NCBI GenBank assembly: GCA_030747075.1
Contig: JASLLL010000012.1
Location: 6,866-70,865, forward strand
DNA from: Gemmatimonadota bacterium
Lineage (GTDB): Bacteria > ARS69
Direction: 5' to 3'
DNA length: 64,000 nucleotides
Shown here piece after piece: positions 1 through 64,000 of this stretch (position 1 is the stretch's first letter; each line of letters opens with the position of its first letter). The translations under genes were made by a program, and so were the position numbers. A model generated the notes under the pieces. It worked only from the letters and a program-made list of their open reading frames with translations, ran no database searches and had not been told where the DNA came from.

Positions 1-566
1 GCCCACCCGGCCTGTCCCCGAGTTCGGCGCGTCACGCCGGCAACCCGGAGTTCATCGAGAAAAGTGCAAGGTTCACAGAGAAACACCGCTCCCTGTCAAG
101 AAAGGAGACCTTGCCGTCCGCTACTTTTCTCATCCCGGTGCCAGCTTGCACAAGAAACCCCTGAAACCACCGCAACTACCTGCAGTTTCACCTGTTGCGG
201 GCTCCTTGGTTCGCAAGAAAGCGTCATAAACAATGCTCCCACCCTTCCAGCATTCGACGCTGAAATCATACCGCCTCCCTCGCAAACACCGTCAGCTCAG
301 AACCTTAGCTTTTTACTGTCACCACCCCCTCTTCCCTGCTATAATATTCAACGAGTGGGAGAACTCTCGCCGGAGGTCTCCTTCTGTGGCGTGGAGTATC
401 TGATCGGATCTCTGCGCAGTGCCCGGCCGAAGTGAACTCGGCTTGGCGGATCAAGCCCGGCACCGCACGGCCCGATTCAGAGGAAGGGCCGGGGAAGCCG
501 ATCGCTTTTCGAGTGGGTGGCAATGTGGAGGCTGGTGTGTTCAGAAAGCGAACACAAGGACTGATC
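1..566. other. Non-coding stretch before the first gene
   Basis: No convincing gene is seen in this stretch. The open frames here have no Shine-Dalgarno site, no recognisable domain and unnatural composition. The part from about 120 to 330 looks less GC-rich than the rest of the window. A promoter-like TATAAT lies at 340-345 and probably serves the NHL gene, which would give a leader of about 215 bases. I see no tRNA cloverleaf or clear terminator. The first bases could hold the far upstream region of a gene outside the window. Confidence 0.5.
316..345 (+). promoter_or_regulatory. Candidate promoter for the NHL gene
   Basis: A perfect -10 hexamer TATAAT lies at 340-345. An 18-base spacer separates it from a weak -35 CTGTCA at 316-321, which matches the consensus at 4 of 6 positions. 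This is the best sigma-70-like site upstream of the NHL protein. Transcription would start near 352. The assignment rests on sequence match only. Confidence 0.4.
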
Positions 567-1550
567 GTGAAGGCGTTCGGGCTGCTCGTGTCGGCTCTTT
601 GCGTGATCGCGATCGTGTCTCCTCCCGCGTCCGCCGTGAAGGCTCCTCCGGAGTATCTGTTGTCATGGGGAAGTCCCGGGAGCGGGGCTTCGCAGTTCTC
701 CAGCCCGGCAGACCTTGCTGTCGGACCGGACGGTTGCGTGTATGTCGCCGACACCTACAACCACCGCGTCCAGAAGTTCTCCCCCGACGGGGCGTTCCTC
801 GACTCATGGGGCGGCATGGGTTCCACCAACGGGCACTTCATTCAGCCCGCCGGGATCACCGTCTCCGATGACAACACCATCTTTGTCGCCGACACATTCA
901 ACCACCGGATTCAGAAGTTCTCGTCCGCCGGGATCTATCTCCACTCCTGGGGTTCGTTCGGAGCGGGTCCGGGTGAGTTCAGCAACCCCACCGGGCTCGA
1001 TACCGACGCCGTCGGCAATCTCTATGTCGCGGACACCTACAACAACCGCATCCAGAAGTTCGCGCCTGACGGCACCTTCCTCGCCGAGTGGGGAAACATG
1101 GGCTTCGGCCCCGCCCAGTTCAACAGTCCGTTCGGGGTAGCCGTCAGCGTACTCGGCTATGTCTATGTCTCCGACACCTACAACTACCGCATCCAGAAGT
1201 TCCTCACCGATGGGACCTTCCTGGACCAGTGGGGAGGCATGGGCGGCAGCAACGGGTACTTCTCGGTCGCCAATCGCCTGACGACCGACGGGCGCGGACG
1301 CGTCTTCGTCGCCGATACCTACAACCATCGCGTTCAGGGCTTCACGGGCCACGGCAACTACTTCACCTCCTGGGGGTGGCTGGGAACCAATCCCGGCTGG
1401 TTCTACTTCCCCACCGCCGTTGCGATCGCGCCGGACGACGAGCACTACTATGTTGCGGACACGCTGAACAACCGTATCCAGAAGTTCGGCCCGGCGGTCA
1501 TCGGTCTGGCCGATGCTTCCTGGGGCAAGGTGAAGAGCCTCTACCGCTAG
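567..1550 (+). CDS. Secreted NHL-repeat beta-propeller protein
   Basis: The start is GTG 567, preceded by AAGGA at 556-560. It gives a typical signal peptide of about 21 residues (KAFGLLVSALCVIAIV, cleavage after SA). A longer in-frame start at 432 lacks a ribosome site and would bury the signal peptide. The mature protein, within a total of 327 residues, is six NHL repeats of about 47 residues. Each carries the motif VADTYNHRIQKF or a close variant and a preceding SWG-F segment, so it should fold as one six-bladed propeller. NHL propellers bind proteins, RNA or sugars. No enzyme domain and no C-terminal sorting domain is present, so it is probably periplasmic or extracellular. The gene stands alone: the kinase downstream has its own ribosome site after a 191-base gap. 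The binding partner is unknown. Confidence 0.85.
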   Translation: MKAFGLLVSALCVIAIVSPPASAVKAPPEYLLSWGSPGSGASQFSSPADLAVGPDGCVYVADTYNHRVQKFSPDGAFLDSWGGMGSTNGHFIQPAGITVSDDNTIFVADTFNHRIQKFSSAGIYLHSWGSFGAGPGEFSNPTGLDTDAVGNLYVADTYNNRIQKFAPDGTFLAEWGNMGFGPAQFNSPFGVAVSVLGYVYVSDTYNYRIQKFLTDGTFLDQWGGMGGSNGYFSVANRLTTDGRGRVFVADTYNHRVQGFTGHGNYFTSWGWLGTNPGWFYFPTAVAIAPDDEHYYVADTLNNRIQKFGPAVIGLADASWGKVKSLYR

Positions 1551-1741
1551 GCCACGCCGCTCACGGCGTTTCTTCCGCCACACCCGGCCAGACTGCCTGC
1601 TCACCCTTCTCCCGCCCCGTCCGGTCAAGCACTCCGCTCCCTCTGCCGATACCCCGCTGGGAGGCTGTTTCTCCCGCCATCACTTCCGCATGGGGTCCGG
1701 GACTCCCGGACTCATCGCACGCTTCCGTCTTGAGGGGATCG

Positions 1742-2658
<917 letters not shown>

Positions 2659-2662
<4 letters not shown>

Positions 2663-3669
2663 ACTTCGCGAAGCGTGGCGCCCCCTGCCACGAACCTCGC
2701 CTGCCCGCGTTCGCGTCCACAGCCACGCTTCTCCTCACGCTGCTCACATCCACATCCTGCTCCCCCGGCGGGGAATCGGAAAGCACCCCACCGTTTCTGG
2801 AGACGCCCAGCGCCGCCCTGTCCGAAGGCCGGATCGAGGATGCGTTCCGTCTTCTAGTCAAGGTGTGCGCGGACCACCCGGACTCCCCGCAGGCCCACCG
2901 GCTTCTCGCGCAGACCTGCCTTCGCGCCGGACGCACCCGTCGAGGCGTCCGTGCGATCACCCGCGCACTGGAACTGAACGACGCGGACCCAGAGTCGCAC
3001 CGGATCTCCGCGCGCCTCGACGATTCCCGCTTCCATCCCGTGGATGCCATCGCCTCCGCGCGAAGGGCGCTGCACCTCGATCCCGTTCACCTGGAGGGCC
3101 ACCTGCTGCTCGGCCGCCTTCTTCTGGGCGCCGCTGACAACGAAGGCGCGGTCGTCGCATTCCGAAGAGCGCACGAGCTCGCCCCGGAGAGTTCCCCGGC
3201 CCTTCGCGGCCTTGCCCGGTCGCTGGTGCTCGCGGGCCATCAGGACGAAGGCGACCCGCTGGTGGAGGAATACCTCCGCAAGCATCCCCGGGACGGGGAA
3301 CTCGTCCACCTGCGCGGACTCTCACGAATGCGCGGGGGGGATTTCGACGGCGCGGAGGAGGACTTCCGCGCAACCATCCGGATGCAGCCGCACATCCCTT
3401 CCGCGCACTACAACCTGGCGCGGATCCTTCGCCAGAGTGAGCGGCCGGAAGAGGCGGAGCGAGTCCTCGCCACCTTTCATGTGGTGAACAAGCGCGACCG
3501 CGAAATCCGCATTCTCCAGAGGGTGCTCCTGGGCCGGCCGGACGACATCTCCGTGGCAAGGAAACTCGCGAGACTCCTGGAGAAGGCGAAACGCACCGAA
3601 GAAGCCGCGCGCGCCGCCGCACGGGTTCGGGAGCTGCGCAGAGAGGCTGAGGAGCAGAGCCGGGGCTAG
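2659..3669 (+). CDS. Exported TPR-repeat protein
   Basis: The protein has 336 residues. It starts with GTG 2659, which overlaps the kinase stop (GTGA) and has AAGGAG at 2642-2647. The N-terminus carries a hydrophobic segment (residues 19-31) ending in STSC, a poor lipobox, so it is either a lipoprotein or has an ordinary signal peptide. From about residue 50 to 325 the chain is a run of seven or eight tetratricopeptide helical pairs, with the usual A-x-x-P spacing (for example LDPVHLEGHLLLGRLLL). TPR arrays are protein-binding scaffolds. Coupling to the kinase suggests a shared task, but none can be named. The stop codon interlocks with that of the convergent cytochrome gene through a shared CTAG. 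Confidence 0.8.
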
Positions 3670-4970
3670 CCCGTCACCGCCACGGTATACGATGCGCTCC
3701 ACATATCGAAGATCTCGATCGGAAGCAACTCGGGAAGATCAATGGCGCGCAGAATGGGCGGGGCGATCGGTCGGAACCGAAGCATGATCTCCACCGTCAG
3801 CGGTCCGGAAGCCGCCGCGGGGACCGTCACCGGATAGTGCGCGGTGCGCGTGCTCATGTACGGAAGGAGCAGCGAATCGTCGATGGAGGTGGCCACAAAC
3901 GAAAGAAGCGTGCGTTCCCCGTCTGCGTCGTAGAGCTTCGAGTGGAACAGCGTGAGATCCGGATCCTCCGCCACCGTGACCAGGTCTCCGTTGGCCAGAA
4001 GGTACCCTGACCGATACACCGACGCACCGGCACTGTCCGTCACGGCAATCGAGACCCACATCTCCCTCGAAAACGAAACGCCCGACGGGATGGAGTGCCC
4101 GGTCTGGTCGTTGGTCACGCGAACCACCACATCCAGCGCCTCGCCCGGGGCCGCTTCTGCCGGGATCCCTTCCACACTCACGGAGACCGCATTCTCCAGC
4201 AGATCCTGAATGTCCGCCTTCTGCGCCTCCAGATCGATCCCCTGAAACGGGGCGTAGGCGTAGTCCACGCCGACCACCGTATGCCGGTGGATTCCCTCGC
4301 GGACGGGCGAATCCGTAGCGGCACGACCCGTGTAGGTCTTCATGTGGCAGGTCTGGCATTCCACCCCCATGCCGGAGAGGTTGGTCTGCTGCCATTCGCG
4401 GAATGTGTTCTCCAGCCCGACCCCATCCGGTAGGTCCACCTGATGGCAAGGTGCGCAGATCGCGGAAGACCCGAAGAACGATCGGTGAAGAGACGGGTGG
4501 TCCTCGTTCGGGACGGGATCCGTCATCCGCCCGTACTTCGCGCCCGTGGGGTCCAGATCCGCAAGGAAGGAAATGTCCGCGACAGGCGGCACTTCCGAGA
4601 TGGAATGGCAGACATCGCAGGACAACCCGTGCTCCGCCAGATCCTGCGGGTCCACGCCGGGGTCCTCCATCTCTTCCGCGCGAGCCTGCGAAGGACCATG
4701 ACACTGAATGCACTCTTCTCCGACGCCTCCCGCGCCCATTTCTTCCGCGATCTCCCGCAGGCGAAGCATGATGGGATCCGTCGCGCCGTATGCGTGCATG
4801 GAACGCTGCCACTCCTGAAGATGCTGCGGATGGCAGGAGCCACAGTCTTCCGGGCTGTCAAAAAGGCCCGAGGCATCTCCCGAGCCCGGACCCGTCCCGC
4901 TTCCGGAGCATGCGACGATCAGAGTGACCATGCCGAGGAGTGTGAACGCGCAAACCAGCCTGACGGGCAT
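3666..4970 (-). CDS. Pentaheme cytochrome c lipoprotein (c554-like)
   Basis: The 434-residue protein has a lipoprotein signal ending in LIVAC (Cys21) and five CXXCH heme-binding motifs (Cys43, 87, 118, 172 and 205). The spacing and the extra histidines fit the cytochrome c554/multiheme fold used in periplasmic or outer-membrane electron transfer. Residues from about 255 on form a heme-free beta-rich domain (VVVRVTNDQTGHSIPSG) common in secreted multiheme proteins. GAGAGG sits just before the ATG at 4970. The gene stands alone with no reductase, quinol oxidase or porin next to it, so its redox partner is unknown. Its last four bases are shared with the TPR gene on the other strand. Confidence 0.88.
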   Translation of the reverse strand: MPVRLVCAFTLLGMVTLIVACSGSGTGPGSGDASGLFDSPEDCGSCHPQHLQEWQRSMHAYGATDPIMLRLREIAEEMGAGGVGEECIQCHGPSQARAEEMEDPGVDPQDLAEHGLSCDVCHSISEVPPVADISFLADLDPTGAKYGRMTDPVPNEDHPSLHRSFFGSSAICAPCHQVDLPDGVGLENTFREWQQTNLSGMGVECQTCHMKTYTGRAATDSPVREGIHRHTVVGVDYAYAPFQGIDLEAQKADIQDLLENAVSVSVEGIPAEAAPGEALDVVVRVTNDQTGHSIPSGVSFSREMWVSIAVTDSAGASVYRSGYLLANGDLVTVAEDPDLTLFHSKLYDADGERTLLSFVATSIDDSLLLPYMSTRTAHYPVTVPAAASGPLTVEIMLRFRPIAPPILRAIDLPELLPIEIFDMWSASYTVAVTG

Positions 4971-5055
4971 CGGGACCTCTCATCATGACGCGCACGGGTG
5001 GGCAACCGGTATCGGCATCATCATACCGTGATCGCCCCGCACCGGGAAGAGGCCT

Positions 5056-5718
5056 TCAGGATCCGGTTGAACTCGGCGGCTGGCGGCGCATCTCGTCGAG
5101 GTCCGGCTTCAGGTGCTCCTGATAGCAGTCGGGGCAGACGCCGTGGCTGAACTCGGCGTGCGAATGCCGTTCCACATAACTCTCGACTTCCGTCCAGTAG
5201 TTCCGGTCATCGCGGATCTTCTTGCAGTAGGAGCAAATGGGGAGCAGTCCTCGAAGCGCCTTCACCTGCCCGAGCGCGGCCTCCAGCTCGAACACGCGTT
5301 CGGCAAGCTTCGCCTGAAGACTGACCATTCGCGCTCCGACGCTCAGTCGGGCTTTGAGTTCGTCCTTGTCGAAGGGCTTCGAGACATAGTCGTCAACTCC
5401 CGCACGCAGCCCTTCAAGCGTGTCCTCCCGGCTTCCCTTGGCCGTCAGCATAATGAGGTACCGTGCGGAGTGTTCGCCCGAATCCTCCTCGGCCTCGCGA
5501 AGGCGTCGCACAATCTCCAGACCTTCCATCCCCGGCATCATCCAGTCGAGCACCACCAGGCGGGGCGCATCGGGTCGTTCGAGCAACTCCCACGCCTCGA
5601 TCCCGTCGCGCGCGGACACCACCTCGTATCCCCAACGCCCGAGGAAGGTCTCCAGGACCCTCAGTGAGGTGGGATCGTCTTCGGCAATCAGGATTCTCAA
5701 GGTCTTCCCCGGATGCAC
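5056..5718 (-). CDS. Response regulator with a Cys4 C-terminal tail
   Basis: The 220-residue protein has a receiver domain with acidic pocket EDD (residues 13-15), phosphoacceptor Asp58 in VVLDWMMP, Thr92 and Lys114. A helical linker at 125-155 leads to a conserved tail with two CXXC pairs (Cys162/165 in CSYCKKIRDD and Cys195/198 in CPDC) that looks like a zinc ribbon. The same tail occurs at the ends of many uncharacterised receivers and kinases; its task is not established as far as I know. There is no DNA-binding domain, so output is probably by protein contact. The start is GTG 5718. An alternative TTG at 5700 would give the classic MRILIAEDD start. It is an orphan, and the soluble kinase at 1.7-2.7 kb is a possible but unproven partner. 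Confidence 0.88.
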   Translation of the reverse strand: MHPGKTLRILIAEDDPTSLRVLETFLGRWGYEVVSARDGIEAWELLERPDAPRLVVLDWMMPGMEGLEIVRRLREAEEDSGEHSARYLIMLTAKGSREDTLEGLRAGVDDYVSKPFDKDELKARLSVGARMVSLQAKLAERVFELEAALGQVKALRGLLPICSYCKKIRDDRNYWTEVESYVERHSHAEFSHGVCPDCYQEHLKPDLDEMRRQPPSSTGS

Positions 5719-5819
5719 GGCAAGGGATGGTCAGTGCGAAGAGTCTCGTTCTCTCCTCTGAATCGGCCCGGGGGAGGACACCCTTGACGGGGGATCCGTG
5801 CGTGGAAAAGCGAGCTTGC

Positions 5820-6833
5820 CTATCGTCGCCGGAAGAGAGTGAAGACGCGGCGGATCTTGGAAATCCTGACCGGCTTGAGTCCGCGAAAGAGCATATTGAA
5901 CAGCCGGACGGGTATGAGTGACAGGATTCGCGCCGTCTCCGGAAGGGACGGTGGAAGCATGCCGGAACGCGAGGAACGCGCGAAGCCGAGCTCTTCCATG
6001 ACGCCGCCGAAGACCCGCTCACCGATCCAGACCTCCGTCTTCGTGAGTTCTGTCCGCCACCGGTCCCGGGAGTCCGTGAAGATCCCGGCGGCCGTTCCGG
6101 ACGCCGCCTCGTCTCCGAACGAAGTGTTGGCGGAGTCCACGACCACCATCGCGGGGTCATACTCGACGCCGATGTGATCGCAAAGGAGACGCGTGTGCGC
6201 CTCCGGATCCGCCACCAGGTCTTCGTAGCGAAGTTCATGAACCGCCGCGCCCCACGGTTCCCCGCGCGCTTCCAGAAGTGCGGTCATGTAGCTTCGCCAG
6301 AGGAGAGAGTTGGTGATCGGGTTGTATCGCTCCCGGTAGGTGGACACTTCCCGGCGGTGGTAGTTCTTGTACGAGGCAAGAAAGGCGCGGGGGTCCCGGA
6401 TGAGCGCCACGATGCGCGCGTCCGGAAACCACCGGAGGATGGTGGAAAGGTAGAGGATGTCCTGCGGGCTGGAGTCTCCCCAGAAGTCCGCGTGCTTCAG
6501 GTCCGCACCCGTTCGAAGCAGCACTTCCAGAAGCGCCCGGTAATCACCGCCGGCCGCTCGCACCCGGTCCCGGTATACATCCGGCCCGAGGACATCGGCC
6601 AGCAGAGGATCGCTGCCGTACTCCGCCACGATCCAGCGAATCCGTTCGATCGCGCGGTCCAGCGATGCGTCCTCCGAGAGATCCCCGAGCCGAGCGCGAT
6701 CGTCGAGAATCCGCTCGAAGAAGTGGACTTCGTCCAGCAGGTGAATCCGCGGATGACGGTTGAGAATCTCTTTTGCGAGGGTGGTGCCCGTTCGCGGCGA
6801 ACCCACGACAAAGACCGGTCGTCCCAAGGCCAA
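5820..6833 (-). CDS. Sulfotransferase family protein
   Basis: The 337-residue protein belongs to the PAPS-dependent sulfotransferase fold. The 5'-phosphosulfate loop is at residues 9-20 (VVGSPRTGTTLA), and the 3'-phosphate motif is around Arg146-Ser154 (LIRDPRAFLASY). His38 (in LLDEVHFFE) is in the region of the usual catalytic base. The start is TTG 6833 with AAGGA eight bases upstream. A well-formed extended -10 (TGCTAGAGT) lies 40 bases before it. Such enzymes transfer sulfate to glycans, lipids or small molecules. No PAPS synthesis gene is near, and the acceptor cannot be told from the sequence. The C-terminus is basic. Confidence 0.82.
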   Translation of the reverse strand: MALGRPVFVVGSPRTGTTLAKEILNRHPRIHLLDEVHFFERILDDRARLGDLSEDASLDRAIERIRWIVAEYGSDPLLADVLGPDVYRDRVRAAGGDYRALLEVLLRTGADLKHADFWGDSSPQDILYLSTILRWFPDARIVALIRDPRAFLASYKNYHRREVSTYRERYNPITNSLLWRSYMTALLEARGEPWGAAVHELRYEDLVADPEAHTRLLCDHIGVEYDPAMVVVDSANTSFGDEAASGTAAGIFTDSRDRWRTELTKTEVWIGERVFGGVMEELGFARSSRSGMLPPSLPETARILSLIPVRLFNMLFRGLKPVRISKIRRVFTLFRRR

Positions 6834-6872
6834 AGCAGCCGTCCTTCCTCGGGGAGGGGCGAGGGAAGCTCC

Positions 6873-6881
6873 ACTCTAGCA
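6873..6881 (-). promoter_or_regulatory. Extended -10 promoter of the sulfotransferase gene
   Basis: On the minus strand the sequence reads TGC-TAGAGT, matching the TGn extended -10 seen before several other genes here. It lies 40 bases upstream of the TTG start. No good -35 is visible, as expected for extended -10 promoters. Confidence 0.45.
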
Positions 6882-6953
6882 CAACTGGGGAATACCGACA
6901 GCGAGCGCAGGCGTGGGCGGCCGGAAGCAATCGGCCGACCGTCCCCTCCCCCG

Positions 6954-9900
6954 TCACCGCAGGAGCGTCACCTTCCGCGTGCCGGAATGCCCGGAGAGCG
7001 TGTATCGCACGAAGTAAACGCCAGCCCCCACCGCCACGGAGGCATCGTCGGTGCCGTCCCAGTTCAGCGTGTGCCCGCCGGACAACGCGGGACCGGACGC
7101 CAGTCGACGAACGAGGCGACCGCTGACATCGAAGATGTCAATCCGCAGGTCGCCCGACCCCTCGGGAACATCATACCGGACTGCGGTCTGCGTGCGGAAG
7201 GGATTGGGAGAGACGCGGTGCGACGCCGCGATGGCCGGGAGCGAACCCGGGCCGACATCGGTCGACGGGCTTCCCATGCGCACTCCATGCGTCCACTCCA
7301 CCACGAGATCCGAACACGCGGGATTCACTCCGAAAGTCGCGACGGAATGGGAGGAACGCCAGCGAAGATCCGTGCCCGTGTGGACGACCGGATTCCACGC
7401 GCCGTCCGGGAGGATCGCCTGCCAGTTCGCGCCTCCGTCCGCGGTGATCTCCCAGGTGACCGTCTCGGCCTGCGTCGTCACAAGACGCACGCCGGTGATC
7501 GGTTGCGCCCCCCCGGTGCCGAGTCCCACGATCACGAGCCCCGCCCAGTGGTCCGCCACGAATGCGTAGTTCCCCCGCGTCGCCATGGAGATGGCATACG
7601 ACGGGAGGCCCAACGCGGGACCGAGAACCGGCGCGGCCGGGTGAGTGATGTCCACCATCTGGAAGCTGGCCCCGTCGGATACGAGCGCGTACGCCCCCGC
7701 AACCGAAACACCCACGGCGTCTCCCGGAGTCTCCAGAGAAGCCGCCACTTCCGGCGCGGTCGGGTCGGTGACATCCACCACCGTAAGACCCGCCCACCCG
7801 TCCGCCAGGAATGCGTGATTCCCGTAGACGGCGACCTCCGTCATCCATCCCGGAGACCGGACGCTTCCGGCAAGCACGGGTGCGGACGGATCCGTCAGAT
7901 CGAAGACACGCAGGCCATAACCCTTGTCTCCCGCGAAGAGGTACTGCCCGGAGATCTCCAGGTCCACGGCAAAGTCGGGTTTTGCGAGTGTGGCAACGAG
8001 AGACGGCGACGCGGGGTTCGACACATTCACCACCGCAAGGCCGCGATGGCCGTCCGCCACGAATGCGTAGTCACCGTGGAGCGCCACATCAAACGCATCC
8101 CCCGGCGTGTCCACGCTGCCGAGAAGCGTCGGCGCCGTCGGGTCCGAGACATCGTACCCGTGGAGACCCCGGAATCCGTCGGCCACCCACGCCACATCCG
8201 CAACGACCGAGACCGCGCGCGCGTAGTCGGGCGTTCCCGCGCTTCCGGCCAGTTCCGGATTCTCCGGGTCGGAGACATCCACGACGACCAGCCCCTGCGT
8301 ATAGTCCGCGACAAATGCGTAGTCCCCCGCCACGGCCACACCGTGCGCGTAGTCCGGCGTATCGTACTGCCCGACAATCGCGGGATTGGCTTCCAGGCGC
8401 ACCGGCATGGGGTTTGAGAGTGCAAGCGACTGCCCCGTGTTGCGAAGCGAGTCGAAGGCGGGGTCCATCGTGGCGATCCGCGCCACCTGCAGGCCCGAGT
8501 TGCCGTCGGCAACGCAGAGCAGCGTCCCGGATACCGAAAGCTGGTTCGCCTTGTCCGGCGTGTCCATGCCTCCGACGATCACCGGGTGGTCTCCGTCCGT
8601 GATGTCCATCGTGACCACCCCGCCGAACTTGTCCGCGACGAACAGTCGGTTCCCCCACACGCGCACGCAGTGCGCATAGTCCGCCGTATCCACCGTCGAG
8701 CCCACGACCGGATGGTCCGGGTTCGTCACATCGACCACGGTGACGCCCTCGTACCCACAGGCCACGAATGCGCGGTCCCCGGAGATCGCCACGGCTCGCG
8801 CATACCCGGGAACCGTGGTCGATCCGACGGCGACGGGGTTCAGCGGGTCGGAAATGTCCACGACACCCAGTCCATCCAGATTCCCCGCGAGGAACGCCCG
8901 GTTCCCCGCGACCGCGATGTCCCATGTGTAGCGCGTCGGAGAGAGGATCGTCGCGGCTTCGGTCGGATTCGTCGGGTCGGAAATGTCCACAACGGTCAAA
9001 AACCCGGTGACTGAATCGCAGATGTAGACATAGTCCCCCTCGACGGCCATCTCCTCCAGTTCGGTGGCCGTCGTCTGGAGCGACCCGAGAAGTACGGGGT
9101 GGGTCGGGTCGGACACATCCACCGTGTAGAAGTCGTCATGCCGCGAGTTCAGGAGTGCCAGGTCCCCGTCCACCAGAACGCTGTGGTGATCTTCCGGAAG
9201 CGGAAGCCCTCCGGCGAGCACCGGATTCCCGGGGTCGGAGACATCCACGACGGAGAGCCCGTCTTCAAAGTCGGCGACGAAAGCGTAATCCCCGTCGAGG
9301 AAGACATCCCGTGCGTAGCCGGGAGTATCCAGCGAGGCCAGAAGCGTCGGATCGGGGACGGGTTCGCTGATCCGGACCGCCACCAGATGCGAAGCTCCCG
9401 CTCCGGACGCCGCCACGAATGCGTGGAAGCCGCTGAGGGCGACCGCCTGCGCCGAAGCCACGGCGACCACGCCGGCTTCCGGAAGCGGTGCGAAGGGATC
9501 GGAGACATCCACCTGGAGAATCCCCGCCTCCCCGGCGGCGACCCACGCCCGATCCCCGTCGATCGCCAGATCCAGGGCGGAACCCGGGAGTGAGGCAGCG
9601 CCCGCCGCGACCGGGTGCGCCGGATCGAAAATATCCACGCCGCAAAGACCCTGATCCGCATCCGCAATCCACGCCGTTTCTCCCCGAAGGGCGACCGCTC
9701 GCGCTTCGCCCGGCGTGTTGAACAGCGCAAGCGGCACGGGAGCCGCCGGATCGGTGACATCGAGAACGGAAAGCCCCGCCGCGCCACAGGCGACAAACGC
9801 ACGATCCCCGGCGACCACAACATCCAGCGCGGGGGCGGTGCCGGACTCCGTCGCGAGAAGCGTGGGTGAAGCAAGGTCGGAAATGTCCACAACATGCACG

Positions 9901-10433
9901 CCGCCCGACCCCGCCGCGAGGAAGAGCCGGTTTCCGCGCACGGCGATTCCCTGTGCGTCGCCCACAAGAGGCAGTTGCGCCAGGAGTCCGGGAGCCAGGG
10001 GATTCGTCCCGTCAAAGACGGCCAGCCCCGCCGCGCCGCACGCGACAAAGATGGCATTCCCCTTCACGGAAACCGCCAGTGCTTCTCCGGGGGTCGCGAT
10101 CCCGACACGCGCGGAACCCGGCGCCGTCGGATCCTCAATGTCGAACACGGCCAGCCCGGCCAAGCCACACGCCACAAAAGCGCGATCTCCCGACACGGCC
10201 ACATCCATCGCATCCCCGGAAGTACCCGCCGAACCGATGACGCAAGGAACCGTCCCCGCGCCGGGGTACAGCTTGAGTTCCGCCTCCACCGTATCCCACC
10301 AGGCGGTCGTGGCCGCTTCGTCCCGATGGATGACGGTGGAGAAGTCCTCGTGGAAGGACTCGGCAAGCACACCGGAGACCGGGCAGAGCATCGCCGCAGC
10401 CGCCACCGCTGTCACCTTCGCCCGTCGCACCAC
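6954..10433 (-). CDS. Giant secreted LVIVD-repeat propeller protein with sorting domain
   Basis: The 1159-residue protein starts at GTG 10433 or 10430, chosen because GAGGTGA sits 4-7 bases upstream. The longer in-frame start at 10499 lies inside the promoter. A signal peptide (AKVTAVAAAAMLCPVSGVLA) is followed by about 21 LVIVD repeats of about 43 residues, each FVAD-x-x-GL-V-VDVSDPxxP. Twenty-one blades would fit three seven-bladed propellers. The last 80 residues are a FlgD-Ig/type IX-like sorting domain (FDVSGRLVRRL, WDG, GVYFVRY, KVTLLR). LVIVD proteins are found on bacterial surfaces and are thought to bind ligands or act in adhesion; no enzyme domain is present. A short non-repeat block at about 945-1055 (TWEITADGG) separates propellers and tail. 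The repeated DNA is coding, not a satellite. Confidence 0.88.
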   Translation of the reverse strand: MVRRAKVTAVAAAAMLCPVSGVLAESFHEDFSTVIHRDEAATTAWWDTVEAELKLYPGAGTVPCVIGSAGTSGDAMDVAVSGDRAFVACGLAGLAVFDIEDPTAPGSARVGIATPGEALAVSVKGNAIFVACGAAGLAVFDGTNPLAPGLLAQLPLVGDAQGIAVRGNRLFLAAGSGGVHVVDISDLASPTLLATESGTAPALDVVVAGDRAFVACGAAGLSVLDVTDPAAPVPLALFNTPGEARAVALRGETAWIADADQGLCGVDIFDPAHPVAAGAASLPGSALDLAIDGDRAWVAAGEAGILQVDVSDPFAPLPEAGVVAVASAQAVALSGFHAFVAASGAGASHLVAVRISEPVPDPTLLASLDTPGYARDVFLDGDYAFVADFEDGLSVVDVSDPGNPVLAGGLPLPEDHHSVLVDGDLALLNSRHDDFYTVDVSDPTHPVLLGSLQTTATELEEMAVEGDYVYICDSVTGFLTVVDISDPTNPTEAATILSPTRYTWDIAVAGNRAFLAGNLDGLGVVDISDPLNPVAVGSTTVPGYARAVAISGDRAFVACGYEGVTVVDVTNPDHPVVGSTVDTADYAHCVRVWGNRLFVADKFGGVVTMDITDGDHPVIVGGMDTPDKANQLSVSGTLLCVADGNSGLQVARIATMDPAFDSLRNTGQSLALSNPMPVRLEANPAIVGQYDTPDYAHGVAVAGDYAFVADYTQGLVVVDVSDPENPELAGSAGTPDYARAVSVVADVAWVADGFRGLHGYDVSDPTAPTLLGSVDTPGDAFDVALHGDYAFVADGHRGLAVVNVSNPASPSLVATLAKPDFAVDLEISGQYLFAGDKGYGLRVFDLTDPSAPVLAGSVRSPGWMTEVAVYGNHAFLADGWAGLTVVDVTDPTAPEVAASLETPGDAVGVSVAGAYALVSDGASFQMVDITHPAAPVLGPALGLPSYAISMATRGNYAFVADHWAGLVIVGLGTGGAQPITGVRLVTTQAETVTWEITADGGANWQAILPDGAWNPVVHTGTDLRWRSSHSVATFGVNPACSDLVVEWTHGVRMGSPSTDVGPGSLPAIAASHRVSPNPFRTQTAVRYDVPEGSGDLRIDIFDVSGRLVRRLASGPALSGGHTLNWDGTDDASVAVGAGVYFVRYTLSGHSGTRKVTLLR

Positions 10434-10696
10434 AACATCACCTCGCCGTTGGGGCTGAAATCCTTCCCTATTCCTCTCCGATCCTCGCGAGTATATCACA
10501 GATAGCTCGATCGCTGCGTCTCTCTGTTGAATCCTCTTGCATCATGCCTGATTTTCGCGTCCGCCAGCGCAGATCCACCCCTCTCCGCTAATGGCCCCCG
10601 CTTCGCCCTGGATCGTGCCCGGGCCGGGCGGATCGGGTCTGGCGCTCCTCCGCTCGCTGCCGCACAGTACGATCCACCCTCATCCGGAGGTCCGCC
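10434..10696. other. Intergenic region between divergent genes
   Basis: This stretch separates the LVIVD gene (minus) from the DUF547 gene (plus). It contains the TGATATACT promoter of the former at 10490-10498 and the strong ribosome site GGAGGT (10686-10691) of the latter. Open frames across it have no domain or ribosome site and are not called. No clear -10/-35 pair for the plus-strand gene was found. Confidence 0.6.
10490..10498 (-). promoter_or_regulatory. Extended -10 promoter of the LVIVD gene
   Basis: The minus strand reads TGA-TATACT, a near-consensus extended -10. It lies about 57 bases upstream of the GTG start and its GAGGTGA ribosome site. The -35 region is poor. It rules out the longer reading frame start at 10499, which would lie within the promoter itself. 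Confidence 0.55.
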
Positions 10697-11494
10697 ATGA
10701 ACACCACGAGGCACCGCTCACCCGGCGCGCCGGGGGCGTTCGCCCTTGTCGCCGGGATGGTTCTCATCGGCATCGTGGCCGCGGCCGCCCCTTCCGTGGA
10801 TGCATCCGAGGCCTTCGACCACGCTCCCTTCGACGAGCTCCTTTCGGAGTATGTCGCTGCGGATGGCGTGGACTACGAAGCCTGGTCCGCCTCATCGACG
10901 GATCTCGCGGCGCTCGACTCCTACATTGCGTCGGTGGCTGCGAAAGACCCCGCAACGCTCTCCGGAGATGCGGCTCTCGCGGCGTGGATCAATCTCTACA
11001 ACGCGTTGACGCTCCAGCTCATTCTCACGCACTACCCGCTGGACGGAATACGCGATCTCCGCAAGCCGTGGGATCGGAAACTCGTGACGGTCGCGGGGCA
11101 GGAACGAACGCTCAACGACATCGAGCACGGGATCATCCGCAAGACCTTCAGCGAGCCACGCATCCACTTCGCCGTGAACTGTGCGTCGAAGGGATGTCCG
11201 CCGCTCCGGCCCGGTGCGTACACAGCGGACGCGCTCGACGCACAGCTGGAGGAGCAGACGATCGCATTCCTCCGAACCGCCCCGGACAACTTCATGGACG
11301 AGAAGGGGGATCTCCACCTCTCGAAGATCCTCGACTGGTACGCCGGGGACTTTGAGAAGGCGGCCGGGTCCGTGGCTTCCTTCGTCGGGCGATATCGGGA
11401 AGATGTTTCCCGCGCGCTGGATTCCGGAAAGGTGCGCGTTCGCCATGAATCCTACGACTGGTCGTTGAACCGGGTGCCGCTCCCGCTGGAGTGA
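10697..11494 (+). CDS. Secreted DUF547 domain protein
   Basis: The 265-residue protein has a signal peptide (residues 1-37, cleavage near VDASEA) followed by a full DUF547 domain. Its hallmarks are WINLYNALTLQLILTHYP, the DIEHGIIR helix and HFAVNCASKGCPPLR with two cysteines. DUF547 proteins are widespread in Bacteria and plants. The fold resembles papain-like/transglutaminase enzymes, with the Cys of the ASKGCP motif and an upstream His as likely functional residues, but no reaction is established. The start is fixed by GGAGGT six bases before ATG 10697. It is a single-gene unit; the following glycosyltransferases have their own promoter. Confidence 0.85.
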   Translation: MNTTRHRSPGAPGAFALVAGMVLIGIVAAAAPSVDASEAFDHAPFDELLSEYVAADGVDYEAWSASSTDLAALDSYIASVAAKDPATLSGDAALAAWINLYNALTLQLILTHYPLDGIRDLRKPWDRKLVTVAGQERTLNDIEHGIIRKTFSEPRIHFAVNCASKGCPPLRPGAYTADALDAQLEEQTIAFLRTAPDNFMDEKGDLHLSKILDWYAGDFEKAAGSVASFVGRYREDVSRALDSGKVRVRHESYDWSLNRVPLPLE

Positions 11495-11518
11495 CAGGGC
11501 GCCCGGGAGTCGCGACCG

Positions 11519-11547
11519 TTGACGATTCCCCGGGCCGCGTTTATCGT
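11519..11547 (+). promoter_or_regulatory. Sigma-70-type promoter of the glycosyltransferase pair
   Basis: TTGACG at 11519-11524 and TATCGT at 11542-11547 are separated by exactly 17 bases. The start site would be near 11554, giving a leader of about 34 bases before ATG 11588. The site closely resembles the cold-shock gene promoter at 25113-25141, which supports a shared housekeeping consensus. Confidence 0.6.
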
Positions 11548-11587
11548 CGCGCGGATTCGCTAATGAGGGCCTTCGGCCGGGACGCCC

Positions 11588-12724
11588 ATGGACATCCTCT
11601 TCATCGTCAACTCCTTCTCAACTGGCGGGTTTCAGCAGCTCACGCTGGACCTTGTGCGCCAACTCACGCCGCGCGGGTTTCGCTTCCGGATGGTGTGCCT
11701 GAAGAGAAGGGGAAGCCTCGCCGACGAACTCGAAGCCGCCGGGTGCCCGGTGGACGCGGGGTTCCTGCGCCACAAGTTTGATGTGTTCGCTCTGTGGCGA
11801 ATCCTCCGTGCGTTGCGCGGCGACCGGAGCCGACTGATCTTCAGCGAGCCCGGCCGGAACGCACTGCTGGTGGATCGCGTTCTGGCGGCCCTCTCCCCGG
11901 GTCGGGCGCATGTCTCCGCCATTCACGCGACCGGCAGATGGGGTCACGACCATATGTTCAGCCCCGATGTGCGCTGGATCCTCCGCCGGCTGAACGGAGT
12001 GATCGCCTGCGCGGGCGTGCAGAAGGAGTATCTCGTCCGCGAAGAAGGCATCTGCCCGGACAATCTCCATGTGATTTTCAATGGCGTGGACCACAGGAAG
12101 TTCCGCCCGCTGGACCGCGCCGGTCTTCCGCCGATTGCGGACGGCCCCGCTCCCGGTGAGAAGGCCGTGGGGATTGTCGCGTCGCTCACCCCCGAAAAGG
12201 CGCACGATGTCTTCGTCCGAGCGGCAAGACTCACACTGAACGCGGTTCCCGAAGCGCGCTTTTACATCCTGGGGGATGGTCCCGAAAGAGAACGCATCGC
12301 GACGCTGATCCGGGAGGAATCGCTCACCGACTCTGTCAAACTGCTGGGCCGCCGCCGGGATCTTCCCACATTCCTGCCTCGACTGGATCTCCTGGCGCTG
12401 TCCTCGCACCCGTTTCGGGAAACGCTTCCCATCTCCACGACCGAAGGAATGGCGTGCGGCATTCCGACGGTGAATACGGAGGTCGGAAGCGTGCGCGATC
12501 TTGTGGTCGACGGGGAGACCGGCTGGATCGTCCCCCCGGGAGATCCGGAAGCGCTCGCCGCCGCCTTCGTGCGCGTACTCGAAGATCCCGCACAAGCGGC
12601 GCGCATGGGCGCGGCGGGAAGGCAACGCGTCGAGGATCACTTCACGCTCGACCGAACCGTGAACGACTATGCCGATTACTTCCGGCGCATCGTCGGCGGG
12701 AACCAGGAAGAGGACCGTTCATGA
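11588..12724 (+). CDS. Glycosyltransferase family 4 (GT-B) enzyme
   Basis: The 378-residue protein has the two Rossmann-like halves of a GT-B retaining glycosyltransferase. The N-terminal half begins MDILFIVNSFSTGGFQQL. The C-terminal half carries GIVASLTPEKAHDVFVRAARL, GDGPERERI and the EX7E-type nucleotide-sugar site in TLPISTTEGMACGIPTVNTEVG. It probably adds a sugar from a nucleotide donor during surface polysaccharide or glycolipid synthesis; donor and acceptor are unknown. No membrane segment is present, so it should act on the cytoplasmic face. Its stop overlaps the next gene's ATG (ATGA), so the two transferases are co-translated and probably act in sequence. Confidence 0.88.
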   Translation: MDILFIVNSFSTGGFQQLTLDLVRQLTPRGFRFRMVCLKRRGSLADELEAAGCPVDAGFLRHKFDVFALWRILRALRGDRSRLIFSEPGRNALLVDRVLAALSPGRAHVSAIHATGRWGHDHMFSPDVRWILRRLNGVIACAGVQKEYLVREEGICPDNLHVIFNGVDHRKFRPLDRAGLPPIADGPAPGEKAVGIVASLTPEKAHDVFVRAARLTLNAVPEARFYILGDGPERERIATLIREESLTDSVKLLGRRRDLPTFLPRLDLLALSSHPFRETLPISTTEGMACGIPTVNTEVGSVRDLVVDGETGWIVPPGDPEALAAAFVRVLEDPAQAARMGAAGRQRVEDHFTLDRTVNDYADYFRRIVGGNQEEDRS

Positions 12725-13800
12725 AACTGCTCGTCGTCTCCAACACCTTCCCGTCCCCGCGCAAACCATACGGCGGCACCTTTGTGAAGGAGCAGGTCGC
12801 GGCACTCCGGGCTCTCGGAACCGATGTGGATGTGATCGGAGACACCGGAGAGGGGAAAAGCCCGCGGGATATCCTCTGCAAGTACCTCCGGCTCTTTGCG
12901 AAGACGGTTCGCGCCGTCTTCCGAACTCGATACGATGCCATTCACGCGCACTACATCTTCCCGACCGGCACCATCGCGCTGCTGGCGGCCACCCTCCGGC
13001 GAACGCCGGTCATCGTCACTTCGCATCGCGGAGACATCTACCACATGCCGCAGCGCGCCCGCGTGCTTCGCTTCCTCACCGGCTGGACTCTCCGGCGTGC
13101 CGCGGCCATCGTGGCGGTCAGCGAAGAACTCAAGGCCGACATCATCAGCGGCTACGACATCCCCCCCGAGAAGGTCCGCGCGATTCACATGGGAGTGAAC
13201 ACGGACAAGTTCACTCCCGGAAAGAAGGCGGCGGCAAGGGAGAAGGTGGGGCTGTCGACCGATGGGCCGCAGGCGTTGATGGTTGCGCTGAAGTTCGAGC
13301 GGAAGGGCGGGCTGGTGCTTCTGGACGCGCTCTCCAGGATTCGCGACACCCTCCCCCCCGGACTCCTGGTCCATGTGGTGGGGACTCCGCCGGAAGCTCG
13401 CTGGACGGAAGCGGCGGCGGAACACGGCGTCGCGGATCTTCTCCGGTTCCACGGATCCATGTCGCACGATGCGGTCGCGTCCTGGATCATGGGATGCGAT
13501 CTCTTCCTGCTCCCGTCGTACAGCGAGGGACTGCCGATCTCGCTGTTGGAGGCCATGGCCTCCGGCCGCGCGGTGATCGCTACGCCTGTCGGGGGCGTGC
13601 CGGAAGTCGTCCACCACGGCGAAAACGGGCTCCTGGTGGAACCCGGCGACGCCGCGCAACTGGCGGACGCACTTTCCCGAATGCTCGCGGATGCCAACCT
13701 TCGCGACAGCATGGGCGCAGCCGCCCGGACCACCGTGGAGGCCCACTCCACCAGAGAAAGTGCCGCGGCGGTACTCCGAATCCTGGACGGTATTCTCTAG
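12721..13800 (+). CDS. Glycosyltransferase family 4 (GT-B) enzyme, second of the pair
   Basis: The 359-residue protein begins at ATG 12721, overlapping the upstream stop; the frame is open further 5' only as a shadow. The N-terminal domain starts MKLLVVSNTFPSPRKPYGGT, typical of group 1 transferases with a glycine-rich acceptor loop. The C-terminal domain holds LKFERKGGLVLLDALS, HVVGTPPEARW and the donor site SYSEGLPISLLEAMASG. It differs clearly from the first transferase, so the pair is not a recent duplication. The absence of polymerase, flippase or further transferases nearby argues for a short modification, for example of a lipid or a protein. Confidence 0.88.
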   Translation: MKLLVVSNTFPSPRKPYGGTFVKEQVAALRALGTDVDVIGDTGEGKSPRDILCKYLRLFAKTVRAVFRTRYDAIHAHYIFPTGTIALLAATLRRTPVIVTSHRGDIYHMPQRARVLRFLTGWTLRRAAAIVAVSEELKADIISGYDIPPEKVRAIHMGVNTDKFTPGKKAAAREKVGLSTDGPQALMVALKFERKGGLVLLDALSRIRDTLPPGLLVHVVGTPPEARWTEAAAEHGVADLLRFHGSMSHDAVASWIMGCDLFLLPSYSEGLPISLLEAMASGRAVIATPVGGVPEVVHHGENGLLVEPGDAAQLADALSRMLADANLRDSMGAAARTTVEAHSTRESAAAVLRILDGIL

Positions 13801-13824
13801 ATTCGCCTTGCGCGGACGGGCACT

Positions 13825-14043
13825 CTAGCCGTCCCGCGGCTCCTTGCTCTCCTTCAGCCGACGCCAGAGGGTCGTGCGACTGATCCCGAGCGCCTGCGCC
13901 ACCCGTTCCCGATTGCCGCCGTAGCGCTCCATCATCCGAAGAAGGTCGGCGGAGTCGTGGCGGCGGCCGGTCTCCCTTCCGCTTCCCGGGGCAGAGGCCG
14001 GCTCCGCCGCCGGATCCCGGATCGCTCCGGGGAGATCCCCGTC
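13825..14043 (-). pseudogene. 3' remnant of a sigma-54-type regulator gene (Fis HTH only)
   Basis: The last 46 codons encode a clean Fis-type (HTH_8) DNA-binding helix-turn-helix (DLLRMMERYGGNRERVAQAL, then GISRTTLWRRLKES), the C-terminal domain of NtrC/PrpR-like activators. Some 25 linker-like residues precede it. Further upstream the frame runs antisense to a different gene's 3' end, and no AAA+ or receiver domain is present. The gene is therefore cut, with the lost part to the right. A stand-alone Fis-like protein is possible, but no start codon with a ribosome site is seen. The junction lies within about 13980-14060. Confidence 0.6.
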
Positions 14044-14358
14044 GTGGACGCCGGGTGGAGCGCGACAAGTGCGTCCACCCTCGCGCTCTCCGCCTTCCCC
14101 AACCCGGCCGGGTCGGGTACTGTGTTCGACTATTCGATCCCGGCGGCGTCCGGAGAGGGCCACGCCGAGATCACCGTCCACGATGTGGCGGGAAGAGTGG
14201 TTCGCGTCCTGTCCGGCGCACCCGGCGGTTCCGGACGGCATGCCGTTCCGTGGGACGGTCTGGACGCAAGCGGCCACTCCGTTCCCGCCGGAGTGTACCT
14301 CTGCCGGGTCCGGCACGCCGCCGGGTCCGCCACCGGAAAGGTGACGATCCTCCGATGA
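13957..14358 (+). pseudogene. 3' remnant of a sorted secreted protein (sorting domain only)
   Basis: Residues from about codon 33 on are a complete FlgD-Ig/type IX-like C-terminal domain (LSAFPNPAGSG, VHDVAGRVVRVL, WDGLDASG, GVYLCRVRHAAG, KVTILR). They are preceded only by a short stretch that is out of context. All other copies in the window end a protein of 500 residues or more, so this one has lost its body. No signal peptide or ribosome site is present. The stop overlaps ATG 14355 of the next gene (ATGA), showing that the lost gene once headed an operon with the decarboxylase-like gene. Confidence 0.6.
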
Positions 14359-15221
14359 TCCCCCTTCGCATACTGCTCGCTTCGGCGGTCCTCTTCGCGG
14401 GGACCGCCTTCGCGGCGGACGCACCCTCCGCCACCGGCGCGACGACCTACGGTTCTCTTCGCGAAGTCGTACGCGAAGGCCGCCTCGACGCCCGCGTGCG
14501 CCTGGACGAGATCACCCCCGGACCGCACACCTATGCCCTCGGCGCACTGGCGGACCTGGAGGGAGAGGTCACCATCGTGGATGACGAGATCTGGCTCTCG
14601 CGGACCGATGAGGACGGCACGGTCGTCACAGAGCGAATGCGAACCAGCGAGGCGGGTGCGGCCGCGCTCGTCGCGGCAAGAGTGGACGGATGGACGCGTC
14701 ACTCGGTCGGGCAGGATGTGCCGTTTGAGGAACTGGACGCTTGGATTCTGAGGAGTGCTCTTGTCGCGGGCGTGGACACTTCGTCCGCGTTCCCGTTCAT
14801 GGTGGGCGGGTTCGTGCGTGACCTCGACTGGCATGTCATCGTCGGAGATCGGCTGCCGCCCGGCGCGTCGTCCCACGAGGAGCACATGGCCACCGCCGTG
14901 CGCGACTCACTCGATGTGACCCACGCTACGCTCCTCGGCTTCCACTCCACCCGCCATCACGGCGTCTTCACGCACCACACTACCAACACACACCTGCATG
15001 TCGTCATGAAGAAGCCGAACGCGTCCGGCCATGTGGATGGAGTCACGGTCCCGGCAGGCGCATGGCTCCTTCTGCCGGAGCGCGCACCGGAAGTCCCGGA
15101 GGAAGACCCGACGGAGGCAGGCGAAGCGACCGACCCGACAGACGCAGGCGAAGCGACGGAAGCCGACGATGCCACCAACACGGAGGTCGGCGAGCAAGAA
15201 GCCGACCCGGAGGCGAACTAG
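14355..15221 (+). CDS. Secreted acetolactate-decarboxylase-like protein
   Basis: The 288-residue protein has a signal peptide (cleavage after AFA, residue 20) and a domain of about 220 residues matching alpha-acetolactate decarboxylase. It carries the [11 protein letters not shown] strand (Glu71), the zinc ligands His213 and His215 in THLHVV, and His226 in GHVDG. The enzyme family converts acetolactate to acetoin. Here the protein is exported, there is no acetolactate synthase nearby, and another family member with a new substrate is quite possible. The C-terminal 45 residues are an acidic Glu/Asp/Ala/Thr tail with a nine-residue repeat ([18 protein letters not shown]). The ATG overlaps the stop of the sorting-domain remnant, so its original upstream partner is lost. 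Its stop shares CTAG with the convergent gene. Confidence 0.7.
15117..15157 (+). repeat. Two 14-base direct repeats in the acidic tail
   Basis: GCAGGCGAAGCGAC occurs at 15117-15130 and 15144-15157, a period of 27 bases. It encodes the repeated AGEAT of the acidic tail of the decarboxylase-like protein. Such in-frame repeats change length easily by slippage, so tail length may vary between strains. Confidence 0.7.
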
Positions 15222-16732
15222 CGGAGGATCGTGACCTTCTCCATGGCCGATCCGGAGATCGTCCGCACACGGATAAAGTAAACTCCGCCCGCAACCTGTG
15301 TGCCTTGCGCGTCCTGACCGTCCCATGCAACGCGATGAGTCCCCGTCCGCTCGAAGACCTCTTCGGTGAGGTTCCGTACAACGCGTCCGTGGATGTCATA
15401 CACATCCACGCGAACGAGCCCGATCGAGTCCTCGCCGAGCGTGAACTGAACGCCTGCGCTGAGACCCACCGCCGGGTTCGGGTGAACGCTCAGAGAGAGC
15501 GGCGTGACCGCAGAGCCATCGGGCAGCGGGCCGATGCCTGTTCCGGCACCGCACAGGCTGCCATCTCCTTGATAAGTCCCGCTGTCCGCGGCGCAGATGG
15601 CCGCCGTCAGGACTTCGCAAGTGAGGTCGAGCAGGATGCAGGCTCCTTCGGCCATGTCACAGGCATCCCCGAATCCGTCTCCATCGCTGTCGATCTGGCT
15701 CGGATTGTAGATGTCAGGACAGTTGTCGCACGGATCACCGGCGCCGTCGTCGTCACGGTCCTCCTGCCACGGGTTGGGCCGCTCGGGACAGTTGTCTTCG
15801 GCGTCCGGCTTCCCGTCGAGATCCCAGTCCCCGGGTAGATCGACCAGTGGCACGACCAGCACTTCCCCGGAGCGCGGATCCGAGAACGCCACGACCGCCG
15901 CCGGCAGGAAGCGTTTCCCCACGGGTGCGTAGGCGATCCGGATGCCCATTTCCACCTCCGCGCCAAACTCCGCTTCCCAGACCCTGTTCGCGATGGCGTC
16001 CACCACACTTGCCCGTGGGAGAAGACTGAGCCCGGCGGGCACCTCAAAGCGCGGCCAGACAACGAGAAGCCGCGCAGGTGTCGCCAGGTTGGAAACCGCC
16101 ACTCGCACATGGGATTCAAACACCGGGAATCCGTTTGCGGTCCGCACCACGGTCACCAGCTGTTCCCGGTCGTGGCTCGGCTCCTCGCCGCCCGGACCCA
16201 CGGGAGTCCCGATCACCGTCGCGACGGAGACACCCGCGCGCTCCGCTGCGGGAATACCGAGCGCATCGCAGACTCCAAGTACCACCTGCTGCGCAACCCC
16301 CTGATCCACTGCGGAATGCGGCGAGGTGTCGAAGTCGAAGCGGCGGGTCTTGTTGGCCCATCGAACGCGCCCGATGCCGCGGTCGATCTTGACGAACTTG
16401 GTGTCTCCGGCGTCGTGCGCCTCGGTGAGCAGCCCTTCCGTCACGATGTCCCCGGGCGCGGGAAGATCATTCACCGCCAGCGCTACCTGCTGGACATCGA
16501 CGCTTGCGAGCCAGTCGGGGCCGGGCTGGACGTCGAGCATCCCGGAACTGTAGGCGGGAAGCGTGGACTCGATCTGGTTCTTGTAATCCTGAAGGGTGAG
16601 GTTGCGCGGAAGATCCTGCTCGGGCGGGGCCTCGTCCGCCATCACCCCGGGAGCCGCCGCAACAAGAAGAGCCCCGGCCAACAGTACGCGACAAGCCCGC
16701 GCCATCACGAATCTCACGCCACTTCTCCGCAT
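15218..16732 (-). CDS. Sorted protein with propeptide-like N-terminus and thrombospondin type 3 repeats
   Basis: The 504-residue protein starts at ATG 16732, which has GGGAG 8-9 bases upstream. An in-frame ATG at 16753 overlaps the preceding stop and is the alternative. After a signal peptide ([20 protein letters not shown]) residues of about 30-280 form a domain with a segment ([20 protein letters not shown]) like the fungalysin/thermolysin propeptide (FTP). Residues of about 290-350 hold two or three calcium-binding thrombospondin type 3 repeats ([32 protein letters not shown]). The last 80 residues are the sorting domain ([26 protein letters not shown]). It follows a caspase-like gene almost without a gap and may be its inhibitor, chaperone or surface partner; that role is inferred from order and the FTP-like segment. 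Confidence 0.75.
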
Positions 16733-16752
16733 GATAGAACTCCCGGTTGTCA

Positions 16753-17625
16753 TCAAGGGTGCGCTTTCGGGTCACAACCGGAGATGGAGATATAGCAGAA
16801 GTAAGTAGATCCCGGATCGGAGTAGACATAGTCGTACTCCTCGTTGCTGACACGGGACGACGCGTTGCTGGAGCTGTTCCCGGCGACCAGCGAAACCGGG
16901 CAGTGATCGTAACCCCAGGTCCAGAACCCGCCGCTGTACTGATTGTCGGCCCAGGACTCCGCGATCGAGATGTCGAAGGCGTCGTCGGAAAACCCGCTGT
17001 AGCGACCGTTGAAGAGCGTGCTGATCCACATGAGCCCGTAGAACCCGTTCACCTGATGCAGTTCGTTGTAGGCATTCATCCAGTTTGAATACCCTTCATT
17101 GAGGTCGCACATGCTGTGGCAGGACGACAGGTGCAGGAATTCCAGATCGTGGTCGCCCAGCTCCATGTGCGCCTGCCATGCGCCGCAGTTCCCGCTTCCC
17201 GATTCGTCCACGCGCACGCTTCCCCGCCATTCGCCCGGAGCGCCACCGTTGTGCGAGCCGTGCAGGGCGACCATCAGCGCATCGACATCGTCCACATTGT
17301 CGTTGGAATCATCGTCACCCCAACTGACGATGTCGTCGTCGGTGAACTGGCTGTCGACAATGGTGCCGTTCTTGTAGAAACCGTCCCGGGACCATGCCTT
17401 GGAACTGTGTCCACCCGGTGTCGATCCAGAATCGGTGAAGTCGTCGTACCAGGCGTCCGCCATGTTGTCCCATGAGGAACGAGTGCTGCCCGAGCAGCTG
17501 GAGTTCCACTTCGTCACAACGAGAACAAGCGCTTCCTTTTCGGAAGAGGAGGGAGCGCCCGCCGCAAGGGCGAGGACCGGCAGAAGTGTCGGGAGAGCGA
17601 TCGCGAAAACGAGGGAGCGAGTCAT
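16753..17625 (-). CDS. Secreted caspase-like (DUF6345-type) protein
   Basis: The 290-residue protein has a signal peptide (residues 1-22) and a single domain of about 260 residues resembling DUF6345, a family I associate with clan CD (caspase/gingipain-like) peptidases. Two signature blocks are present in the expected order: LHGSHNGG (His122 and His125) after a beta strand, then LHLSSCHS (Cys169) at the end of the next strand. These would form a His-Cys dyad. Six further cysteines could form disulfides. No sorting domain is attached; the gene downstream (start at 16732 or 16753) encodes one. A TGA-TATCCT extended -10 lies about 46 bases upstream. Peptidase activity is an inference from the two motifs; substrate unknown. 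Confidence 0.7.
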
Positions 17626-17670
17626 GCCTCTTCTCCGGAGGGAGACAGGGAAACGGAAAGCGACCGCATC

Positions 17671-17679
17671 AGGATATCA
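17671..17679 (-). promoter_or_regulatory. Extended -10 promoter of the caspase-like operon
   Basis: The minus strand reads TGA-TATCCT, about 46 bases upstream of the ATG of the caspase-like gene. It is the only good promoter element in the 98-base gap to the GMC oxidoreductase gene. It should also drive the TSP3 gene behind it. Confidence 0.4.
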
Positions 17680-17723
17680 CTGTTGGCTAGACACATCCAC
17701 CAGAAACGACCGGTCGGAAGTCA

Positions 17724-19355
17724 TCAAGCCTCACTTCGTGCGTCCGCCATCCGGTCCGCGACGCGCGTCGCGTTCGCCATCAGGGTGAAGGTGAGGTTCT
17801 TTGACGGAAGAAACGGAAATACGGAACCGTCGACCGCATAGAGGTTCTCCCAGTCGTGGCTGCGCCCTTCCGGGGAGGTGGTGAGCGGCGCGGGCGAAAG
17901 CGACATCGGCAGCGTCCCGGCGTAATGGACGCTGGCGCCCATGGGGCGCGTGTGGGCCATTCCCGGCACCGCGAAGCACCCCAACTCCCGCAGCGCACCA
18001 CGCACGCGCCGCACCGCCCGGCGGATTCGCCCGGGCTCCCCGCGTGGCGGTTCGTAACGAATGACAAGCCGCGCGTCCTCGCCCGGCGCCCCGTCCTCCA
18101 GCGACAGGTGGCAATCGTCCCGCCGGTGGTCGGAGAGATTGACATTCACAAGGCCCAGCGCGGCGTGCAGGTTCCCGAACACGCGAAGCGCCGACGCCAT
18201 GTCGAGCGGAAGGTTCTGAACAATGGGGTGGATCATCGTCGCCTTGAGAGTCGTCACAATCCCGTGGATGGAATCGGCCGCGGAGTCCCCGTCGATGCCG
18301 AGCAGCACCTGATGGTACTGATAAGTAGCCGGATCGACCGGCCGACCGGCCATTGCCGGATTCACAAACGGCACGAGAATCTGGCGGTTGTCCATGAGTC
18401 CGGGCAGACGCACGCTCCGGCCCGTGTCCCGGCGAATCGACTCCATGACGATACGGCCCGTCGAGAGAGTGCCCGCCGCCAGAACCAGAACTTCGACCGG
18501 AGTCTCCTCCTCCGCGCCGCCACCGGCTGGCCTCGACACAACCCCCAGGACGCGACGGCCTCCGTCGGTCCGGAAGCGAGAGACATAGCGACCGCTCCGG
18601 TAACGGAAGCCCGGATGACGCAGGCACTCCTCCAGCGTGTGGCCGGGTGTGTAGAGCGCTCCCACCGGACACCCCGGCAGGCACCGACCCAGATAGCCGC
18701 ACGCGCCACGACCGTCGCGGTCCTCCAGGAGAACCGCCACGCGCGACCGCCCCACGCGGCAGCGGTGCTTGCTCCGGAGAGGCTCGCGGCGATCCCGCGC
18801 ACGATCCAGCAGCACCCGGGAGTGCTCGTCCAGGTCGCCCGGAGTGCCCAGGTTCGCATGGACGGGCATCCAGGGAGCGAGATCGTCCTCGACTCCCGTC
18901 ACGCCGATGCGGGCCGCAATCTCCCCGTACCGGGAGAGCAGATCATCGGACGAAAGCGGAAACTCCTCCAGATCGGCCGCGCCAAATGGAAACGCCCCGG
19001 CAGTCCACGCCTGAGCCAGCCCACCGCGCGCGAAGGAGATCAGCGGCTCAAACCCCGCGGCCCTGAACTCGAAGGACTCCTCGCGTTCGAACACATACTC
19101 CTTCCCGGGAGGGAATCCGTAGTACTCCTTCTCGCCGCCCGGCAGCGTCAATCCTTCGAAGTGCTCACCGAGAAGATGCCTGACCGGATCGGTCAGGTTC
19201 CGCTTCAGGGCCGGGAAGGTGTCGTCCGGGTTGGGGGGCGCGGGTCCGTCCCGCCCGACATCGAACATCTCCACTTCCCACCCGCGATCCAGGAGCGTTC
19301 GGGCAAAGTGCACGCCGCTCGCGCCGGAACCGACGACGGTCGCGCGCTTCGTCAT
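17724..19355 (-). CDS. GMC-family FAD oxidoreductase
   Basis: The 543-residue protein has an N-terminal FAD-binding Rossmann motif (VVGSGASGVHFARTLLDRGW, GxGxxG at 8-13, acidic Asp at 29) and the C-terminal GMC signature (NLYAVDGSVFPFLPSKNLTF, then LMANATRVADRM). The conserved His of the GMC active site is probably His in SVHYAGTLPMS. It oxidises an alcohol using FAD; the natural substrate is not shown. A CGYLGRCLPGCPVGALY segment with three cysteines near the middle is reminiscent of gluconate/sorbitol dehydrogenase large subunits, which pair with a small exported subunit and cytochrome. It is the last of three overlapping genes: epimerase, small protein, oxidoreductase. The ATG has GGAGGG upstream and overlaps the previous stop (ATGA). 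Confidence 0.85.
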   Translation of the reverse strand: MTKRATVVGSGASGVHFARTLLDRGWEVEMFDVGRDGPAPPNPDDTFPALKRNLTDPVRHLLGEHFEGLTLPGGEKEYYGFPPGKEYVFEREESFEFRAAGFEPLISFARGGLAQAWTAGAFPFGAADLEEFPLSSDDLLSRYGEIAARIGVTGVEDDLAPWMPVHANLGTPGDLDEHSRVLLDRARDRREPLRSKHRCRVGRSRVAVLLEDRDGRGACGYLGRCLPGCPVGALYTPGHTLEECLRHPGFRYRSGRYVSRFRTDGGRRVLGVVSRPAGGGAEEETPVEVLVLAAGTLSTGRIVMESIRRDTGRSVRLPGLMDNRQILVPFVNPAMAGRPVDPATYQYHQVLLGIDGDSAADSIHGIVTTLKATMIHPIVQNLPLDMASALRVFGNLHAALGLVNVNLSDHRRDDCHLSLEDGAPGEDARLVIRYEPPRGEPGRIRRAVRRVRGALRELGCFAVPGMAHTRPMGASVHYAGTLPMSLSPAPLTTSPEGRSHDWENLYAVDGSVFPFLPSKNLTFTLMANATRVADRMADARSEA

Positions 19356-19819
19356 GCGCGCCCTCCACTCCTGCGTCGCAGCGCCAGGTGCGCCGGGCCG
19401 AATACCGGGATGGAGAACGCCGCAAGCACCGCGAAAGCCGCCGCGCGAAATGCCGCATCCAGAAACGTGCGCGTGCGACCCGGCGCGGTGACGCGGTCCA
19501 CGGCGGCGTCCGTCGGGGCGACACTCTCCAGGAGCGCGACAAGAAGCGACAGTTTCCGGCGAAGCAACCCGCCGCGACGGAAGAGCGCACAGTAGGAGTC
19601 GGCGAAGCGCGTCAGTCCGTGACCGCCCTGCGCCACTTCGACCACAAGACGATCGAAGGAGTCCGCCCCGCCGGGAGGCTCCACCACCCCTGCCGCGTGC
19701 GCCTGCACATACTTCTCCAGAATGAACATGGCGGGGCCCTCGCCGAGGATGTACCGACCCAGCGTCCGGCCTTCGTCCTCCAGAATCCTCCGGGGCGAAC
19801 GAACCTCATCCATCGGCAT
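19352..19819 (-). CDS. Unknown small protein between epimerase and GMC oxidoreductase
   Basis: I do not recognise this 155-residue protein. It is alpha-helical by composition, has no N-terminal signal, and has one likely membrane helix near the C-terminus (residues 122-145, FRAAAFAVLAAFSIPVFGPA) followed by basic residues. Its start overlaps the epimerase gene by 14 bases and its stop overlaps the oxidoreductase start by four, so all three are co-translated. By position it could be a small or anchoring subunit of the oxidoreductase, like the small subunits of gluconate 2-dehydrogenase, but I see no sequence match to that family. Confidence 0.65.
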   Translation of the reverse strand: MPMDEVRSPRRILEDEGRTLGRYILGEGPAMFILEKYVQAHAAGVVEPPGGADSFDRLVVEVAQGGHGLTRFADSYCALFRRGGLLRRKLSLLVALLESVAPTDAAVDRVTAPGRTRTFLDAAFRAAAFAVLAAFSIPVFGPAHLALRRRSGGRA

Positions 19820-20717
19820 CCATCTCCTGAATCATGGCATCCAGACTCCTCCAGGCACGCCCTTCGCGAGGGCCGGGAAAGTCCGCCCGAGCGGAGCCAT
19901 CGCACAGGAACGCATAGATCTGCGCGGCCGTCACGGGAAGCACCGGCCCCGTGACCGATTCGATCGCGCCGAGAACCGCGACCGCCGCGCGGCCGGGAAC
20001 GCGCAGCAAGCGGGGAGAACGCCCGCACACCGCTTTCCCGATCCGCGCAAGAAGCTCCGGCCACGGCACCGCCTCCGGGCCGCCCGCGTCCAGAACTTCT
20101 CCGTCGAATCGGTCCCCTTCGACGATCCCGGCCAGCACTTCGGCGACATCGTGCACATGCACCGGCTGCACGCGGGAGTCTCCAAAGAGCGGAACCACCG
20201 GAGCGCGAACAGCGCGCGCCAGCGAACGGCCGATGGTGGACCCGGCACCCAGCACCACCGTAGGCCGCACGATCGTGTGAGCAAGGCCGCTGGCCGCGAC
20301 GATTCGCTCCGCTTCCGCCTTGGAGAGCGCGTAAGGGTAATGCCGAACACCCGGATAGGCGGCGGCGATCGTGCTGACATGGAGGAAGCGTTTCCCTCCC
20401 GCGCGCACGCACGCATCTACCAGCGCACGCGTGCCGTCCGCATTGGCGCGAAAGTGCTCTGCGGAGGACGCCTTTCCGGTGAGCGCCGCACAGTGCACGA
20501 CCACCTCGGCCTCTTCCAGTGCGGCGGCATACCGCTCCGGGTTCAGGAGATCCCCGGACACACGACGCACGCCGTCCCCATCCGGAAGAGGCCCCGCCCC
20601 GCGACACAGGCACGACACGCGACGCCCCCCGCCCGCAACGCGAGCGAGGAACGCGCGTCCGACAAATCCCGTACCGCCCGTCACAAACAGCGGGGCGCGT
20701 GCGCCGTCTTCCCTCAT
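19806..20717 (-). CDS. NAD-dependent epimerase/dehydratase family protein
   Basis: The 303-residue protein is an extended short-chain dehydrogenase. The nucleotide-binding motif is GGTGFVG at residues 14-20, Ser115 lies in HVSTIAA, and the catalytic Tyr129 and Lys133 are in YALSK. The second half is like NADH-ubiquinone-oxidoreductase-associated and 3-beta-hydroxysteroid-type members (PTVVLGAGSTIG, then PVHVHDVAEVL). It acts on a sugar nucleotide, sterol or other alcohol; the linked GMC oxidoreductase suggests a shared pathway with two successive oxidations. It is first in a three-gene operon that lies 23 bases downstream of ahcY and may be transcribed with it. Confidence 0.82.
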   Translation of the reverse strand: MREDGARAPLFVTGGTGFVGRAFLARVAGGGRRVSCLCRGAGPLPDGDGVRRVSGDLLNPERYAAALEEAEVVVHCAALTGKASSAEHFRANADGTRALVDACVRAGGKRFLHVSTIAAAYPGVRHYPYALSKAEAERIVAASGLAHTIVRPTVVLGAGSTIGRSLARAVRAPVVPLFGDSRVQPVHVHDVAEVLAGIVEGDRFDGEVLDAGGPEAVPWPELLARIGKAVCGRSPRLLRVPGRAAVAVLGAIESVTGPVLPVTAAQIYAFLCDGSARADFPGPREGRAWRSLDAMIQEMDADG

Positions 20718-20740
20718 GCCGGGCTCACCATTCCCTCCGG

Positions 20741-22045
20741 TCAGTACCGATAAAACTCCGGCTTGTACGGCCCTTCCACCGGAATCCCGAGGTAGTCGGC
20801 CTGCTCGGGCGTGAGTTGCGTGAGCTTCACGCCGAGCTTGCCCAGATGAAGCCTGGCGACTTCCTCGTCGAGGTGCTTCGGCAGCATGAACACGCCCACT
20901 TCATAGTCCGAGCGCTTCGCCCACAACTCTATCTGTGCCAGCACCTGATTCGTGAACGAGTTCGACATCACGAACGACGGATGCCCGGTCGCACAGCCCA
21001 GATTCACCAGCCGTCCCTCCGCGAGCAGCAGAATGTGGTTCCCGGACGGGAGCTTCCATCGGTCGACCTGCGGCTTCACCTCTTCGCGTTCGGCGTTCTT
21101 CTGAAGCCAGGACGCTTCGATTTCCGAATCGAAGTGCCCGATGTTGCAGACGATCGAGTCGTTCTTCATCCGACTCATGTGCTCACCCGTCACGACATCG
21201 CAGCACCCGGTCGCCGTGACGAAGATGTCGCCCACGGTACAGGCCTCGTCCATGGTCGTGACTTCGTAGCCCTCCATGGCCGCCTGCAACGCGATGATCG
21301 GGTCCACTTCCGTGACGAGCACGCGCGCACCGAGGCTCCGCATGGCGTGCGCGCATCCCTTCCCGACATCTCCGTAACCCGCGACCACCACGACCTTCCC
21401 CGCGATCATGATGTCCGTCGCACGCTTGATCCCGTCCGCAAGAGATTCGCGGCATCCGTAGAGGTTGTCGAACTTGGACTTCGTGACGGAGTCGTTCACA
21501 TTGATCGCCGGGGCGGACAGCTCTCCCGACTCGTGCATCTGGTAGAGCCGCCGAACGCCCGTCGTCGTTTCCTCGGTAATCCCGCGGATTCCCTGGAAGT
21601 AGTCCGGGTACTTGTCATGGACGAGCTTGGTGAGGTCCCCCCCGTCGTCGAGAATCATGTTGAGCGGCTGCCCGTCCGGGAAAACCAGCGTCTGTTCGAT
21701 GCACCAGTCGTACTCCTCTTCCGTCTCGCCCTTCCATGCGTAGACGGGCACGCCGGTGACGGCGATGGCCGCCGCGGCATGGTCCTGCGTGGAGAAGATG
21801 TTGCAGCTCGACCACTGTACTTCGGCGCCGAGTTCGCGGAGCGTTTCGATGAGCACCGCCGTCTGGATCGTCATGTGAAGACACCCGGCGATCCGTGCAC
21901 CGGCCAGCGGCTTCTCCTTGCCGAACTTCCCGCGAAGCGCCATCAGCCCGGGCATTTCCTGCTCGGCCAGCGTCATCTCCCGCCGGCCCCAGTCGGCCAG
22001 CGTGATGTCGAGAACCTTGTATCCGGGTTTCGTCGTCGTGTTCAA
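20741..22045 (-). CDS. ahcY: Adenosylhomocysteinase
   Basis: The 434-residue protein is S-adenosylhomocysteine hydrolase, which splits SAH to adenosine and homocysteine and so removes the product inhibitor of methyltransferases. Diagnostic segments are present in order: [30 protein letters not shown], the NAD+ loop [15 protein letters not shown], and [12 protein letters not shown] with the C-terminal KPEFYRY. The length matches the bacterial enzyme. The start is TTG 22045 with AAGGAG seven bases upstream. It lies 65 bases behind an ArsR-methyltransferase regulator gene on the same strand and probably shares its promoter at 23105-23134. Confidence 0.96.
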
Positions 22046-22110
22046 GAAAGATCTCCTTCCGTGGAATGGTCCTCCGCGAAGCCCGTCCGGGCAAGCGCGA
22101 AGGGTTGAGG

Positions 22111-23046
22111 TCAGGGTTTCATCGCTTCCATCAAGACAACATCCGGACCCGCGAGACTCCGCGAATCCGTCGATACAAGCCGGTGCGTCACCCGCGTGAA
22201 GCCCGCTTCCCGCAGCCAGGACACAAGCTGCGGCGGCGAGAATCCGGGCCAGCGGGCGCCGAGGGTTTCGCGGAGGTCCTCGTCGCCGTGTTCGGCAAGG
22301 TCCGCGATCACCAGCCGCCCCTCGGCGGCCAGGCCACGCCGGATCTCCGGCAACACGCCTCTCACATCGGCGATGTGTTGCAGGACAAGGTTGGCGACCA
22401 TGACATCGGCCTCGCCGTCGGACAGCGGCAGGTGCTCCAGCGCACCCAGCCGAAGGTCCACCTCGGGGAGTTCCCGCGCGTCGATCCGCCGCCGGGCGAT
22501 CCCCAGCATCTCCGCCGACTCGTCCACCCCAATGAGGCGAGCCGACACCCGCGCGAGATCCCGAAGCGCAAGCCCGGTGCCCGTCCCCAGGTCCACGAGC
22601 GTCTCCGCGCGCCCCACGACTTCCACCAGGGCGTCCATGTGAGCCGTGGGGTCAAACGCGGCGGCGCGCCGCTCCTCGTACTCCGGGGCGATCTCGCGGA
22701 AGAACGCCGAGGTCTCCCGGCGACGCTCCGCGAGAGCACGCTCCACCGCGGGGAGGTCGGGCGAGTCCGCCCCGGCGAACTCCTCGCGCAGGCACCCGAG
22801 CAGCCGGGACGCGTGCGAATCCTCCCCGGCGGGTGCGGAGGAGTAGAACGCCCATGTCCCGGCCCTCCGAACCGTGACCAGCCCGGCATCCTTCAGTATG
22901 CGAAGGTGCCGGGAAACCGACGACTGACCGAGACCCAGGATTCCGGTAAGCTCCGCCACATGAAAGGGGCCGTCCGTCAGGATCCGGAGAATGCGAATCC
23001 GGTTTCGATCGGCGACCGCCTTGGAGGCGCGCAGGATTTCTTCCAC
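22111..23046 (-). CDS. ArsR-family repressor fused to a SAM methyltransferase domain
   Basis: The 311-residue protein starts at GTG 23046, with GGAGG at 23053-23057 six bases upstream. The longer frame to 23106 would run through the operator. Residues 1-75 are a winged helix of the ArsR type ([12 protein letters not shown], recognition helix [18 protein letters not shown]). No metal-binding cysteine pair is seen in the helix. Residues of about 110-300 form a class I methyltransferase fold with the SAM site [11 protein letters not shown] (151-161) and a VDESAEML motif II. Such fusions are known as regulators of methionine/SAM cycle genes that sense SAM or SAH. Its position before ahcY, and a palindrome just after its -10, fit a repressor of the methyl cycle. 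Effector identity is an inference. Confidence 0.9.
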
Positions 23047-23078
23047 GAAACGCCTCCGGGGCGGGAGCGGGAGCGGGA

Positions 23079-23096
23079 GATATATCGCTATATGTC
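23079..23096. promoter_or_regulatory. Imperfect palindromic operator of the arsR-methyltransferase/ahcY operon
   Basis: GATATATCGCTATATGTC matches its own reverse complement at 14 of 18 positions. It is strikingly AT-rich inside GC-rich surroundings. It begins two bases downstream of the expected start site for the promoter at 23105-23134 and ends 33 bases before the GTG. That is where a dimeric winged-helix repressor would block transcription. Confidence 0.55.
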
Positions 23097-23104
23097 GATG
23101 AATC

Positions 23105-23134
23105 ACTTTAGCACGCGTTTCACCCTCCGCGCAA
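23105..23134 (-). promoter_or_regulatory. Promoter of the arsR-methyltransferase/ahcY operon
   Basis: On the minus strand TTGCGC (23134-23129) and TAAAGT (23110-23105) are separated by 18 bases. TGC directly precedes the -10, making it an extended -10 promoter. The start site is expected near 23098, next to the palindrome. Confidence 0.5.
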
Positions 23135-23207
23135 CCCCCTCCCGGTGTTGCGTTGATTGGGGTTGGAGACGCGTCCGCCCGACTCCAGGGCGTGCAGGCG
23201 CCACTTC

Positions 23208-25079
23208 ATGACTCGCAATCACTTCCTGACCGCGCTCGGCGTCGTCCTTGGCCTGCAGATGCTCCGGGGGCTCTTCCCGCTGCTCGTTTTTGGGCTGGGA
23301 GACCGCTTCGGCTGGCCCGCGCCGGTGCTCGGACTCATCGGGCTGGGGACGCTGGGAATGGCCTTCCCGCTCTGGCCGGCCATGCGCCGGGGGAGTGCGT
23401 GTGTGGCTCCGGCAGCGCTGTCTCTGGTGGCGCTCCGGCTCCTCTTCCAGATCCGGGCGGTGGATCCCGTCGCTTCAGCGGGGATTGCCGCAGCCGGGGT
23501 TGCCGCCTTTCTCGCGCTTCTCGCCGCGCTTCGCCGTGCCATCCCCGCGCGGGATGTGGCGCTGGGGGTCCTGGCGGGGATCGGCCTCGACGCCGCCCTG
23601 CACGCCGCCGCGGGAACGCGCCCCCTTCATGCGTCGGGCGGGTGGGCGGCCGCCGCGGCGGTCTCCGTGGCACTGGCCACCGGAGTCACGGCGCTGTGCC
23701 CCCGGCGAAAGAGACCCGCGCAGTCTCCCGCCTCGTCCTTCGCCGAGCGCACCACAGGTCTGGCGGATCTGGGATGGGGACCGCTCTTTTTCCTCTCATT
23801 GGAGTGGCTTTCGAATGTCGCGCGGCTCTCGGCAAGAACGGGGCTCTCCACCCCCGCCGCGGGCACCGTTGTGGTACTCGGCGCGGCACTGGCCATCGTG
23901 GTGGCGGGAGCGGTATGTCGGGTTCGCCGGGGGTCACTCGCCACCACGCTTGCCGCCGGGCTTCTCCTTGCCGCGCTCGCATGGGCGGCGGAGTCCGGCT
24001 CCCTGCCCGCCATCCCGCTCCTTCTCGCGGGGCAGATCGCCGCGGCGTTCCTTGCGCTTCGTCTCGGCGCGTCCCGCCCGGGGATCGCCTCCGGCGTGGC
24101 CTTCGGAACCGGGTTTGCGCTCCTCGCCGCCCTGGTCTTCGCGGCCTACGGCGGCTACCAGCTCCCCCTCCCCTTCGGACGCGCCGCCGTCCATGCATTC
24201 GCCGCGGCGGCTCTGGCCACCGCTGCCGTTCGCCGGCCCGCCCGCCCGGATCCCGCCCGCCTCTTCCGGCGCGCGCCCGTGGTCGCGATGGTCCTCGCGG
24301 CCGCGGCGCTTCTCCCGGCAGCCCGGAGCCTGCGCCGTCCCGCCCCGCCGCCGCCTCTTCCGGCAGATGCCGCTCCGGGCGAACTTCGCATCATCACGCT
24401 GAATCTACACAACGGCTTCGACGAGCACGGGCGGTTCGCGCTGGACCGGATGGTCGCCTACCTGCGCGACGCCTCCCCCGATGTGATCGCTCTTCAGGAA
24501 GTGAGCCGAGGGTGGCTGACAAACGGCTCCGCGGACCTCTTCGAACTGATCTTCGGCGAACTCGGGTTTCATGGAGTCCATGGCCCGTCGGAAGGGGCGG
24601 ACTGGGGGAACGCCATCTTCTCGCGACTCCCCATCATGGAGTCGACCACGCATCCGCTTCCCCCGGCTGACCTCCTGGTGAAGCGAGGCTGGACGACTGC
24701 CCGCTTCGATGCGGGGGGACGCATCGGCGGGTTCCTCCTGCACGCGACTCACTTCCACCATCCGGACAGCCCCGCCGACGAGGCCGTCCGCGTGCGGGCA
24801 GCGCGCCACCTGGCCGGGCAACTCTCGCAGGAGACCGGGATTCTGCTCGGCGACTTCAACGCGGAACCGGCGTGGGACTCCATGCGGATCCTGCGCGAAG
24901 CGGGCTGGACGCACGCATTGGATACCTCCGAAGGTGAGTCCGGGGCTACCTGGCCCGCAAGTGACCCGCACCAGCGCATCGACGCCATCCTGTTGCGTGG
25001 AGAGCTGAAGTGCGTGGAAGCGCGTGTCGGGCCGGCCGTCGGCTCCGACCACCGGCCTGTAGAGGCCCGTATTCGCTGA
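23208..25079 (+). CDS. Membrane protein with endonuclease/exonuclease/phosphatase domain
   Basis: The 623-residue protein has two parts. Residues 1-385 are strongly hydrophobic, with about ten to twelve membrane helices and short Arg-rich loops. From about residue 390 to the end lies an endonuclease/exonuclease/phosphatase (EEP) domain: IITLNLHNGFDEHG at the first strand, IALQEVSRGW (catalytic Glu), LHATHFHHPDSPADEAVRVRA, LLGDFNAEPAWDSM (Asp/Asn pair) and the C-terminal SDHRPVEARI (Asp-His). The domain cleaves phosphodiester bonds in nucleic acids, lipids or sugars. Membrane fusion suggests a lipid or cell-surface substrate. The start at ATG 23208 begins the first hydrophobic segment but lacks a good ribosome site. 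It is divergent from the arsR-methyltransferase gene. Confidence 0.85.
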   Translation: MTRNHFLTALGVVLGLQMLRGLFPLLVFGLGDRFGWPAPVLGLIGLGTLGMAFPLWPAMRRGSACVAPAALSLVALRLLFQIRAVDPVASAGIAAAGVAAFLALLAALRRAIPARDVALGVLAGIGLDAALHAAAGTRPLHASGGWAAAAAVSVALATGVTALCPRRKRPAQSPASSFAERTTGLADLGWGPLFFLSLEWLSNVARLSARTGLSTPAAGTVVVLGAALAIVVAGAVCRVRRGSLATTLAAGLLLAALAWAAESGSLPAIPLLLAGQIAAAFLALRLGASRPGIASGVAFGTGFALLAALVFAAYGGYQLPLPFGRAAVHAFAAAALATAAVRRPARPDPARLFRRAPVVAMVLAAAALLPAARSLRRPAPPPPLPADAAPGELRIITLNLHNGFDEHGRFALDRMVAYLRDASPDVIALQEVSRGWLTNGSADLFELIFGELGFHGVHGPSEGADWGNAIFSRLPIMESTTHPLPPADLLVKRGWTTARFDAGGRIGGFLLHATHFHHPDSPADEAVRVRAARHLAGQLSQETGILLGDFNAEPAWDSMRILREAGWTHALDTSEGESGATWPASDPHQRIDAILLRGELKCVEARVGPAVGSDHRPVEARIR

Positions 25080-25112
25080 TTTCCGGGGAAATCGACGCTC
25101 CCCCCCCCGACC

Positions 25113-25141
25113 TTGACCGTTCGCGCACCCTGCCCTACGAT
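25113..25141 (+). promoter_or_regulatory. Promoter of the cold-shock gene
   Basis: TTGACC at 25113-25118 and TACGAT at 25136-25141 are spaced by 17 bases. Transcription from here would give a leader of about 190 bases before ATG 25337, the long 5' leader usual for cold-shock protein genes. Confidence 0.6.
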
Positions 25142-25336
25142 GACCCCGATGGACGGACTCAGCCCCCCATTCGCGGGTTTCCCGCTGCGCTCTCTCCCCG
25201 GAAGATCTTCGGGCCGGCCTCCCCGGTCCGTTTTCCGGAGAGTCCCGGTCCGTCCGGATTTCGTTCACAGACGCCGTGGAGAGAACCGTTCTCCGGGGCG
25301 TTTCTTCGTGGGCCAGAGTCAGGAGGTGATCGTTTG

Positions 25337-25537
25337 ATGCACGAAGGCACCGTGAAGTGGTTCAACGACTCCATGGGATTCGGCTTTATCTCAAGAGAAT
25401 CGGGGCGTGATGTCTATGTTCACTTCACCGCCATCAGAGCCGATGGATTCCGCACGCTGAACGAAGGGGACCAGGTTCACTTTGAGGTGAAAGCGAAGGG
25501 CCGGGGACTCCACGCGGAGAATGTGATCAAGGTCTAG
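25337..25537 (+). CDS. Cold-shock domain protein (CspA family)
   Basis: The 66-residue protein is a single cold-shock domain, an OB-fold that binds single-stranded RNA and DNA. It carries RNP1 (GFGFISRE) and RNP2 (VYVHFTAI), and the start MHEGTVKWFN is canonical. A perfect AGGAGGTGAT lies at 25321-25330. The open frame continues upstream but has no homology there and would exceed the family's usual 65-70 residues. The long leader from the promoter at 25113 probably controls mRNA stability or translation with temperature, as in other csp genes. It converges with nadA, nine bases away. Confidence 0.95.
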   Translation: MHEGTVKWFNDSMGFGFISRESGRDVYVHFTAIRADGFRTLNEGDQVHFEVKAKGRGLHAENVIKV

Positions 25538-25546
25538 CCCGGCAGG

Positions 25547-26902
25547 TCACCCCCGGGCGGCGGCGTTCACCACGGAGATCATCCGCTCCAGAGCGGCGCG
25601 CGCGTCGCGAACGATGCGCGTCCGTTCTTCCTCCGGCAGGCGGTCTCTTGTGCCCGTCACTTCGTCGACGGAATCTCCGGGCAGTACACGGTTGATGTCC
25701 GGCGGGCATCCGCGACGGAGCAGATCCAGAATGCCGACAAGATGCGGCGGGTCGTTGCGTGACATCGTCGCGCATCCGCACTCCATCGCCCCCGGGCGCC
25801 CGGGAATGTCCGCCATGTGGACCACTTCCACTCCACGCAGCGCGGCCTGCTCCCGCGCGTTTCTGACGAAGTGCCCCTCGGTCGCGACCGCGAGGCACGA
25901 ACCGGCGGGCGCGTTCAGAATCTCCCGCCAGAGGTACTTGGTGGAGCCCGCGCCATCCGCCGCGTCCACGACGGCCCGCGGGCACTCGGGGTGTACGAGC
26001 ACCCGATGCCCCCGGACGCGCCAGTACTCCACCTGCTCGGTGGTAAAGACCGTGTGCACGCCGCAATGACTCCCCCACAAGATCATGCGCGCGCCATCCA
26101 GCCGCTTCCGGTCCGCGGGGGTCAGTTCATCAACCCGGGGGAAGCGCCCTTCTCCGGCAGGTTCCCACACGAAGAGATCCTCCCGAGAAATCCCGGCCCA
26201 TCCCGCCGCGACCTCTCCCAGATGCCGATCCGGGACGAACAGGATTCGCTTCCCTTCGCCCAGCGCCCACAAAACCACATCCCGCGCGTTGGAGCTGGTG
26301 CAGACAGAACCGCCCGTCTCTCCGGCCAGCGCCTTCACGCGCCCGGAAGTGTTCATGTACGCGACCACGAGAAGATCGTCGCCGAAGCGTTCGCGCAGGT
26401 CGGTATAGACCGGTTCGACCATGTGCTCCTTCGCCAGCATCTCCATGGTGCAGCCTGAGCGCGGGTTGGTGATCCATACCTGCTGATCGGGACCGGCGAG
26501 AATCGCGATCGACTCCGCCATGAAGTGAACGGCGGACTCGACGAAGATCCGCGTCTCCGGAGATCGCCGGGTCTGGAGCGCCAGTTCATACGAATCCGCA
26601 ATGTGCCCCCCGTATCGCTCCACGAGTTTCACGATCTCCCCGCCCATGTAGTAGTGCGCAAGAAGCACCATCTCCGGACCGAAGTGTTCCAGCGCGGGAC
26701 GGATGTACCCGTCCATCCAGGGGAGAACGCTCTCCGGCGTTCGATCCGGAAGCGCCAGGTACTCTTCCGCGTACGGGCGGAACTCATCCTGATACCGATC
26801 CAGCGGGAAGTCCTGCTGACAGATCGGCATATCGGGGATGATACGGATGCCGCTGGGGTTCGAAGGCGTTTCCGCCGGGGAAGTGTCGTTCATGAAACCC
26901 AT
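25547..26902 (-). CDS. nadA: Quinolinate synthase
   Basis: The 451-residue protein is NadA, the [4Fe-4S] enzyme that condenses iminoaspartate and dihydroxyacetone phosphate to quinolinate for NAD synthesis. Recognisable blocks are LLAHYYMGGEIVKL, YVNTSGRVKA-like AYMNTSGRVKALAG, and CTSSNA. The three cluster cysteines are likely Cys201 (SVCTSSNA), Cys307 (HPEC) and Cys377 (ECGCATM). It is longer than E. coli NadA (347), partly through an N-terminal extension of about 60 residues. Starts at 26902 and, three codons on, at 26893 are both possible; GAAGG precedes the first by four bases. No nadB or nadC is adjacent. Confidence 0.93.
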   Translation of the reverse strand: MGFMNDTSPAETPSNPSGIRIIPDMPICQQDFPLDRYQDEFRPYAEEYLALPDRTPESVLPWMDGYIRPALEHFGPEMVLLAHYYMGGEIVKLVERYGGHIADSYELALQTRRSPETRIFVESAVHFMAESIAILAGPDQQVWITNPRSGCTMEMLAKEHMVEPVYTDLRERFGDDLLVVAYMNTSGRVKALAGETGGSVCTSSNARDVVLWALGEGKRILFVPDRHLGEVAAGWAGISREDLFVWEPAGEGRFPRVDELTPADRKRLDGARMILWGSHCGVHTVFTTEQVEYWRVRGHRVLVHPECPRAVVDAADGAGSTKYLWREILNAPAGSCLAVATEGHFVRNAREQAALRGVEVVHMADIPGRPGAMECGCATMSRNDPPHLVGILDLLRRGCPPDINRVLPGDSVDEVTGTRDRLPEEERTRIVRDARAALERMISVVNAAARG

Positions 26903-26986
26903 CCGACCTTCGGGTGAAGCAACGCCGCGCCCTTCGCCGCGTCCGCGCAGGCAAGCGTACTCCGCGTCGCTCTCGACCGGAAGAGG

Positions 26987-28363
26987 CTACTGCACATATC
27001 CGATCGCCTCCAGCGACCGGCGGATCTCCTCCGGCACATGGCGCGTCTCATGGGTTCGCGCGCGCTCCTCCCAGTCGTGATCGGCACACCAGACGCGAAG
27101 CCGCGCTTCCAGTTCGTCTTCCATCTCCGGGAGTTCGCCGGCGTGATTCACCAGTTCCTCCGGATCCTCCTCGATCAGAAACAGCTCCCGCTCCCCGAAA
27201 CGGATCCACGCAGGCGGCTCCGTCCGGCCCACCCGATACGCGAACCCCGACGGATTTGACACAAACCGATGCGACTCCGTTCGCACCGAAAGCACCCGGT
27301 TCTCCAGTTCCGAAAAGGCCGCGGCCTTCCCGCGTGCACCGGGGGAACCCTCGGCAAGCCCGCGAAGGCTCACCCCCTCCCATGCGTCCGGCGCGGAGAT
27401 GCCCAGGTAGTCCAGCACGGTCGGGGCGATATCGAGCGCCTCCACAATCCCGGGCGCGATCCTCCCCGCGGGCACCTTCCCCGGCCAGCGCAGCATGAGC
27501 GGAATGCGCAGGGAGGAGTCATAGATCGACGCGGAATGGTTGATGTAGAAGTTCCGCTGATAGAGGTCCTCTCCGTGATCGGAAGCCAGAACGACGAGCG
27601 TGTTGTCGTCGAGTCCGGTCTCCTGAAGCGTCTCCAGCAGCCGTCCGATCAGTCGATCCACGGCCACGATCTCGGCATCGTACCGCGCAATCAGGTGATG
27701 CAGGTCGGTCTCCGGCAGTTCGCGGCGCTCGGCGGTGATGCGATCCATTTGCTCGATGCTGCCGTCAATGGGACCGTCATAGCCACGATCGAAGAGCGGG
27801 GTCAGAGGAACCGGCGGCTGGAAGGGCCGGTGCGGGCCGAAGAGGTGGATCCAGAGGAAGAAGTTGCCTCCCTGCCGGGCGCGAAGCCACCCCGCCGCCT
27901 GCGTGGCCAGCGATGCATCCTGATCGCGCATGTCGAACGACACGGAGAAACCGGGCCACTCCGCCTTCCCGCTGTTCGACAGGAACGATGCACAGTCGTA
28001 CCCGCGCTTCGCCAGAACCTCGGCGATTGTCTGAGCGCCGTCCTCCAGCGCCTGTCCGTTCCGGCGAACGCCGTGCGTCACGGGATGAAGCGAAGTCAGA
28101 ACCGTCGCAAGGGTGGGCCATGTCTGCGCGCGAGGGGCGAAGGTGTCACGAAAGGTGACGCCCGATGCAGCCAGCGCGTCCATGGCGGGAGAAGTCGGCC
28201 TTGCGGAACCGTAGCACCCCAGATGCGAGGCGCGCAGCGTGTCCACCGTGATCAGCACGACACCGGGACTCGGCTTCCGCGAACAGGCACCGCCGACAAG
28301 CAGAAGCAGCGCGACCGCGAGGACCCCGGGCGTTCGGCCAGTCCGTCGCGGTCGCAAGCTCAT
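26987..28363 (-). CDS. Sulfatase-fold lipoprotein lacking the formylglycine cysteine
   Basis: The 458-residue protein has a lipoprotein signal (lipobox GGAC, Cys27) and an alkaline-phosphatase-superfamily sulfatase fold. It has metal Asp41 in LITVDTLRASHLGCYG, the active-site block AQTWPTLATVLTSLHP, and ASDHGEDLYQR near the middle. The nucleophile position holds Thr81 in T-W-P-T rather than the Cys/Ser-x-Pro-x-Arg needed for formylglycine. It is therefore more likely a phosphodiesterase, phosphatase or phospho-group transferase than a sulfatase. It begins 10 bases after the sorted BNR protein, with GGGAGG right before the ATG, so the two form an operon. Substrate unknown. Confidence 0.82.
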   Translation of the reverse strand: MSLRPRRTGRTPGVLAVALLLLVGGACSRKPSPGVVLITVDTLRASHLGCYGSARPTSPAMDALAASGVTFRDTFAPRAQTWPTLATVLTSLHPVTHGVRRNGQALEDGAQTIAEVLAKRGYDCASFLSNSGKAEWPGFSVSFDMRDQDASLATQAAGWLRARQGGNFFLWIHLFGPHRPFQPPVPLTPLFDRGYDGPIDGSIEQMDRITAERRELPETDLHHLIARYDAEIVAVDRLIGRLLETLQETGLDDNTLVVLASDHGEDLYQRNFYINHSASIYDSSLRIPLMLRWPGKVPAGRIAPGIVEALDIAPTVLDYLGISAPDAWEGVSLRGLAEGSPGARGKAAAFSELENRVLSVRTESHRFVSNPSGFAYRVGRTEPPAWIRFGERELFLIEEDPEELVNHAGELPEMEDELEARLRVWCADHDWEERARTHETRHVPEEIRRSLEAIGYVQ

Positions 28364-28373
28364 GCCTCCCGGG

Positions 28374-30929
28374 TTACCGGGTGACCGTCACCTTCCGGGA
28401 CATCTGCACACCGCCGGATCGAAGGACCGCGAAATACACACCGTTCGGCACATCGTCGGCCATCCAGACAGCATGGCGGATGATCCCGTCCCCGCGCGGA
28501 TGCTCCGCCAGTCGGTTCACGAGTCGCCCGGCGACATCGTAAATGTCGAGCACGACCCCGTCATCCCTCTTCGACGCGTAGCGGAACAAAGCCTCATGCG
28601 TCACGGGATTCGGCCTCGGCGCGTCCAGCATGAGCCCGGCGGGGGCACCCGGAAGCGCCACGCCCGCACCCGTGGAAAGAGGCGCGGCAATGTCCACTTC
28701 CCATGCGCCCCGGCCGAATGTCCCGGCCACGAGCTTGCGGTCCGACTCCTGGATCTCCAAGTCCATCACGACCGTATTGGGAAGCCCCTCGTCAAACGGA
28801 ATCCAAGCCGATCCTCCGTCCGTACTCGCCCAGACTCCCGTGTCGGTGCCGATGAACCAGCGGTCGGTCTGCTGGGGATCCACGAGGATGACATTCACGG
28901 GCTGCGGCGGAAGATCTCCGGTGATGTCGATCCACGAAGCGCCCAGGTCGGTTGTCATGGCCATGTGCGCCACATCCGCATAAGAGGAGAATGTGACGAA
29001 CGCCGTATTCACATCGGTCGGGTGTGCGTGAATGCGAAGGCCCGACCCCGTGTCGAAGCCATAGTCGGCGGCTGAGTTCCAGCTCAACCCGTCGTTCGTG
29101 CTGTAGATGACGCCGGTGCCCGCCACCGTCCAGACGACATTCCCGTCCACGCGGCTGATATCGATCCAGACCGGGCTGAAGTCTCCGACGGCATCCCACC
29201 AGCTCCCACCGTTCGTGGTCCGGTAGGTCCGCGCCACGGTCGCGGTGTAGAGGTGGTTGCCCGCGTTCTGGTCCTGCGCCACCGGGGTCACCCAGCGTCC
29301 CTCTTCGTCGATCCCGTTGTTGATCGGCGTCCAGTCGTCCCCGCCGTCGAAGCTCTTGTAGTGAACGCCGTTCTGGATCTCCGCGTAGATGGTCGAGTTC
29401 GCCGGATTGATGTTGCAGACCATCCCGTCCGCGAAGAGACCGTTCTGCCAGACGGTGGACCCGAACCAGCGATCCGTTCCGTTGTCCTGCGTCCCGCCCC
29501 CCATGAAGGCGGCGTCGAACTGGGAGACACAGATGTCGTAGAACTGATAAGTCACGAGCCCCGTGTTGCGGTCTATCCAGTTCTGGCCGTCATTGACGGA
29601 CTCCCAGACACCGCCGTCGGATCCGACAAAGAGGTTCGCGTCGGTCCCGGGCCGATAAACCGCCGCATGATGGTCCACATGTACGGCCCCGCCGCCCACC
29701 GTTCCCCAGCTCACGCCGGAGTTCTGCGACCGGTACAGGCTCACGCCGCCGACAAAGACGCGGGTCTCATCGTTCGGGTCCACGACGATCGTGTTGTTGT
29801 ACCAGCCCTGCTGCGAGTAGAAGTTCGGGCTGTCCGCCTGAAGAGACCACGACCCGCCGCCATCCGTGCTGAGGTAGATCCCCACGAGCGTCGGGTCCGA
29901 GTAAGTCCGTCCCGCATACCCCGCGTAGATCCACTCCGGGTTGGCGGGGGTGACCGCGATCTTCGTCTTCCCGAGAAGCCACGCCGAGGGCTGTCCCGTT
30001 CCCGCCTTCGCCCAGGTGAGTCCGTCATCGGTCGAGATCTTCACGCCGTTCCCGACATCATCGTCGCCCTTGACGGCATACACCGTCGACGGATCCCCCG
30101 GCTTCCACTTCACATCAAACCAGTGACCGCCCGTTTTTACATCCGTCCAGGTCTCACCGTCGTCGGTGGAACGCCACAACCCGTCCGTCGCACCCGCGAG
30201 AATCGTCCCGGTGACGGCGTTCGCTTCCATGATGTGGAACCCGTGGCCGTCGGACACGGGATAGGACAGTGCCGTCGTGCCCCAGGTGGCTCCGGCATCG
30301 GTCGACTTGAGAATCCCCACGCCCCCGATCCGGTAGGCGTTCAGCGTTCCCTCACCCGTTCCAATCAGGACCGTGTTCGAATCCCACGGAAGAACACAGA
30401 CCGCATTCACGGCCAGCGTCGGCAGATGGTCGGTGATGGGCGTCCAGGAAACCGCGCCGTCCATGCTCTTCCACAGACCCCCGCCCGCGGCACCCGCGTA
30501 CACAACATCCGTGTCGTTCGGGTCGAACTCGATGTCCAGCATCCTCCCGGAGAAGTTGGTCGGCCCGCGATTGAACCACCCGGCACGCGGCGTCCCGGTC
30601 TCCAGAGACTCCCGCGCCCTACGCTCCGCTCCGGCACGCCAGCGTGCTCCGGCAGGAATGGTCCCGTCCGGCCCCACCCGTCCTTCGCGGAACCACTTCA
30701 GCCGGTTGTACGGCTTCCAGCCGGTCCCGGACTGTCCCGCCAGTTCAGGATTCCGCGCGAAGAAGGCGTCCATCCGCGCAATCGAGGAGGTCAGGTCCCC
30801 GGCGGCTTCATCAACGACTGCGGCCTCTCCGGGATTCGGAGCGGCTTCCACGCCGGAGGAAGAGGACGCCACCGTCATGGCGGCGACGAAGACGGCGATG
30901 AGCGAGACTCGGAATGCGGATGCTCTCAT
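28374..30929 (-). CDS. Secreted BNR/sortilin-like propeller protein with sorting domain (copy A)
   Basis: The 851-residue protein starts at ATG 30929, which begins a signal peptide (RASAFRVSLIAVFVAAMTVA); the longer frame has no ribosome site. Residues of about 85-750 contain ten or more BNR/Asp-box blades (S-T-DDG-TW, with VYAGAAGGGLWKS and FVGSDGGVWES), consistent with two seven-bladed propellers, as in sortilin, sialidases and GH74 xyloglucanases. A conserved TQDNGTD motif lies in the second half. The last 75 residues are a sorting domain (IYDVAGRLVNRL, GVYFAVL, KVTVTR). It is a clear paralog of the gene at 33383-35920. No catalytic residues can be named with confidence; ligand or glycan binding or GH74-like hydrolysis are possible. 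The sulfatase-fold gene follows directly. Confidence 0.85.
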   Translation of the reverse strand: MRASAFRVSLIAVFVAAMTVASSSSGVEAAPNPGEAAVVDEAAGDLTSSIARMDAFFARNPELAGQSGTGWKPYNRLKWFREGRVGPDGTIPAGARWRAGAERRARESLETGTPRAGWFNRGPTNFSGRMLDIEFDPNDTDVVYAGAAGGGLWKSMDGAVSWTPITDHLPTLAVNAVCVLPWDSNTVLIGTGEGTLNAYRIGGVGILKSTDAGATWGTTALSYPVSDGHGFHIMEANAVTGTILAGATDGLWRSTDDGETWTDVKTGGHWFDVKWKPGDPSTVYAVKGDDDVGNGVKISTDDGLTWAKAGTGQPSAWLLGKTKIAVTPANPEWIYAGYAGRTYSDPTLVGIYLSTDGGGSWSLQADSPNFYSQQGWYNNTIVVDPNDETRVFVGGVSLYRSQNSGVSWGTVGGGAVHVDHHAAVYRPGTDANLFVGSDGGVWESVNDGQNWIDRNTGLVTYQFYDICVSQFDAAFMGGGTQDNGTDRWFGSTVWQNGLFADGMVCNINPANSTIYAEIQNGVHYKSFDGGDDWTPINNGIDEEGRWVTPVAQDQNAGNHLYTATVARTYRTTNGGSWWDAVGDFSPVWIDISRVDGNVVWTVAGTGVIYSTNDGLSWNSAADYGFDTGSGLRIHAHPTDVNTAFVTFSSYADVAHMAMTTDLGASWIDITGDLPPQPVNVILVDPQQTDRWFIGTDTGVWASTDGGSAWIPFDEGLPNTVVMDLEIQESDRKLVAGTFGRGAWEVDIAAPLSTGAGVALPGAPAGLMLDAPRPNPVTHEALFRYASKRDDGVVLDIYDVAGRLVNRLAEHPRGDGIIRHAVWMADDVPNGVYFAVLRSGGVQMSRKVTVTR

Positions 30930-31007
30930 GAGTGCGGACCTCGTGCGGGTTGCGGGTACGGGGGGGTGCGCCCACCGGATCACGAGGCCGGCAGCACGCA
31001 GGGTCTG

Positions 31008-31016
31008 ATTCTACCA
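31008..31016 (-). promoter_or_regulatory. Extended -10 promoter of BNR copy A
   Basis: TGG-TAGAAT on the minus strand, about 80 bases upstream of the ATG. The same nonamer precedes BNR copy C at 42648-42656, and a near copy precedes copy B. Confidence 0.5.
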
Positions 31017-31143
31017 TGGATAGAGTGGCCATCCTACCGGTGCGTGAACTGGAGAAAACGCGGCCGGGCCGGGGAGCGCGACAGGGTGCATACCGCCCGT
31101 TCGGCCCCTGCGGCCGTGCCTCGCCGGAACGGGGGTTCCTTTC

Positions 31144-33279
31144 CTACGGTCCCGTCAGGACGACGCGCGCGCCACTCACCTGCCCGTCCGACGACAGCCT
31201 AAGGTAGTACACGCCCGGAGGCGGCCCGCCGGACGCAATCGACGGCACGCTCCAGACGGCGTTGTGCGGGCCCGGATCCTGAACGCTGTGAACCAGTGTC
31301 TTCACCTCGCGCCCGTGAACATCATGCACGCTCAGCCGCGTGGGTGACGGCGACGGGAGAAGGTACTGAACGGTGATCGCCCCTCGACCCGGGTTCGGAA
31401 ATGCCCGCGTCACGCGAACCGGTTCCTCCCGCCACCTGCGATCCACCTCTTCCTCTTCGGACGGGGGAAGGAGCCCGGGTGCCTGATTGCCCGAACTCAG
31501 GAATCCGACCAGCGCAATCAACGCCGTCTGCAGGTTCACCGCCGGTTCGTTCAGCGTGTAGTTCCCGCGGTTCGCGTACGCCGGATCGGCGATGTCCTGA
31601 TAGCATCGACCCGGGTACGAGGAGATATGCCAGTTGTCGGCCTGATTCGGCCCGCCGACCAGTTGCCCGGGAACGGGAGCGCAGTCTTCATCGTCTACCG
31701 CCACATACCCTGCCGCGAAGTTCCACGCACCATGGGCGTGCAGCACCGGGCGCGTCCCGACGCCCGTCATGTAGCACTTGCCCATCGGGTTTCGCCCCAG
31801 AATGTAGTGAAGCTGGTCGGACGCGGCCTCCCGGTGGCTTTCGTTCCCCGTGTATCGCCAGGCCTGAATCTGCGCCCATGCATAGCGAAGCACCACGCCT
31901 GTGAATCCCCAGTAGTAGTCGCCGTATCCGGGAGAGGCCTTCGCGACGCAGCCGTAACCGTCCTGAAGCGACCGGTTCGTCCAGACCTCTGCATTGAACC
32001 GCGTCGTCTGTTCGATACCGCCCCACGATCCGCCGACCACATCCGGGTCCGCGCCGGGAGCATCGTGGTAACTGAACGCACCGAGGTTGGCGACAGCCGC
32101 CCACGAATCCGGGTAGATGACGCGATCGACGCCCCCGGAGGTCCACCACTCGTCCACCGCTTCTCGTGCGGCACTCCACCGCGTAAGCCGGAAGATCTCC
32201 GCCGCGGCCCAGAACCGGCGCTCCGTCTCGCTGCCGAGAATGTACTCCGCCCCCTCGTGCCCGAAGCGATTCGCAAACCCTCCGACAGGAACGCGATCCT
32301 CATGCGTGAGAAGCCATCCCCATGCGGAGGCCGCGCTCGTACTGCACGCTGCGGCGAAGTCGCGATCCTGAACCCGATAGACGCGCGCCGCCAGCGCCAT
32401 GGCCGCGCAGTGGATGGCCGTGGCGTCGCTGGAGATGGCGGTGTGGTAACGATGCTCTTCGTCGAGGTGCGGAACCGCTTCTCCCGTGTACCCCGCCACG
32501 GATTCGCGGTGCCGAACCGACCCGTCGATTCCCTGCATCCGAAGCATCCATTCCAGCGACCACCGCGCCTCATCGAGAATGTCGGGAATGCCGTTGCCGC
32601 TTTCGGGAATGCCGCAGTCGTCGTGCCGGTACAGCGACGGATACTGCTCATACGCCTGAAGCAGGATCCCCACCGCGTATCCGTTGTTCGTGGAGTACTT
32701 GCCGTAGTTCCCCGCATCGTGCCAGCCGCCGCGCGTGTCGACAAATCCGGCCGGGTTCGAGCTCGTCGTGCTCCAGTGATACGATGCGGCCGAAGGACCC
32801 GCGGCGTGGCACTCGTCATGCTGCCATTGCCCGCCGTAGATCGGGCCGATGGCCGTACCGCACCGCTGGTAGTAGAGGCCCTGAACGGCAATCCGAAACA
32901 GCCGGTCGTAAATGTCATCGGAGATCAGGAAGGGAGGAGAGTCCCCGACACGCGGAACGCGAAGGTAGTACCAGCCCCCCTCCGTCAGCGCGGAGAAGTC
33001 CGCCTCCCAGACATCCTGTCCACTCGCGGGGTCCGCGGCCCTTCGAAGCTGAAGCGGGCCGGAGAAGACCACCTCATGGCTCGCATGCCGCCGCACTTCG
33101 AACCCATCGCCGGAGACCGGAACGGCGGCCCACTTGCGCCCTTCGGTCAGGAAGCCGAACTGGTTCAGGTGCACAGGCCCCTGGCCCGCGTGCGTGCATC
33201 GGGGAGTGGCCGCAGGGATCACCGCGCAGAACACGGCAAGAAGCGCCACAAACGAGGGGTTTCGTCCGGATCGTCTCAT
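31144..33279 (-). CDS. Glycoside hydrolase family 9 protein with sorting domain
   Basis: The 711-residue protein has a signal peptide (1-31), a cellulase N-terminal Ig-like domain (about 35-120, VHLNQFGFLTEGRKWAAV), and an (alpha/alpha)6 GH9 catalytic domain (about 125-600). The sorting domain (AFPNPGRGAITVQY, HDVHGREVKTL, GVYYLRLSS) ends in an atypical GP. GH9 enzymes are endo- or exo-beta-1,4-glucanases. The catalytic acid is likely Glu578 in LNEPAVNLQTAL. In the base motif, normally DAGDY, the second Asp is Asn191 (DAGNYGKY; codon 32709-32707, AAC), while Asp188 is kept. Activity may therefore be reduced or altered. It lies between two BNR propeller genes on the same strand, which suggests glycan handling at the surface. 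Confidence 0.88.
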   Translation of the reverse strand: MRRSGRNPSFVALLAVFCAVIPAATPRCTHAGQGPVHLNQFGFLTEGRKWAAVPVSGDGFEVRRHASHEVVFSGPLQLRRAADPASGQDVWEADFSALTEGGWYYLRVPRVGDSPPFLISDDIYDRLFRIAVQGLYYQRCGTAIGPIYGGQWQHDECHAAGPSAASYHWSTTSSNPAGFVDTRGGWHDAGNYGKYSTNNGYAVGILLQAYEQYPSLYRHDDCGIPESGNGIPDILDEARWSLEWMLRMQGIDGSVRHRESVAGYTGEAVPHLDEEHRYHTAISSDATAIHCAAMALAARVYRVQDRDFAAACSTSAASAWGWLLTHEDRVPVGGFANRFGHEGAEYILGSETERRFWAAAEIFRLTRWSAAREAVDEWWTSGGVDRVIYPDSWAAVANLGAFSYHDAPGADPDVVGGSWGGIEQTTRFNAEVWTNRSLQDGYGCVAKASPGYGDYYWGFTGVVLRYAWAQIQAWRYTGNESHREAASDQLHYILGRNPMGKCYMTGVGTRPVLHAHGAWNFAAGYVAVDDEDCAPVPGQLVGGPNQADNWHISSYPGRCYQDIADPAYANRGNYTLNEPAVNLQTALIALVGFLSSGNQAPGLLPPSEEEEVDRRWREEPVRVTRAFPNPGRGAITVQYLLPSPSPTRLSVHDVHGREVKTLVHSVQDPGPHNAVWSVPSIASGGPPPGVYYLRLSSDGQVSGARVVLTGP

Positions 33280-33382
33280 GCCCTGGGCATCGGCAGAAAA
33301 CGCCGTCTGGTGAAGACCGGGGTCCGGGGAGCCGTCTTGCCCCGAACCCCGTCATCCCACCCGCTGAGGACGCGCAGTCCGC

Positions 33383-35920
33383 CTACCGCGCCAGAACGAT
33401 CTTCCGCGTGGTCTGCTTCGCTCCGGCCTTCAAGACCGCGAAATAGACGCCGGACGGCGCGTCATCCGTCAGCCAGGAGGCGGTACGGACGATTCCGTCC
33501 CCGGAAGCGTGTTCTGCAATGCGAGCCTGCCGTCGTCCCGCCACATCCACAATCTCCAGCGTGACGCTCCCGTCGTGCCATGCCGCATACCGAAGCCGCG
33601 CCTCGGAAGTCGCGGGGTTCGGCCGGGGCGAATCCAGCAGAAGCCCCCCGACACCCTGCGGCGAGGTGACGGACACATCGGTGACACTGGGCGAAGTGAT
33701 GTCCACTTCCCACATTCCGCGCCCGTGCGTGCCCGCAACCAGTTTCCGCGCGGCGTCTTCGATCTCCAGATCGACGATCTTGGCGGACACAAGCCCCGAG
33801 TGGCAGGGAATCCAGTTCACTCCGGCATTGCTCGTTTCCCAGACGCCCAAGTCGGTTCCGATGAACCAGATGTCCGGGTTCTGCGGGTCTACGGCAATGG
33901 CGTTCGCGGGCACATCCGGGAAGTCGCCGGTGACATTCTGCCAGCTCACTCCCATGTCCGTCGTGCGCGCCACATGCGCCATCCCTCCCCCGTAGCCCGA
34001 GAACGCGACAAAGGCCCCGTTCGCGTCTGTCGGGTGCGACAGGATCTTCGTGGCGCCTCCCGTGGAGAACCCCCAATCGGAGGTCTGCGTCCAGGTGCCG
34101 CCATCATCGGTGGTGACCCAGGGTGCCCCTCCTCCGACCGTCCACACGACATTCCCGTCCACCGGACTGATCGAGATCCAGACCGCGGTCTGGTCGCCCA
34201 CCTTGGTCCACGGGTTTCCTCCCGCCGTGGTACGGAAGATCCCGTCGGCGCTCGAAGTGTACAGATGGTTGGCGGTGTTCTGATCCATGTCGACCGGCGT
34301 CACCCACGGCCCGTCTCCCGAGATGCCGTTGTTGATCGTCGACCAGCTGCTGCCGCCGTTTTGCGTCTTCCGGTGATCTCCGAAGTAGAGTTCGCCGTAG
34401 ATCACATTGGGAGCCGTCGGCTTGATGTTGCACACCATTCCGTCTCCGCCGAGGCCGTTGCTCCAGTTCACCGTGCCGTTCCAGATGTCCGTTCCGTTGT
34501 CCTGCGTCCCTCCGGCCGCACGCGAAGGATCCGACTGGGAGACGCAGATGTCGTAGAACTGATAGGTCACAAGACCGGTGTTTCGATCGCTCCACGACGC
34601 GCCGTCGGTGGTGGACTCCCACACGCCCCCATCCGAGCCGACAAAGACATTGTTGTCGCTCCCGGGCCGGTAGGCGATCGCATGATGGTCCACATGAACC
34701 TGGTTCCCGATCTGGGAGAACGAAGTCCCGCCGTTCACGGATCGGTAGAGGGCCACCCCTCCGACGATGATGTGTTCCGCATCATTCGGATCCGCCTGAA
34801 TGGTGTTGTTGTACCACCCCTGCGTTCCGTAGATGTTGGGACTGCTCGCGCGGAGCTGCCAGGTGGCGCCGTCATCCGTGCTCCGGTAGATCCCGAGAAG
34901 CCCGTTCGATGTCTTGTCCGCAAACCCCGCATAGATGGTGCCGGGAGCATCCGGCGTCACGGAGAGCCGGGTCTTCCCGACCAGCCAGGAACTGGGCTGC
35001 CCCGTGCCTGCCTTCGCCCAGGTGAGGCCTTCGTCGGTGGAGACCTTGACATTGTTCCCGGACCCGCCCGACCCCTTGACCGTGTACACGCGATCGGAGT
35101 CTCCGGGCTTCCACTTCACATCGTAGTAGTCGTCTCCGTCCTTCACGAGATCCCAGTTGTCCCCGTCATCGGTGGATCTCCAGAGGCCGTTCGTCGCCCC
35201 GGCGAGAATGGCGGTGCCGCCGTTCGGGTTCGCCTCGATGATGTGAAACCCGCGGCCTCCAACGACCGCCTGCGTCAGCGAAGTCGCCGCCCAGGTGTAA
35301 CCCCCGTCGGTGGACTTCAGCAGGCCGACGCCGTCGATCCGGTCTATGTTCCAGGTGGGTTCGCCCGTCCCGATCAGCACCACGCTTGAGTCCCACGGGA
35401 GAACCGCCACCGCGCCGACCGCCGACGACGGGAGTTCATCTCCGACGGAAGTCCAGGTGGCTCCCCCGTTCGCGCTTCTCCAGATCCCGCCCCCGGCGGC
35501 CGCTGCGAAGAGGGTGTTGGAGTTGTTCGGGTCGAACTCCAGGTCCAGTATCCGCCCGGACAGATTCTCAGGCCCCCGGCAGAACCAGCTGGCTCTCGTG
35601 GACACAGCCCCGGACTCGAGCAGGTCCATCGTGTATTCCCATGCACGGAGGCGCGCGCCCAGTGGAACCTCCTGACCGTTGATCATGCGCTGCTCGTAGA
35701 ACCACTTGAAGCGGTTGTACGGTTTCCAGCCACTCCCCCGGGTGTCCTTCAGGTCGGGGTGGGCTTCATAAAACGCCGCTTTCCCGGAAAGCCAGGCGGT
35801 CATCTCCGCAGGAGACCCGCTCGGGGCCGATTCGCTCGAAACGGCGATGGCGAAGAGAAGAACAGAAGCCGCGAACAGCACCGGAAGAACGGTGCGCACA
35901 TCGAAAACTCTGCTACGCAT
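33383..35920 (-). CDS. Secreted BNR/sortilin-like propeller protein with sorting domain (copy B)
   Basis: The 845-residue protein starts at ATG 35920, with AAAGGGG upstream and a signal peptide (VFDVRTVLPVLFAASVLLFA). It is co-linear with copy A along its whole length. Shared stretches include GSGWKPYNRFKWF, GWYNNTI, HVDHHA, VTYQFYDICVSQ and TQDNGTD, pointing to duplication. About ten to fourteen BNR blades form two propellers, followed by the sorting domain (SPRPNPATSEARLRY, GVYFAVLKAG, KIVLAR). Ligand and activity are unknown; GH74-like glycan hydrolysis or binding is one option because a GH9 gene follows. A TGG-TAGAGT extended -10 is about 60 bases upstream. Confidence 0.85.
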   Translation of the reverse strand: MRSRVFDVRTVLPVLFAASVLLFAIAVSSESAPSGSPAEMTAWLSGKAAFYEAHPDLKDTRGSGWKPYNRFKWFYEQRMINGQEVPLGARLRAWEYTMDLLESGAVSTRASWFCRGPENLSGRILDLEFDPNNSNTLFAAAAGGGIWRSANGGATWTSVGDELPSSAVGAVAVLPWDSSVVLIGTGEPTWNIDRIDGVGLLKSTDGGYTWAATSLTQAVVGGRGFHIIEANPNGGTAILAGATNGLWRSTDDGDNWDLVKDGDDYYDVKWKPGDSDRVYTVKGSGGSGNNVKVSTDEGLTWAKAGTGQPSSWLVGKTRLSVTPDAPGTIYAGFADKTSNGLLGIYRSTDDGATWQLRASSPNIYGTQGWYNNTIQADPNDAEHIIVGGVALYRSVNGGTSFSQIGNQVHVDHHAIAYRPGSDNNVFVGSDGGVWESTTDGASWSDRNTGLVTYQFYDICVSQSDPSRAAGGTQDNGTDIWNGTVNWSNGLGGDGMVCNIKPTAPNVIYGELYFGDHRKTQNGGSSWSTINNGISGDGPWVTPVDMDQNTANHLYTSSADGIFRTTAGGNPWTKVGDQTAVWISISPVDGNVVWTVGGGAPWVTTDDGGTWTQTSDWGFSTGGATKILSHPTDANGAFVAFSGYGGGMAHVARTTDMGVSWQNVTGDFPDVPANAIAVDPQNPDIWFIGTDLGVWETSNAGVNWIPCHSGLVSAKIVDLEIEDAARKLVAGTHGRGMWEVDITSPSVTDVSVTSPQGVGGLLLDSPRPNPATSEARLRYAAWHDGSVTLEIVDVAGRRQARIAEHASGDGIVRTASWLTDDAPSGVYFAVLKAGAKQTTRKIVLAR

Positions 35921-35978
35921 GTCAGACCCCTTTCGGGGGGAAAGGCGGTTTCGGAAAGGGGGAAGTGGAGCAGGCTCC

Positions 35979-35987
35979 ACTCTACCA
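35979..35987 (-). promoter_or_regulatory. Extended -10 promoter of BNR copy B
   Basis: TGG-TAGAGT on the minus strand, 59-67 bases upstream of the ATG, in the gap between the long GreA gene and copy B. Confidence 0.5.
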
Positions 35988-36023
35988 CGAGTGGAACCCC
36001 TCATCCACTAAGCCGACAGGGGC

Positions 36024-38105
36024 CTATGACAGCTGGGAAGCCACCCGGATCGATTCCACCCGGTACGACTTCTCCTCCAGGTCGACCCCTTCTCCGGTCG
36101 CCGTGCCCAGAAGGCCCAGCGCCAGATCCGAAAGGTGCGAGAAGACGCGCGCGTCGGGGTCGGAGTCCCACGGGCCGAGGATGGTCACCTCGATGGAATC
36201 TCCGCCGTCTGTCGGTGCCAGCGTCGCGGTCGTACCCACTGCGATGCTCCCGACATCCACGGACGATCGGTCGATCACCCGCACACGGCGAAGATCCCGA
36301 TCCAACTGAGCGGCGCGCGTGTTGAGAAGTTCGTGCTTCTGCCGGGCGGCATGGTATTCGAAGTTCTCGCGAAGATCCCCCTCTTCCCGCGCAATCCGAA
36401 TGGCCTCCGCGTTCTGCGGAATCTGCACCTTCACCAGGTCGTCCAGTTCCGCACGCTTCGCTTCCACCGCCTCCATCGTTGCATGGAAGGAGTCCTCCGA
36501 CTTCCGCTTCCGAATGTCCGGATACGCACGGAAGATCTTCCGCCTGAGCGTCGTCTTCCGGTGATCCTCCAGCCCGCCCGCGGAATCCAGTGTCGACAGC
36601 AGGCGGTCCGCCTCCGCACGCCCGCCCATGTCGAAGACGGCGAACGCCAGCCCGTCTTCCTCAAAGTGTTCCCGAAGCGGCGTTCGCAGCGTCTTGAACT
36701 CGGGCAGTTCCAGCGCATCGAGAATCCGCGAGATCAGTCCCAGCGTCGCCCTGCTCTTCAGCTCATCGCGAGCCAGGACCTGTCGCGTTACCCATACGAA
36801 CCCGTGCGGCCTCCGGCGCGGCACCGCCAGCGCGTCCGCGACGAGCCGGTCCGCACTGCCCTCCGGACCCTCCGTGAGAAGTTCGTCATAGAGCGCACTC
36901 ATGAGGCGATAGTCCGTCTCCGCAAAGAAGAGCGTGCGATGAAGCGTGGGCCAGTCGTCGGGACAGATCTTGCGAATCCGGCGATGGAATGCCTCTCGAT
37001 GTCTCCGGTCCGGCAGGGACGACAGGATCTCCGGTCCGTCTTCCCGTGCGAGGATCGACTCCAGAGGAAAGACCGCCTCGTGGTCCGACGCAAGCTCCTC
37101 AAGAAGACAGTCCATCTCCAGAGACTCGCGGGAGAGTTCGTCCGAACACCGGCTCAGATCTTCGCGCAGCCCCGCAATCAGGACATCCTTCACCCGGCCG
37201 CCGCGCCTCGCATGCTTCCTGGCCAGTTCCACACGAACGGCAAGCGGCGCCCCCTCAAACTCCACGAGGATCGCGTCTTCCGCCGCATCGGGCGAATGGC
37301 TCCACGCGAAGGCGTTCTTCCGGCCCCGCGCGGGCAACAGTTGCGGGTGCTTTCGCGCGCGTGCCCACCACGAAGTCCACTTCGCGCCTTCCACCACTCC
37401 CGTCAGGCATTCGCGAATCTCCCCGGCCGACAGCGGACGATGGAAGACAGCGAATACTTCGCGGAGGATTTCGCCGGGGTCCGCCTTGGCCAGTTCACGA
37501 ATGCGGTCCGGATCCGACAGCCGTTCCATCATGAAGTGGTTCTCGGGAATGTGCGTGATGAGACGCTTGGCTTCGTCCGCGCGCGCCACGAGGCTTCCGC
37601 CCTTCTCGAAGCGGACCGTGACCTTCTGGAGACCGAGGTTGGTGGCGACCACCTTCCCGAGTCCCTTCCCGAACAGGAAGAACCCCGCGTCCCTTTCGAA
37701 GCGAAGCCAGTCCCGTAGATTCGTGAAGACGCGCACGGGATCCGTCGCCTCCTCCAGCGCGAACAGCTCCAGCACCTCCTCCAGATCCTCCCGGTCGGCG
37801 TGCCGGGCGCGCAGGATCTCGATCGTCTTCGTGCGGAGTCCCTGATCCTGCGGCGACAGCCTGACCCCCTCGGCAAGGGCATCCAGCGCATCCTTCCACA
37901 GCTGCTTCTCCGCCAGCGCGTCCGCCCGGAGCGCGATCAGTTCCGCCATCTTCGCCCGGGTCTTCGCCGCGCACATTCCCCGCGCGACCTCCACGAACCA
38001 CTCGGTGTCCTCCGGATTCGACTCCAGCCGGGAAAACCACTCGTTCTCGATCTCGTCGATTCGCTTCCTCTTGATCAGCCGAAGAAGCTCGGTGTCCAGT
38101 TCCAC
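36024..38105 (-). CDS. greA: Long GreA-type transcript cleavage factor
   Basis: The 693-residue protein ends in a full GreA/GreB unit: a coiled coil (about 541-610) with the acidic tip EEGDLRENFEYHAARQ, then the FKBP-like C-domain (about 611-693, DVGSIAVGTTATL, LGLLGTATGEGVDL). Gre factors rescue stalled RNA polymerase by stimulating RNA cleavage through the acidic tip, which is intact. The 540-residue N-terminal extension is helical, with TPR-like segments near its start, and has no other recognised domain. A similar long GreA is known in Chlamydiae. The start is GTG 38105 with GGGAGG 4-5 bases upstream. It lies 24 bases downstream of pepF on the same strand and may share its transcript. Confidence 0.88.
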   Translation of the reverse strand: MELDTELLRLIKRKRIDEIENEWFSRLESNPEDTEWFVEVARGMCAAKTRAKMAELIALRADALAEKQLWKDALDALAEGVRLSPQDQGLRTKTIEILRARHADREDLEEVLELFALEEATDPVRVFTNLRDWLRFERDAGFFLFGKGLGKVVATNLGLQKVTVRFEKGGSLVARADEAKRLITHIPENHFMMERLSDPDRIRELAKADPGEILREVFAVFHRPLSAGEIRECLTGVVEGAKWTSWWARARKHPQLLPARGRKNAFAWSHSPDAAEDAILVEFEGAPLAVRVELARKHARRGGRVKDVLIAGLREDLSRCSDELSRESLEMDCLLEELASDHEAVFPLESILAREDGPEILSSLPDRRHREAFHRRIRKICPDDWPTLHRTLFFAETDYRLMSALYDELLTEGPEGSADRLVADALAVPRRRPHGFVWVTRQVLARDELKSRATLGLISRILDALELPEFKTLRTPLREHFEEDGLAFAVFDMGGRAEADRLLSTLDSAGGLEDHRKTTLRRKIFRAYPDIRKRKSEDSFHATMEAVEAKRAELDDLVKVQIPQNAEAIRIAREEGDLRENFEYHAARQKHELLNTRAAQLDRDLRRVRVIDRSSVDVGSIAVGTTATLAPTDGGDSIEVTILGPWDSDPDARVFSHLSDLALGLLGTATGEGVDLEEKSYRVESIRVASQLS

Positions 38106-38129
38106 GGTTCCTCCCGGTAACATCGAAGC

Positions 38130-40007
38130 CTAGTTTCTGCCCGGCACGCCGTGCCGTTCCACATGCTCGTCCAGTCGGTCGAGAAGCGTTTCAAAGAGGT
38201 CCAGCGTATCCGTAACCGCTTCCGGCCCTGCCAGGTCCACCCCTGCGCGGCGCAGGGTCTCGATGGGATAGTCCGAATCTCCGGCCGCAAGAAAGTCCAG
38301 GTACGCCTGTCGCTCGGAAGGCCCTCCGGAGAGAATCCTTCGCGACAGGGCCACGGCCGCCGAGAAGCCCGTGGCGTACTGGTAGACATAGTACCCGGTG
38401 TAGAAGTGCGGAATCCGCGACCAGGCGGCCGCCGCACGCTCCCCAAAGGCAAGTTCAGGACCCATCATGTCGCGGTAAGCATTCCCGAACGCGCCACCGA
38501 GCGTCTCATGAGTCAGCGGGCGCCCCTCTTCCGCCATGCAGTGAACCTCGTGTTCGAAGCGCGCGTAGATCACCTGATGGAAGACCGTCCCGCGCAACTG
38601 ATCCAGATACTGGTTGAGAAGAGCAAAACGCCGGTCCGGTTCTTCCGTGGTTGCAAGGAGGTGCTCCATCAGGAGAACTTCGTTGGTGGTGGACGCGACC
38701 TCCGCAAGAAAGATGGGCGTGTGCGAATACGCATACGGCTGCGACTCGGATGTGTAGTGATGATGCACGGCATGCCCCATCTCGTGCGCCAGCGTAAAGA
38801 GGTGGTCCAGCGTGCCCTGATAGTTCATGAGGACGAATGGGTGGGTGGCCCATGCGCCCCACGAATAGGCACCGGACCGCTTCCCGCGCGTCGGGAGTAC
38901 ATCCACCCAGCCGCCCCCGGAGATGCCGTGGGCCATGGTCGCCCCGTACTCCTCTCCGAGCGGAGCCAACCCTTCGCGGAGAATGCTCCCCGCATCCTCC
39001 CAGCGAACTTCCCACGACGGCGCATCTCCCAGCGGCACAAACATGTCGTGTGGATGAAGCTCGTCGACGCCCAGCAGCCGCTTCCGCTGCGCGACATATC
39101 GATGCATGGCACCCGCGCGGCCGGCCACAGAGTCGAGAAGCGTGTGAAAAACACCTTCCGGGATGTTCGACGAATGCAGCGCCGCCGCGAGACACGACGA
39201 ATACCCCCGGGCGCGCGAGTAGAAGACATCGCGCTTGACCGCCCCCCCGAGAAGGGCGGCCAGGGTGTTCCTGTGCGCCTCGTACCCACGCATCAGGCTG
39301 TTCCACGCACCCTCACGAAGAACGCGGTCCGGGTTTTCCATGAGGACGGGGTACCGCGCGGGAGTGACCTCGTGCTCCTCTCCCTCGGAGTCCGGGACGG
39401 CGTCGAACCGGAGATCGGCGTCGTTCAGCATCCCGAATGCGGAGTTCGGCACGCGCGAGAGTTCGCCGGCGGACGCCAGCAACTCTTCTTCGCGGGAGGA
39501 GAGCATGTGCTCCCGAAGCCGCACGAGGTTCTCCAGGTAGTGACGCCATGGGGAAAGTTCCTCCGCGCCGAGATAGGTCTGCAGCTGTTCATCCGGCAGC
39601 GCGAGAATCTCCGGTTCCACGAAGGCACCCGCCTCCGCCACGCGAACCGCCAGACGCGCCACCCGGTCGGCCATCCCCTGCGGCCCCGTGGCGCGGGTGT
39701 CCTCATCGCGAAGGAGGTGCGCCCAGACATACGCCGTGTCGATCGCCGACTCCAGCTCCGCCTTCCGGGAGAGGACTTCGCAAAGCGGCCCCGGACCATC
39801 GCCGAGCGTTCCCCGACATTCGCTCAGTCGTTCGGCCTCGTCAGGCAGGCGGTCCATCTCCGCCCCCCAGGCCGCCTCGTCCGCGAATATGTCCGACAGG
39901 CGCCACCGGAGCGACTCGTTCACGCCGCTTCGGTCGGGCGTCACGGCCGGCGCGGAGGGCGACGACGACGCGGAGAAAACGGATGCGATTGTTCGGGCTG
40001 GCTCCAC
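38130..40007 (-). CDS. pepF: Oligoendopeptidase F, M3 metallopeptidase
   Basis: The 625-residue protein has the M3B layout: an N-terminal helical lid, then the zinc site HEMGH at 408-412 (HEMGHAVHHHYTSES) with a downstream glutamate ligand in FLAEVASTTNE. It cleaves short peptides in the cytoplasm. No signal peptide is present. The start GTG 40007 has AAGGAG nine bases upstream; the reading frame continues 31 codons further without support. The length is close to the usual 600 residues. The long GreA follows closely. The gene is divergent from lpoB. Confidence 0.93.
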   Translation of the reverse strand: MEPARTIASVFSASSSPSAPAVTPDRSGVNESLRWRLSDIFADEAAWGAEMDRLPDEAERLSECRGTLGDGPGPLCEVLSRKAELESAIDTAYVWAHLLRDEDTRATGPQGMADRVARLAVRVAEAGAFVEPEILALPDEQLQTYLGAEELSPWRHYLENLVRLREHMLSSREEELLASAGELSRVPNSAFGMLNDADLRFDAVPDSEGEEHEVTPARYPVLMENPDRVLREGAWNSLMRGYEAHRNTLAALLGGAVKRDVFYSRARGYSSCLAAALHSSNIPEGVFHTLLDSVAGRAGAMHRYVAQRKRLLGVDELHPHDMFVPLGDAPSWEVRWEDAGSILREGLAPLGEEYGATMAHGISGGGWVDVLPTRGKRSGAYSWGAWATHPFVLMNYQGTLDHLFTLAHEMGHAVHHHYTSESQPYAYSHTPIFLAEVASTTNEVLLMEHLLATTEEPDRRFALLNQYLDQLRGTVFHQVIYARFEHEVHCMAEEGRPLTHETLGGAFGNAYRDMMGPELAFGERAAAAWSRIPHFYTGYYVYQYATGFSAAVALSRRILSGGPSERQAYLDFLAAGDSDYPIETLRRAGVDLAGPEAVTDTLDLFETLLDRLDEHVERHGVPGRN

Positions 40008-40124
40008 GAGGAGGTGCTCCTTCCGGAAATGCCGGGATGACGAAATCGGCCGCCCATTCTCCTCCAGATCGATGCCGGGTGGCAAGCCCCGCGACGACAC
40101 CTGTCCGAAAAGCCCAGATAGGTG

Positions 40125-40130
40125 TATCGT
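40125..40130 (+). promoter_or_regulatory. Candidate -10 of the LpoB operon
   Basis: TATCGT, the same -10 as at 11542, lies 55 bases before ATG 40186. The -35 region is weak (CTGTCC at 18 bases). Low confidence. Confidence 0.3.
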
Positions 40131-40185
40131 CCGCCCCGGATCCCCCCGGCTGTCATGATCTGACCTCGCTACTCAGGAGGCCCCG

Positions 40186-40797
40186 ATGAAACCGATGAAC
40201 CCTCTTCTCACGGCTGCCGTGGCAGTCGCCCTCTGCATGATTCTCCCGGGTTGCGGCGGCAAGACCGTCACTCGCCTCGATCAGGACACGGTGACGGACC
40301 TCTCCGGCCGGTGGAACGACACGGACTCCCGGATCGTGGCGGAGGAGATGATTCGCGACTGCCTCTCCCGGCCGTGGATTCGCCAGCATGTCCTGACCGA
40401 GGGCAGGATCCCCGTGATTGTCGTTGGGGCGGTGCGCAACAAGACGATGGAGCACATCCCCGTGGACACCTTCATCAAGAGTATCGAGCGGGAGTTCATC
40501 AACTCAGGAGATGTGAAGGTGGTGGCGGACGCCGGAGAGCGTGCGGACATCCGTACGGAACGCGAAGAGATGCGGGGGAATGTCACGGCAGAGACCCTCA
40601 AGCGATTCGGCCGCGAGACCGGCGCCGACTTCGTGCTGACCGGCGCCATCCAGCAGATCGTCGACGAAGAAGGCCGCCGGAAGGTCTCCTTCTATCAGAC
40701 GGACCTTGAGTTGATCCATGTGGAATCCAACGAGAAGAAGTGGATCGGGACGAAGCGGATCAAGAAGGACATCGACCGGGCCCGTTTCTCGGGATAG
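40186..40797 (+). CDS. lpoB: LpoB-like lipoprotein
   Basis: The 203-residue protein has a lipoprotein signal with lipobox LPGC (Cys23) and a CsgG/LpoB-type domain (IPVIVVGAVRNKTMEHIPVD, INSGDVKVV, GADFVLTGAIQQIV). In E. coli, LpoB is an outer-membrane lipoprotein that reaches through the periplasm to activate the peptidoglycan synthase PBP1b. The linker after the lipobox is short here, so reach may differ. AGGAGG sits about eight bases before the ATG. A second lipoprotein follows after four bases, an arrangement also seen elsewhere with LpoB homologues. No penicillin-binding protein is in the window. Confidence 0.87.
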   Translation: MKPMNPLLTAAVAVALCMILPGCGGKTVTRLDQDTVTDLSGRWNDTDSRIVAEEMIRDCLSRPWIRQHVLTEGRIPVIVVGAVRNKTMEHIPVDTFIKSIEREFINSGDVKVVADAGERADIRTEREEMRGNVTAETLKRFGRETGADFVLTGAIQQIVDEEGRRKVSFYQTDLELIHVESNEKKWIGTKRIKKDIDRARFSG

Positions 40798-40801
40798 CCC
40801 T

Positions 40802-42208
40802 GTGAACTTCCCGGGCTGGTTCCGAAGGCGAACTCCCGCGTGGGGACTGCTCCTTGCCGTCCTGGCCGGATGCGCCACCTACACGATGAAGGCGATCGGC
40901 GTTCGAGACCCGCTGTTGCGCGGCGATCTCCCCGCCGCACACTCCTTCCTCACGAAAGAGAAGCCGGGCGGCGACGGGCTTCCGTATCTGTTTGAACTCG
41001 GACTCGTCCTGCGAACGCTTGGGCGATTCGACGAATCCAACGCCGTCTTCCAGCGCGCCGAAGATCGCATCGACGACCTGCTCACAAAGTCCCTCTCGCG
41101 GGAAGTCCTGTCGCTGGCCACCAGCGACGAGACGCTCCACTACGCGGGAGAGATCTGGGAGCAGGTCCTCCTCCACCACTACCGGGCGATGAACTATGTG
41201 GACCTCCTCCGATTCGACGACGCGATTGTCGAATGCCGGAAGGCCAGTCATCGGCTGGCGGTGTATGCGGACGCGCAGTCGAATCCGCACACCTACCGCG
41301 ACGATGCGTTCATGCAGTACGAAACCGCCATTTTGTACGAGGCGGCCGGGGAACTGAACGACGCATGGGTCTCCCTGCGACTTGCGGAGGAGGCGTACGA
41401 ACGGTACCTGGCATCCTACGGAATCGCGGCGCCCTCCTGGTTGGCGCGGGATCTCATGCGGGTTGCGGCCGCACTGGGATACGACCGGGAACTGGAGAAG
41501 CTCCGGTCGCGATACCCGGGGACGGAACTGGTCGAAGTGGAGGAACTCCTCCGGGCCGGGGAGATTGTCCTCTTCTGGGAAGAGGGGTTCCTCCCGGCGA
41601 AAATCCAGGAGGAAGTCCACCTGCCGGTCTACAAGAACGACGGGGATGAGGAAGACCGCGAGAAGTTCGCTCGCATTCTCGCTCATCGACGCGGACAGAC
41701 GAAGATCCCGCACGGAAAGAAACTGGACTACTTCCTTCGCGTGGCGCTCCCGGCCTATCTCCCGCAGGCTCCGAATCACGCATCCAGCCGCGCGGTTCTC
41801 TCTGCCGCCGGGCGGTTCGCGACGACTGAAGTCGCCGAGGATCTGGACGCGATTGCCCGCGCGGGTCTGACCGACCGAATGCCGACCATCCTCTTCCGGG
41901 CGGTGCTGCGCGCCATTGGCAAGTACGGGATCACGCGCGCAGTGGAAGAGGAGCGAGGGGAGATTGCCGGGCTCTTCGCCAACCTCCTGACCGCTGCCAC
42001 GGAAAAGGCCGACACGCGCAGTTGGATCACGCTTCCACGCACCATTCAGATGGCACGGCTTGTCGTCGAACCCGGAACGCATGACATCCTTCTGGAGTGC
42101 CGCGGGCCGCACGGACAGGTCACCGAGTCCGTCCAGTTTGAAGGCGTGGAGGTCGGCGCGGGAGAGATCCGCGTCCTTTCTCATCGCACCTTCTTCGGGG
42201 CCCGATAG
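40802..42208 (+). CDS. Lipoprotein of the COG3014 type, partner of LpoB
   Basis: The 468-residue protein has a lipoprotein signal (LLLAVLAGC, Cys24) and a long helical, TPR-like body (DPLLRGDLPAAHSFL, ETAILYEAAGELNDAWVSLRLAEEAYERYL). The C-terminal half is a conserved domain with IVLFWEEGFLPAKIQEEVHLPVY and a short beta domain near the end (RLVVEPGTHDILLECRG). It resembles the uncharacterised lipoproteins (COG3014) that accompany LpoB homologues; I know of no biochemical function. The GTG at 40802 is used because it begins the signal peptide four bases after the lpoB stop; no strong ribosome site is seen, so translation may be coupled. Confidence 0.75.
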   Translation: MNFPGWFRRRTPAWGLLLAVLAGCATYTMKAIGVRDPLLRGDLPAAHSFLTKEKPGGDGLPYLFELGLVLRTLGRFDESNAVFQRAEDRIDDLLTKSLSREVLSLATSDETLHYAGEIWEQVLLHHYRAMNYVDLLRFDDAIVECRKASHRLAVYADAQSNPHTYRDDAFMQYETAILYEAAGELNDAWVSLRLAEEAYERYLASYGIAAPSWLARDLMRVAAALGYDRELEKLRSRYPGTELVEVEELLRAGEIVLFWEEGFLPAKIQEEVHLPVYKNDGDEEDREKFARILAHRRGQTKIPHGKKLDYFLRVALPAYLPQAPNHASSRAVLSAAGRFATTEVAEDLDAIARAGLTDRMPTILFRAVLRAIGKYGITRAVEEERGEIAGLFANLLTAATEKADTRSWITLPRTIQMARLVVEPGTHDILLECRGPHGQVTESVQFEGVEVGAGEIRVLSHRTFFGAR

Positions 42209-42292
42209 AGCCCACCGGCACGCACGGTCTCCTCCCCCTTGCACCCGTGCCGATGTGTTCCTAGTGTGGAGCGTCCCCCGGGGGGGAGCACC

Positions 42293-42631
42293 ATGCCGCA
42301 CCACTTATTTCCCCGGCCCCAGATGGCCGTTCCCGTCGTTCTCTTTCTGGGTGCTTTCCATACCGCCCAGCAGAGCCTCCTTGCGACGGGCGCAGCCCTT
42401 CTGCCCATCTCGTTCTCCATCGGGTTTCAGACGCATCGGGGGGCGTGGCCCCGGGCGGTTCTTCTCGCACTGGTGGTCCCCGTGTTCGACCTCGCTCTGC
42501 GCGGGTGCCTGGCGGTCGACACGACTCCGCTCTCGCTTCTGCTCACTGCGCCCGCGCTGCTTGGATTCTACTGTGGCGCCGCCTCAAGGCGCGGATTCGC
42601 CTACCTCGGGCGAGGGACACGCCGGGGCTGA
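42293..42631 (+). CDS. Small membrane protein of unknown function
   Basis: The 112-residue protein has three or four hydrophobic helices (MAVPVVLFLGAFHTAQQSLL, AVLLALVVPVFDLALRG, PLSLLLTAPALLGFYCGAA) and a basic C-terminus. The ATG is preceded by GGGGGGAG. It is 84 bases after the lipoprotein gene and 72 before BNR copy C, which has its own promoter. I do not recognise a family. The ribosome site and membrane pattern support a real gene. Confidence 0.6.
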   Translation: MPHHLFPRPQMAVPVVLFLGAFHTAQQSLLATGAALLPISFSIGFQTHRGAWPRAVLLALVVPVFDLALRGCLAVDTTPLSLLLTAPALLGFYCGAASRRGFAYLGRGTRRG

Positions 42632-42647
42632 AGTCCGGCCGGGGACA

Positions 42648-42656
42648 TGGTAGAAT
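42648..42656 (+). promoter_or_regulatory. Extended -10 promoter of BNR copy C
   Basis: TGG-TAGAAT, 48 bases before ATG 42704. It is identical in nine positions to the element before BNR copy A. A CTGAAG 17 bases upstream of the hexamer is a weak -35. Confidence 0.55.
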
Positions 42657-42703
42657 GACGCCTCCCCTCCCCCCCGCTCACCTCTTCTGCGGAGAGCCGC
42701 ACC

Positions 42704-45295
42704 ATGCGTCGAACCACGATCGGCCCCGTCCTAGTCGCGGGTACCGCGCTCTCGCTCTTTCTTGGCGTTCGCTCCGCACCGCTCGCTCCTCCGAAGGCGC
42801 CCAACGAGCACTTCCACCTCGAACGCGCCTGGCCGCACGCGGACATCCCGCCCGGCGCTCATGCCCGCGCACTGGAGCAGGCGCGCGCCATGCCGGTGGC
42901 GGTCCCCGGGGATGCGAACCGGGGAACCCCCGTCGTATGGGCGGAGACGGGTCCGGACAATGTGGGCGGGCGAGTCACGGCGGTCGTCGTCGACACGACG
43001 GGGGCGGCGGGGCGTGCGTGGATCGGAGCCGCCGACGGGGGCATCCTTCGCACGACAGATACCGGCACGACCTGGGAACCGCTACTGGACGACTTCGGCG
43101 GATTGTCGATCGGGGCGCTCGCACAAGATCCGACCGCGCCCGGCACGCTCCTTGCGGGAACCGGCGAGGCCAACGCAAGCGGCGACTCCTACGACGGGAT
43201 CGGGATGCTCCGCACCACCGACGGTGGAGACTCGTGGGCCGTCACCGGGCTTGCGGACTCAAAGCGCATCGCGCGGATTGCCTACGACCAGACCGACGCC
43301 GCACGAATCCATGTGGCCGTTTCCGGTGCTCTCTATTCCAAAGGCGGTGATCGCGGAATGTACCGGTCGACCGACGGCGGCGCATCGTGGCACCAGACGC
43401 TCTTCGTCAGCGATTCCACCTCCGCCATCGATGTCGCCATCGACCCCACGGATGGCAACATACTCTACGCCGCGTTCTGGGAACGGATGCGCGCACCGGA
43501 CGCGCGCAATGTCGCCGGCCCCACGAGCGGCATTCACAAGTCCACCGACGGCGGAGATTCGTGGACGCTTCTTGCGGGAGGGCTCCCGTCACCCGGCCCG
43601 AGCGTGGGGCGGATCGGACTCTCGATCGCACCCTCGAACCCGAGCACGGTGTACGCGATCTATGCGGACACCCCCGGCTACTTCGCGGGAGTCTACAAAA
43701 CGACCGATGCGGGAGGGTCGTGGGTTCGCATCGACGACGGGGTCTCCCTCAACAACCTGTATTCGAGCTTCGGCTGGTACTTCGGCAATGTCCGCGTCCT
43801 GCCCGCCAACGAGAACCGCGTGTACGCCCTGGGGGTCGGACTCTACCGCTCGACCGACGGGGGTATCACCTGGAGCGAGATCACCGGCTCCCAGCATGTG
43901 GACATGCACGACCTGGTGTTCGCCGACTTCGACGGGAACGGACAGGTCGATCTCGTCTCCGGAAACGATGGCGGCATCTATGTCGGGCCGCGGTCCGGGA
44001 GTTTCTGGACGAAGAAGTACGACCTCCCCATCTCCCAGTTCTACGCGGTGACGCTGGATCCGTCGCTGCCTCATCGTGTGTACGGGGGCACTCAGGACAA
44101 CGGAACGCAGCGCACGCTGACCGGCAACACGGACGACTGGGATCACATCCTCGGAGGGGACGGCTTCACCTGCGTTGTGAATCCGACGAACTCCGCGGAG
44201 ATCTTCGCCGAGTATCAGTGGGGATACCTTTACCGCTCGACAGACACCGGCGCCAGCTTCTCCTGGGCGGGCAACGGGATCGACTACAACGACCGCATGA
44301 ACTGGCACACGCCCTTCGTGATGGACCCGTCCAACCCCAACTCGCTCTACTATGGATCGCATCGCGTCTACCGCACGCTGGACAGCGGGAACAACTGGAC
44401 GCCAGTCTCCCCGGACCTGACCGGCGGTCCGGGGAGCGGCAATCTGACCTTCGGCACGCTGACGACACTGGATGTCCTCGGAATCGTCGGTGGGCCGAGT
44501 ACTGTCTACACCGGATCCGACGACGGGAATGTCCATGTGACGACCGACAGCGGGAACAGCTGGACGAACATCAGCGCGGGACTTCCCGTGCGATATGTCA
44601 CCGCGGTCGCCATGGATCCCGCCAGTCCCGCCATCGCGTATGTCACGCATTCGGGTTACCGCGAAGATGTGTTCCTTCCGCATGTTCATCGCACGGCGGA
44701 TTACGGCGCCACCTGGACCGACATCACCGGCAACCTCCCCGAAGCGCCCGTGAACGACATCCTCCCGGACCCCGACTTCCCGACGCGGCTTTTCGTGGCC
44801 ACGGATGTCGGCGTGTACTGGACGCCGGACCTCGGCGGCGTCTGGCTCAAGGTCGGGACGGGGCTGCCGCTTTCGGTGGTGACGGATATCGACCTGCACC
44901 CCGCGTCCCGTACGCTTCTGGCCGGAACGCACGGGCGGTCGGCCTTTCGTGCGGACATCTCCACCCTGGCCGACGGGACCGTGACCACTGAGGAACTCAC
45001 GCCTGCCGCCAATGCGGTGATCCGACTCTCGCCGCCGAGTCCGAACCCGTCTCGGGGCGCGGTTTCGTTCTCGTTCTCCGTACCCGACGCGAACGCGTGG
45101 GCCCGTCTTTCGCTGGTCGATGTGGCCGGGCGGCTCGTTCGCGTTCTGCACGACGGTCCGGTGCCGGGGGGCAGCGTGAACGCCCAATGGGACGGGACGA
45201 CGGAGACGGGAACTCCGGTGTCTCCGGGAGTCTACTTCGCGCAGCTCATGTCCGCCGGGGAACTGAGAACCCGCAAGGCCGTTCGCATTCGATAA
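42704..45295 (+). CDS. Secreted BNR/sortilin-like propeller protein with sorting domain (copy C)
   Basis: The 863-residue protein has a short signal peptide (residues 1-24) and from about residue 70 a long array of BNR/Asp-box blades (RTTDTGTTWEPL, YRSTDGGASWHQ, VYGGTQDNGTQ) that fit two propellers. The sorting domain (SPPSPNPSRGAVSFSFS, VDVAGRLVRVL, WDGTTETG, GVYFAQL, KAVRIR) closes the chain. It is a more distant relative of copies A and B: the overall plan and TQDNGT are kept, but long identical stretches are missing. A subtilase gene follows after 15 bases, so the two are one operon driven by the TGGTAGAAT element. Function unknown. Confidence 0.85.
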   Translation: MRRTTIGPVLVAGTALSLFLGVRSAPLAPPKAPNEHFHLERAWPHADIPPGAHARALEQARAMPVAVPGDANRGTPVVWAETGPDNVGGRVTAVVVDTTGAAGRAWIGAADGGILRTTDTGTTWEPLLDDFGGLSIGALAQDPTAPGTLLAGTGEANASGDSYDGIGMLRTTDGGDSWAVTGLADSKRIARIAYDQTDAARIHVAVSGALYSKGGDRGMYRSTDGGASWHQTLFVSDSTSAIDVAIDPTDGNILYAAFWERMRAPDARNVAGPTSGIHKSTDGGDSWTLLAGGLPSPGPSVGRIGLSIAPSNPSTVYAIYADTPGYFAGVYKTTDAGGSWVRIDDGVSLNNLYSSFGWYFGNVRVLPANENRVYALGVGLYRSTDGGITWSEITGSQHVDMHDLVFADFDGNGQVDLVSGNDGGIYVGPRSGSFWTKKYDLPISQFYAVTLDPSLPHRVYGGTQDNGTQRTLTGNTDDWDHILGGDGFTCVVNPTNSAEIFAEYQWGYLYRSTDTGASFSWAGNGIDYNDRMNWHTPFVMDPSNPNSLYYGSHRVYRTLDSGNNWTPVSPDLTGGPGSGNLTFGTLTTLDVLGIVGGPSTVYTGSDDGNVHVTTDSGNSWTNISAGLPVRYVTAVAMDPASPAIAYVTHSGYREDVFLPHVHRTADYGATWTDITGNLPEAPVNDILPDPDFPTRLFVATDVGVYWTPDLGGVWLKVGTGLPLSVVTDIDLHPASRTLLAGTHGRSAFRADISTLADGTVTTEELTPAANAVIRLSPPSPNPSRGAVSFSFSVPDANAWARLSLVDVAGRLVRVLHDGPVPGGSVNAQWDGTTETGTPVSPGVYFAQLMSAGELRTRKAVRIR

Positions 45296-45310
45296 CGCTG
45301 GAGGAGCACT

Positions 45311-47389
45311 ATGTCGGGTCATGGTCGCAATGTCACCGCCGCCGTCGCCGGGTTGCTCTTCTCGCTCTCGATGATGCCCGTGGGTTCGGCCCGGGCCGAA
45401 CCGGTGACGCGGGTTGCGGAACTCCTCGCGCTTGCCGAGCGCACGCGGGCCGAATGGGAAGCGCGCCAGACGCCCCTCTACCACCAACTCCTCGCGGGAG
45501 ACAGCCCGGCGCAGGCGGCGCTCAATGCGGACCCCGATGTGGAACTGATGTTTGTGCTCCATGGAAGACCTGTCTTTCATGAAGCCCACAACCTCGACGC
45601 CGCCCGAACCCTCTCCACCGTGGACGTATGGCCGGGCGGCTCGGCAGGGCTGGCCCTCACCGGTTCCACGACCCCTTTCGGGGGACTCGGTATCTGGGAC
45701 GGCGGAGGCGTCCGGACCACACACGATGAACTCACCGGCCGGGTCACGCAGATCGACTCGCCATCCGGCCTCTCTTCGCACGCGACCCATGTCGCCGGGA
45801 CGCTGATCGGCACCGGGCTCGATCCCGACGCACAGGGAATGTCCTGGGAAGGCGTCCTGTCCGCACACGACTGGTCCTACGACGAGCCGGAGATGGCGAC
45901 GGCCGCCGCGGCGGGCATGAATGTCTCGAATCACTCGTACGGATACGCCACCGGTTGGAGGTCCAGCGGCGGAAACTGGTACTGGTACGGGGATCCGGCG
46001 ATCGATCCTGTGGAGGACTGGTCGTTCGGGTTCTATTCGTCTTCCTCCGTTCTTTGGGATGAGATCGCCTTCGATGCGCCTTACTACCTCATCTGCAAGT
46101 CCGCCGGGAATGACCGGAACGACGACGGACCGGGGGCAGGCGGCACGCACTATGTCTGGAGCGGAGGGAGCTGGGTCACCAGCAACGACACGCGGGATCC
46201 CGACGGCGGCGCGGACGGCTATGACTGCCTCCCGACGAAGGGCACCGCCAAGAACATCCTCACCGTGGGGGCGGTTGACGACATTCCGGGCGGGTACACC
46301 GTGCCGCCCGATGTCTCGATGACTTCGTTCTCCGGGTGGGGTCCGACCGACGACGGGCGCATCAAGCCGGACCTTGTGGCCAACGGGAACAGCCTCTACT
46401 CCTGTCTCTCCTCGGGCGACAGCGCTTACGGCACGAAGACCGGCACCTCGATGAGTTCTCCCAATGCGGCGGGTTCCGCCAACCTGCTCGTGCGGCATTA
46501 TGCGGATACGCATGCAGCACTCCTCCCCACAGCGGCGGCGATCAAGGCGCTCCTGATCCACTCGGCCGACGAAGCGGGAGCCGATCCCGGTCCCGACTAC
46601 GCCCACGGATGGGGGCTCATGAATACGCGCAGCGCCGCGGACCTGATCACCGAAGATGCCTCGTCCGGCGGCGAGAGCAGAATCGTCCACGCGTCGCTTG
46701 CCGACGGCGCGGAAGACCTCTACTCGTTCACGCTCGCGGCGGCTGCCGACTTCCGCGCCACGATCGTCTGGACGGATCCTCCCGGGACACCCGTGGCCAA
46801 CGCGCTGGACCCGCCGGACGCAATGCTCGTGAACGACCTGGACCTGGCGTTGGAGACGACTTCCGGAGCGCTGCTGGCCAGCCCGTGGATTCTGGATCCC
46901 GCGGACCCCGCCGCGCCAGCCTCCACCGGGGACAACACCGTCGACAATGTGGAACAGGTCTTTGCGCCCGGACTTTCCGCCGGAGACTACGCACTGCGCG
47001 TTTCCCACAAGAGTTCGCTCGATGGCGGACTCCAGGACTACGCCCTCGTCTCATCCGCCCCGCTGGTCGCGGGCGGCGCGCAGACCGGCGCGGCAGAGCG
47101 TGTCGCGGCGGACGGAGTCGCGGCGGCCACCCCGAATCCCTTCGCGCGGGAGACCGTGATTCGCTTCACGCGCAAGGCCGGAGTCGAAGCGCGCATCACG
47201 TTGTACGACATCGCCGGGCGCGAGGTGCGAACGCTTCGCGCGGATGCGGGAGAGGCGGGCGCGCACGCCATCCGCTGGGACGGCCGGAACGCGCGGGGAC
47301 GAACCCTTCCCGCAGGCCTCTACTTCGCGAAGATCCGCGCCGGCCACCGGAACACCACGGTGAAACTGACGCTCCTCGGCCGGGACTAG
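45311..47389 (+). CDS. Secreted subtilisin-like serine protease (S8) with sorting domain
   Basis: The 692-residue protein has a signal peptide (to residue 29), an N-terminal helical stretch that may be the propeptide, and an S8 catalytic domain. The triad is Asp130 (GIWDGG), His160 (SHATHVAGT) and Ser380 (GTSMSSP). The domain is followed by a P-proprotein-like beta domain (about 450-590, DFRATIVWTDPPGTP) and the sorting domain (NPFARETVIRF, YDIAGREVRTL, WDGRNARG, GLYFAKI). It is probably a cell-surface or released protease for protein digestion or for processing of other sorted proteins. GGAGGAG precedes ATG 45311. It is the second gene of the operon with BNR copy C. Confidence 0.92.
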   Translation: MSGHGRNVTAAVAGLLFSLSMMPVGSARAEPVTRVAELLALAERTRAEWEARQTPLYHQLLAGDSPAQAALNADPDVELMFVLHGRPVFHEAHNLDAARTLSTVDVWPGGSAGLALTGSTTPFGGLGIWDGGGVRTTHDELTGRVTQIDSPSGLSSHATHVAGTLIGTGLDPDAQGMSWEGVLSAHDWSYDEPEMATAAAAGMNVSNHSYGYATGWRSSGGNWYWYGDPAIDPVEDWSFGFYSSSSVLWDEIAFDAPYYLICKSAGNDRNDDGPGAGGTHYVWSGGSWVTSNDTRDPDGGADGYDCLPTKGTAKNILTVGAVDDIPGGYTVPPDVSMTSFSGWGPTDDGRIKPDLVANGNSLYSCLSSGDSAYGTKTGTSMSSPNAAGSANLLVRHYADTHAALLPTAAAIKALLIHSADEAGADPGPDYAHGWGLMNTRSAADLITEDASSGGESRIVHASLADGAEDLYSFTLAAAADFRATIVWTDPPGTPVANALDPPDAMLVNDLDLALETTSGALLASPWILDPADPAAPASTGDNTVDNVEQVFAPGLSAGDYALRVSHKSSLDGGLQDYALVSSAPLVAGGAQTGAAERVAADGVAAATPNPFARETVIRFTRKAGVEARITLYDIAGREVRTLRADAGEAGAHAIRWDGRNARGRTLPAGLYFAKIRAGHRNTTVKLTLLGRD

Positions 47390-47390
47390 G

Positions 47391-49241
47391 CTACAGCCCT
47401 TCCGCCGGAACCGGCATCCGAACCCGGGCCATGGCCTCCGCACGATCGCGCAGACGCCTCGCGGAATCCTGTTCGCCGCGACTTGCCTCCCATTTTGCCG
47501 CCGCCACCAGGGCATCGCGATATGCCGCATGGACCTTCGCTCCGGCAAGATCCCACCGGTCGTAGATCCAGCGTCGCTCTTCGCGAATGGGCACCTCACG
47601 GAGTGGCGGCGGGTCGTCCATGTCGCGGAAGAGCCGATACACCAACCCTTGCGGCATCCAGTAGCGATCGGCCGCCACCCCCTCCTCCACCGGGGCCATC
47701 ACGAATGCGTCCCCCCCGGTGTCCTCCCCCGCCCGGACCAGCGCATTCAGGAATGCCAGAAAGGACGCTTGAATCGTCGCGGGGTCGTACGGGCGGTCCC
47801 GCTCGAAGAGGTCCAGTTGCTCTCGAAAGGCCGCCTCCTCGACGGCCGCGCACTCCATGACTTCCGGCATCTCGCGGCGAAGGTAGTCCAGATACCACGA
47901 ACGCCGCACGAGGTTGACATCGACCACGCGCAAGTCGGGCCGAAACCCCTCCAGATGGTGAAGCGCCAGCCACGGCGAATAGAACTGCCACTCCTGTGTC
48001 AGGAGGATCCCGTCCGGGCCTGCCGCCCCGGCGACATCCTCCACGAAGGCGCGCGCCCGGCCATCCGCATGGCGATCAGCCGCCCTCACCGTCATCCCGG
48101 CGACCGCAAGCGGCACCACCACGGCCAGCGCAATCCCGAAACGCCGGGAGCGCACATCCTTCCGCGCCATCAGTTCCAGAAGACCCGCCGCGAACGCAAG
48201 GCCGATCGCCCAGGTCGCCGTGGCGTAGTACGCCTCCTTGTCCTCCGCGATCTCGTAGCAGAACGCGAAGACCAGCCCCAGCCCCGCAAGCAGAGCCAGT
48301 GCGATCGCTTCGGGAGGGCGCGTCTTCGCAATCCGTCGCCAGCCGCGGACCGCCAGCACGATCCCCGGCGGCGTCCATGCGACAAGCGCCAGCCACGACA
48401 GCCGCTTCGCTTCCAGCAGCAACCCCTCCGGGCGGAAGGTGAGCAGGTTGACGCGGTACTGCTTCCCTGTCACATGCCAGAAGAGGCGCTCCAGGTCTTT
48501 CACGCCACCCCAGTTCATCCACGGATCGGTGCGACCGATGACGAGGATCGACCCGTAGCAGAAAAGTCCGACCGCCGTGGCCGCAACCGCCGCGACACCG
48601 ACATTCCGCCAGCGGTTCATGTCGCGACCGCGCCGGGAAGCCACCAGCCAGATCATGGCGGGAAGGGCCAGTCCGGCCGTGATGTGGTGGCAGGACGCCG
48701 CGAGTCCCCAGAGTACGCCCGCCGTCAGAAGACGCCCGTCGGACGGCGCCTCACGCCAGTGGGAAGTGGCGAGCAGCGCCCCGACAAGAAGCGCCGAGGT
48801 CACCGTATAGACCTCCGCGAACCCGGCGAACCCCCAGATCGGGAAGGCGAACGCCGCCAGCATGGCCCCGGAGAGCGGCGCGAACTCCGACGCGGCGGGC
48901 CCGGGCATGCGGCCATCCCGGGCGGTGAGCCAGTGCCGTGCGAGACGGTATACGAGATGAACCGTCACCGTGCCTGCCAGAGCCGACAGGAAGTTGACAT
49001 GGACGATCTCGCTGCCCGGAATCCGGGACGCGATCCACCCGAGCATGACCCAGACCGGAAAGCCGGGCGCGTGCGCCACACCCGGGCCGGAAGCCGCCAG
49101 CACCAGTTCGCCCGAGTCCACCAGCGCGACATCGCGCGCAGCCGTCATCCCGTAGATCGCGCCGGGCAGAATCCACGACAGATGCAGCGCGATTCGCCGC
49201 CACGACCGCGCACTGTCGGCCGCGCTCACTGCTTCGCCCAT
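47391..49241 (-). CDS. DUF2723 membrane protein (GT117/TMEM260-like)
   Basis: The 616-residue protein begins with the DUF2723 hallmark: first helix, then ALVDSGELVLAASGPGVAHAPG (shortened to ELVLAASGPGVAHAPGFPVW), where Asp and Glu of DSGE are the likely catalytic pair. Some ten to twelve membrane helices fill residues 15-400; the C-terminal 200 residues are soluble. Human TMEM260 of this family is a protein O-mannosyltransferase, so this protein may attach sugar from a lipid carrier to exported proteins. Many secreted beta-rich proteins encoded around it would be plausible acceptors, but that link is inferred. GGGAGG precedes ATG 49241. Confidence 0.82.
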   Translation of the reverse strand: MGEAVSAADSARSWRRIALHLSWILPGAIYGMTAARDVALVDSGELVLAASGPGVAHAPGFPVWVMLGWIASRIPGSEIVHVNFLSALAGTVTVHLVYRLARHWLTARDGRMPGPAASEFAPLSGAMLAAFAFPIWGFAGFAEVYTVTSALLVGALLATSHWREAPSDGRLLTAGVLWGLAASCHHITAGLALPAMIWLVASRRGRDMNRWRNVGVAAVAATAVGLFCYGSILVIGRTDPWMNWGGVKDLERLFWHVTGKQYRVNLLTFRPEGLLLEAKRLSWLALVAWTPPGIVLAVRGWRRIAKTRPPEAIALALLAGLGLVFAFCYEIAEDKEAYYATATWAIGLAFAAGLLELMARKDVRSRRFGIALAVVVPLAVAGMTVRAADRHADGRARAFVEDVAGAAGPDGILLTQEWQFYSPWLALHHLEGFRPDLRVVDVNLVRRSWYLDYLRREMPEVMECAAVEEAAFREQLDLFERDRPYDPATIQASFLAFLNALVRAGEDTGGDAFVMAPVEEGVAADRYWMPQGLVYRLFRDMDDPPPLREVPIREERRWIYDRWDLAGAKVHAAYRDALVAAAKWEASRGEQDSARRLRDRAEAMARVRMPVPAEGL

Positions 49242-49301
49242 GCCGCCTCCCTTGTTCTACGGCCGTCACCGAGTATCGTGGCGTGTGAAAGGAGGAGCGT
49301 C

Positions 49302-51545
49302 TTGTCTCTCCCGGCTCCCACCGCCGCCGAACTTCTGCGCACCGCCCGCGACAGCGGGGTCGCCACTCTCCCGGAGCACGAGGGAATGGCGCTCCTTTCC
49401 TCGCTCGGGATTCCCGTGCCGACGCACTTCATCGTCCCCTCTCCCGCCGACATCCGCCAGACGCTTCTGAACGATCTTCCGGGAGATCGAGTGGTGCTGA
49501 AGATAATCTCCCCCGAAATCCTCCACAAGACCGAGGTGGGCGGGGTGGCCATCGTCCGGAAGCGGCTTCGCGATGTCCGCAAGGCGGCCACGGAAATGGT
49601 GGAGCGCGTCGCGGGAAGGCCCCTCAGCGGGCTCCTTCTCGTTCGGCATGTCGCCCACGAGCGCATGCTCGGCCGGGAACTCCTGGTGAACCTGCGCTGG
49701 ACAGAGGATTTCGGCCCGGTGGTCACGCTCGCGGCAGGGGGGATTCACGCCAACTTCTATTCGCGGCATCTTCGTCCGGGTCGGGAAGTCGCCATCGTTT
49801 CGCCCGGGATCAGCTCGGACGAAGCCATCGAGCGCGCCATCCACTCGACCGCCGTGGGGGCGCTCCTCACCGAAGGCCAGCGCGGCGGCGAGGCTTTCCT
49901 CTCGCTCCCGAGAATGCGCGATCTCCTGCGGAAGTTCATGGGCCTTGCCGAGGACTACATGCCGGACCTTCTGGGCGAGTTGGAAATCAACCCGCTGGTC
50001 GTGACCGCGGGCGGGTTTCAGGCGCTGGATGTGCTCGTCAGACCGGCGAAGTCCGCCCCCCGCCCGACCACGGCGCCGCGGCCGCTTCACAAGCTCGCCC
50101 ATCTCTTCGCGCCGAAGAGCGTGGCGGTGGTCGGCGTGTCGCAGCGCATGAACCCCGGGCGCATCATCCTGCGCAATCTCCTGCGCGATGGCTTCGACCC
50201 TGACGGCATCACGATCGTCAAGCCGGGCGCGGACCATATCGACGGGTGCCGATGCGTGCCGAATCTGGAATCGCTGCCGGAACGCGTGGACCTCGTGGTG
50301 CTGGCCATTGCCGCGGCGCAGGTTCCGGACGCCATGTCCGCCATCCTCAGCGGGGAACGCGCGGAGAGCGTCATCGTCATTCCGGGGGGGCTGGAGGAAA
50401 CGCAGAGCGGCGCGGAAGCCGCTCGTACGCTTCGTGCGGAACTCGCGGCGTCCCGCAAGACCGACTGGGGCGGGCCGGTCGTCAACGGCGGCAACTGCAT
50501 CGGCATCCGCTCCGCGCCCGGCCGCTACGACACCATCTTCCTGCCGCCGCACAAACTCCCCGCGCCGGACATTCCCCCCGCACCGGTCGCCGTGGTTTCG
50601 CAAAGCGGCGCGTTCGCGGTGGCTCGGGCCAGCCGTCTTCCTTCGGTCCGGCCCCGCTATACGGTTTCGGTCGGAAACCAGACGGACCTCACCATCGGAG
50701 ATCATGTGGCCTACCTCGCGGAGGATCCACAGGTGGAACTCTTCGCGGTGTATGTGGAAGGGTTCGCGCCGATGGACGGGCGGAAGTTCCTGCGGGCCGC
50801 GGCGGAGATCACGGCCTCGGGCCGGACAGTCCTTCTCTACCGTGCGGGAAGGACGGCGGCCGGCGCGCTGGCATCGGCCAGCCATACCGCGTCCATCGCG
50901 GGAGACGCGGTCGTCACACGGGAACTTGCGGACGGAGCGGGCATCGTGTCGGCGGAGACGCTGGCGGACTTCGAGATGTTGCTGGAGCTCTTCACGCTGT
51001 TCCACGGAAAGACCCCTGGCGGGCGGCGCATCGCGGCGCTGACCAACGCGGGGTTCGAGTGCGTCGCCATCGGGGACAATCTCCATACGCTGGAGATGGC
51101 CGAACTCAGCAAAGACACCTGCGCACAGCTCGCCGCACTCCTCGACGCCACGGGAGTTTCAGGGCTCGTGGACATCCACAACCCGCTGGACCTGACCCCC
51201 ATGACGGGTGATGAAGCCTACGCGGAAGCCACGCGCATTCTGATGGCGGATCCACAGGTGGACGCTGGCGTCATCAGTTGCGTACCGCTGACGCCCGCGC
51301 TCAACACGCTGGCCGCCGGAGAAGGCCACAACGAAGATGTGGCTCGCGCGGATTCAGCCGCATCCCGGCTGGTGGAACTGGCGAGAGCGTCGGAGAAGCC
51401 GTGGGTTGCGGTGGTGGACTCCGGCGAACTGTTTGACCCCATGGCGCGGGTTCTTCGCGCGGGCGGCATCCCCGTCTTCCGCGAAGCGGACCGCGCAACG
51501 CGCCTGCTCAGCATCTGGTGCGAGGCCCGACTGGCGGGCGCGTAG
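49302..51545 (+). CDS. ADP-forming acyl-CoA synthetase, beta-alpha order
   Basis: The 747-residue protein has an ATP-grasp domain first (residues of about 5-245, VVLKIISPEILHKTEVGGVAI, ELEINPLVV), then a CoA-binding domain (about 260-370, FAPKSVAVVGVSQRMNPGR) and succinyl-CoA-ligase-like flavodoxin domains (about 390-740). The phosphohistidine is probably His528 in ASHTASIAGD. The family interconverts acyl-CoA plus ADP and phosphate with acid plus CoA plus ATP; acetate is a usual but unproven substrate here. In most single-chain members the alpha part comes first, so the order is reversed. The start is TTG 49302 with GGAGGAG five bases upstream; the frame extends far upstream only as an antisense shadow of the DUF2723 gene. 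Confidence 0.87.
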   Translation: MSLPAPTAAELLRTARDSGVATLPEHEGMALLSSLGIPVPTHFIVPSPADIRQTLLNDLPGDRVVLKIISPEILHKTEVGGVAIVRKRLRDVRKAATEMVERVAGRPLSGLLLVRHVAHERMLGRELLVNLRWTEDFGPVVTLAAGGIHANFYSRHLRPGREVAIVSPGISSDEAIERAIHSTAVGALLTEGQRGGEAFLSLPRMRDLLRKFMGLAEDYMPDLLGELEINPLVVTAGGFQALDVLVRPAKSAPRPTTAPRPLHKLAHLFAPKSVAVVGVSQRMNPGRIILRNLLRDGFDPDGITIVKPGADHIDGCRCVPNLESLPERVDLVVLAIAAAQVPDAMSAILSGERAESVIVIPGGLEETQSGAEAARTLRAELAASRKTDWGGPVVNGGNCIGIRSAPGRYDTIFLPPHKLPAPDIPPAPVAVVSQSGAFAVARASRLPSVRPRYTVSVGNQTDLTIGDHVAYLAEDPQVELFAVYVEGFAPMDGRKFLRAAAEITASGRTVLLYRAGRTAAGALASASHTASIAGDAVVTRELADGAGIVSAETLADFEMLLELFTLFHGKTPGGRRIAALTNAGFECVAIGDNLHTLEMAELSKDTCAQLAALLDATGVSGLVDIHNPLDLTPMTGDEAYAEATRILMADPQVDAGVISCVPLTPALNTLAAGEGHNEDVARADSAASRLVELARASEKPWVAVVDSGELFDPMARVLRAGGIPVFREADRATRLLSIWCEARLAGA

Positions 51546-51584
51546 CAACGCGCCGCCAGCGCACGAAGAGAGCCACCTGCCGCC

Positions 51585-51998
51585 TCAGACCTGTCTGGTC
51601 CGCAGCTTGGCTTTCCTGGCCGCCTTCAACTGCCGTGAGTCTGACGAGACGAACAGCTCCGTGTCCCACTGGAGAGCGCAGGCCACATGGAGAGCGTCCA
51701 TTGCCCGAACTGGATTCGTCTCCAGAATCCGGATCGCATCCGCCACAACGGCAGGAAGCAGGTTCACAATCGTGGCGTCGGCCACTTCCAGCGACAACCG
51801 GGCCTTTGCGTCCCGGTACTGGCTGCGCGACAGAGAGCCTTCGCGCAGACGGCGATTCAGCGCGGAGACAATCTCCGGAGGACTGATGACCGACAGCGCC
51901 AGCGCGGAGGCCTTTCCGCACAACCGCTCCACCTTGTCGCTCCCCTTCTCATCCACATAACGCTTTGCGAAGGCCGAGGAGTCAAAGAAGATCTTCAT
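51585..51998 (-). CDS. PIN-domain toxin (VapC-like)
   Basis: The 137-residue protein is a PIN-domain ribonuclease with all four expected acidic residues: Asp6 (FFDSSAF), Glu42 (PPEIVSAL), Asp101 (AMDALHVA) and Asp120 (SSDSRQL). VapC toxins cut tRNA or rRNA and are held inactive by a paired antitoxin. ATG 51998 starts 17 bases inside the antitoxin gene, so the two are translationally coupled. The longer frame upstream has no homology. Confidence 0.92.
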   Translation of the reverse strand: MKIFFDSSAFAKRYVDEKGSDKVERLCGKASALALSVISPPEIVSALNRRLREGSLSRSQYRDAKARLSLEVADATIVNLLPAVVADAIRILETNPVRAMDALHVACALQWDTELFVSSDSRQLKAARKAKLRTRQV

Positions 51999-52218
51999 CG
52001 GTACGCTCTCCCAGAATCGCTGCCGACAGCGCCCCTCCCCTGACCGCGAGGCGCAGGGCAGCCTGCTTCCAGGCCGGCAGGGAGTCGGAAGAGCGAACGG
52101 GAGACACCTCGGCGATGGGCTTGCCGTGCCGGATGACAAGGAACACCTCTCCGCGCTCTACATCGGAGAAGAGACCCGACGCGTTCTTTCGAAACTCCGT
52201 GAATGTCACGGTTTTCAT
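51982..52218 (-). CDS. Phd/YefM-type antitoxin
   Basis: The 78-residue protein has the Phd/YefM DNA-binding start (MKTVTFTEFRKNASGLFSDV, then LVIRHGKPIAEVSPV) and a basic/hydrophobic C-terminal tail that would wrap the PIN toxin. AAGGAGG lies just before ATG 52218; the longer frame passes through the operator. Members bind palindromes at their own promoter and are released when free toxin is in excess. Three TGTACA boxes over the promoter at 52232-52259 fit this. Phd with VapC-type PIN is a common pairing. Confidence 0.9.
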   Translation of the reverse strand: MKTVTFTEFRKNASGLFSDVERGEVFLVIRHGKPIAEVSPVRSSDSLPAWKQAALRLAVRGGALSAAILGERTDEDLL

Positions 52219-52231
52219 ATGCCCCTCCTTG

Positions 52232-52268
52232 TGTACAGGAGTGTACATCCTTCTGTACATATCGGCAA
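52232..52268 (-). promoter_or_regulatory. Toxin-antitoxin promoter with three TGTACA operator boxes
   Basis: TTGCCG (52268-52263) and TACACT (52245-52240) on the minus strand are 17 bases apart. TGTACA, itself a palindrome, occurs at 52232-52237, 52242-52247 and 52254-52259: after the -10, on the -10, and in the spacer. The 10- and 12-base steps place the boxes on about the same face of the helix. This layout suggests cooperative repression by antitoxin dimers. Confidence 0.65.
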
Positions 52269-52324
52269 GGGGTCTTCCGGCTCTCTCTTTCGCCAGGCGG
52301 CCGAGTGCAATGAACGGCGCGCCG

Positions 52325-53599
52325 CTAGCGCACGAAGAGAGCCACCGTCTCCACATGTGCGGTCACCGGGAAGAGATCGATCGCGCGCAGGCTCTCCAGC
52401 CGCCAGCCCGCGTCGATCAGCGCTTTGGTGTCGCGGGCGCCGGTCGCGGGGTCGCAGGACACGGAGACGATCCGGCGCGGGGCACGCTTTATCAGCGCGG
52501 CGCGGGTCTCGCGATCCAGTCCGGCTCTCGGGGGGTCGATCACAATGGTCTCGCTCGGGGAGGACGGCTCCGAAGTGAGCGTCCGCGCCGCCGTCTCCGA
52601 CCGCGTCTCCGCACGCACGCCCGCACGACGCAGGTTCCCCCGGAGGAACCGGAGCGCACGCCGGTCCGTGTCCGTCGCCACCACGCGATCAAATCCCTGC
52701 CCGCACAGCACCGAAAGCAGCCCGACCCCCGCGTACAGATCCATGAGGACTCCATCGCGATCCTCTCCGAGAGCGCGCGCCACCTCCCGGGCCAGTTGCT
52801 CCGCTCCCTGGAGACTTCCCTGAAAGAACGAGGTGGCGTCGGCACGAAACTCCCGCCCCCCCACGCGGAACCGAAGTTCGCGGTCACCACCCAGCGGGCG
52901 CCGATCGGCGAGAACGCCACGCACGGCGGGCGAGCGCTCCATGCCCTTCGTCAACCGCTCCAGACGGCGGCGGGCCTTGTCGGACGCGCCCTGCGGGGAC
53001 TCGAAGAGCACCACCCCCCCGTCCCGCGAGTCCATGCGGAGCGAAACACGGTGCCACGGTGGCGCAAGCCGGGCCCACGCGAAGAGGTCTTCGCCAGCGG
53101 GCATCTCCAGCAGCGGGCACGCGTCCAGCGGGACGACTTCGTGCGTGCCGCGCCGGAAGAGTCCGGGGTGCCCCATCGGGTCATAGGTGAGTCGGATCCG
53201 GTTGCGCGTCCCCGTCTCCTGCGCGAGCGGGTCCGGCCCTTCGAGCAGTTCCCCGACATCCATCTGTGCGATACGCCGGTATGCGTCGCCGATGATCGAT
53301 CGCTTCATCTCCGCCTGAAGAGACGGTTCCGCGTGCTGGAAGTCGCAGCCTCCGCAAGCGGACGCGTGCGGGCAGGGGGCTTCGCGCCGCCCGGCGTGGG
53401 GTTCGACGATCTCCACCGCGACGGCCTCGGCGAGCGACTTCCCCTCCCGCGTGACACGGGCGCGAACGCGTTCGCCCGGAAGAGCCCCGCTGACCAGCAC
53501 GACCCTCCCGCTGACGCGCGCAAGGCACGCACCACCAGGCACGGCGTGGCCGACGGTGAGGTCCGTGAGATCCGGGCTGGTCGCGGGAGTCGATTCCAT
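52325..53599 (-). CDS. RNA (uracil-5-)-methyltransferase, RlmD/RumA type
   Basis: The 424-residue protein has an N-terminal TRAM-like domain (VGHAVPGGACLARVSGRVVL), an iron-sulfur site (Cys76, 82, 85 and 161), and a C-terminal SAM methyltransferase domain. The latter has DLYAGVGLLSVL (287-298), IDPPRAGLD and the catalytic Cys382 (SVSCDPAT). It should make 5-methyluridine in 23S rRNA or tRNA; the iron-sulfur cysteines favour the RumA/RlmC/RlmD group. ATG 53599 is the likely start because TRAM begins a few residues later; no strong ribosome site is seen. The gene is divergent from the aldo/keto reductase. Confidence 0.9.
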   Translation of the reverse strand: MESTPATSPDLTDLTVGHAVPGGACLARVSGRVVLVSGALPGERVRARVTREGKSLAEAVAVEIVEPHAGRREAPCPHASACGGCDFQHAEPSLQAEMKRSIIGDAYRRIAQMDVGELLEGPDPLAQETGTRNRIRLTYDPMGHPGLFRRGTHEVVPLDACPLLEMPAGEDLFAWARLAPPWHRVSLRMDSRDGGVVLFESPQGASDKARRRLERLTKGMERSPAVRGVLADRRPLGGDRELRFRVGGREFRADATSFFQGSLQGAEQLAREVARALGEDRDGVLMDLYAGVGLLSVLCGQGFDRVVATDTDRRALRFLRGNLRRAGVRAETRSETAARTLTSEPSSPSETIVIDPPRAGLDRETRAALIKRAPRRIVSVSCDPATGARDTKALIDAGWRLESLRAIDLFPVTAHVETVALFVR

Positions 53600-53713
53600 A
53601 AGGTGGGTCAGGATACCCGAACGGTGCGCCGCGTGGGTGAAAACCTGTGGTCTCCGATTCGGAAAATGTGCCACGATCCCCGGACCGGCACCCCGGCCAA
53701 CTGGAGGTATTCC

Positions 53714-54697
53714 GTGAACTCCCCCCCGACCGGCACTTCCAACCTCATGGGCTACCGGCGCGTCGGCGCGTCGGGTCTGCGCGTAAGCGAGATTGCGCTC
53801 GGCAGCTGGCTCACCTATGGCGCTTCCGTGGCCGACTCCACCGCGCAGGCGTGCATTCGGGAAGCCATCGAATCGGGTGTGATCTTTCTCGACACGGCGG
53901 ATGTCTACAACCACGGCGCCGCCGAGGAACTTCTGGGGAGGATGCTCGCGGACTACCAGCGCAGCGACCTGGTGCTGGCGACGAAGGCGTTCTTCCCGAT
54001 GTCGGAGAATCCCAACGACCGCGGACTCTCTCGAAAGCACCTCTTCGAATCGGTCCATGCCAGCCTTCGCAGGCTTCGCACCGACTACATCGACCTCTAC
54101 CAGTGTCACCGCTTCGACCCGGATACGCCCGTCTCGGAGACGGTGCGCGCCATGGACGACCTGGTTACCTCAGGGAAAATCCTCTACTGGGGGGTGTCGC
54201 TCTGGTCCGCTGCGCAGATCGCCGAAGCCGTGGAGATTGCACGACACACCGGCGCCGCGCCGCCCGTCTCCAACCAGCCGCCCTATAATATGCTGCAGCG
54301 ATCCATCGAGGAGGATGTTCTCCCGCTCTGCCGCAGAGAGGGGGTCGGGCAGGTGGTGTACTGCCCGCTCTCGCAGGGCCTCCTGACGGGGAAGTATGCG
54401 GGCGGGAAACTTCCCGAAGGGTCGCGCGCGGCCGACGAGAAGGCCGGGCAGTTCCTTCGCCCGAGGATGACTCCCGCAAACCATGAGCAGGTGGATCGCC
54501 TCGCGAAGCTCGCGGCGGAGGCCGGGCTGTCGCTGGTGCAGTTGGCGCTGGCGTGGGTTCTGAGGGACGACTGCGTCGCGGCCGCGATCATCGGCGCGAC
54601 GACACCGGAGCAGGTGCGCGAAAATGTGGCCGCCTCCGGAATCCGGCTCGACGAGGACTTCCTCTACCGCGTGGAAATGGTGCTCTCCGCAAGCTGA
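53714..54697 (+). CDS. Aldo/keto reductase (Kv-beta/YghZ-like)
   Basis: The 327-residue protein is a TIM-barrel NADPH-dependent oxidoreductase. The catalytic tetrad is Asp60 and Tyr65 (LDTADVY), Lys91 (ATKAFF) and His132 (YQCHRFD). The C-terminal NADP-binding segment (LVQLALAWVL, IIGATTPEQVREN) is complete. It reduces small carbonyl compounds or detoxifies aldehydes; the substrate is unknown. The start GTG 53714 is set by GGAGGT at 53703-53708. The frame is open for a long way upstream as a shadow of the methyltransferase gene. No neighbour suggests a pathway. Confidence 0.92.
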   Translation: MNSPPTGTSNLMGYRRVGASGLRVSEIALGSWLTYGASVADSTAQACIREAIESGVIFLDTADVYNHGAAEELLGRMLADYQRSDLVLATKAFFPMSENPNDRGLSRKHLFESVHASLRRLRTDYIDLYQCHRFDPDTPVSETVRAMDDLVTSGKILYWGVSLWSAAQIAEAVEIARHTGAAPPVSNQPPYNMLQRSIEEDVLPLCRREGVGQVVYCPLSQGLLTGKYAGGKLPEGSRAADEKAGQFLRPRMTPANHEQVDRLAKLAAEAGLSLVQLALAWVLRDDCVAAAIIGATTPEQVRENVAASGIRLDEDFLYRVEMVLSAS

Positions 54698-54894
54698 CCG
54701 CCACCCGCGCCTCTCCCCCACGCCACGATGTCCGCGGAACCGACACCGGCACGCGCCTTGCTCTGCACCCGGCTCCCGCCTCCCGCAAGGGCGGAGAACG
54801 CCGTGCACGCCACGCTCCGGGCTCCGCTCCCAACCGGAGGTGACGCACCCGGCGCAACCCGTGTTGCCACTTCTTCCCGGTCGAGGAGTCGCCC

Positions 54895-55245
54895 ATGATG
54901 TTCCCGCAGGACCGCCGACCTCCCCCTCCACGCCCCCCGCGTCCCGGCCACTTGTTCCGGCCCGGGCCGGGTCCCGACGGGCCGACCACACTGGACCGCC
55001 TCTGCCGAGTCCGGCGTCGGGCTCTTCGGGACCTGGGCGTTCGCCCTCCGAAACGCCCCCCGGGAGGGGACCCGCGCGCGCTCATTCTCCATGCCGCCAC
55101 GCTCGACCGCTGGATCGCCCGCAATCTGGACCTTGCAGGCGGGCGACGCATCCCTCCCTGGGAGGACACCGGAGAACCATGGATCGAGGAAGAAGCCGCG
55201 GAGAACGAGGAGGAAGGAGAAGAAGATTGCCCGTGGGAATGGTGA
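54895..55245 (+). CDS. Small protein with Pro-rich head and acidic tail
   Basis: I do not recognise this 116-residue protein. It has a proline/arginine-rich first 35 residues, a short helical middle (TLDRLCRVRRRALRDLG, ATLDRWIARNLDLAG) and a strongly acidic C-terminus (IEEEAAENEEEGEED) ending CPWEW. GAGGAG lies nine bases before ATG 54895. Its stop overlaps the next ORF's ATG (ATGGTGA), a sign that both are translated. The charge layout could suit binding to DNA or to a basic partner, but nothing more can be said. Confidence 0.5.
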   Translation: MMFPQDRRPPPPRPPRPGHLFRPGPGPDGPTTLDRLCRVRRRALRDLGVRPPKRPPGGDPRALILHAATLDRWIARNLDLAGGRRIPPWEDTGEPWIEEEAAENEEEGEEDCPWEW

Positions 55246-56204
55246 AGCGCGGCCGGGTCCTGGCCCGGCTGGAGTCGGACATCGCATTCTGTGAGCGGTG
55301 CTACGGCCCGGAAAAGACACTTCCCGTCCGCTTCGAGCGACCCGCCGAACAGCCGGAACTTCTCATCCTGGGGGAACGCCCGCCCAGGCGGCTTCTGGAA
55401 AGGGACGGCCGCCTCGGAACGGGAGGCCCGGACCCGGGAACGCGCTTCCTCCGAAACCTCCTGGAAGATGCGCGGATCCCCCGGACGCGAATCCTGATGG
55501 CGTCCGCCATGCTGTGCCGACCGGCTTCCCGGGAACTGGAGGCCGTGGTTCCGCCTGCCGCTTGTGTTCGTGCCTGCGCGTCCCATGTCCGTCGGTTGGT
55601 GGAGGCAGCCCGCCCGCCGCTCATCGTCGTCCTCGGGCACCGGGCGGTGCGGTCGGTCAAGGCGTGCTTCCCGAAGGAGGAGTCGCTCCGCAAGCTCCGC
55701 TTCCCGGCCATGGTGGGTCAGGCGGTTCCCTTAGGGTCGGCGGCGGTCGTCCCGCTCTACCAGACGACCACCCGCGCCCGCGTCACCCGCCCGGCAGAAG
55801 CGCAGAAGCGGGACTGGAAGTCGATCGGCACGCTCTATCACGCGCTTGCGGGAAGGCGCAGCGGCCTTGAAAAGGCGTGGACTTCCCACGCCCGCAGACG
55901 CACCTTCGTCCGGAACTCAACCCGGGAGGAAGGGAATGAAACTCAAGCCGCTGCCGGTCATCGTGCTGGGGCTGGGTCCAATCGGACGCGCCGTCGCGAA
56001 AGAGATCGCGGGACAACCGGACATGGAACTCATGGGAGCCGTGGACCCGGCTCCGAAGTTCGCGGGGAAGAGCGTCGGCGAACTGATCCGGGACAAGAGC
56101 CGGGCGCGTCTTCGCGTTCACAAGAACCTGCCCGCACAGATCAAGGCGCTCGGTCGCCGCCGCCCGACGCTGGCGGTTCACATGGCCACATCCCGCTTTC
56201 CTGA
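55239..56204 (+). CDS. Uracil-DNA-glycosylase-superfamily-like protein with overrunning C-terminus
   Basis: The first 205 of 321 residues resemble the iron-sulfur UDG families 4/5: Cys18 and Cys21 (CERC), Cys93 (AMLCRP) and Cys113 (VRACASHV) are spaced like the four cluster ligands, with IVVLGHRAV near the right place. However, the uracil-site motif GEAPG is GERPP here, and the usual HPS/HPA loop is replaced (VVPLYQTTTRAR). Glycosylase activity is therefore doubtful. From about residue 205 the chain is low-complexity and overlaps the next gene by 269 bases in another frame; the real protein may end near 55870 after a frameshift. Alternative start: GTG 55233. Confidence 0.6.
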   Translation: MVKRGRVLARLESDIAFCERCYGPEKTLPVRFERPAEQPELLILGERPPRRLLERDGRLGTGGPDPGTRFLRNLLEDARIPRTRILMASAMLCRPASRELEAVVPPAACVRACASHVRRLVEAARPPLIVVLGHRAVRSVKACFPKEESLRKLRFPAMVGQAVPLGSAAVVPLYQTTTRARVTRPAEAQKRDWKSIGTLYHALAGRRSGLEKAWTSHARRRTFVRNSTREEGNETQAAAGHRAGAGSNRTRRRERDRGTTGHGTHGSRGPGSEVRGEERRRTDPGQEPGASSRSQEPARTDQGARSPPPDAGGSHGHIPLS

Positions 56205-56931
56205 AGCGTATCCGCAGGTCCTGGAACTGGTGAAGCAGGGCGTCAGCGTGGTCTCCACCTGCGAAGAAATGGTGGCCGCACCGGATCGATGGCCGAAGGA
56301 GGCGCATGCGCTCGATCGTGCGTGCCGAAAGGCGGGGGTCTCTGTCCTCTCCGCGGGGGTCAACCCCGGCTTCGTGATGGACTTCCTCCCCGAAGTCCTG
56401 TCATCGGTCTGCGTGAGATTGGATTCGGTCCGGATCACGCGCCATGTGGACACCGCAAAGCGCCGACGCGCCCTCCAGTTGAAGACCGGGGCCGGCATCA
56501 CGGTGGAGGAGTTCCGCGCGCGAAAGCGGGCGGGCACGATCGGCCATGTGGGTTGCCTGGATTCGCTGCTCTTTGTGCTGCGCCACTTGCGCCTTCCTCC
56601 GCAGACCATGAAGGCGGACGCGGAACTCCTGCGCCCGATCATCGCCGGGAAGGCCGTGGGAACCGGGCGCAACCGCATCCCGAAGGGACGCGTGGTCGGC
56701 GTTCACCAGACCGTGCGCGGCAGAGACTCCGCCACGGGGAAGATCGTGGCGACGCTGGACCTCAAGATGGCGTACGGGTTGGAAGATCCGCACGACGCCA
56801 TCTTCCTGAAGGGAGATCCACCGGTTGATCTGCGGATCGACGGCGGAATCCAGGGAGACCGCGCTACCGTGGGAACGGTGCTGTCGACCATCCGGGACGC
56901 CGCCTATGCTCCCCCGGGGTTTGGGGGGTAG
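55936..56931 (+). CDS. DapB-like NAD(P)-binding dehydrogenase
   Basis: The 331-residue protein has an N-terminal Rossmann motif (VLGLGPIGRAVAKEI) and the layout of dihydrodipicolinate-reductase-like enzymes, closest in style to 2,4-diaminopentanoate dehydrogenase. The blocks are HMATSRFPEAYPQVLELVKQ, VSTCEEM, LSAGVNPGFVMDFLP and a C-terminal half with KMAYGLEDPHD. It would reduce or oxidise an amino-acid-like substrate with NAD(P)H. A GGGAGGAAGG site lies before ATG 55936. It overlaps the 3' part of the UDG-like frame. A hairpin cluster follows its stop. Confidence 0.8.
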   Translation: MKLKPLPVIVLGLGPIGRAVAKEIAGQPDMELMGAVDPAPKFAGKSVGELIRDKSRARLRVHKNLPAQIKALGRRRPTLAVHMATSRFPEAYPQVLELVKQGVSVVSTCEEMVAAPDRWPKEAHALDRACRKAGVSVLSAGVNPGFVMDFLPEVLSSVCVRLDSVRITRHVDTAKRRRALQLKTGAGITVEEFRARKRAGTIGHVGCLDSLLFVLRHLRLPPQTMKADAELLRPIIAGKAVGTGRNRIPKGRVVGVHQTVRGRDSATGKIVATLDLKMAYGLEDPHDAIFLKGDPPVDLRIDGGIQGDRATVGTVLSTIRDAAYAPPGFGG

Positions 56932-56948
56932 CGCACGGATCCGAGGCT

Positions 56949-57019
56949 GGGGAGGCGGCGCCGCCTCCCCGCCGGGCCCACCCGATCGGGCGGGCGAAGC
57001 CGCAATGGAGCCCGGCGGG
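56949..57019. terminator. Palindrome cluster between convergent genes, likely terminator
   Basis: A perfect palindrome with 11-base arms (GGGGAGGCGGC at 56949-56959 with its complement at 56960-56970) is followed by CCCGCCGGGC at 56968-56977. That pairs with GCCCGGCGGG at 57010-57019 and encloses CCCGATCGGG at 56981-56990. No U-tract follows. The position between two convergent genes fits bidirectional termination. Confidence 0.45.
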
Positions 57020-57033
57020 AAGCGTGGTTCCGG

Positions 57034-57534
57034 CTAGTCGACCCGGAAGCGGAATCCCTGGCGCGTCGGGCCGCTCACTTCCGCGCCCTCCTGCGCCTCC
57101 AGCGAGAGGTTCCAGTCTCCGGGAGGGAAACGGCCGGTCCGGCAGAGGAAGGTCAGCCCACCGGTGGCCACATCGACGCGCAGTCCCGGCACGACATGCT
57201 CGACACCCGCTTCCGCATTCACAAACCGGGCCGTCCAGGGGCCTTCGCGCGGACTCTCCAGACGCAGGCGCAGAAGGAGCACAAATGTCCTCCCGACGCG
57301 ATCGAGGTCAATCACCTCAATGAACTCGTCCCGTTCCGGCCTGGGGTAGTAGGTCTTCTCGACGAGTTGAACGGCCGGCATCTCTCGAACCGCAGACCCT
57401 CCGGCACGCCGGGCGCGTTCGCCGGGCTTTGCCGCAGGATGCCGACCATCCTCGCCGGATGAGCACCCGACGGCAAGGAACCCCAGGAGAGCGATCGCCG
57501 TCATGCGGCTTCCCACGCGAATGTTTGCTGTCAC
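57034..57534 (-). CDS. Small lipoprotein of unknown function
   Basis: The 166-residue protein has a lipoprotein signal (ALLGFLAVGC, lipobox AVGC). The mature part, from about residue 50, looks like a single beta-sandwich (FIEVIDLDRVGRTFVLLLRL, FLCRTGRFPPGDWNLSLEA). I do not recognise a family. The start GTG 57534 has GGAGGAAA upstream; an inner ATG at 57504 is possible. It lies 20 bases downstream of the pappalysin-type protease gene on the same strand and may be part of its operon. Confidence 0.65.
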   Translation of the reverse strand: MTANIRVGSRMTAIALLGFLAVGCSSGEDGRHPAAKPGERARRAGGSAVREMPAVQLVEKTYYPRPERDEFIEVIDLDRVGRTFVLLLRLRLESPREGPWTARFVNAEAGVEHVVPGLRVDVATGGLTFLCRTGRFPPGDWNLSLEAQEGAEVSGPTRQGFRFRVD

Positions 57535-57554
57535 ACTTTCCTCCTCTGCCTGGT

Positions 57555-59087
57555 CTAGTCGGTTCGAATCAGGCGAACGGTCCGAACCTCTCCGTCCGCC
57601 GTGCGGCCTTTGAAGAAGTAGACACCCGCGGGAACGCGCCGCCCGCTGCCGTCGTGCCCATTCCACACAGCGTCCCCGCCTGTCGCGGAGAGACGAGCCA
57701 CCCGGCGGCCCGCCACATCTACAATCTGTCCGCCTTCCGCGCCCACCCCGTGAATCCGCACGGTCTCCCGAAACGGGTTCGGGCGAGCGATCCCCGCGAC
57801 GCCTTCCGCCCCCTCTTTCTTCAGCGCGCGGGGGCCCGGAACCACCACGGTCCGCACGGTCGGGTGGGTTCCGAGAATCCCGACCTGCGCGGGCGACCAG
57901 TTCGTGTGGGTCTCGTTGATCAGCGGGAACATCACATTCGTGTAGTCGGGACAGTCCCAGAGCATCCCTTCCGTGCAGGGCGGAGTGTCGGAAAGCGGGT
58001 CCCAGTCCTCCAGGTCCGCCTCGGAGGTGTGGTACAGCCCGAGATAGTGGCCGATCTCATGCCCGAAGAAGGCGGCGTAGACCGGCAGGCAGCACGGCCA
58101 GGTGGCCGCTTCCCGAATGGCGATCCCGGACTCCGTGGTTCCGTTGAGCGCCGCACCCGGAATCCCGCCGGAAATCCCGGCCGCATACTGGAGGATCCCC
58201 TCGAAGTGTCCCACCCAGAAGACATTCAGCGCGCGCGGGCGGCCCAGACCGACCGATGATCGGAACATCCTCCCCGCCTCGGTCCAGTCGCCGATGTTCG
58301 TGAACTCCGGTCGGTCGAGATCCGTGTGCGTCACTTCCCCGAGACGAATGCCCGCCGCCCTGAGCAGCAAGTCCGTCCGTTCGAGTACCGTATCCAGTTC
58401 CGCCGACACGGAAGCTGTCGCGGCAGTGAGCGCGAGCCCCGGCAGATAGATGAAGTTCAGGTTCAGGCGGTGCTCCACCGTGAGCCCGGCGTCAGACCGG
58501 AATGTGGCCGTAACATCCACGAGAACCGGCGGCGGGTCCAGGTGCCGAGGGCTGGTCGAGCGAACCCGGAACGAATACTCCCCCGGCTGCAACTCCCATC
58601 CGGGGCGATCGGTGCTGGGCATCTGCGTGGTGCCTCTCCCGGCCGTCGCTTCGCCCACCACGGGAAGAGAATCGCAATGCGCGCACGAGAGGAGTTCCCC
58701 CGACGGGCCGAGTAGTTCGGGGAACAACTCCAGCGAAGTCGTGTCCCGGGCGGCGGCACGCAGCACCAACCCCACGGTTCCCGTCTCCACTGTGAACGCG
58801 ATCTCCGGGGAGACGCTGTCGGGCGGGACCACCACTCCAAGCCACCGCGCATAGTCCAGATCCCGGGCCGATTCCCCCACGAGGCCCGGTTCCGGCGCGG
58901 GCGCCCCGGGGACGGCACGGATCCAGGACCCGCCCCCCGGCGGAGTTCCCCCGCAGGAAAATGCGCCGTCCGGACCTGCGCCGGTCGCGCCCTGCACCCC
59001 TTTGGCAAGCGGCGCCGCCAGAAGGCACACGGCAAGAGCGAACCCCCGTCCGCACCGGGTGGGGGAGCGAAGAAACCTCTGATTCAT
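57555..59087 (-). CDS. Pappalysin-type metalloprotease (M43-like) with sorting domain
   Basis: The 510-residue protein has a signal peptide (1-33), a beta-rich domain of about 170 residues, and a zinc metalloprotease domain. The extended zinc motif HEIGHYLGLYH is at 343-353 and the Met-turn at Met386 (NVMFPL), as in metzincins such as M43. The last 80 residues are the sorting domain (VDVAGRRVARL, WNGHDGSG, GVYFFKGRTADG, VRLIRTD). Four cysteines near the site (Cys332, 333, 371, 379) may form disulfides. It should digest extracellular proteins. GGGAGG precedes ATG 59087. A lipoprotein follows. It is one of two certain sorted proteases here. Confidence 0.9.
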   Translation of the reverse strand: MNQRFLRSPTRCGRGFALAVCLLAAPLAKGVQGATGAGPDGAFSCGGTPPGGGSWIRAVPGAPAPEPGLVGESARDLDYARWLGVVVPPDSVSPEIAFTVETGTVGLVLRAAARDTTSLELFPELLGPSGELLSCAHCDSLPVVGEATAGRGTTQMPSTDRPGWELQPGEYSFRVRSTSPRHLDPPPVLVDVTATFRSDAGLTVEHRLNLNFIYLPGLALTAATASVSAELDTVLERTDLLLRAAGIRLGEVTHTDLDRPEFTNIGDWTEAGRMFRSSVGLGRPRALNVFWVGHFEGILQYAAGISGGIPGAALNGTTESGIAIREAATWPCCLPVYAAFFGHEIGHYLGLYHTSEADLEDWDPLSDTPPCTEGMLWDCPDYTNVMFPLINETHTNWSPAQVGILGTHPTVRTVVVPGPRALKKEGAEGVAGIARPNPFRETVRIHGVGAEGGQIVDVAGRRVARLSATGGDAVWNGHDGSGRRVPAGVYFFKGRTADGEVRTVRLIRTD

Positions 59088-59244
59088 GAAGCAAACCTCC
59101 CTCGGGGAGAGGGCGGACAGTATACCCCGGGCAGTGGACCGCAGGTAGCGCGCCTACCGGCCCGCCCCCCCGCCGAACCTGCGTGTCGGTTTCCGTCGAG
59201 CGGAACGGCCTCGGGGAATGCCGGGATCCGGCTTGCCCGACCGG

Positions 59245-61449
59245 TCAAAGCCCGAATGGCCGATTCTCCACGCGCTTCAGTTCATCGGAGAACTCGGTGA
59301 CGCGGTAAACGCGATCCATCGGCACACTCGCAAAGTCCTGCGTGGTATCGCTGGCCGGCCAGTACACCGAGAGTCGCACGATCTCCGCCGCGCTCCCCAA
59401 GCCGATCTCCGCCTGCCTGCTCGACGAACCGAAGCTCCCCGTGGGGCCGATCCACTGATGGATCTCCCGGAGCACTCCCTCATCCCGGACCGTCACCGAG
59501 ATCCGCGACCCCACGCCCGACCGGTTCGACTTCACTCCGGTGAGGCGCACGGTAATCCAGTGATGATCATGCCCCGGGTTCACAAAGAGACAGTTGAAGA
59601 AGGGATCGAAGCGATAGAACCCGCCCACCTGCGCAAACACATCCTGATCGCCGTCGTTGTCGATGTCGCCGAACGCAATCCCGTGTCCCTTCTGCAGATT
59701 GCCCATCCCGGCCGCTTCGGTTGCGTCGGTGAACCCGCCCCTCCCGTCATTCCAGTACAGGACATTCGGCATGATGGAATCGAAGGCGGGAGTTCCCGTC
59801 CCGAGATAGAAGTCAGGATAGCCGTCGTTGTCGATGTCGCCGAAGTTCGCTCCCATCGTCAGCGTCAGCGTCATCAGCCCGGCTTCCTTCCCGCGATTGG
59901 TGAACGATCCATCCCCGTTGTTCCGGTAGAGTCCGTTCTCGCCGAGGCCCAGGCCGGGCCGCAGGTAGCTCCGGAAGACGCGGTTCCCCCCGCCGCCGTA
60001 ACTCGCGACGAACAGGTCCAGCAGTCCGTCATTGTCGTAGTCCCAGAACCACGCGGGGAAGCTGTTCGTCGGCCCGAGAACTCCCGCTTCGGACGCAATG
60101 TCATCAAACGATCCGTCGCCGTTGTTTCGATAGAGCCGGTTGTCGCCCATGTGGTTTGACACGAAAAGGTCGGGATCCCGATCCCCGTCGAAGTCTCCCC
60201 ACGCCACACCCTTGGCGAACCGGAAGTTCTCCACGCCTGCGCTCTTTGCCACATCGGTGAACGACCCGTCACCCTGGTTCCGAAAGAGCTGGGACGGGTA
60301 GTGCCGCTTCCCTGTGTCATCCGCTTCGTTGCCGATGTAGAGATCCAGATCCCCGTCGAGGTCGTAGTCCGCAAATGCGGCAGTCTGGCTGGGGTAGTCC
60401 GCACCTCCGAGGCCCGCCTCCCGCGTCACATCCGTGAAGACGCCCGTCCCGTCGTTGCGGAGAAGCGAACGCGGTTGCCGCCCCCACTCCATCAGCCAGC
60501 CGCCGCGGAGAATCAGCACATCCTCGTGTCCGTCGCCGTCGTAGTCCGCGTGAACCAGATTCAACCCGCCGACCTGCCCGGCAAGCCCGGCTTCCTCGCT
60601 CCGGTCGGAGAATGTGCCGTCACCATTGTTCCGGAAGTAGCGGGCGGGTTCGTCAAGCCAGGAACTGGTGGTGAAGATATCGAGGAACCCGTCTCCGTCG
60701 AAGTCCTCCATGGCAATGCCACCGGCGTGGTTGAGCGTGTTCATCCCCACCGACGGAGCCACATTCCGAAACCGGCCCGGGTCGCGCGGAGACGCAAACA
60801 GCTCCGGCGCGAGAAGGTACGCGGACGACACGCTGTCGGGGTACTGGCCCACGACCATGTGGGAGAGATTCAGGAAGAAGCGCGCCTTCATCATATAGCC
60901 GGGAATCTGCGCACCGGAGTCCAACACCGCGCGGAAGCTCTCCACCGCCCGGAGAGCGCCGGTCCTGTCCATGTAGTACGCGCTCTCAACCAGCGGGAAG
61001 ATACACGCCTCGGGCGGTGCCATCATGATGCAGTTCGTATCCACACCGGAGCGAAGTTGCGCCAGCCCCGCCATGAAGAGCGCAAGGTGACTCCCGGTTC
61101 GCTCAAAGCAGCGCAGAAACGCTTCTTCCGCCGTCCGGACATCTCCGTCCTTGTAGCTTTCCCCGCCAAGAGAAAAATCGTGGCGCGCGAGGCTCTCCGG
61201 AGTCATGCCCGTCGTGTCCGCCGCAATCAGCGCCGCGAGCGGAGCCTGCCCGTAGTACTGCTCGTCGCTTGCGAAGATCGCGTCCGCAATCGCCAGAAGT
61301 TCCGCGTGCTTCGCGTCCACCACTGCGCGGTCTTCCGCCGGTGCGGGCGCGTGGTGGTGCGGGGGCGACTCTCCGCCGCATCCGGCATATCCCACGCAGG
61401 CAATCAGCGCGACCACGAAGACGGAAGAGTTCCTGAAGGCGAACACCAT
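59245..61449 (-). CDS. FG-GAP/UnbV (CRTAC1-like) lipoprotein
   Basis: The 734-residue protein has a lipobox (GYAGC, Cys24), a TPR-like N-terminal part (about 50-220), then an integrin-type FG-GAP/VCBS propeller. The propeller has about eight Ca-binding loops (DFDGDGFLDIF, DYDGDGHEDVL, DIDNDGYPDFY). An ASPIC/UnbV domain closes it (about 625-715, GSRISVTVRDEGVLREIHQW). UnbV-type proteins occur on the surface of many environmental bacteria; a role in binding or in polyketide-like modification has been suggested but not shown for this type. It begins 14 bases after the phosphatase-superfamily gene, so the two are co-transcribed. Confidence 0.85.
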   Translation of the reverse strand: MVFAFRNSSVFVVALIACVGYAGCGGESPPHHHAPAPAEDRAVVDAKHAELLAIADAIFASDEQYYGQAPLAALIAADTTGMTPESLARHDFSLGGESYKDGDVRTAEEAFLRCFERTGSHLALFMAGLAQLRSGVDTNCIMMAPPEACIFPLVESAYYMDRTGALRAVESFRAVLDSGAQIPGYMMKARFFLNLSHMVVGQYPDSVSSAYLLAPELFASPRDPGRFRNVAPSVGMNTLNHAGGIAMEDFDGDGFLDIFTTSSWLDEPARYFRNNGDGTFSDRSEEAGLAGQVGGLNLVHADYDGDGHEDVLILRGGWLMEWGRQPRSLLRNDGTGVFTDVTREAGLGGADYPSQTAAFADYDLDGDLDLYIGNEADDTGKRHYPSQLFRNQGDGSFTDVAKSAGVENFRFAKGVAWGDFDGDRDPDLFVSNHMGDNRLYRNNGDGSFDDIASEAGVLGPTNSFPAWFWDYDNDGLLDLFVASYGGGGNRVFRSYLRPGLGLGENGLYRNNGDGSFTNRGKEAGLMTLTLTMGANFGDIDNDGYPDFYLGTGTPAFDSIMPNVLYWNDGRGGFTDATEAAGMGNLQKGHGIAFGDIDNDGDQDVFAQVGGFYRFDPFFNCLFVNPGHDHHWITVRLTGVKSNRSGVGSRISVTVRDEGVLREIHQWIGPTGSFGSSSRQAEIGLGSAAEIVRLSVYWPASDTTQDFASVPMDRVYRVTEFSDELKRVENRPFGL

Positions 61450-61463
61450 GCCTTTCCCGTTCC

Positions 61464-63092
61464 CTAGAGGTAGCCCAGCCCCTTGAGACGCTCCTCGAGT
61501 TCCTTCTCTTCCTCGGAGGTAATCCCCTCCCGCCGGTCCATGCTGTCCAGAACCGGTTCGTATTGCGGATCTCTCCGCGCGGGTTCCGCAAAGAGATCCT
61601 GCCGAAGGCGCCCGTCCATGTGCTCGGGAATCGACTGGCCCAGCAGGTGGAGGACATTGGGGGCAATGTCGAAGATCTCCAGATCCTCCACTTCCGCACC
61701 TTCCGCAAGTTCCGGGCCCGCGCCGATGTAGAGCCCGTTCCGCCGGTGCGTTCCGTTCATCCAGCCGGGATCGTAGAAGACCTCCGGGTGGTCATAGTTC
61801 TGCAAGAAGGCATCGAACGGCTGATCCATGAACTCGATGAACACATCCGGAAGGCGTTCCATGTTTCTTCCGGCAAAGAGCTCCTCACGGCGACGCACAA
61901 CGGGAATCAGCCTCCCGCCGGTGCGCGGGTCTTTCAGGGCTTCCAGCGCGGCGATCAAGTCGTCGCGGACCTGCTCGTATTCCGCCCCCGGCTTCACCGT
62001 GCCGAACATCTCACGCCCCTGGAGATTCACGAAGAAGCCATTCGTCGGATAGTAATAGGCGCGTGTCCGATCCCAGTGGATGCCGCCTGTAAACGGGTTC
62101 AGCTTTTCCACCTGTGCATCCACCTTCGCGCCCAACCCGACCGCCCGTCCCGCAGCGGAAAGCGTCGAGCGACGAATGCCCACCGCGTTCAGAACGCGCT
62201 TCATGCCCTGAAGTCGCTTCGCCTCCCCTGTCCGAAGGGACAGGAACCCGGCATCCGCAAGCCACCGGTTGAAGTACACGGACTGCTCCACTCGCCCGAA
62301 TCCGTGATCGGACATGACAATAAAGTGTGTGTCCTCCCCGGCGGCCTTCATGATGTCGCCCACCCAGTCATCCAGCGAAACGAAGTAGTCCCTGACCGCC
62401 GCGGTCAGCGTGTCTTTCCGAACCGCGCTCTCGTCGTGGATCTTCTCCACATGCTCGTGAAGACAGTGCTGAATACGATCCGTGCCGGTGAACACTACGG
62501 TGAACAGATCCCACGGCCGTGACTCCAGGAGCTTCACACACAACTCCGCGCGGGCGCGTGTCATCTCCTTCTGGTCTCGCACCAGGTCGATCCCGCGATC
62601 CTGATAGTCCTGCCAGAGCAGGTCGATCTGATAATCCGGCTGAATGAGCTTCAGTTCCGCTTCAAACTCCTTCGGCCATGTGAATCCGACGCCGTCGGGC
62701 GTCAGCATTCCCGCCACGAGAACACCATTCATCCGTCGCAGAGGATAGGTAAGCGGAACATTGACGACGATGCAGTCCGCACCCCGGTCTCCCGCGATCT
62801 CCCACAGGAGTGGCGACTCGATGCTGCCGCTGTTGACCACCTTCCGCGCGTACTCGCCGGTGGAGGGAGCGGAGAAGCCGACGATTCCGTGACTTCCGGG
62901 CTGTTCACCCGTCATGAAGGAGGTCCATGCGGGAGCGGTGACCGGAGGGTAGGTGGACTGAAGAATGCCCATTCGACCGCGGGCGGCCAGCCGTGCGAAG
63001 TTGGGCGTCAGACCTGCATCCATCCACTTCCGGTAGTAGCCGGGGTCGGCCCCGTCCACTCCCAGAATGACCACCTTGCGACTCGTTGCCAT
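61464..63092 (-). CDS. Alkaline-phosphatase-superfamily phosphodiesterase/transferase
   Basis: The 542-residue protein belongs to the type I phosphodiesterase/nucleotide pyrophosphatase branch. It has VVILGVDGADPGYYRKW (metal Asp), the nucleophile block YPPVTAPAWTSFMTGEQP (a Thr of VTAPAWTSF), SDHGFGRVEQSVYFNRW (Asp-His) and FVNLQGREMFG near the C-terminus. It hydrolyses or transfers phosphate groups; similar genes in polysaccharide or sphingolipid contexts act on lipid phosphates. No signal peptide is obvious, so it is probably cytoplasmic. The start ATG 63092 has GGAG six bases upstream; ATG 63098 is an alternative. A TGGTAGGAT element is 33-41 bases before it. Confidence 0.82.
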   Translation of the reverse strand: MATSRKVVILGVDGADPGYYRKWMDAGLTPNFARLAARGRMGILQSTYPPVTAPAWTSFMTGEQPGSHGIVGFSAPSTGEYARKVVNSGSIESPLLWEIAGDRGADCIVVNVPLTYPLRRMNGVLVAGMLTPDGVGFTWPKEFEAELKLIQPDYQIDLLWQDYQDRGIDLVRDQKEMTRARAELCVKLLESRPWDLFTVVFTGTDRIQHCLHEHVEKIHDESAVRKDTLTAAVRDYFVSLDDWVGDIMKAAGEDTHFIVMSDHGFGRVEQSVYFNRWLADAGFLSLRTGEAKRLQGMKRVLNAVGIRRSTLSAAGRAVGLGAKVDAQVEKLNPFTGGIHWDRTRAYYYPTNGFFVNLQGREMFGTVKPGAEYEQVRDDLIAALEALKDPRTGGRLIPVVRRREELFAGRNMERLPDVFIEFMDQPFDAFLQNYDHPEVFYDPGWMNGTHRRNGLYIGAGPELAEGAEVEDLEIFDIAPNVLHLLGQSIPEHMDGRLRQDLFAEPARRDPQYEPVLDSMDRREGITSEEEKELEERLKGLGYL

Positions 63093-63124
63093 TCTCATCT
63101 CCGGATCCGGTTCACGAACGCGGG

Positions 63125-63133
63125 ATCCTACCA
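63125..63133 (-). promoter_or_regulatory. Extended -10 promoter of the phosphodiesterase/UnbV operon
   Basis: TGG-TAGGAT on the minus strand, 33-41 bases before ATG 63092, in the 92-base gap behind the foldase gene. It resembles the elements before the BNR genes. Confidence 0.45.
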
Positions 63134-63184
63134 TGCCTCCCGGAAAGCGTCACCAGCCGGAGCGTCTCCAACACGGCTGCCGGG

Positions 63185-64000
63185 CTATACGCCCGGGGCT
63201 ATCTCGTCCAGAGCATCCTCCCGAATCCGCACCTCGATCTCCTTTCGCCGATCGTCCAGCCACTCCCGGACCAACGCTGGAGATCGGCTGCCAATGATCT
63301 GATCCAGCAGGATGTCGAAAGCCTCGTCCGAAGTCTTCTGCGTTTCGGGGATCACTCCCACGCCCTGCGAGAGTATCCACACACCATCGATCTCAACCGG
63401 CCCGATAAACCCTCCCGACCCGTCACCGAAGACCGCCGCACTCAACCCCGCCTCTCGTGCGGAGGCCCGCGTGTGGCGCAGAATCCCGTAGGAGGATGCG
63501 GACTGCGCCTCCCCGGAGAGGAACCGCCCCAACTCCTCCAGCAGGCCCCCGTTCGAGGCCGCGGATCGATAAGCCCGGTCTGCGCGCTCTCTGGTCGGGA
63601 ACTTCATTTGCAGAACCAGCGCTTCCTCCTGCGCCCGGAAGACACCGGGCTGCGCCGCCGCAAGATCCGCGGCAAGTTCACGCGCCCGGGTGGAATCCAC
63701 CGGCGACTCCTCGGTGATTCGGCGTACGGCAAGTTGAACAAGCCGCTCTTCGCGAAGTCGCTGACACTCCCGCCCGGCCCAGCGTTCTTCTCGGAGCCCT
63801 CGCCTGCGTGCTTCCCGGAGCAGAAGCTGTCCGAAGACTTGAGACCGGAGCATCCGCGGGACTTCCTCCGTCAACGGACCCGGACGAAGCCGCAGCGTAA
63901 AGGCGTTCGTCCCGAGCGACGCGACATAGTCCCCCACCGTCCAGACCGCGCCATCCGCAAACCGCGCGAGAACATGACTCTCCTCTCCTTCGCGAAGAAC
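63185..64000 (-). CDS. PpiC/SurA-like foldase, 5' part outside the window
   Basis: This is the partial C-terminal 271 residues; the frame runs through the window end in phase. The visible part has VLARFADGAVWTVGDYVASL, then a helical SurA-N-like region (FGQLLLREARRRGLREERW) and a degraded parvulin-like domain (QMKFPTRERADRAYRS to ILSQGVGVIPET). It resembles periplasmic peptidyl-prolyl isomerase chaperones that fold exported proteins, fitting the many secreted beta-rich proteins here. A GTG at 63937 is not the true start because homology continues upstream of it. Whether isomerase activity remains cannot be judged. Confidence 0.7.
   Translation of the reverse strand, partial: VLREGEESHVLARFADGAVWTVGDYVASLGTNAFTLRLRPGPLTEEVPRMLRSQVFGQLLLREARRRGLREERWAGRECQRLREERLVQLAVRRITEESPVDSTRARELAADLAAAQPGVFRAQEEALVLQMKFPTRERADRAYRSAASNGGLLEELGRFLSGEAQSASSYGILRHTRASAREAGLSAAVFGDGSGGFIGPVEIDGVWILSQGVGVIPETQKTSDEAFDILLDQIIGSRSPALVREWLDDRRKEIEVRIREDALDEIAPGV

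What the first reader, a model, noticed from the sequence alone, without database searches (positions are those of the whole stretch)
15218..17625. Caspase-like secreted protein paired with a sorted TSP3 protein holding a propeptide-like domain
The His/Cys motifs LHGSHNGG and LHLSSCHS point to clan CD. The next gene, overlapping or a few bases away, carries an FTP-like segment, calcium-binding repeats and a sorting domain. As I recall, FTP-like and caspase-like parts can occur in one chain in related proteins, so here they may be split into protease and inhibitor or surface anchor. This could be an undescribed protease-immunity or activation pair.
Basis: inference. Interest (0 to 1): 0.6.

Follow-up and report, generated by a model that had tools for sequence, protein, structure and literature searches.

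The report
Caspase-like protease with partner propeptide gene
Two overlapping bacterial genes encode an exported, probably protein-cutting enzyme of the caspase superfamily and a separate "propeptide-like" partner that in many other bacteria is part of the same chain, which points to a widespread, undescribed way of keeping such an enzyme folded and in check.

Summary
P0001 (16753-17625, minus) is a Sec-exported DUF6345 protein. His122-Gly and Cys169 are invariant in all 66 aligned relatives. A confident model of a single-chain relative (pLDDT 87) places this domain in the clan CD fold (CHAT protease, gingipain, caspases, separase). P0002 overlaps it by one base (TGATG). Its N-domain is unclassified in Pfam but belongs to a superfamily whose fold resembles the YpeB PepSY region.

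The link is conserved. In 71 of 72 assessable DUF6345 loci from at least seven bacterial lineages, the propeptide-like unit is fused in the same chain (N- or C-terminal) or encoded next door. Split partners co-vary (r 0.79). Closest relatives are Pseudoalteromonas and Cocleimonas pairs, whose partner lacks the TSP3 repeats and sorting tail, so those parts are local additions; this genome does encode a T9SS translocon (SprA).

Best reading: a caspase-fold cysteine peptidase with its propeptide in trans, acting as folding chaperone and inhibitor, here with a surface-export tail on the partner. Toxin-immunity is not supported. Activity, inhibition and the complex are untested. The library searched has no paper naming DUF6345.

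The parts
16753..17625 (-). P0001: Sec-exported DUF6345 protein, clan CD (caspase-like) fold; candidate cysteine peptidase
   Evidence: fold of a single-chain relative
17260..17262 (-). Codon of His122 (motif ALHGSH), candidate catalytic histidine
   Evidence: invariant in 66 of 66; aligned with His544 of the L117 model, which sits just after a strand
17119..17121 (-). Codon of Cys169 (motif LHLSSCHS), candidate nucleophile
   Evidence: invariant in 66 of 66; aligned with Cys579 of the L117 model, which sits just after the next core strand
15218..16753 (-). P0002: exported partner protein, starts in the stop codon of P0001 (TGATG)
15842..16624 (-). N-domain of P0002 (about residues 45-305): propeptide-like two-lobed (FTP/PepSY-type) unit
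   Evidence: 25% identity over 257 aa to the Cocleimonas partner, E 9e-24; profile links; fold by transitivity
15653..15829 (-). TSP3-type calcium-binding repeats of P0002 (about residues 310-368)
   Evidence: PF02412, 30.1 bits against cut-off 25
15221..15487 (-). FlgD_ig / T9SS type-A-like C-terminal sorting domain of P0002 (residues 424-512)
   Evidence: PF13860 35.2 bits (cut-off 27), TIGR04183 23.1 (cut-off 23); P0002, mostly by this tail, matches about 94 places in the genome; SprA present

Best explanation
P0001 is an exported clan CD cysteine peptidase of the undescribed DUF6345 family. The N-domain of P0002 is its propeptide supplied in trans. The two are made together from overlapping genes and exported by Sec. 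The propeptide-like domain binds the enzyme, helps it fold and keeps it inactive, as FTP/PepSY propeptides do for thermolysin-type proteases and as YpeB is proposed to do for SleB. In this organism the TSP3 repeats and type-A sorting tail carry the partner, and perhaps the complex, through the type IX secretion system to the cell surface. Loss or cleavage of the partner would release the active enzyme. Shown computationally: conserved dyad, clan CD fold in a relative, propeptide-like fold in the same relative, conserved fusion or adjacency, co-variation, sorting tail, SprA in the genome. Inferred: catalysis, inhibition or chaperoning, complex formation, escort by the tail, trigger of activation.
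For: Dyad invariant in 66 of 66 and in the 69-row alignment. AlphaFold2 model of the single-chain relative L117: pLDDT 87, pTM 0.88, His and Cys directly after successive core strands. Its DUF6345 part matches SAVED-CHAT (Z 13.6, rmsd 3.4, 177 aligned), gingipain RgpB (Z 12.4 and 12.3), caspase-3 (Z 11.4) and separase (Z 10.7); its N-part matches 5coz (Z 14.0, 239 aligned) and the YpeB C-terminal domain (Z 10.2, rmsd 6.1, 201 aligned). All partner subfamilies link up by profile comparison: window trio to G318-phylum partners score 83, those to the fused domains 56 and 41, against about 25 for unrelated or reversed controls. Two further divergent partners (L088, L107) join more weakly, score 38. 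Fused or adjacent in 71 of 72 assessable loci. Mantel r 0.79 over 34 split pairs, permutation maximum 0.27. Precedents: gingipain propeptides inhibit their clan CD enzymes (PMC3677877); YpeB, a PepSY protein from the sleB-ypeB operon, is needed for SleB stability and proposed to hold it inactive (PMC6660665, PMC13393411).
Against: No model of P0001 itself succeeded (pLDDT 33 with 11 rows), so its fold is transferred by homology. P0002's N-domain has no Pfam match and its fold is transferred through two profile steps. P0001 has no sorting tail of its own. Whether the partner covers the active site could not be seen. Two divergent paired members (L080, L081) appear to lack the HG and Cys motifs, so pairing can outlive catalysis.
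Confidence: 0.66

Rival explanations
1. Same pair, but the partner is mainly a folding chaperone or export escort and never a meaningful inhibitor; the enzyme is controlled elsewhere (for example calcium or autoprocessing).
For: FTP/PepSY propeptides chaperone as well as inhibit (established knowledge); the sorting tail sits on the partner, not on the enzyme, and SprA is present.
Against: Closest relatives have the partner without any sorting tail; conserved covalent fusion is typical of regulatory propeptides.
Confidence: 0.2
2. The DUF6345 protein is a caspase-fold transpeptidase (sortase-like, as PorU) or another acyl-transfer enzyme rather than a peptidase.
For: The C25-type PorU of T9SS bacteria is a clan CD sortase (established knowledge); the genome has T9SS and about 94 places matching the tail.
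Against: DUF6345 occurs in lineages with single-chain forms and as Pseudoalteromonas and Cocleimonas pairs whose partner has no sorting tail; only this genome of five held in its phylum has it although P0002-tail matches occur in all five.
Confidence: 0.07
3. Toxin or effector protease with an immunity protein.
For: Tight gene overlap and one-to-one pairing.
Against: The partner domain is fused to the enzyme in one chain in several lineages; both proteins carry Sec signals; no toxin-delivery domain was seen.
Confidence: 0.04
4. Non-catalytic caspase-fold scaffold (pseudo-enzyme) paired with a structural or adhesive protein.
For: Some divergent paired members appear to lack the dyad (L080, L081).
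Against: The dyad is invariant in 66 of 66 other members including P0001.
Confidence: 0.03

Closest known systems
DUF6345 (Pfam PF19872), family of unknown function
   Same: P0001 scores over the family cut-off and shares the invariant His-Gly, Cys and Gly
   Different: Pfam gives no function; the link to clan CD and to a propeptide-like partner is drawn here; the paper library holds no paper that names the family
Clan CD cysteine peptidases: CHAT, gingipain (C25), caspases (C14), separase (C50)
   Same: Fold and His-then-Cys order after successive strands; a conserved His/Cys dyad is used to define the clan (PMC4357240)
   Different: No sequence-level match to any of them; activity unproven
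Gingipain propeptides
   Same: A propeptide that inhibits a clan CD peptidase on a T9SS route (PMC3677877)
   Different: Gingipain propeptides are part of the enzyme's own chain; here the partner is a separate gene and its modelled relative resembles the YpeB/PepSY type instead
SleB-YpeB operon
   Same: An enzyme and a PepSY-type partner encoded as neighbours; the partner stabilises the enzyme and is proposed to hold it inactive (PMC6660665, PMC13393411); fold match 5boi
   Different: SleB is a cortex-lytic enzyme, not a caspase-fold protein; YpeB is membrane-anchored
FTP/PepSY propeptides of thermolysin-like (M4) and fungalysin peptidases
   Same: Weak matches of one relative to FTP and YcdB profiles and of another to PepSY; a chaperone-inhibitor role fits
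   Different: Attached there to zinc peptidases; P0002 itself does not reach any such profile
Single-chain DUF6345 protein of Deinococcus peraridilitoris (WP_015231519.1)
   Same: Propeptide-like part, Ig part and DUF6345 in one chain, as read from its sequence and a 27%-identity match to L065
   Different: In the window the two parts are split into overlapping genes, with TSP3 and a sorting tail on the partner

Membership tests
DUF6345 (PF19872) | Score over the curated family cut-off | tested here: met
   35.4 bits against 26.9; hmmscan did not report it for P0001, but an independent profile without near relatives gives 71 bits, best shuffle 8
Clan CD cysteine peptidases | Caspase-type alpha/beta fold | tested here: met
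   Met in the single-chain relative L117: Z 10-13.6 to CHAT, gingipain, caspases, separase over 165-205 residues. For P0001 itself only by homology; its own model failed
Clan CD cysteine peptidases | His then Cys dyad, each just after a core strand | tested here: met
   Invariant H122 and C169 in 66 of 66; strands 538-542 and 573-577 precede H544 and C579 in the model
Clan CD cysteine peptidases | Peptidase activity | not testable with these tools
   Needs purified protein
FTP (PF07504) / PepSY (PF03413) propeptide families | Sequence profile over the curated cut-off | tested here: not met
   No Pfam match for the P0002 N-domain; best relative 16.8 bits against 21 for FTP
FTP / PepSY propeptide families | PepSY/YpeB-type fold | tested here: inconclusive
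   Met by the N-part of L117 (5boi Z 10.2, rmsd 6.1; 5coz Z 14.0); the P0002 domain is tied to it through two profile steps and was not folded itself
FTP / PepSY propeptide families | Adjacent or covalent link to the enzyme regulated | tested here: met
   71 of 72 assessable DUF6345 loci
T9SS type A cargo (P0002) | C-terminal sorting domain | tested here: met
   TIGR04183 23.1 bits against 23, marginal; PF18962 18.4 against 27, below; FlgD_ig 35.2 against 27
T9SS type A cargo (P0002) | T9SS translocon SprA in the genome | tested here: met
   2023-aa frame, 550.7 bits over several pieces, cut-off 200
Toxin-immunity pair | Partner separable from the toxin and protective in the producer | tested here: not met
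   Partner domain fused to the enzyme in one chain in several lineages; protection itself was not tested

The most novel reading that the evidence does not exclude
P0002 is a portable propeptide that doubles as an export escort: an untagged caspase-fold protease with only a Sec signal crosses the outer membrane by T9SS because it is bound to a separately encoded inhibitor that carries the sorting domain and the calcium-binding repeats.
Probability: 0.25. Interest if true: 0.75.

Novelty: new variant of a known kind. Interest (0 to 1): 0.6.

Why it matters
It gives a testable identity to a widespread family with no assigned function (caspase-fold enzyme) and names its likely regulator. It extends PepSY/FTP-type regulators to clan CD enzymes, which to my knowledge is undescribed, and shows one module moving between N-terminal fusion, C-terminal fusion, downstream gene and upstream gene. 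If the escort reading holds, it also suggests how proteins without a sorting tail can use T9SS.

Tried and rejected
Folding P0001 from 11 rows failed (pLDDT 33), so the second and last job went to a single-chain relative with 69 rows. Alignments mixing split partners with the fused proteins placed the partners on the wrong domain and were not used. Sequence searches of solved structures gave no clan CD match and only a weak lead for the partner (3cyg, E 0.0096). Foldseek's own top list on the three-domain model is dominated by Ig folds; BFVD gave nothing usable. Plasmid and phage collections hold no close relative of the Pseudoalteromonas homolog, and no viral contig encodes one of P0001. Direct profile comparison of the window trio with the fused domains is not significant (scores 14-25); the link needs the G318-phylum partners as a bridge. 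One DUF6345-like locus (L046, below the family cut-off) has no partner.

Full report
WHAT IS THERE. On the minus strand, P0001 (16753-17625, 290 aa) and P0002 (15218-16753, about 511 aa) overlap by one base: the stop TGA of P0001 runs into the ATG of P0002. Both begin with signal-peptide-like sequences. P0002 has an N-domain of about 260 residues with no Pfam match, TSP3 repeats (PF02412, 30.1 bits) and a FlgD_ig / T9SS-like tail (PF13860 35.2 bits; TIGR04183 23.1, cut-off 23). P0002, mostly by its tail, matches about 94 places in this genome, so the tail is not specific to the pair. The genome encodes SprA, the T9SS translocon, so a sorting reading is credible. A gene on the plus strand converges on P0002 (14298-15221), so no third gene follows. 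No consensus promoter was found between the two genes, which says little.

P0001 IS A DUF6345 PROTEIN WITH A CLAN CD DYAD. A search of the window's genome with PF19872 finds it at 35.4 bits (cut-off 26.9) and finds no other copy. Ordinary hmmscan does not report it. A profile from relatives that excludes all near ones scores it at 71 bits against at most 8 for 200 shuffles. In 66 aligned DUF6345 proteins, His122, Gly123, Cys169 and Gly194 are identical in every one; the same four columns are invariant in the tool's own alignments of 57, 70 and 69 rows.

FOLD. P0001 alone could not be folded from 11 rows (pLDDT 33). A natural single-chain relative, L117 (propeptide-like part, Ig part, DUF6345), folded well with 69 rows: pLDDT 87, pTM 0.88. 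Its candidate catalytic His544 and Cys579 follow the strands 538-542 and 573-577. In the structural comparison the DUF6345 part matches activated SAVED-CHAT (Z 13.6), gingipain RgpB (12.4, 12.3), caspase-3 (11.4), caspase-7, caspase-6 and separase (10.7). The N-terminal part matches 5coz (Z 14.0, 239 aligned) and the YpeB C-terminal PepSY region (5boi, Z 10.2, rmsd 6.1). Clan CD is assigned by the order, type and setting of a His/Cys dyad (PMC4357240). Both features are met here; activity is not shown.

THE PARTNER. The P0002 N-domain aligns over its whole length to the gene next to the DUF6345 gene in a Cocleimonas MAG (25% identity, E 9e-24) and in Pseudoalteromonas sp. NBT06-2 (22%, E 2e-19). 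There the partner is 300-308 aa and has neither TSP3 repeats nor a sorting tail. So the conserved unit is enzyme plus propeptide-like domain, and the tail is a local addition. Profile comparison links the partner subfamilies: window trio to G318-phylum partners score 83; these to the main fused family 56, to the G259 fused family 41 and to the G092-phylum upstream partners 45; fused families to each other 74; G092-phylum subfamilies to each other 58 and 62. Unrelated or reversed controls reach about 25, apart from low-complexity self-reversals. Two divergent neighbours (L088, L107) join more weakly, score 38. The direct comparison of the window trio with the fused domains is not significant and relies on this bridge. 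Single relatives show sub-threshold matches to FTP, YcdB and PepSY.

CONSERVED LINKAGE. Among DUF6345 loci found by family search, the genome scan and the plasmid search, I counted by hand: propeptide-like part fused N-terminally in 23 and C-terminally in 11; encoded by the next gene downstream in 29 (window included; measured gaps -53 to +68 bases); encoded by the gene immediately upstream in 8, the four measured lying 11 bases before the DUF6345 gene or overlapping it. That is 71 of 72. The exception is L046, below the family cut-off. Not counted: three loci cut by contig ends, a few fragments, and L080, whose partner assignment is uncertain because of low complexity. In 34 split pairs the distances of the two proteins correlate (Mantel r 0.79, best of 5000 permutations 0.27), and both window proteins have the same nearest relatives, so the pair travels together. 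Only this genome of the five held in its phylum has DUF6345, while its nearest relatives are gammaproteobacterial, which suggests acquisition as a unit (inference).

HOW IT PROBABLY WORKS. Established precedents are gingipain propeptides, which inhibit their clan CD enzymes (PMC3677877), and YpeB, a PepSY protein from the sleB-ypeB operon, which is needed for SleB stability and is proposed to hold it inactive until it is degraded (PMC6660665, PMC13393411). By analogy the P0002 N-domain folds and restrains P0001 in the periplasm. The sorting tail on P0002 would take it, and possibly the complex, to the surface. Catalysis, binding, inhibition, escort and trigger are inferred.

AGAINST THE IMMUNITY READING. 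Covalent fusion in several lineages, export signals on both proteins and absence of a delivery module argue against toxin-immunity.

NOVELTY. The paper library (open-licence PubMed Central) has no paper that names DUF6345 or PF19872. The kinds of parts are known. The assignment of DUF6345 to the caspase fold and its general coupling, in cis or in trans, to a propeptide-like module are, to my knowledge, new.

Noticed in passing
L044:2987-3595, L052:3219-3540, L056:3083-3591, L057:2972-3550, L058:3003-3396; also downstream of the DUF6345 gene in L090, L095, L099, L100, L103, L104: A third gene, a small exported protein with a lipoprotein-like Cys signal (about 130-200 aa), often follows the pair; it could be a second inhibitor or an anchor. 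It is absent from the window.
   Followed up: partly
L048:1427-4186: One chain holds a papain-type peptidase (PF00112, 181 bits), a DUF6345 domain and the propeptide-like domain, joined by Pro-rich repeats.
   Followed up: no
L080:2-1729 and L081:1369-2121: DUF6345-like proteins that appear to lack the HG and Cys motifs yet are fused to or followed by a propeptide-like part: candidate pseudo-enzymes.
   Followed up: no
window 16753-17625: Plain hmmscan against Pfam misses DUF6345 in P0001 although a genome search with the same family scores it over the cut-off; such proteins may be under-annotated.
   Followed up: yes
window 14298-15221, plus strand: Exported protein with a weak resemblance to alpha-acetolactate decarboxylase (18 bits, cut-off 25) and an acidic repeat tail, convergent with P0002.
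   Followed up: no
G389 loci L051, L053, L055, L056, L057, L058: One genome of the G318 phylum carries six DUF6345 genes, four of them complete with a partner gene and two cut by contig ends: an expanded paralogous set.
   Followed up: partly
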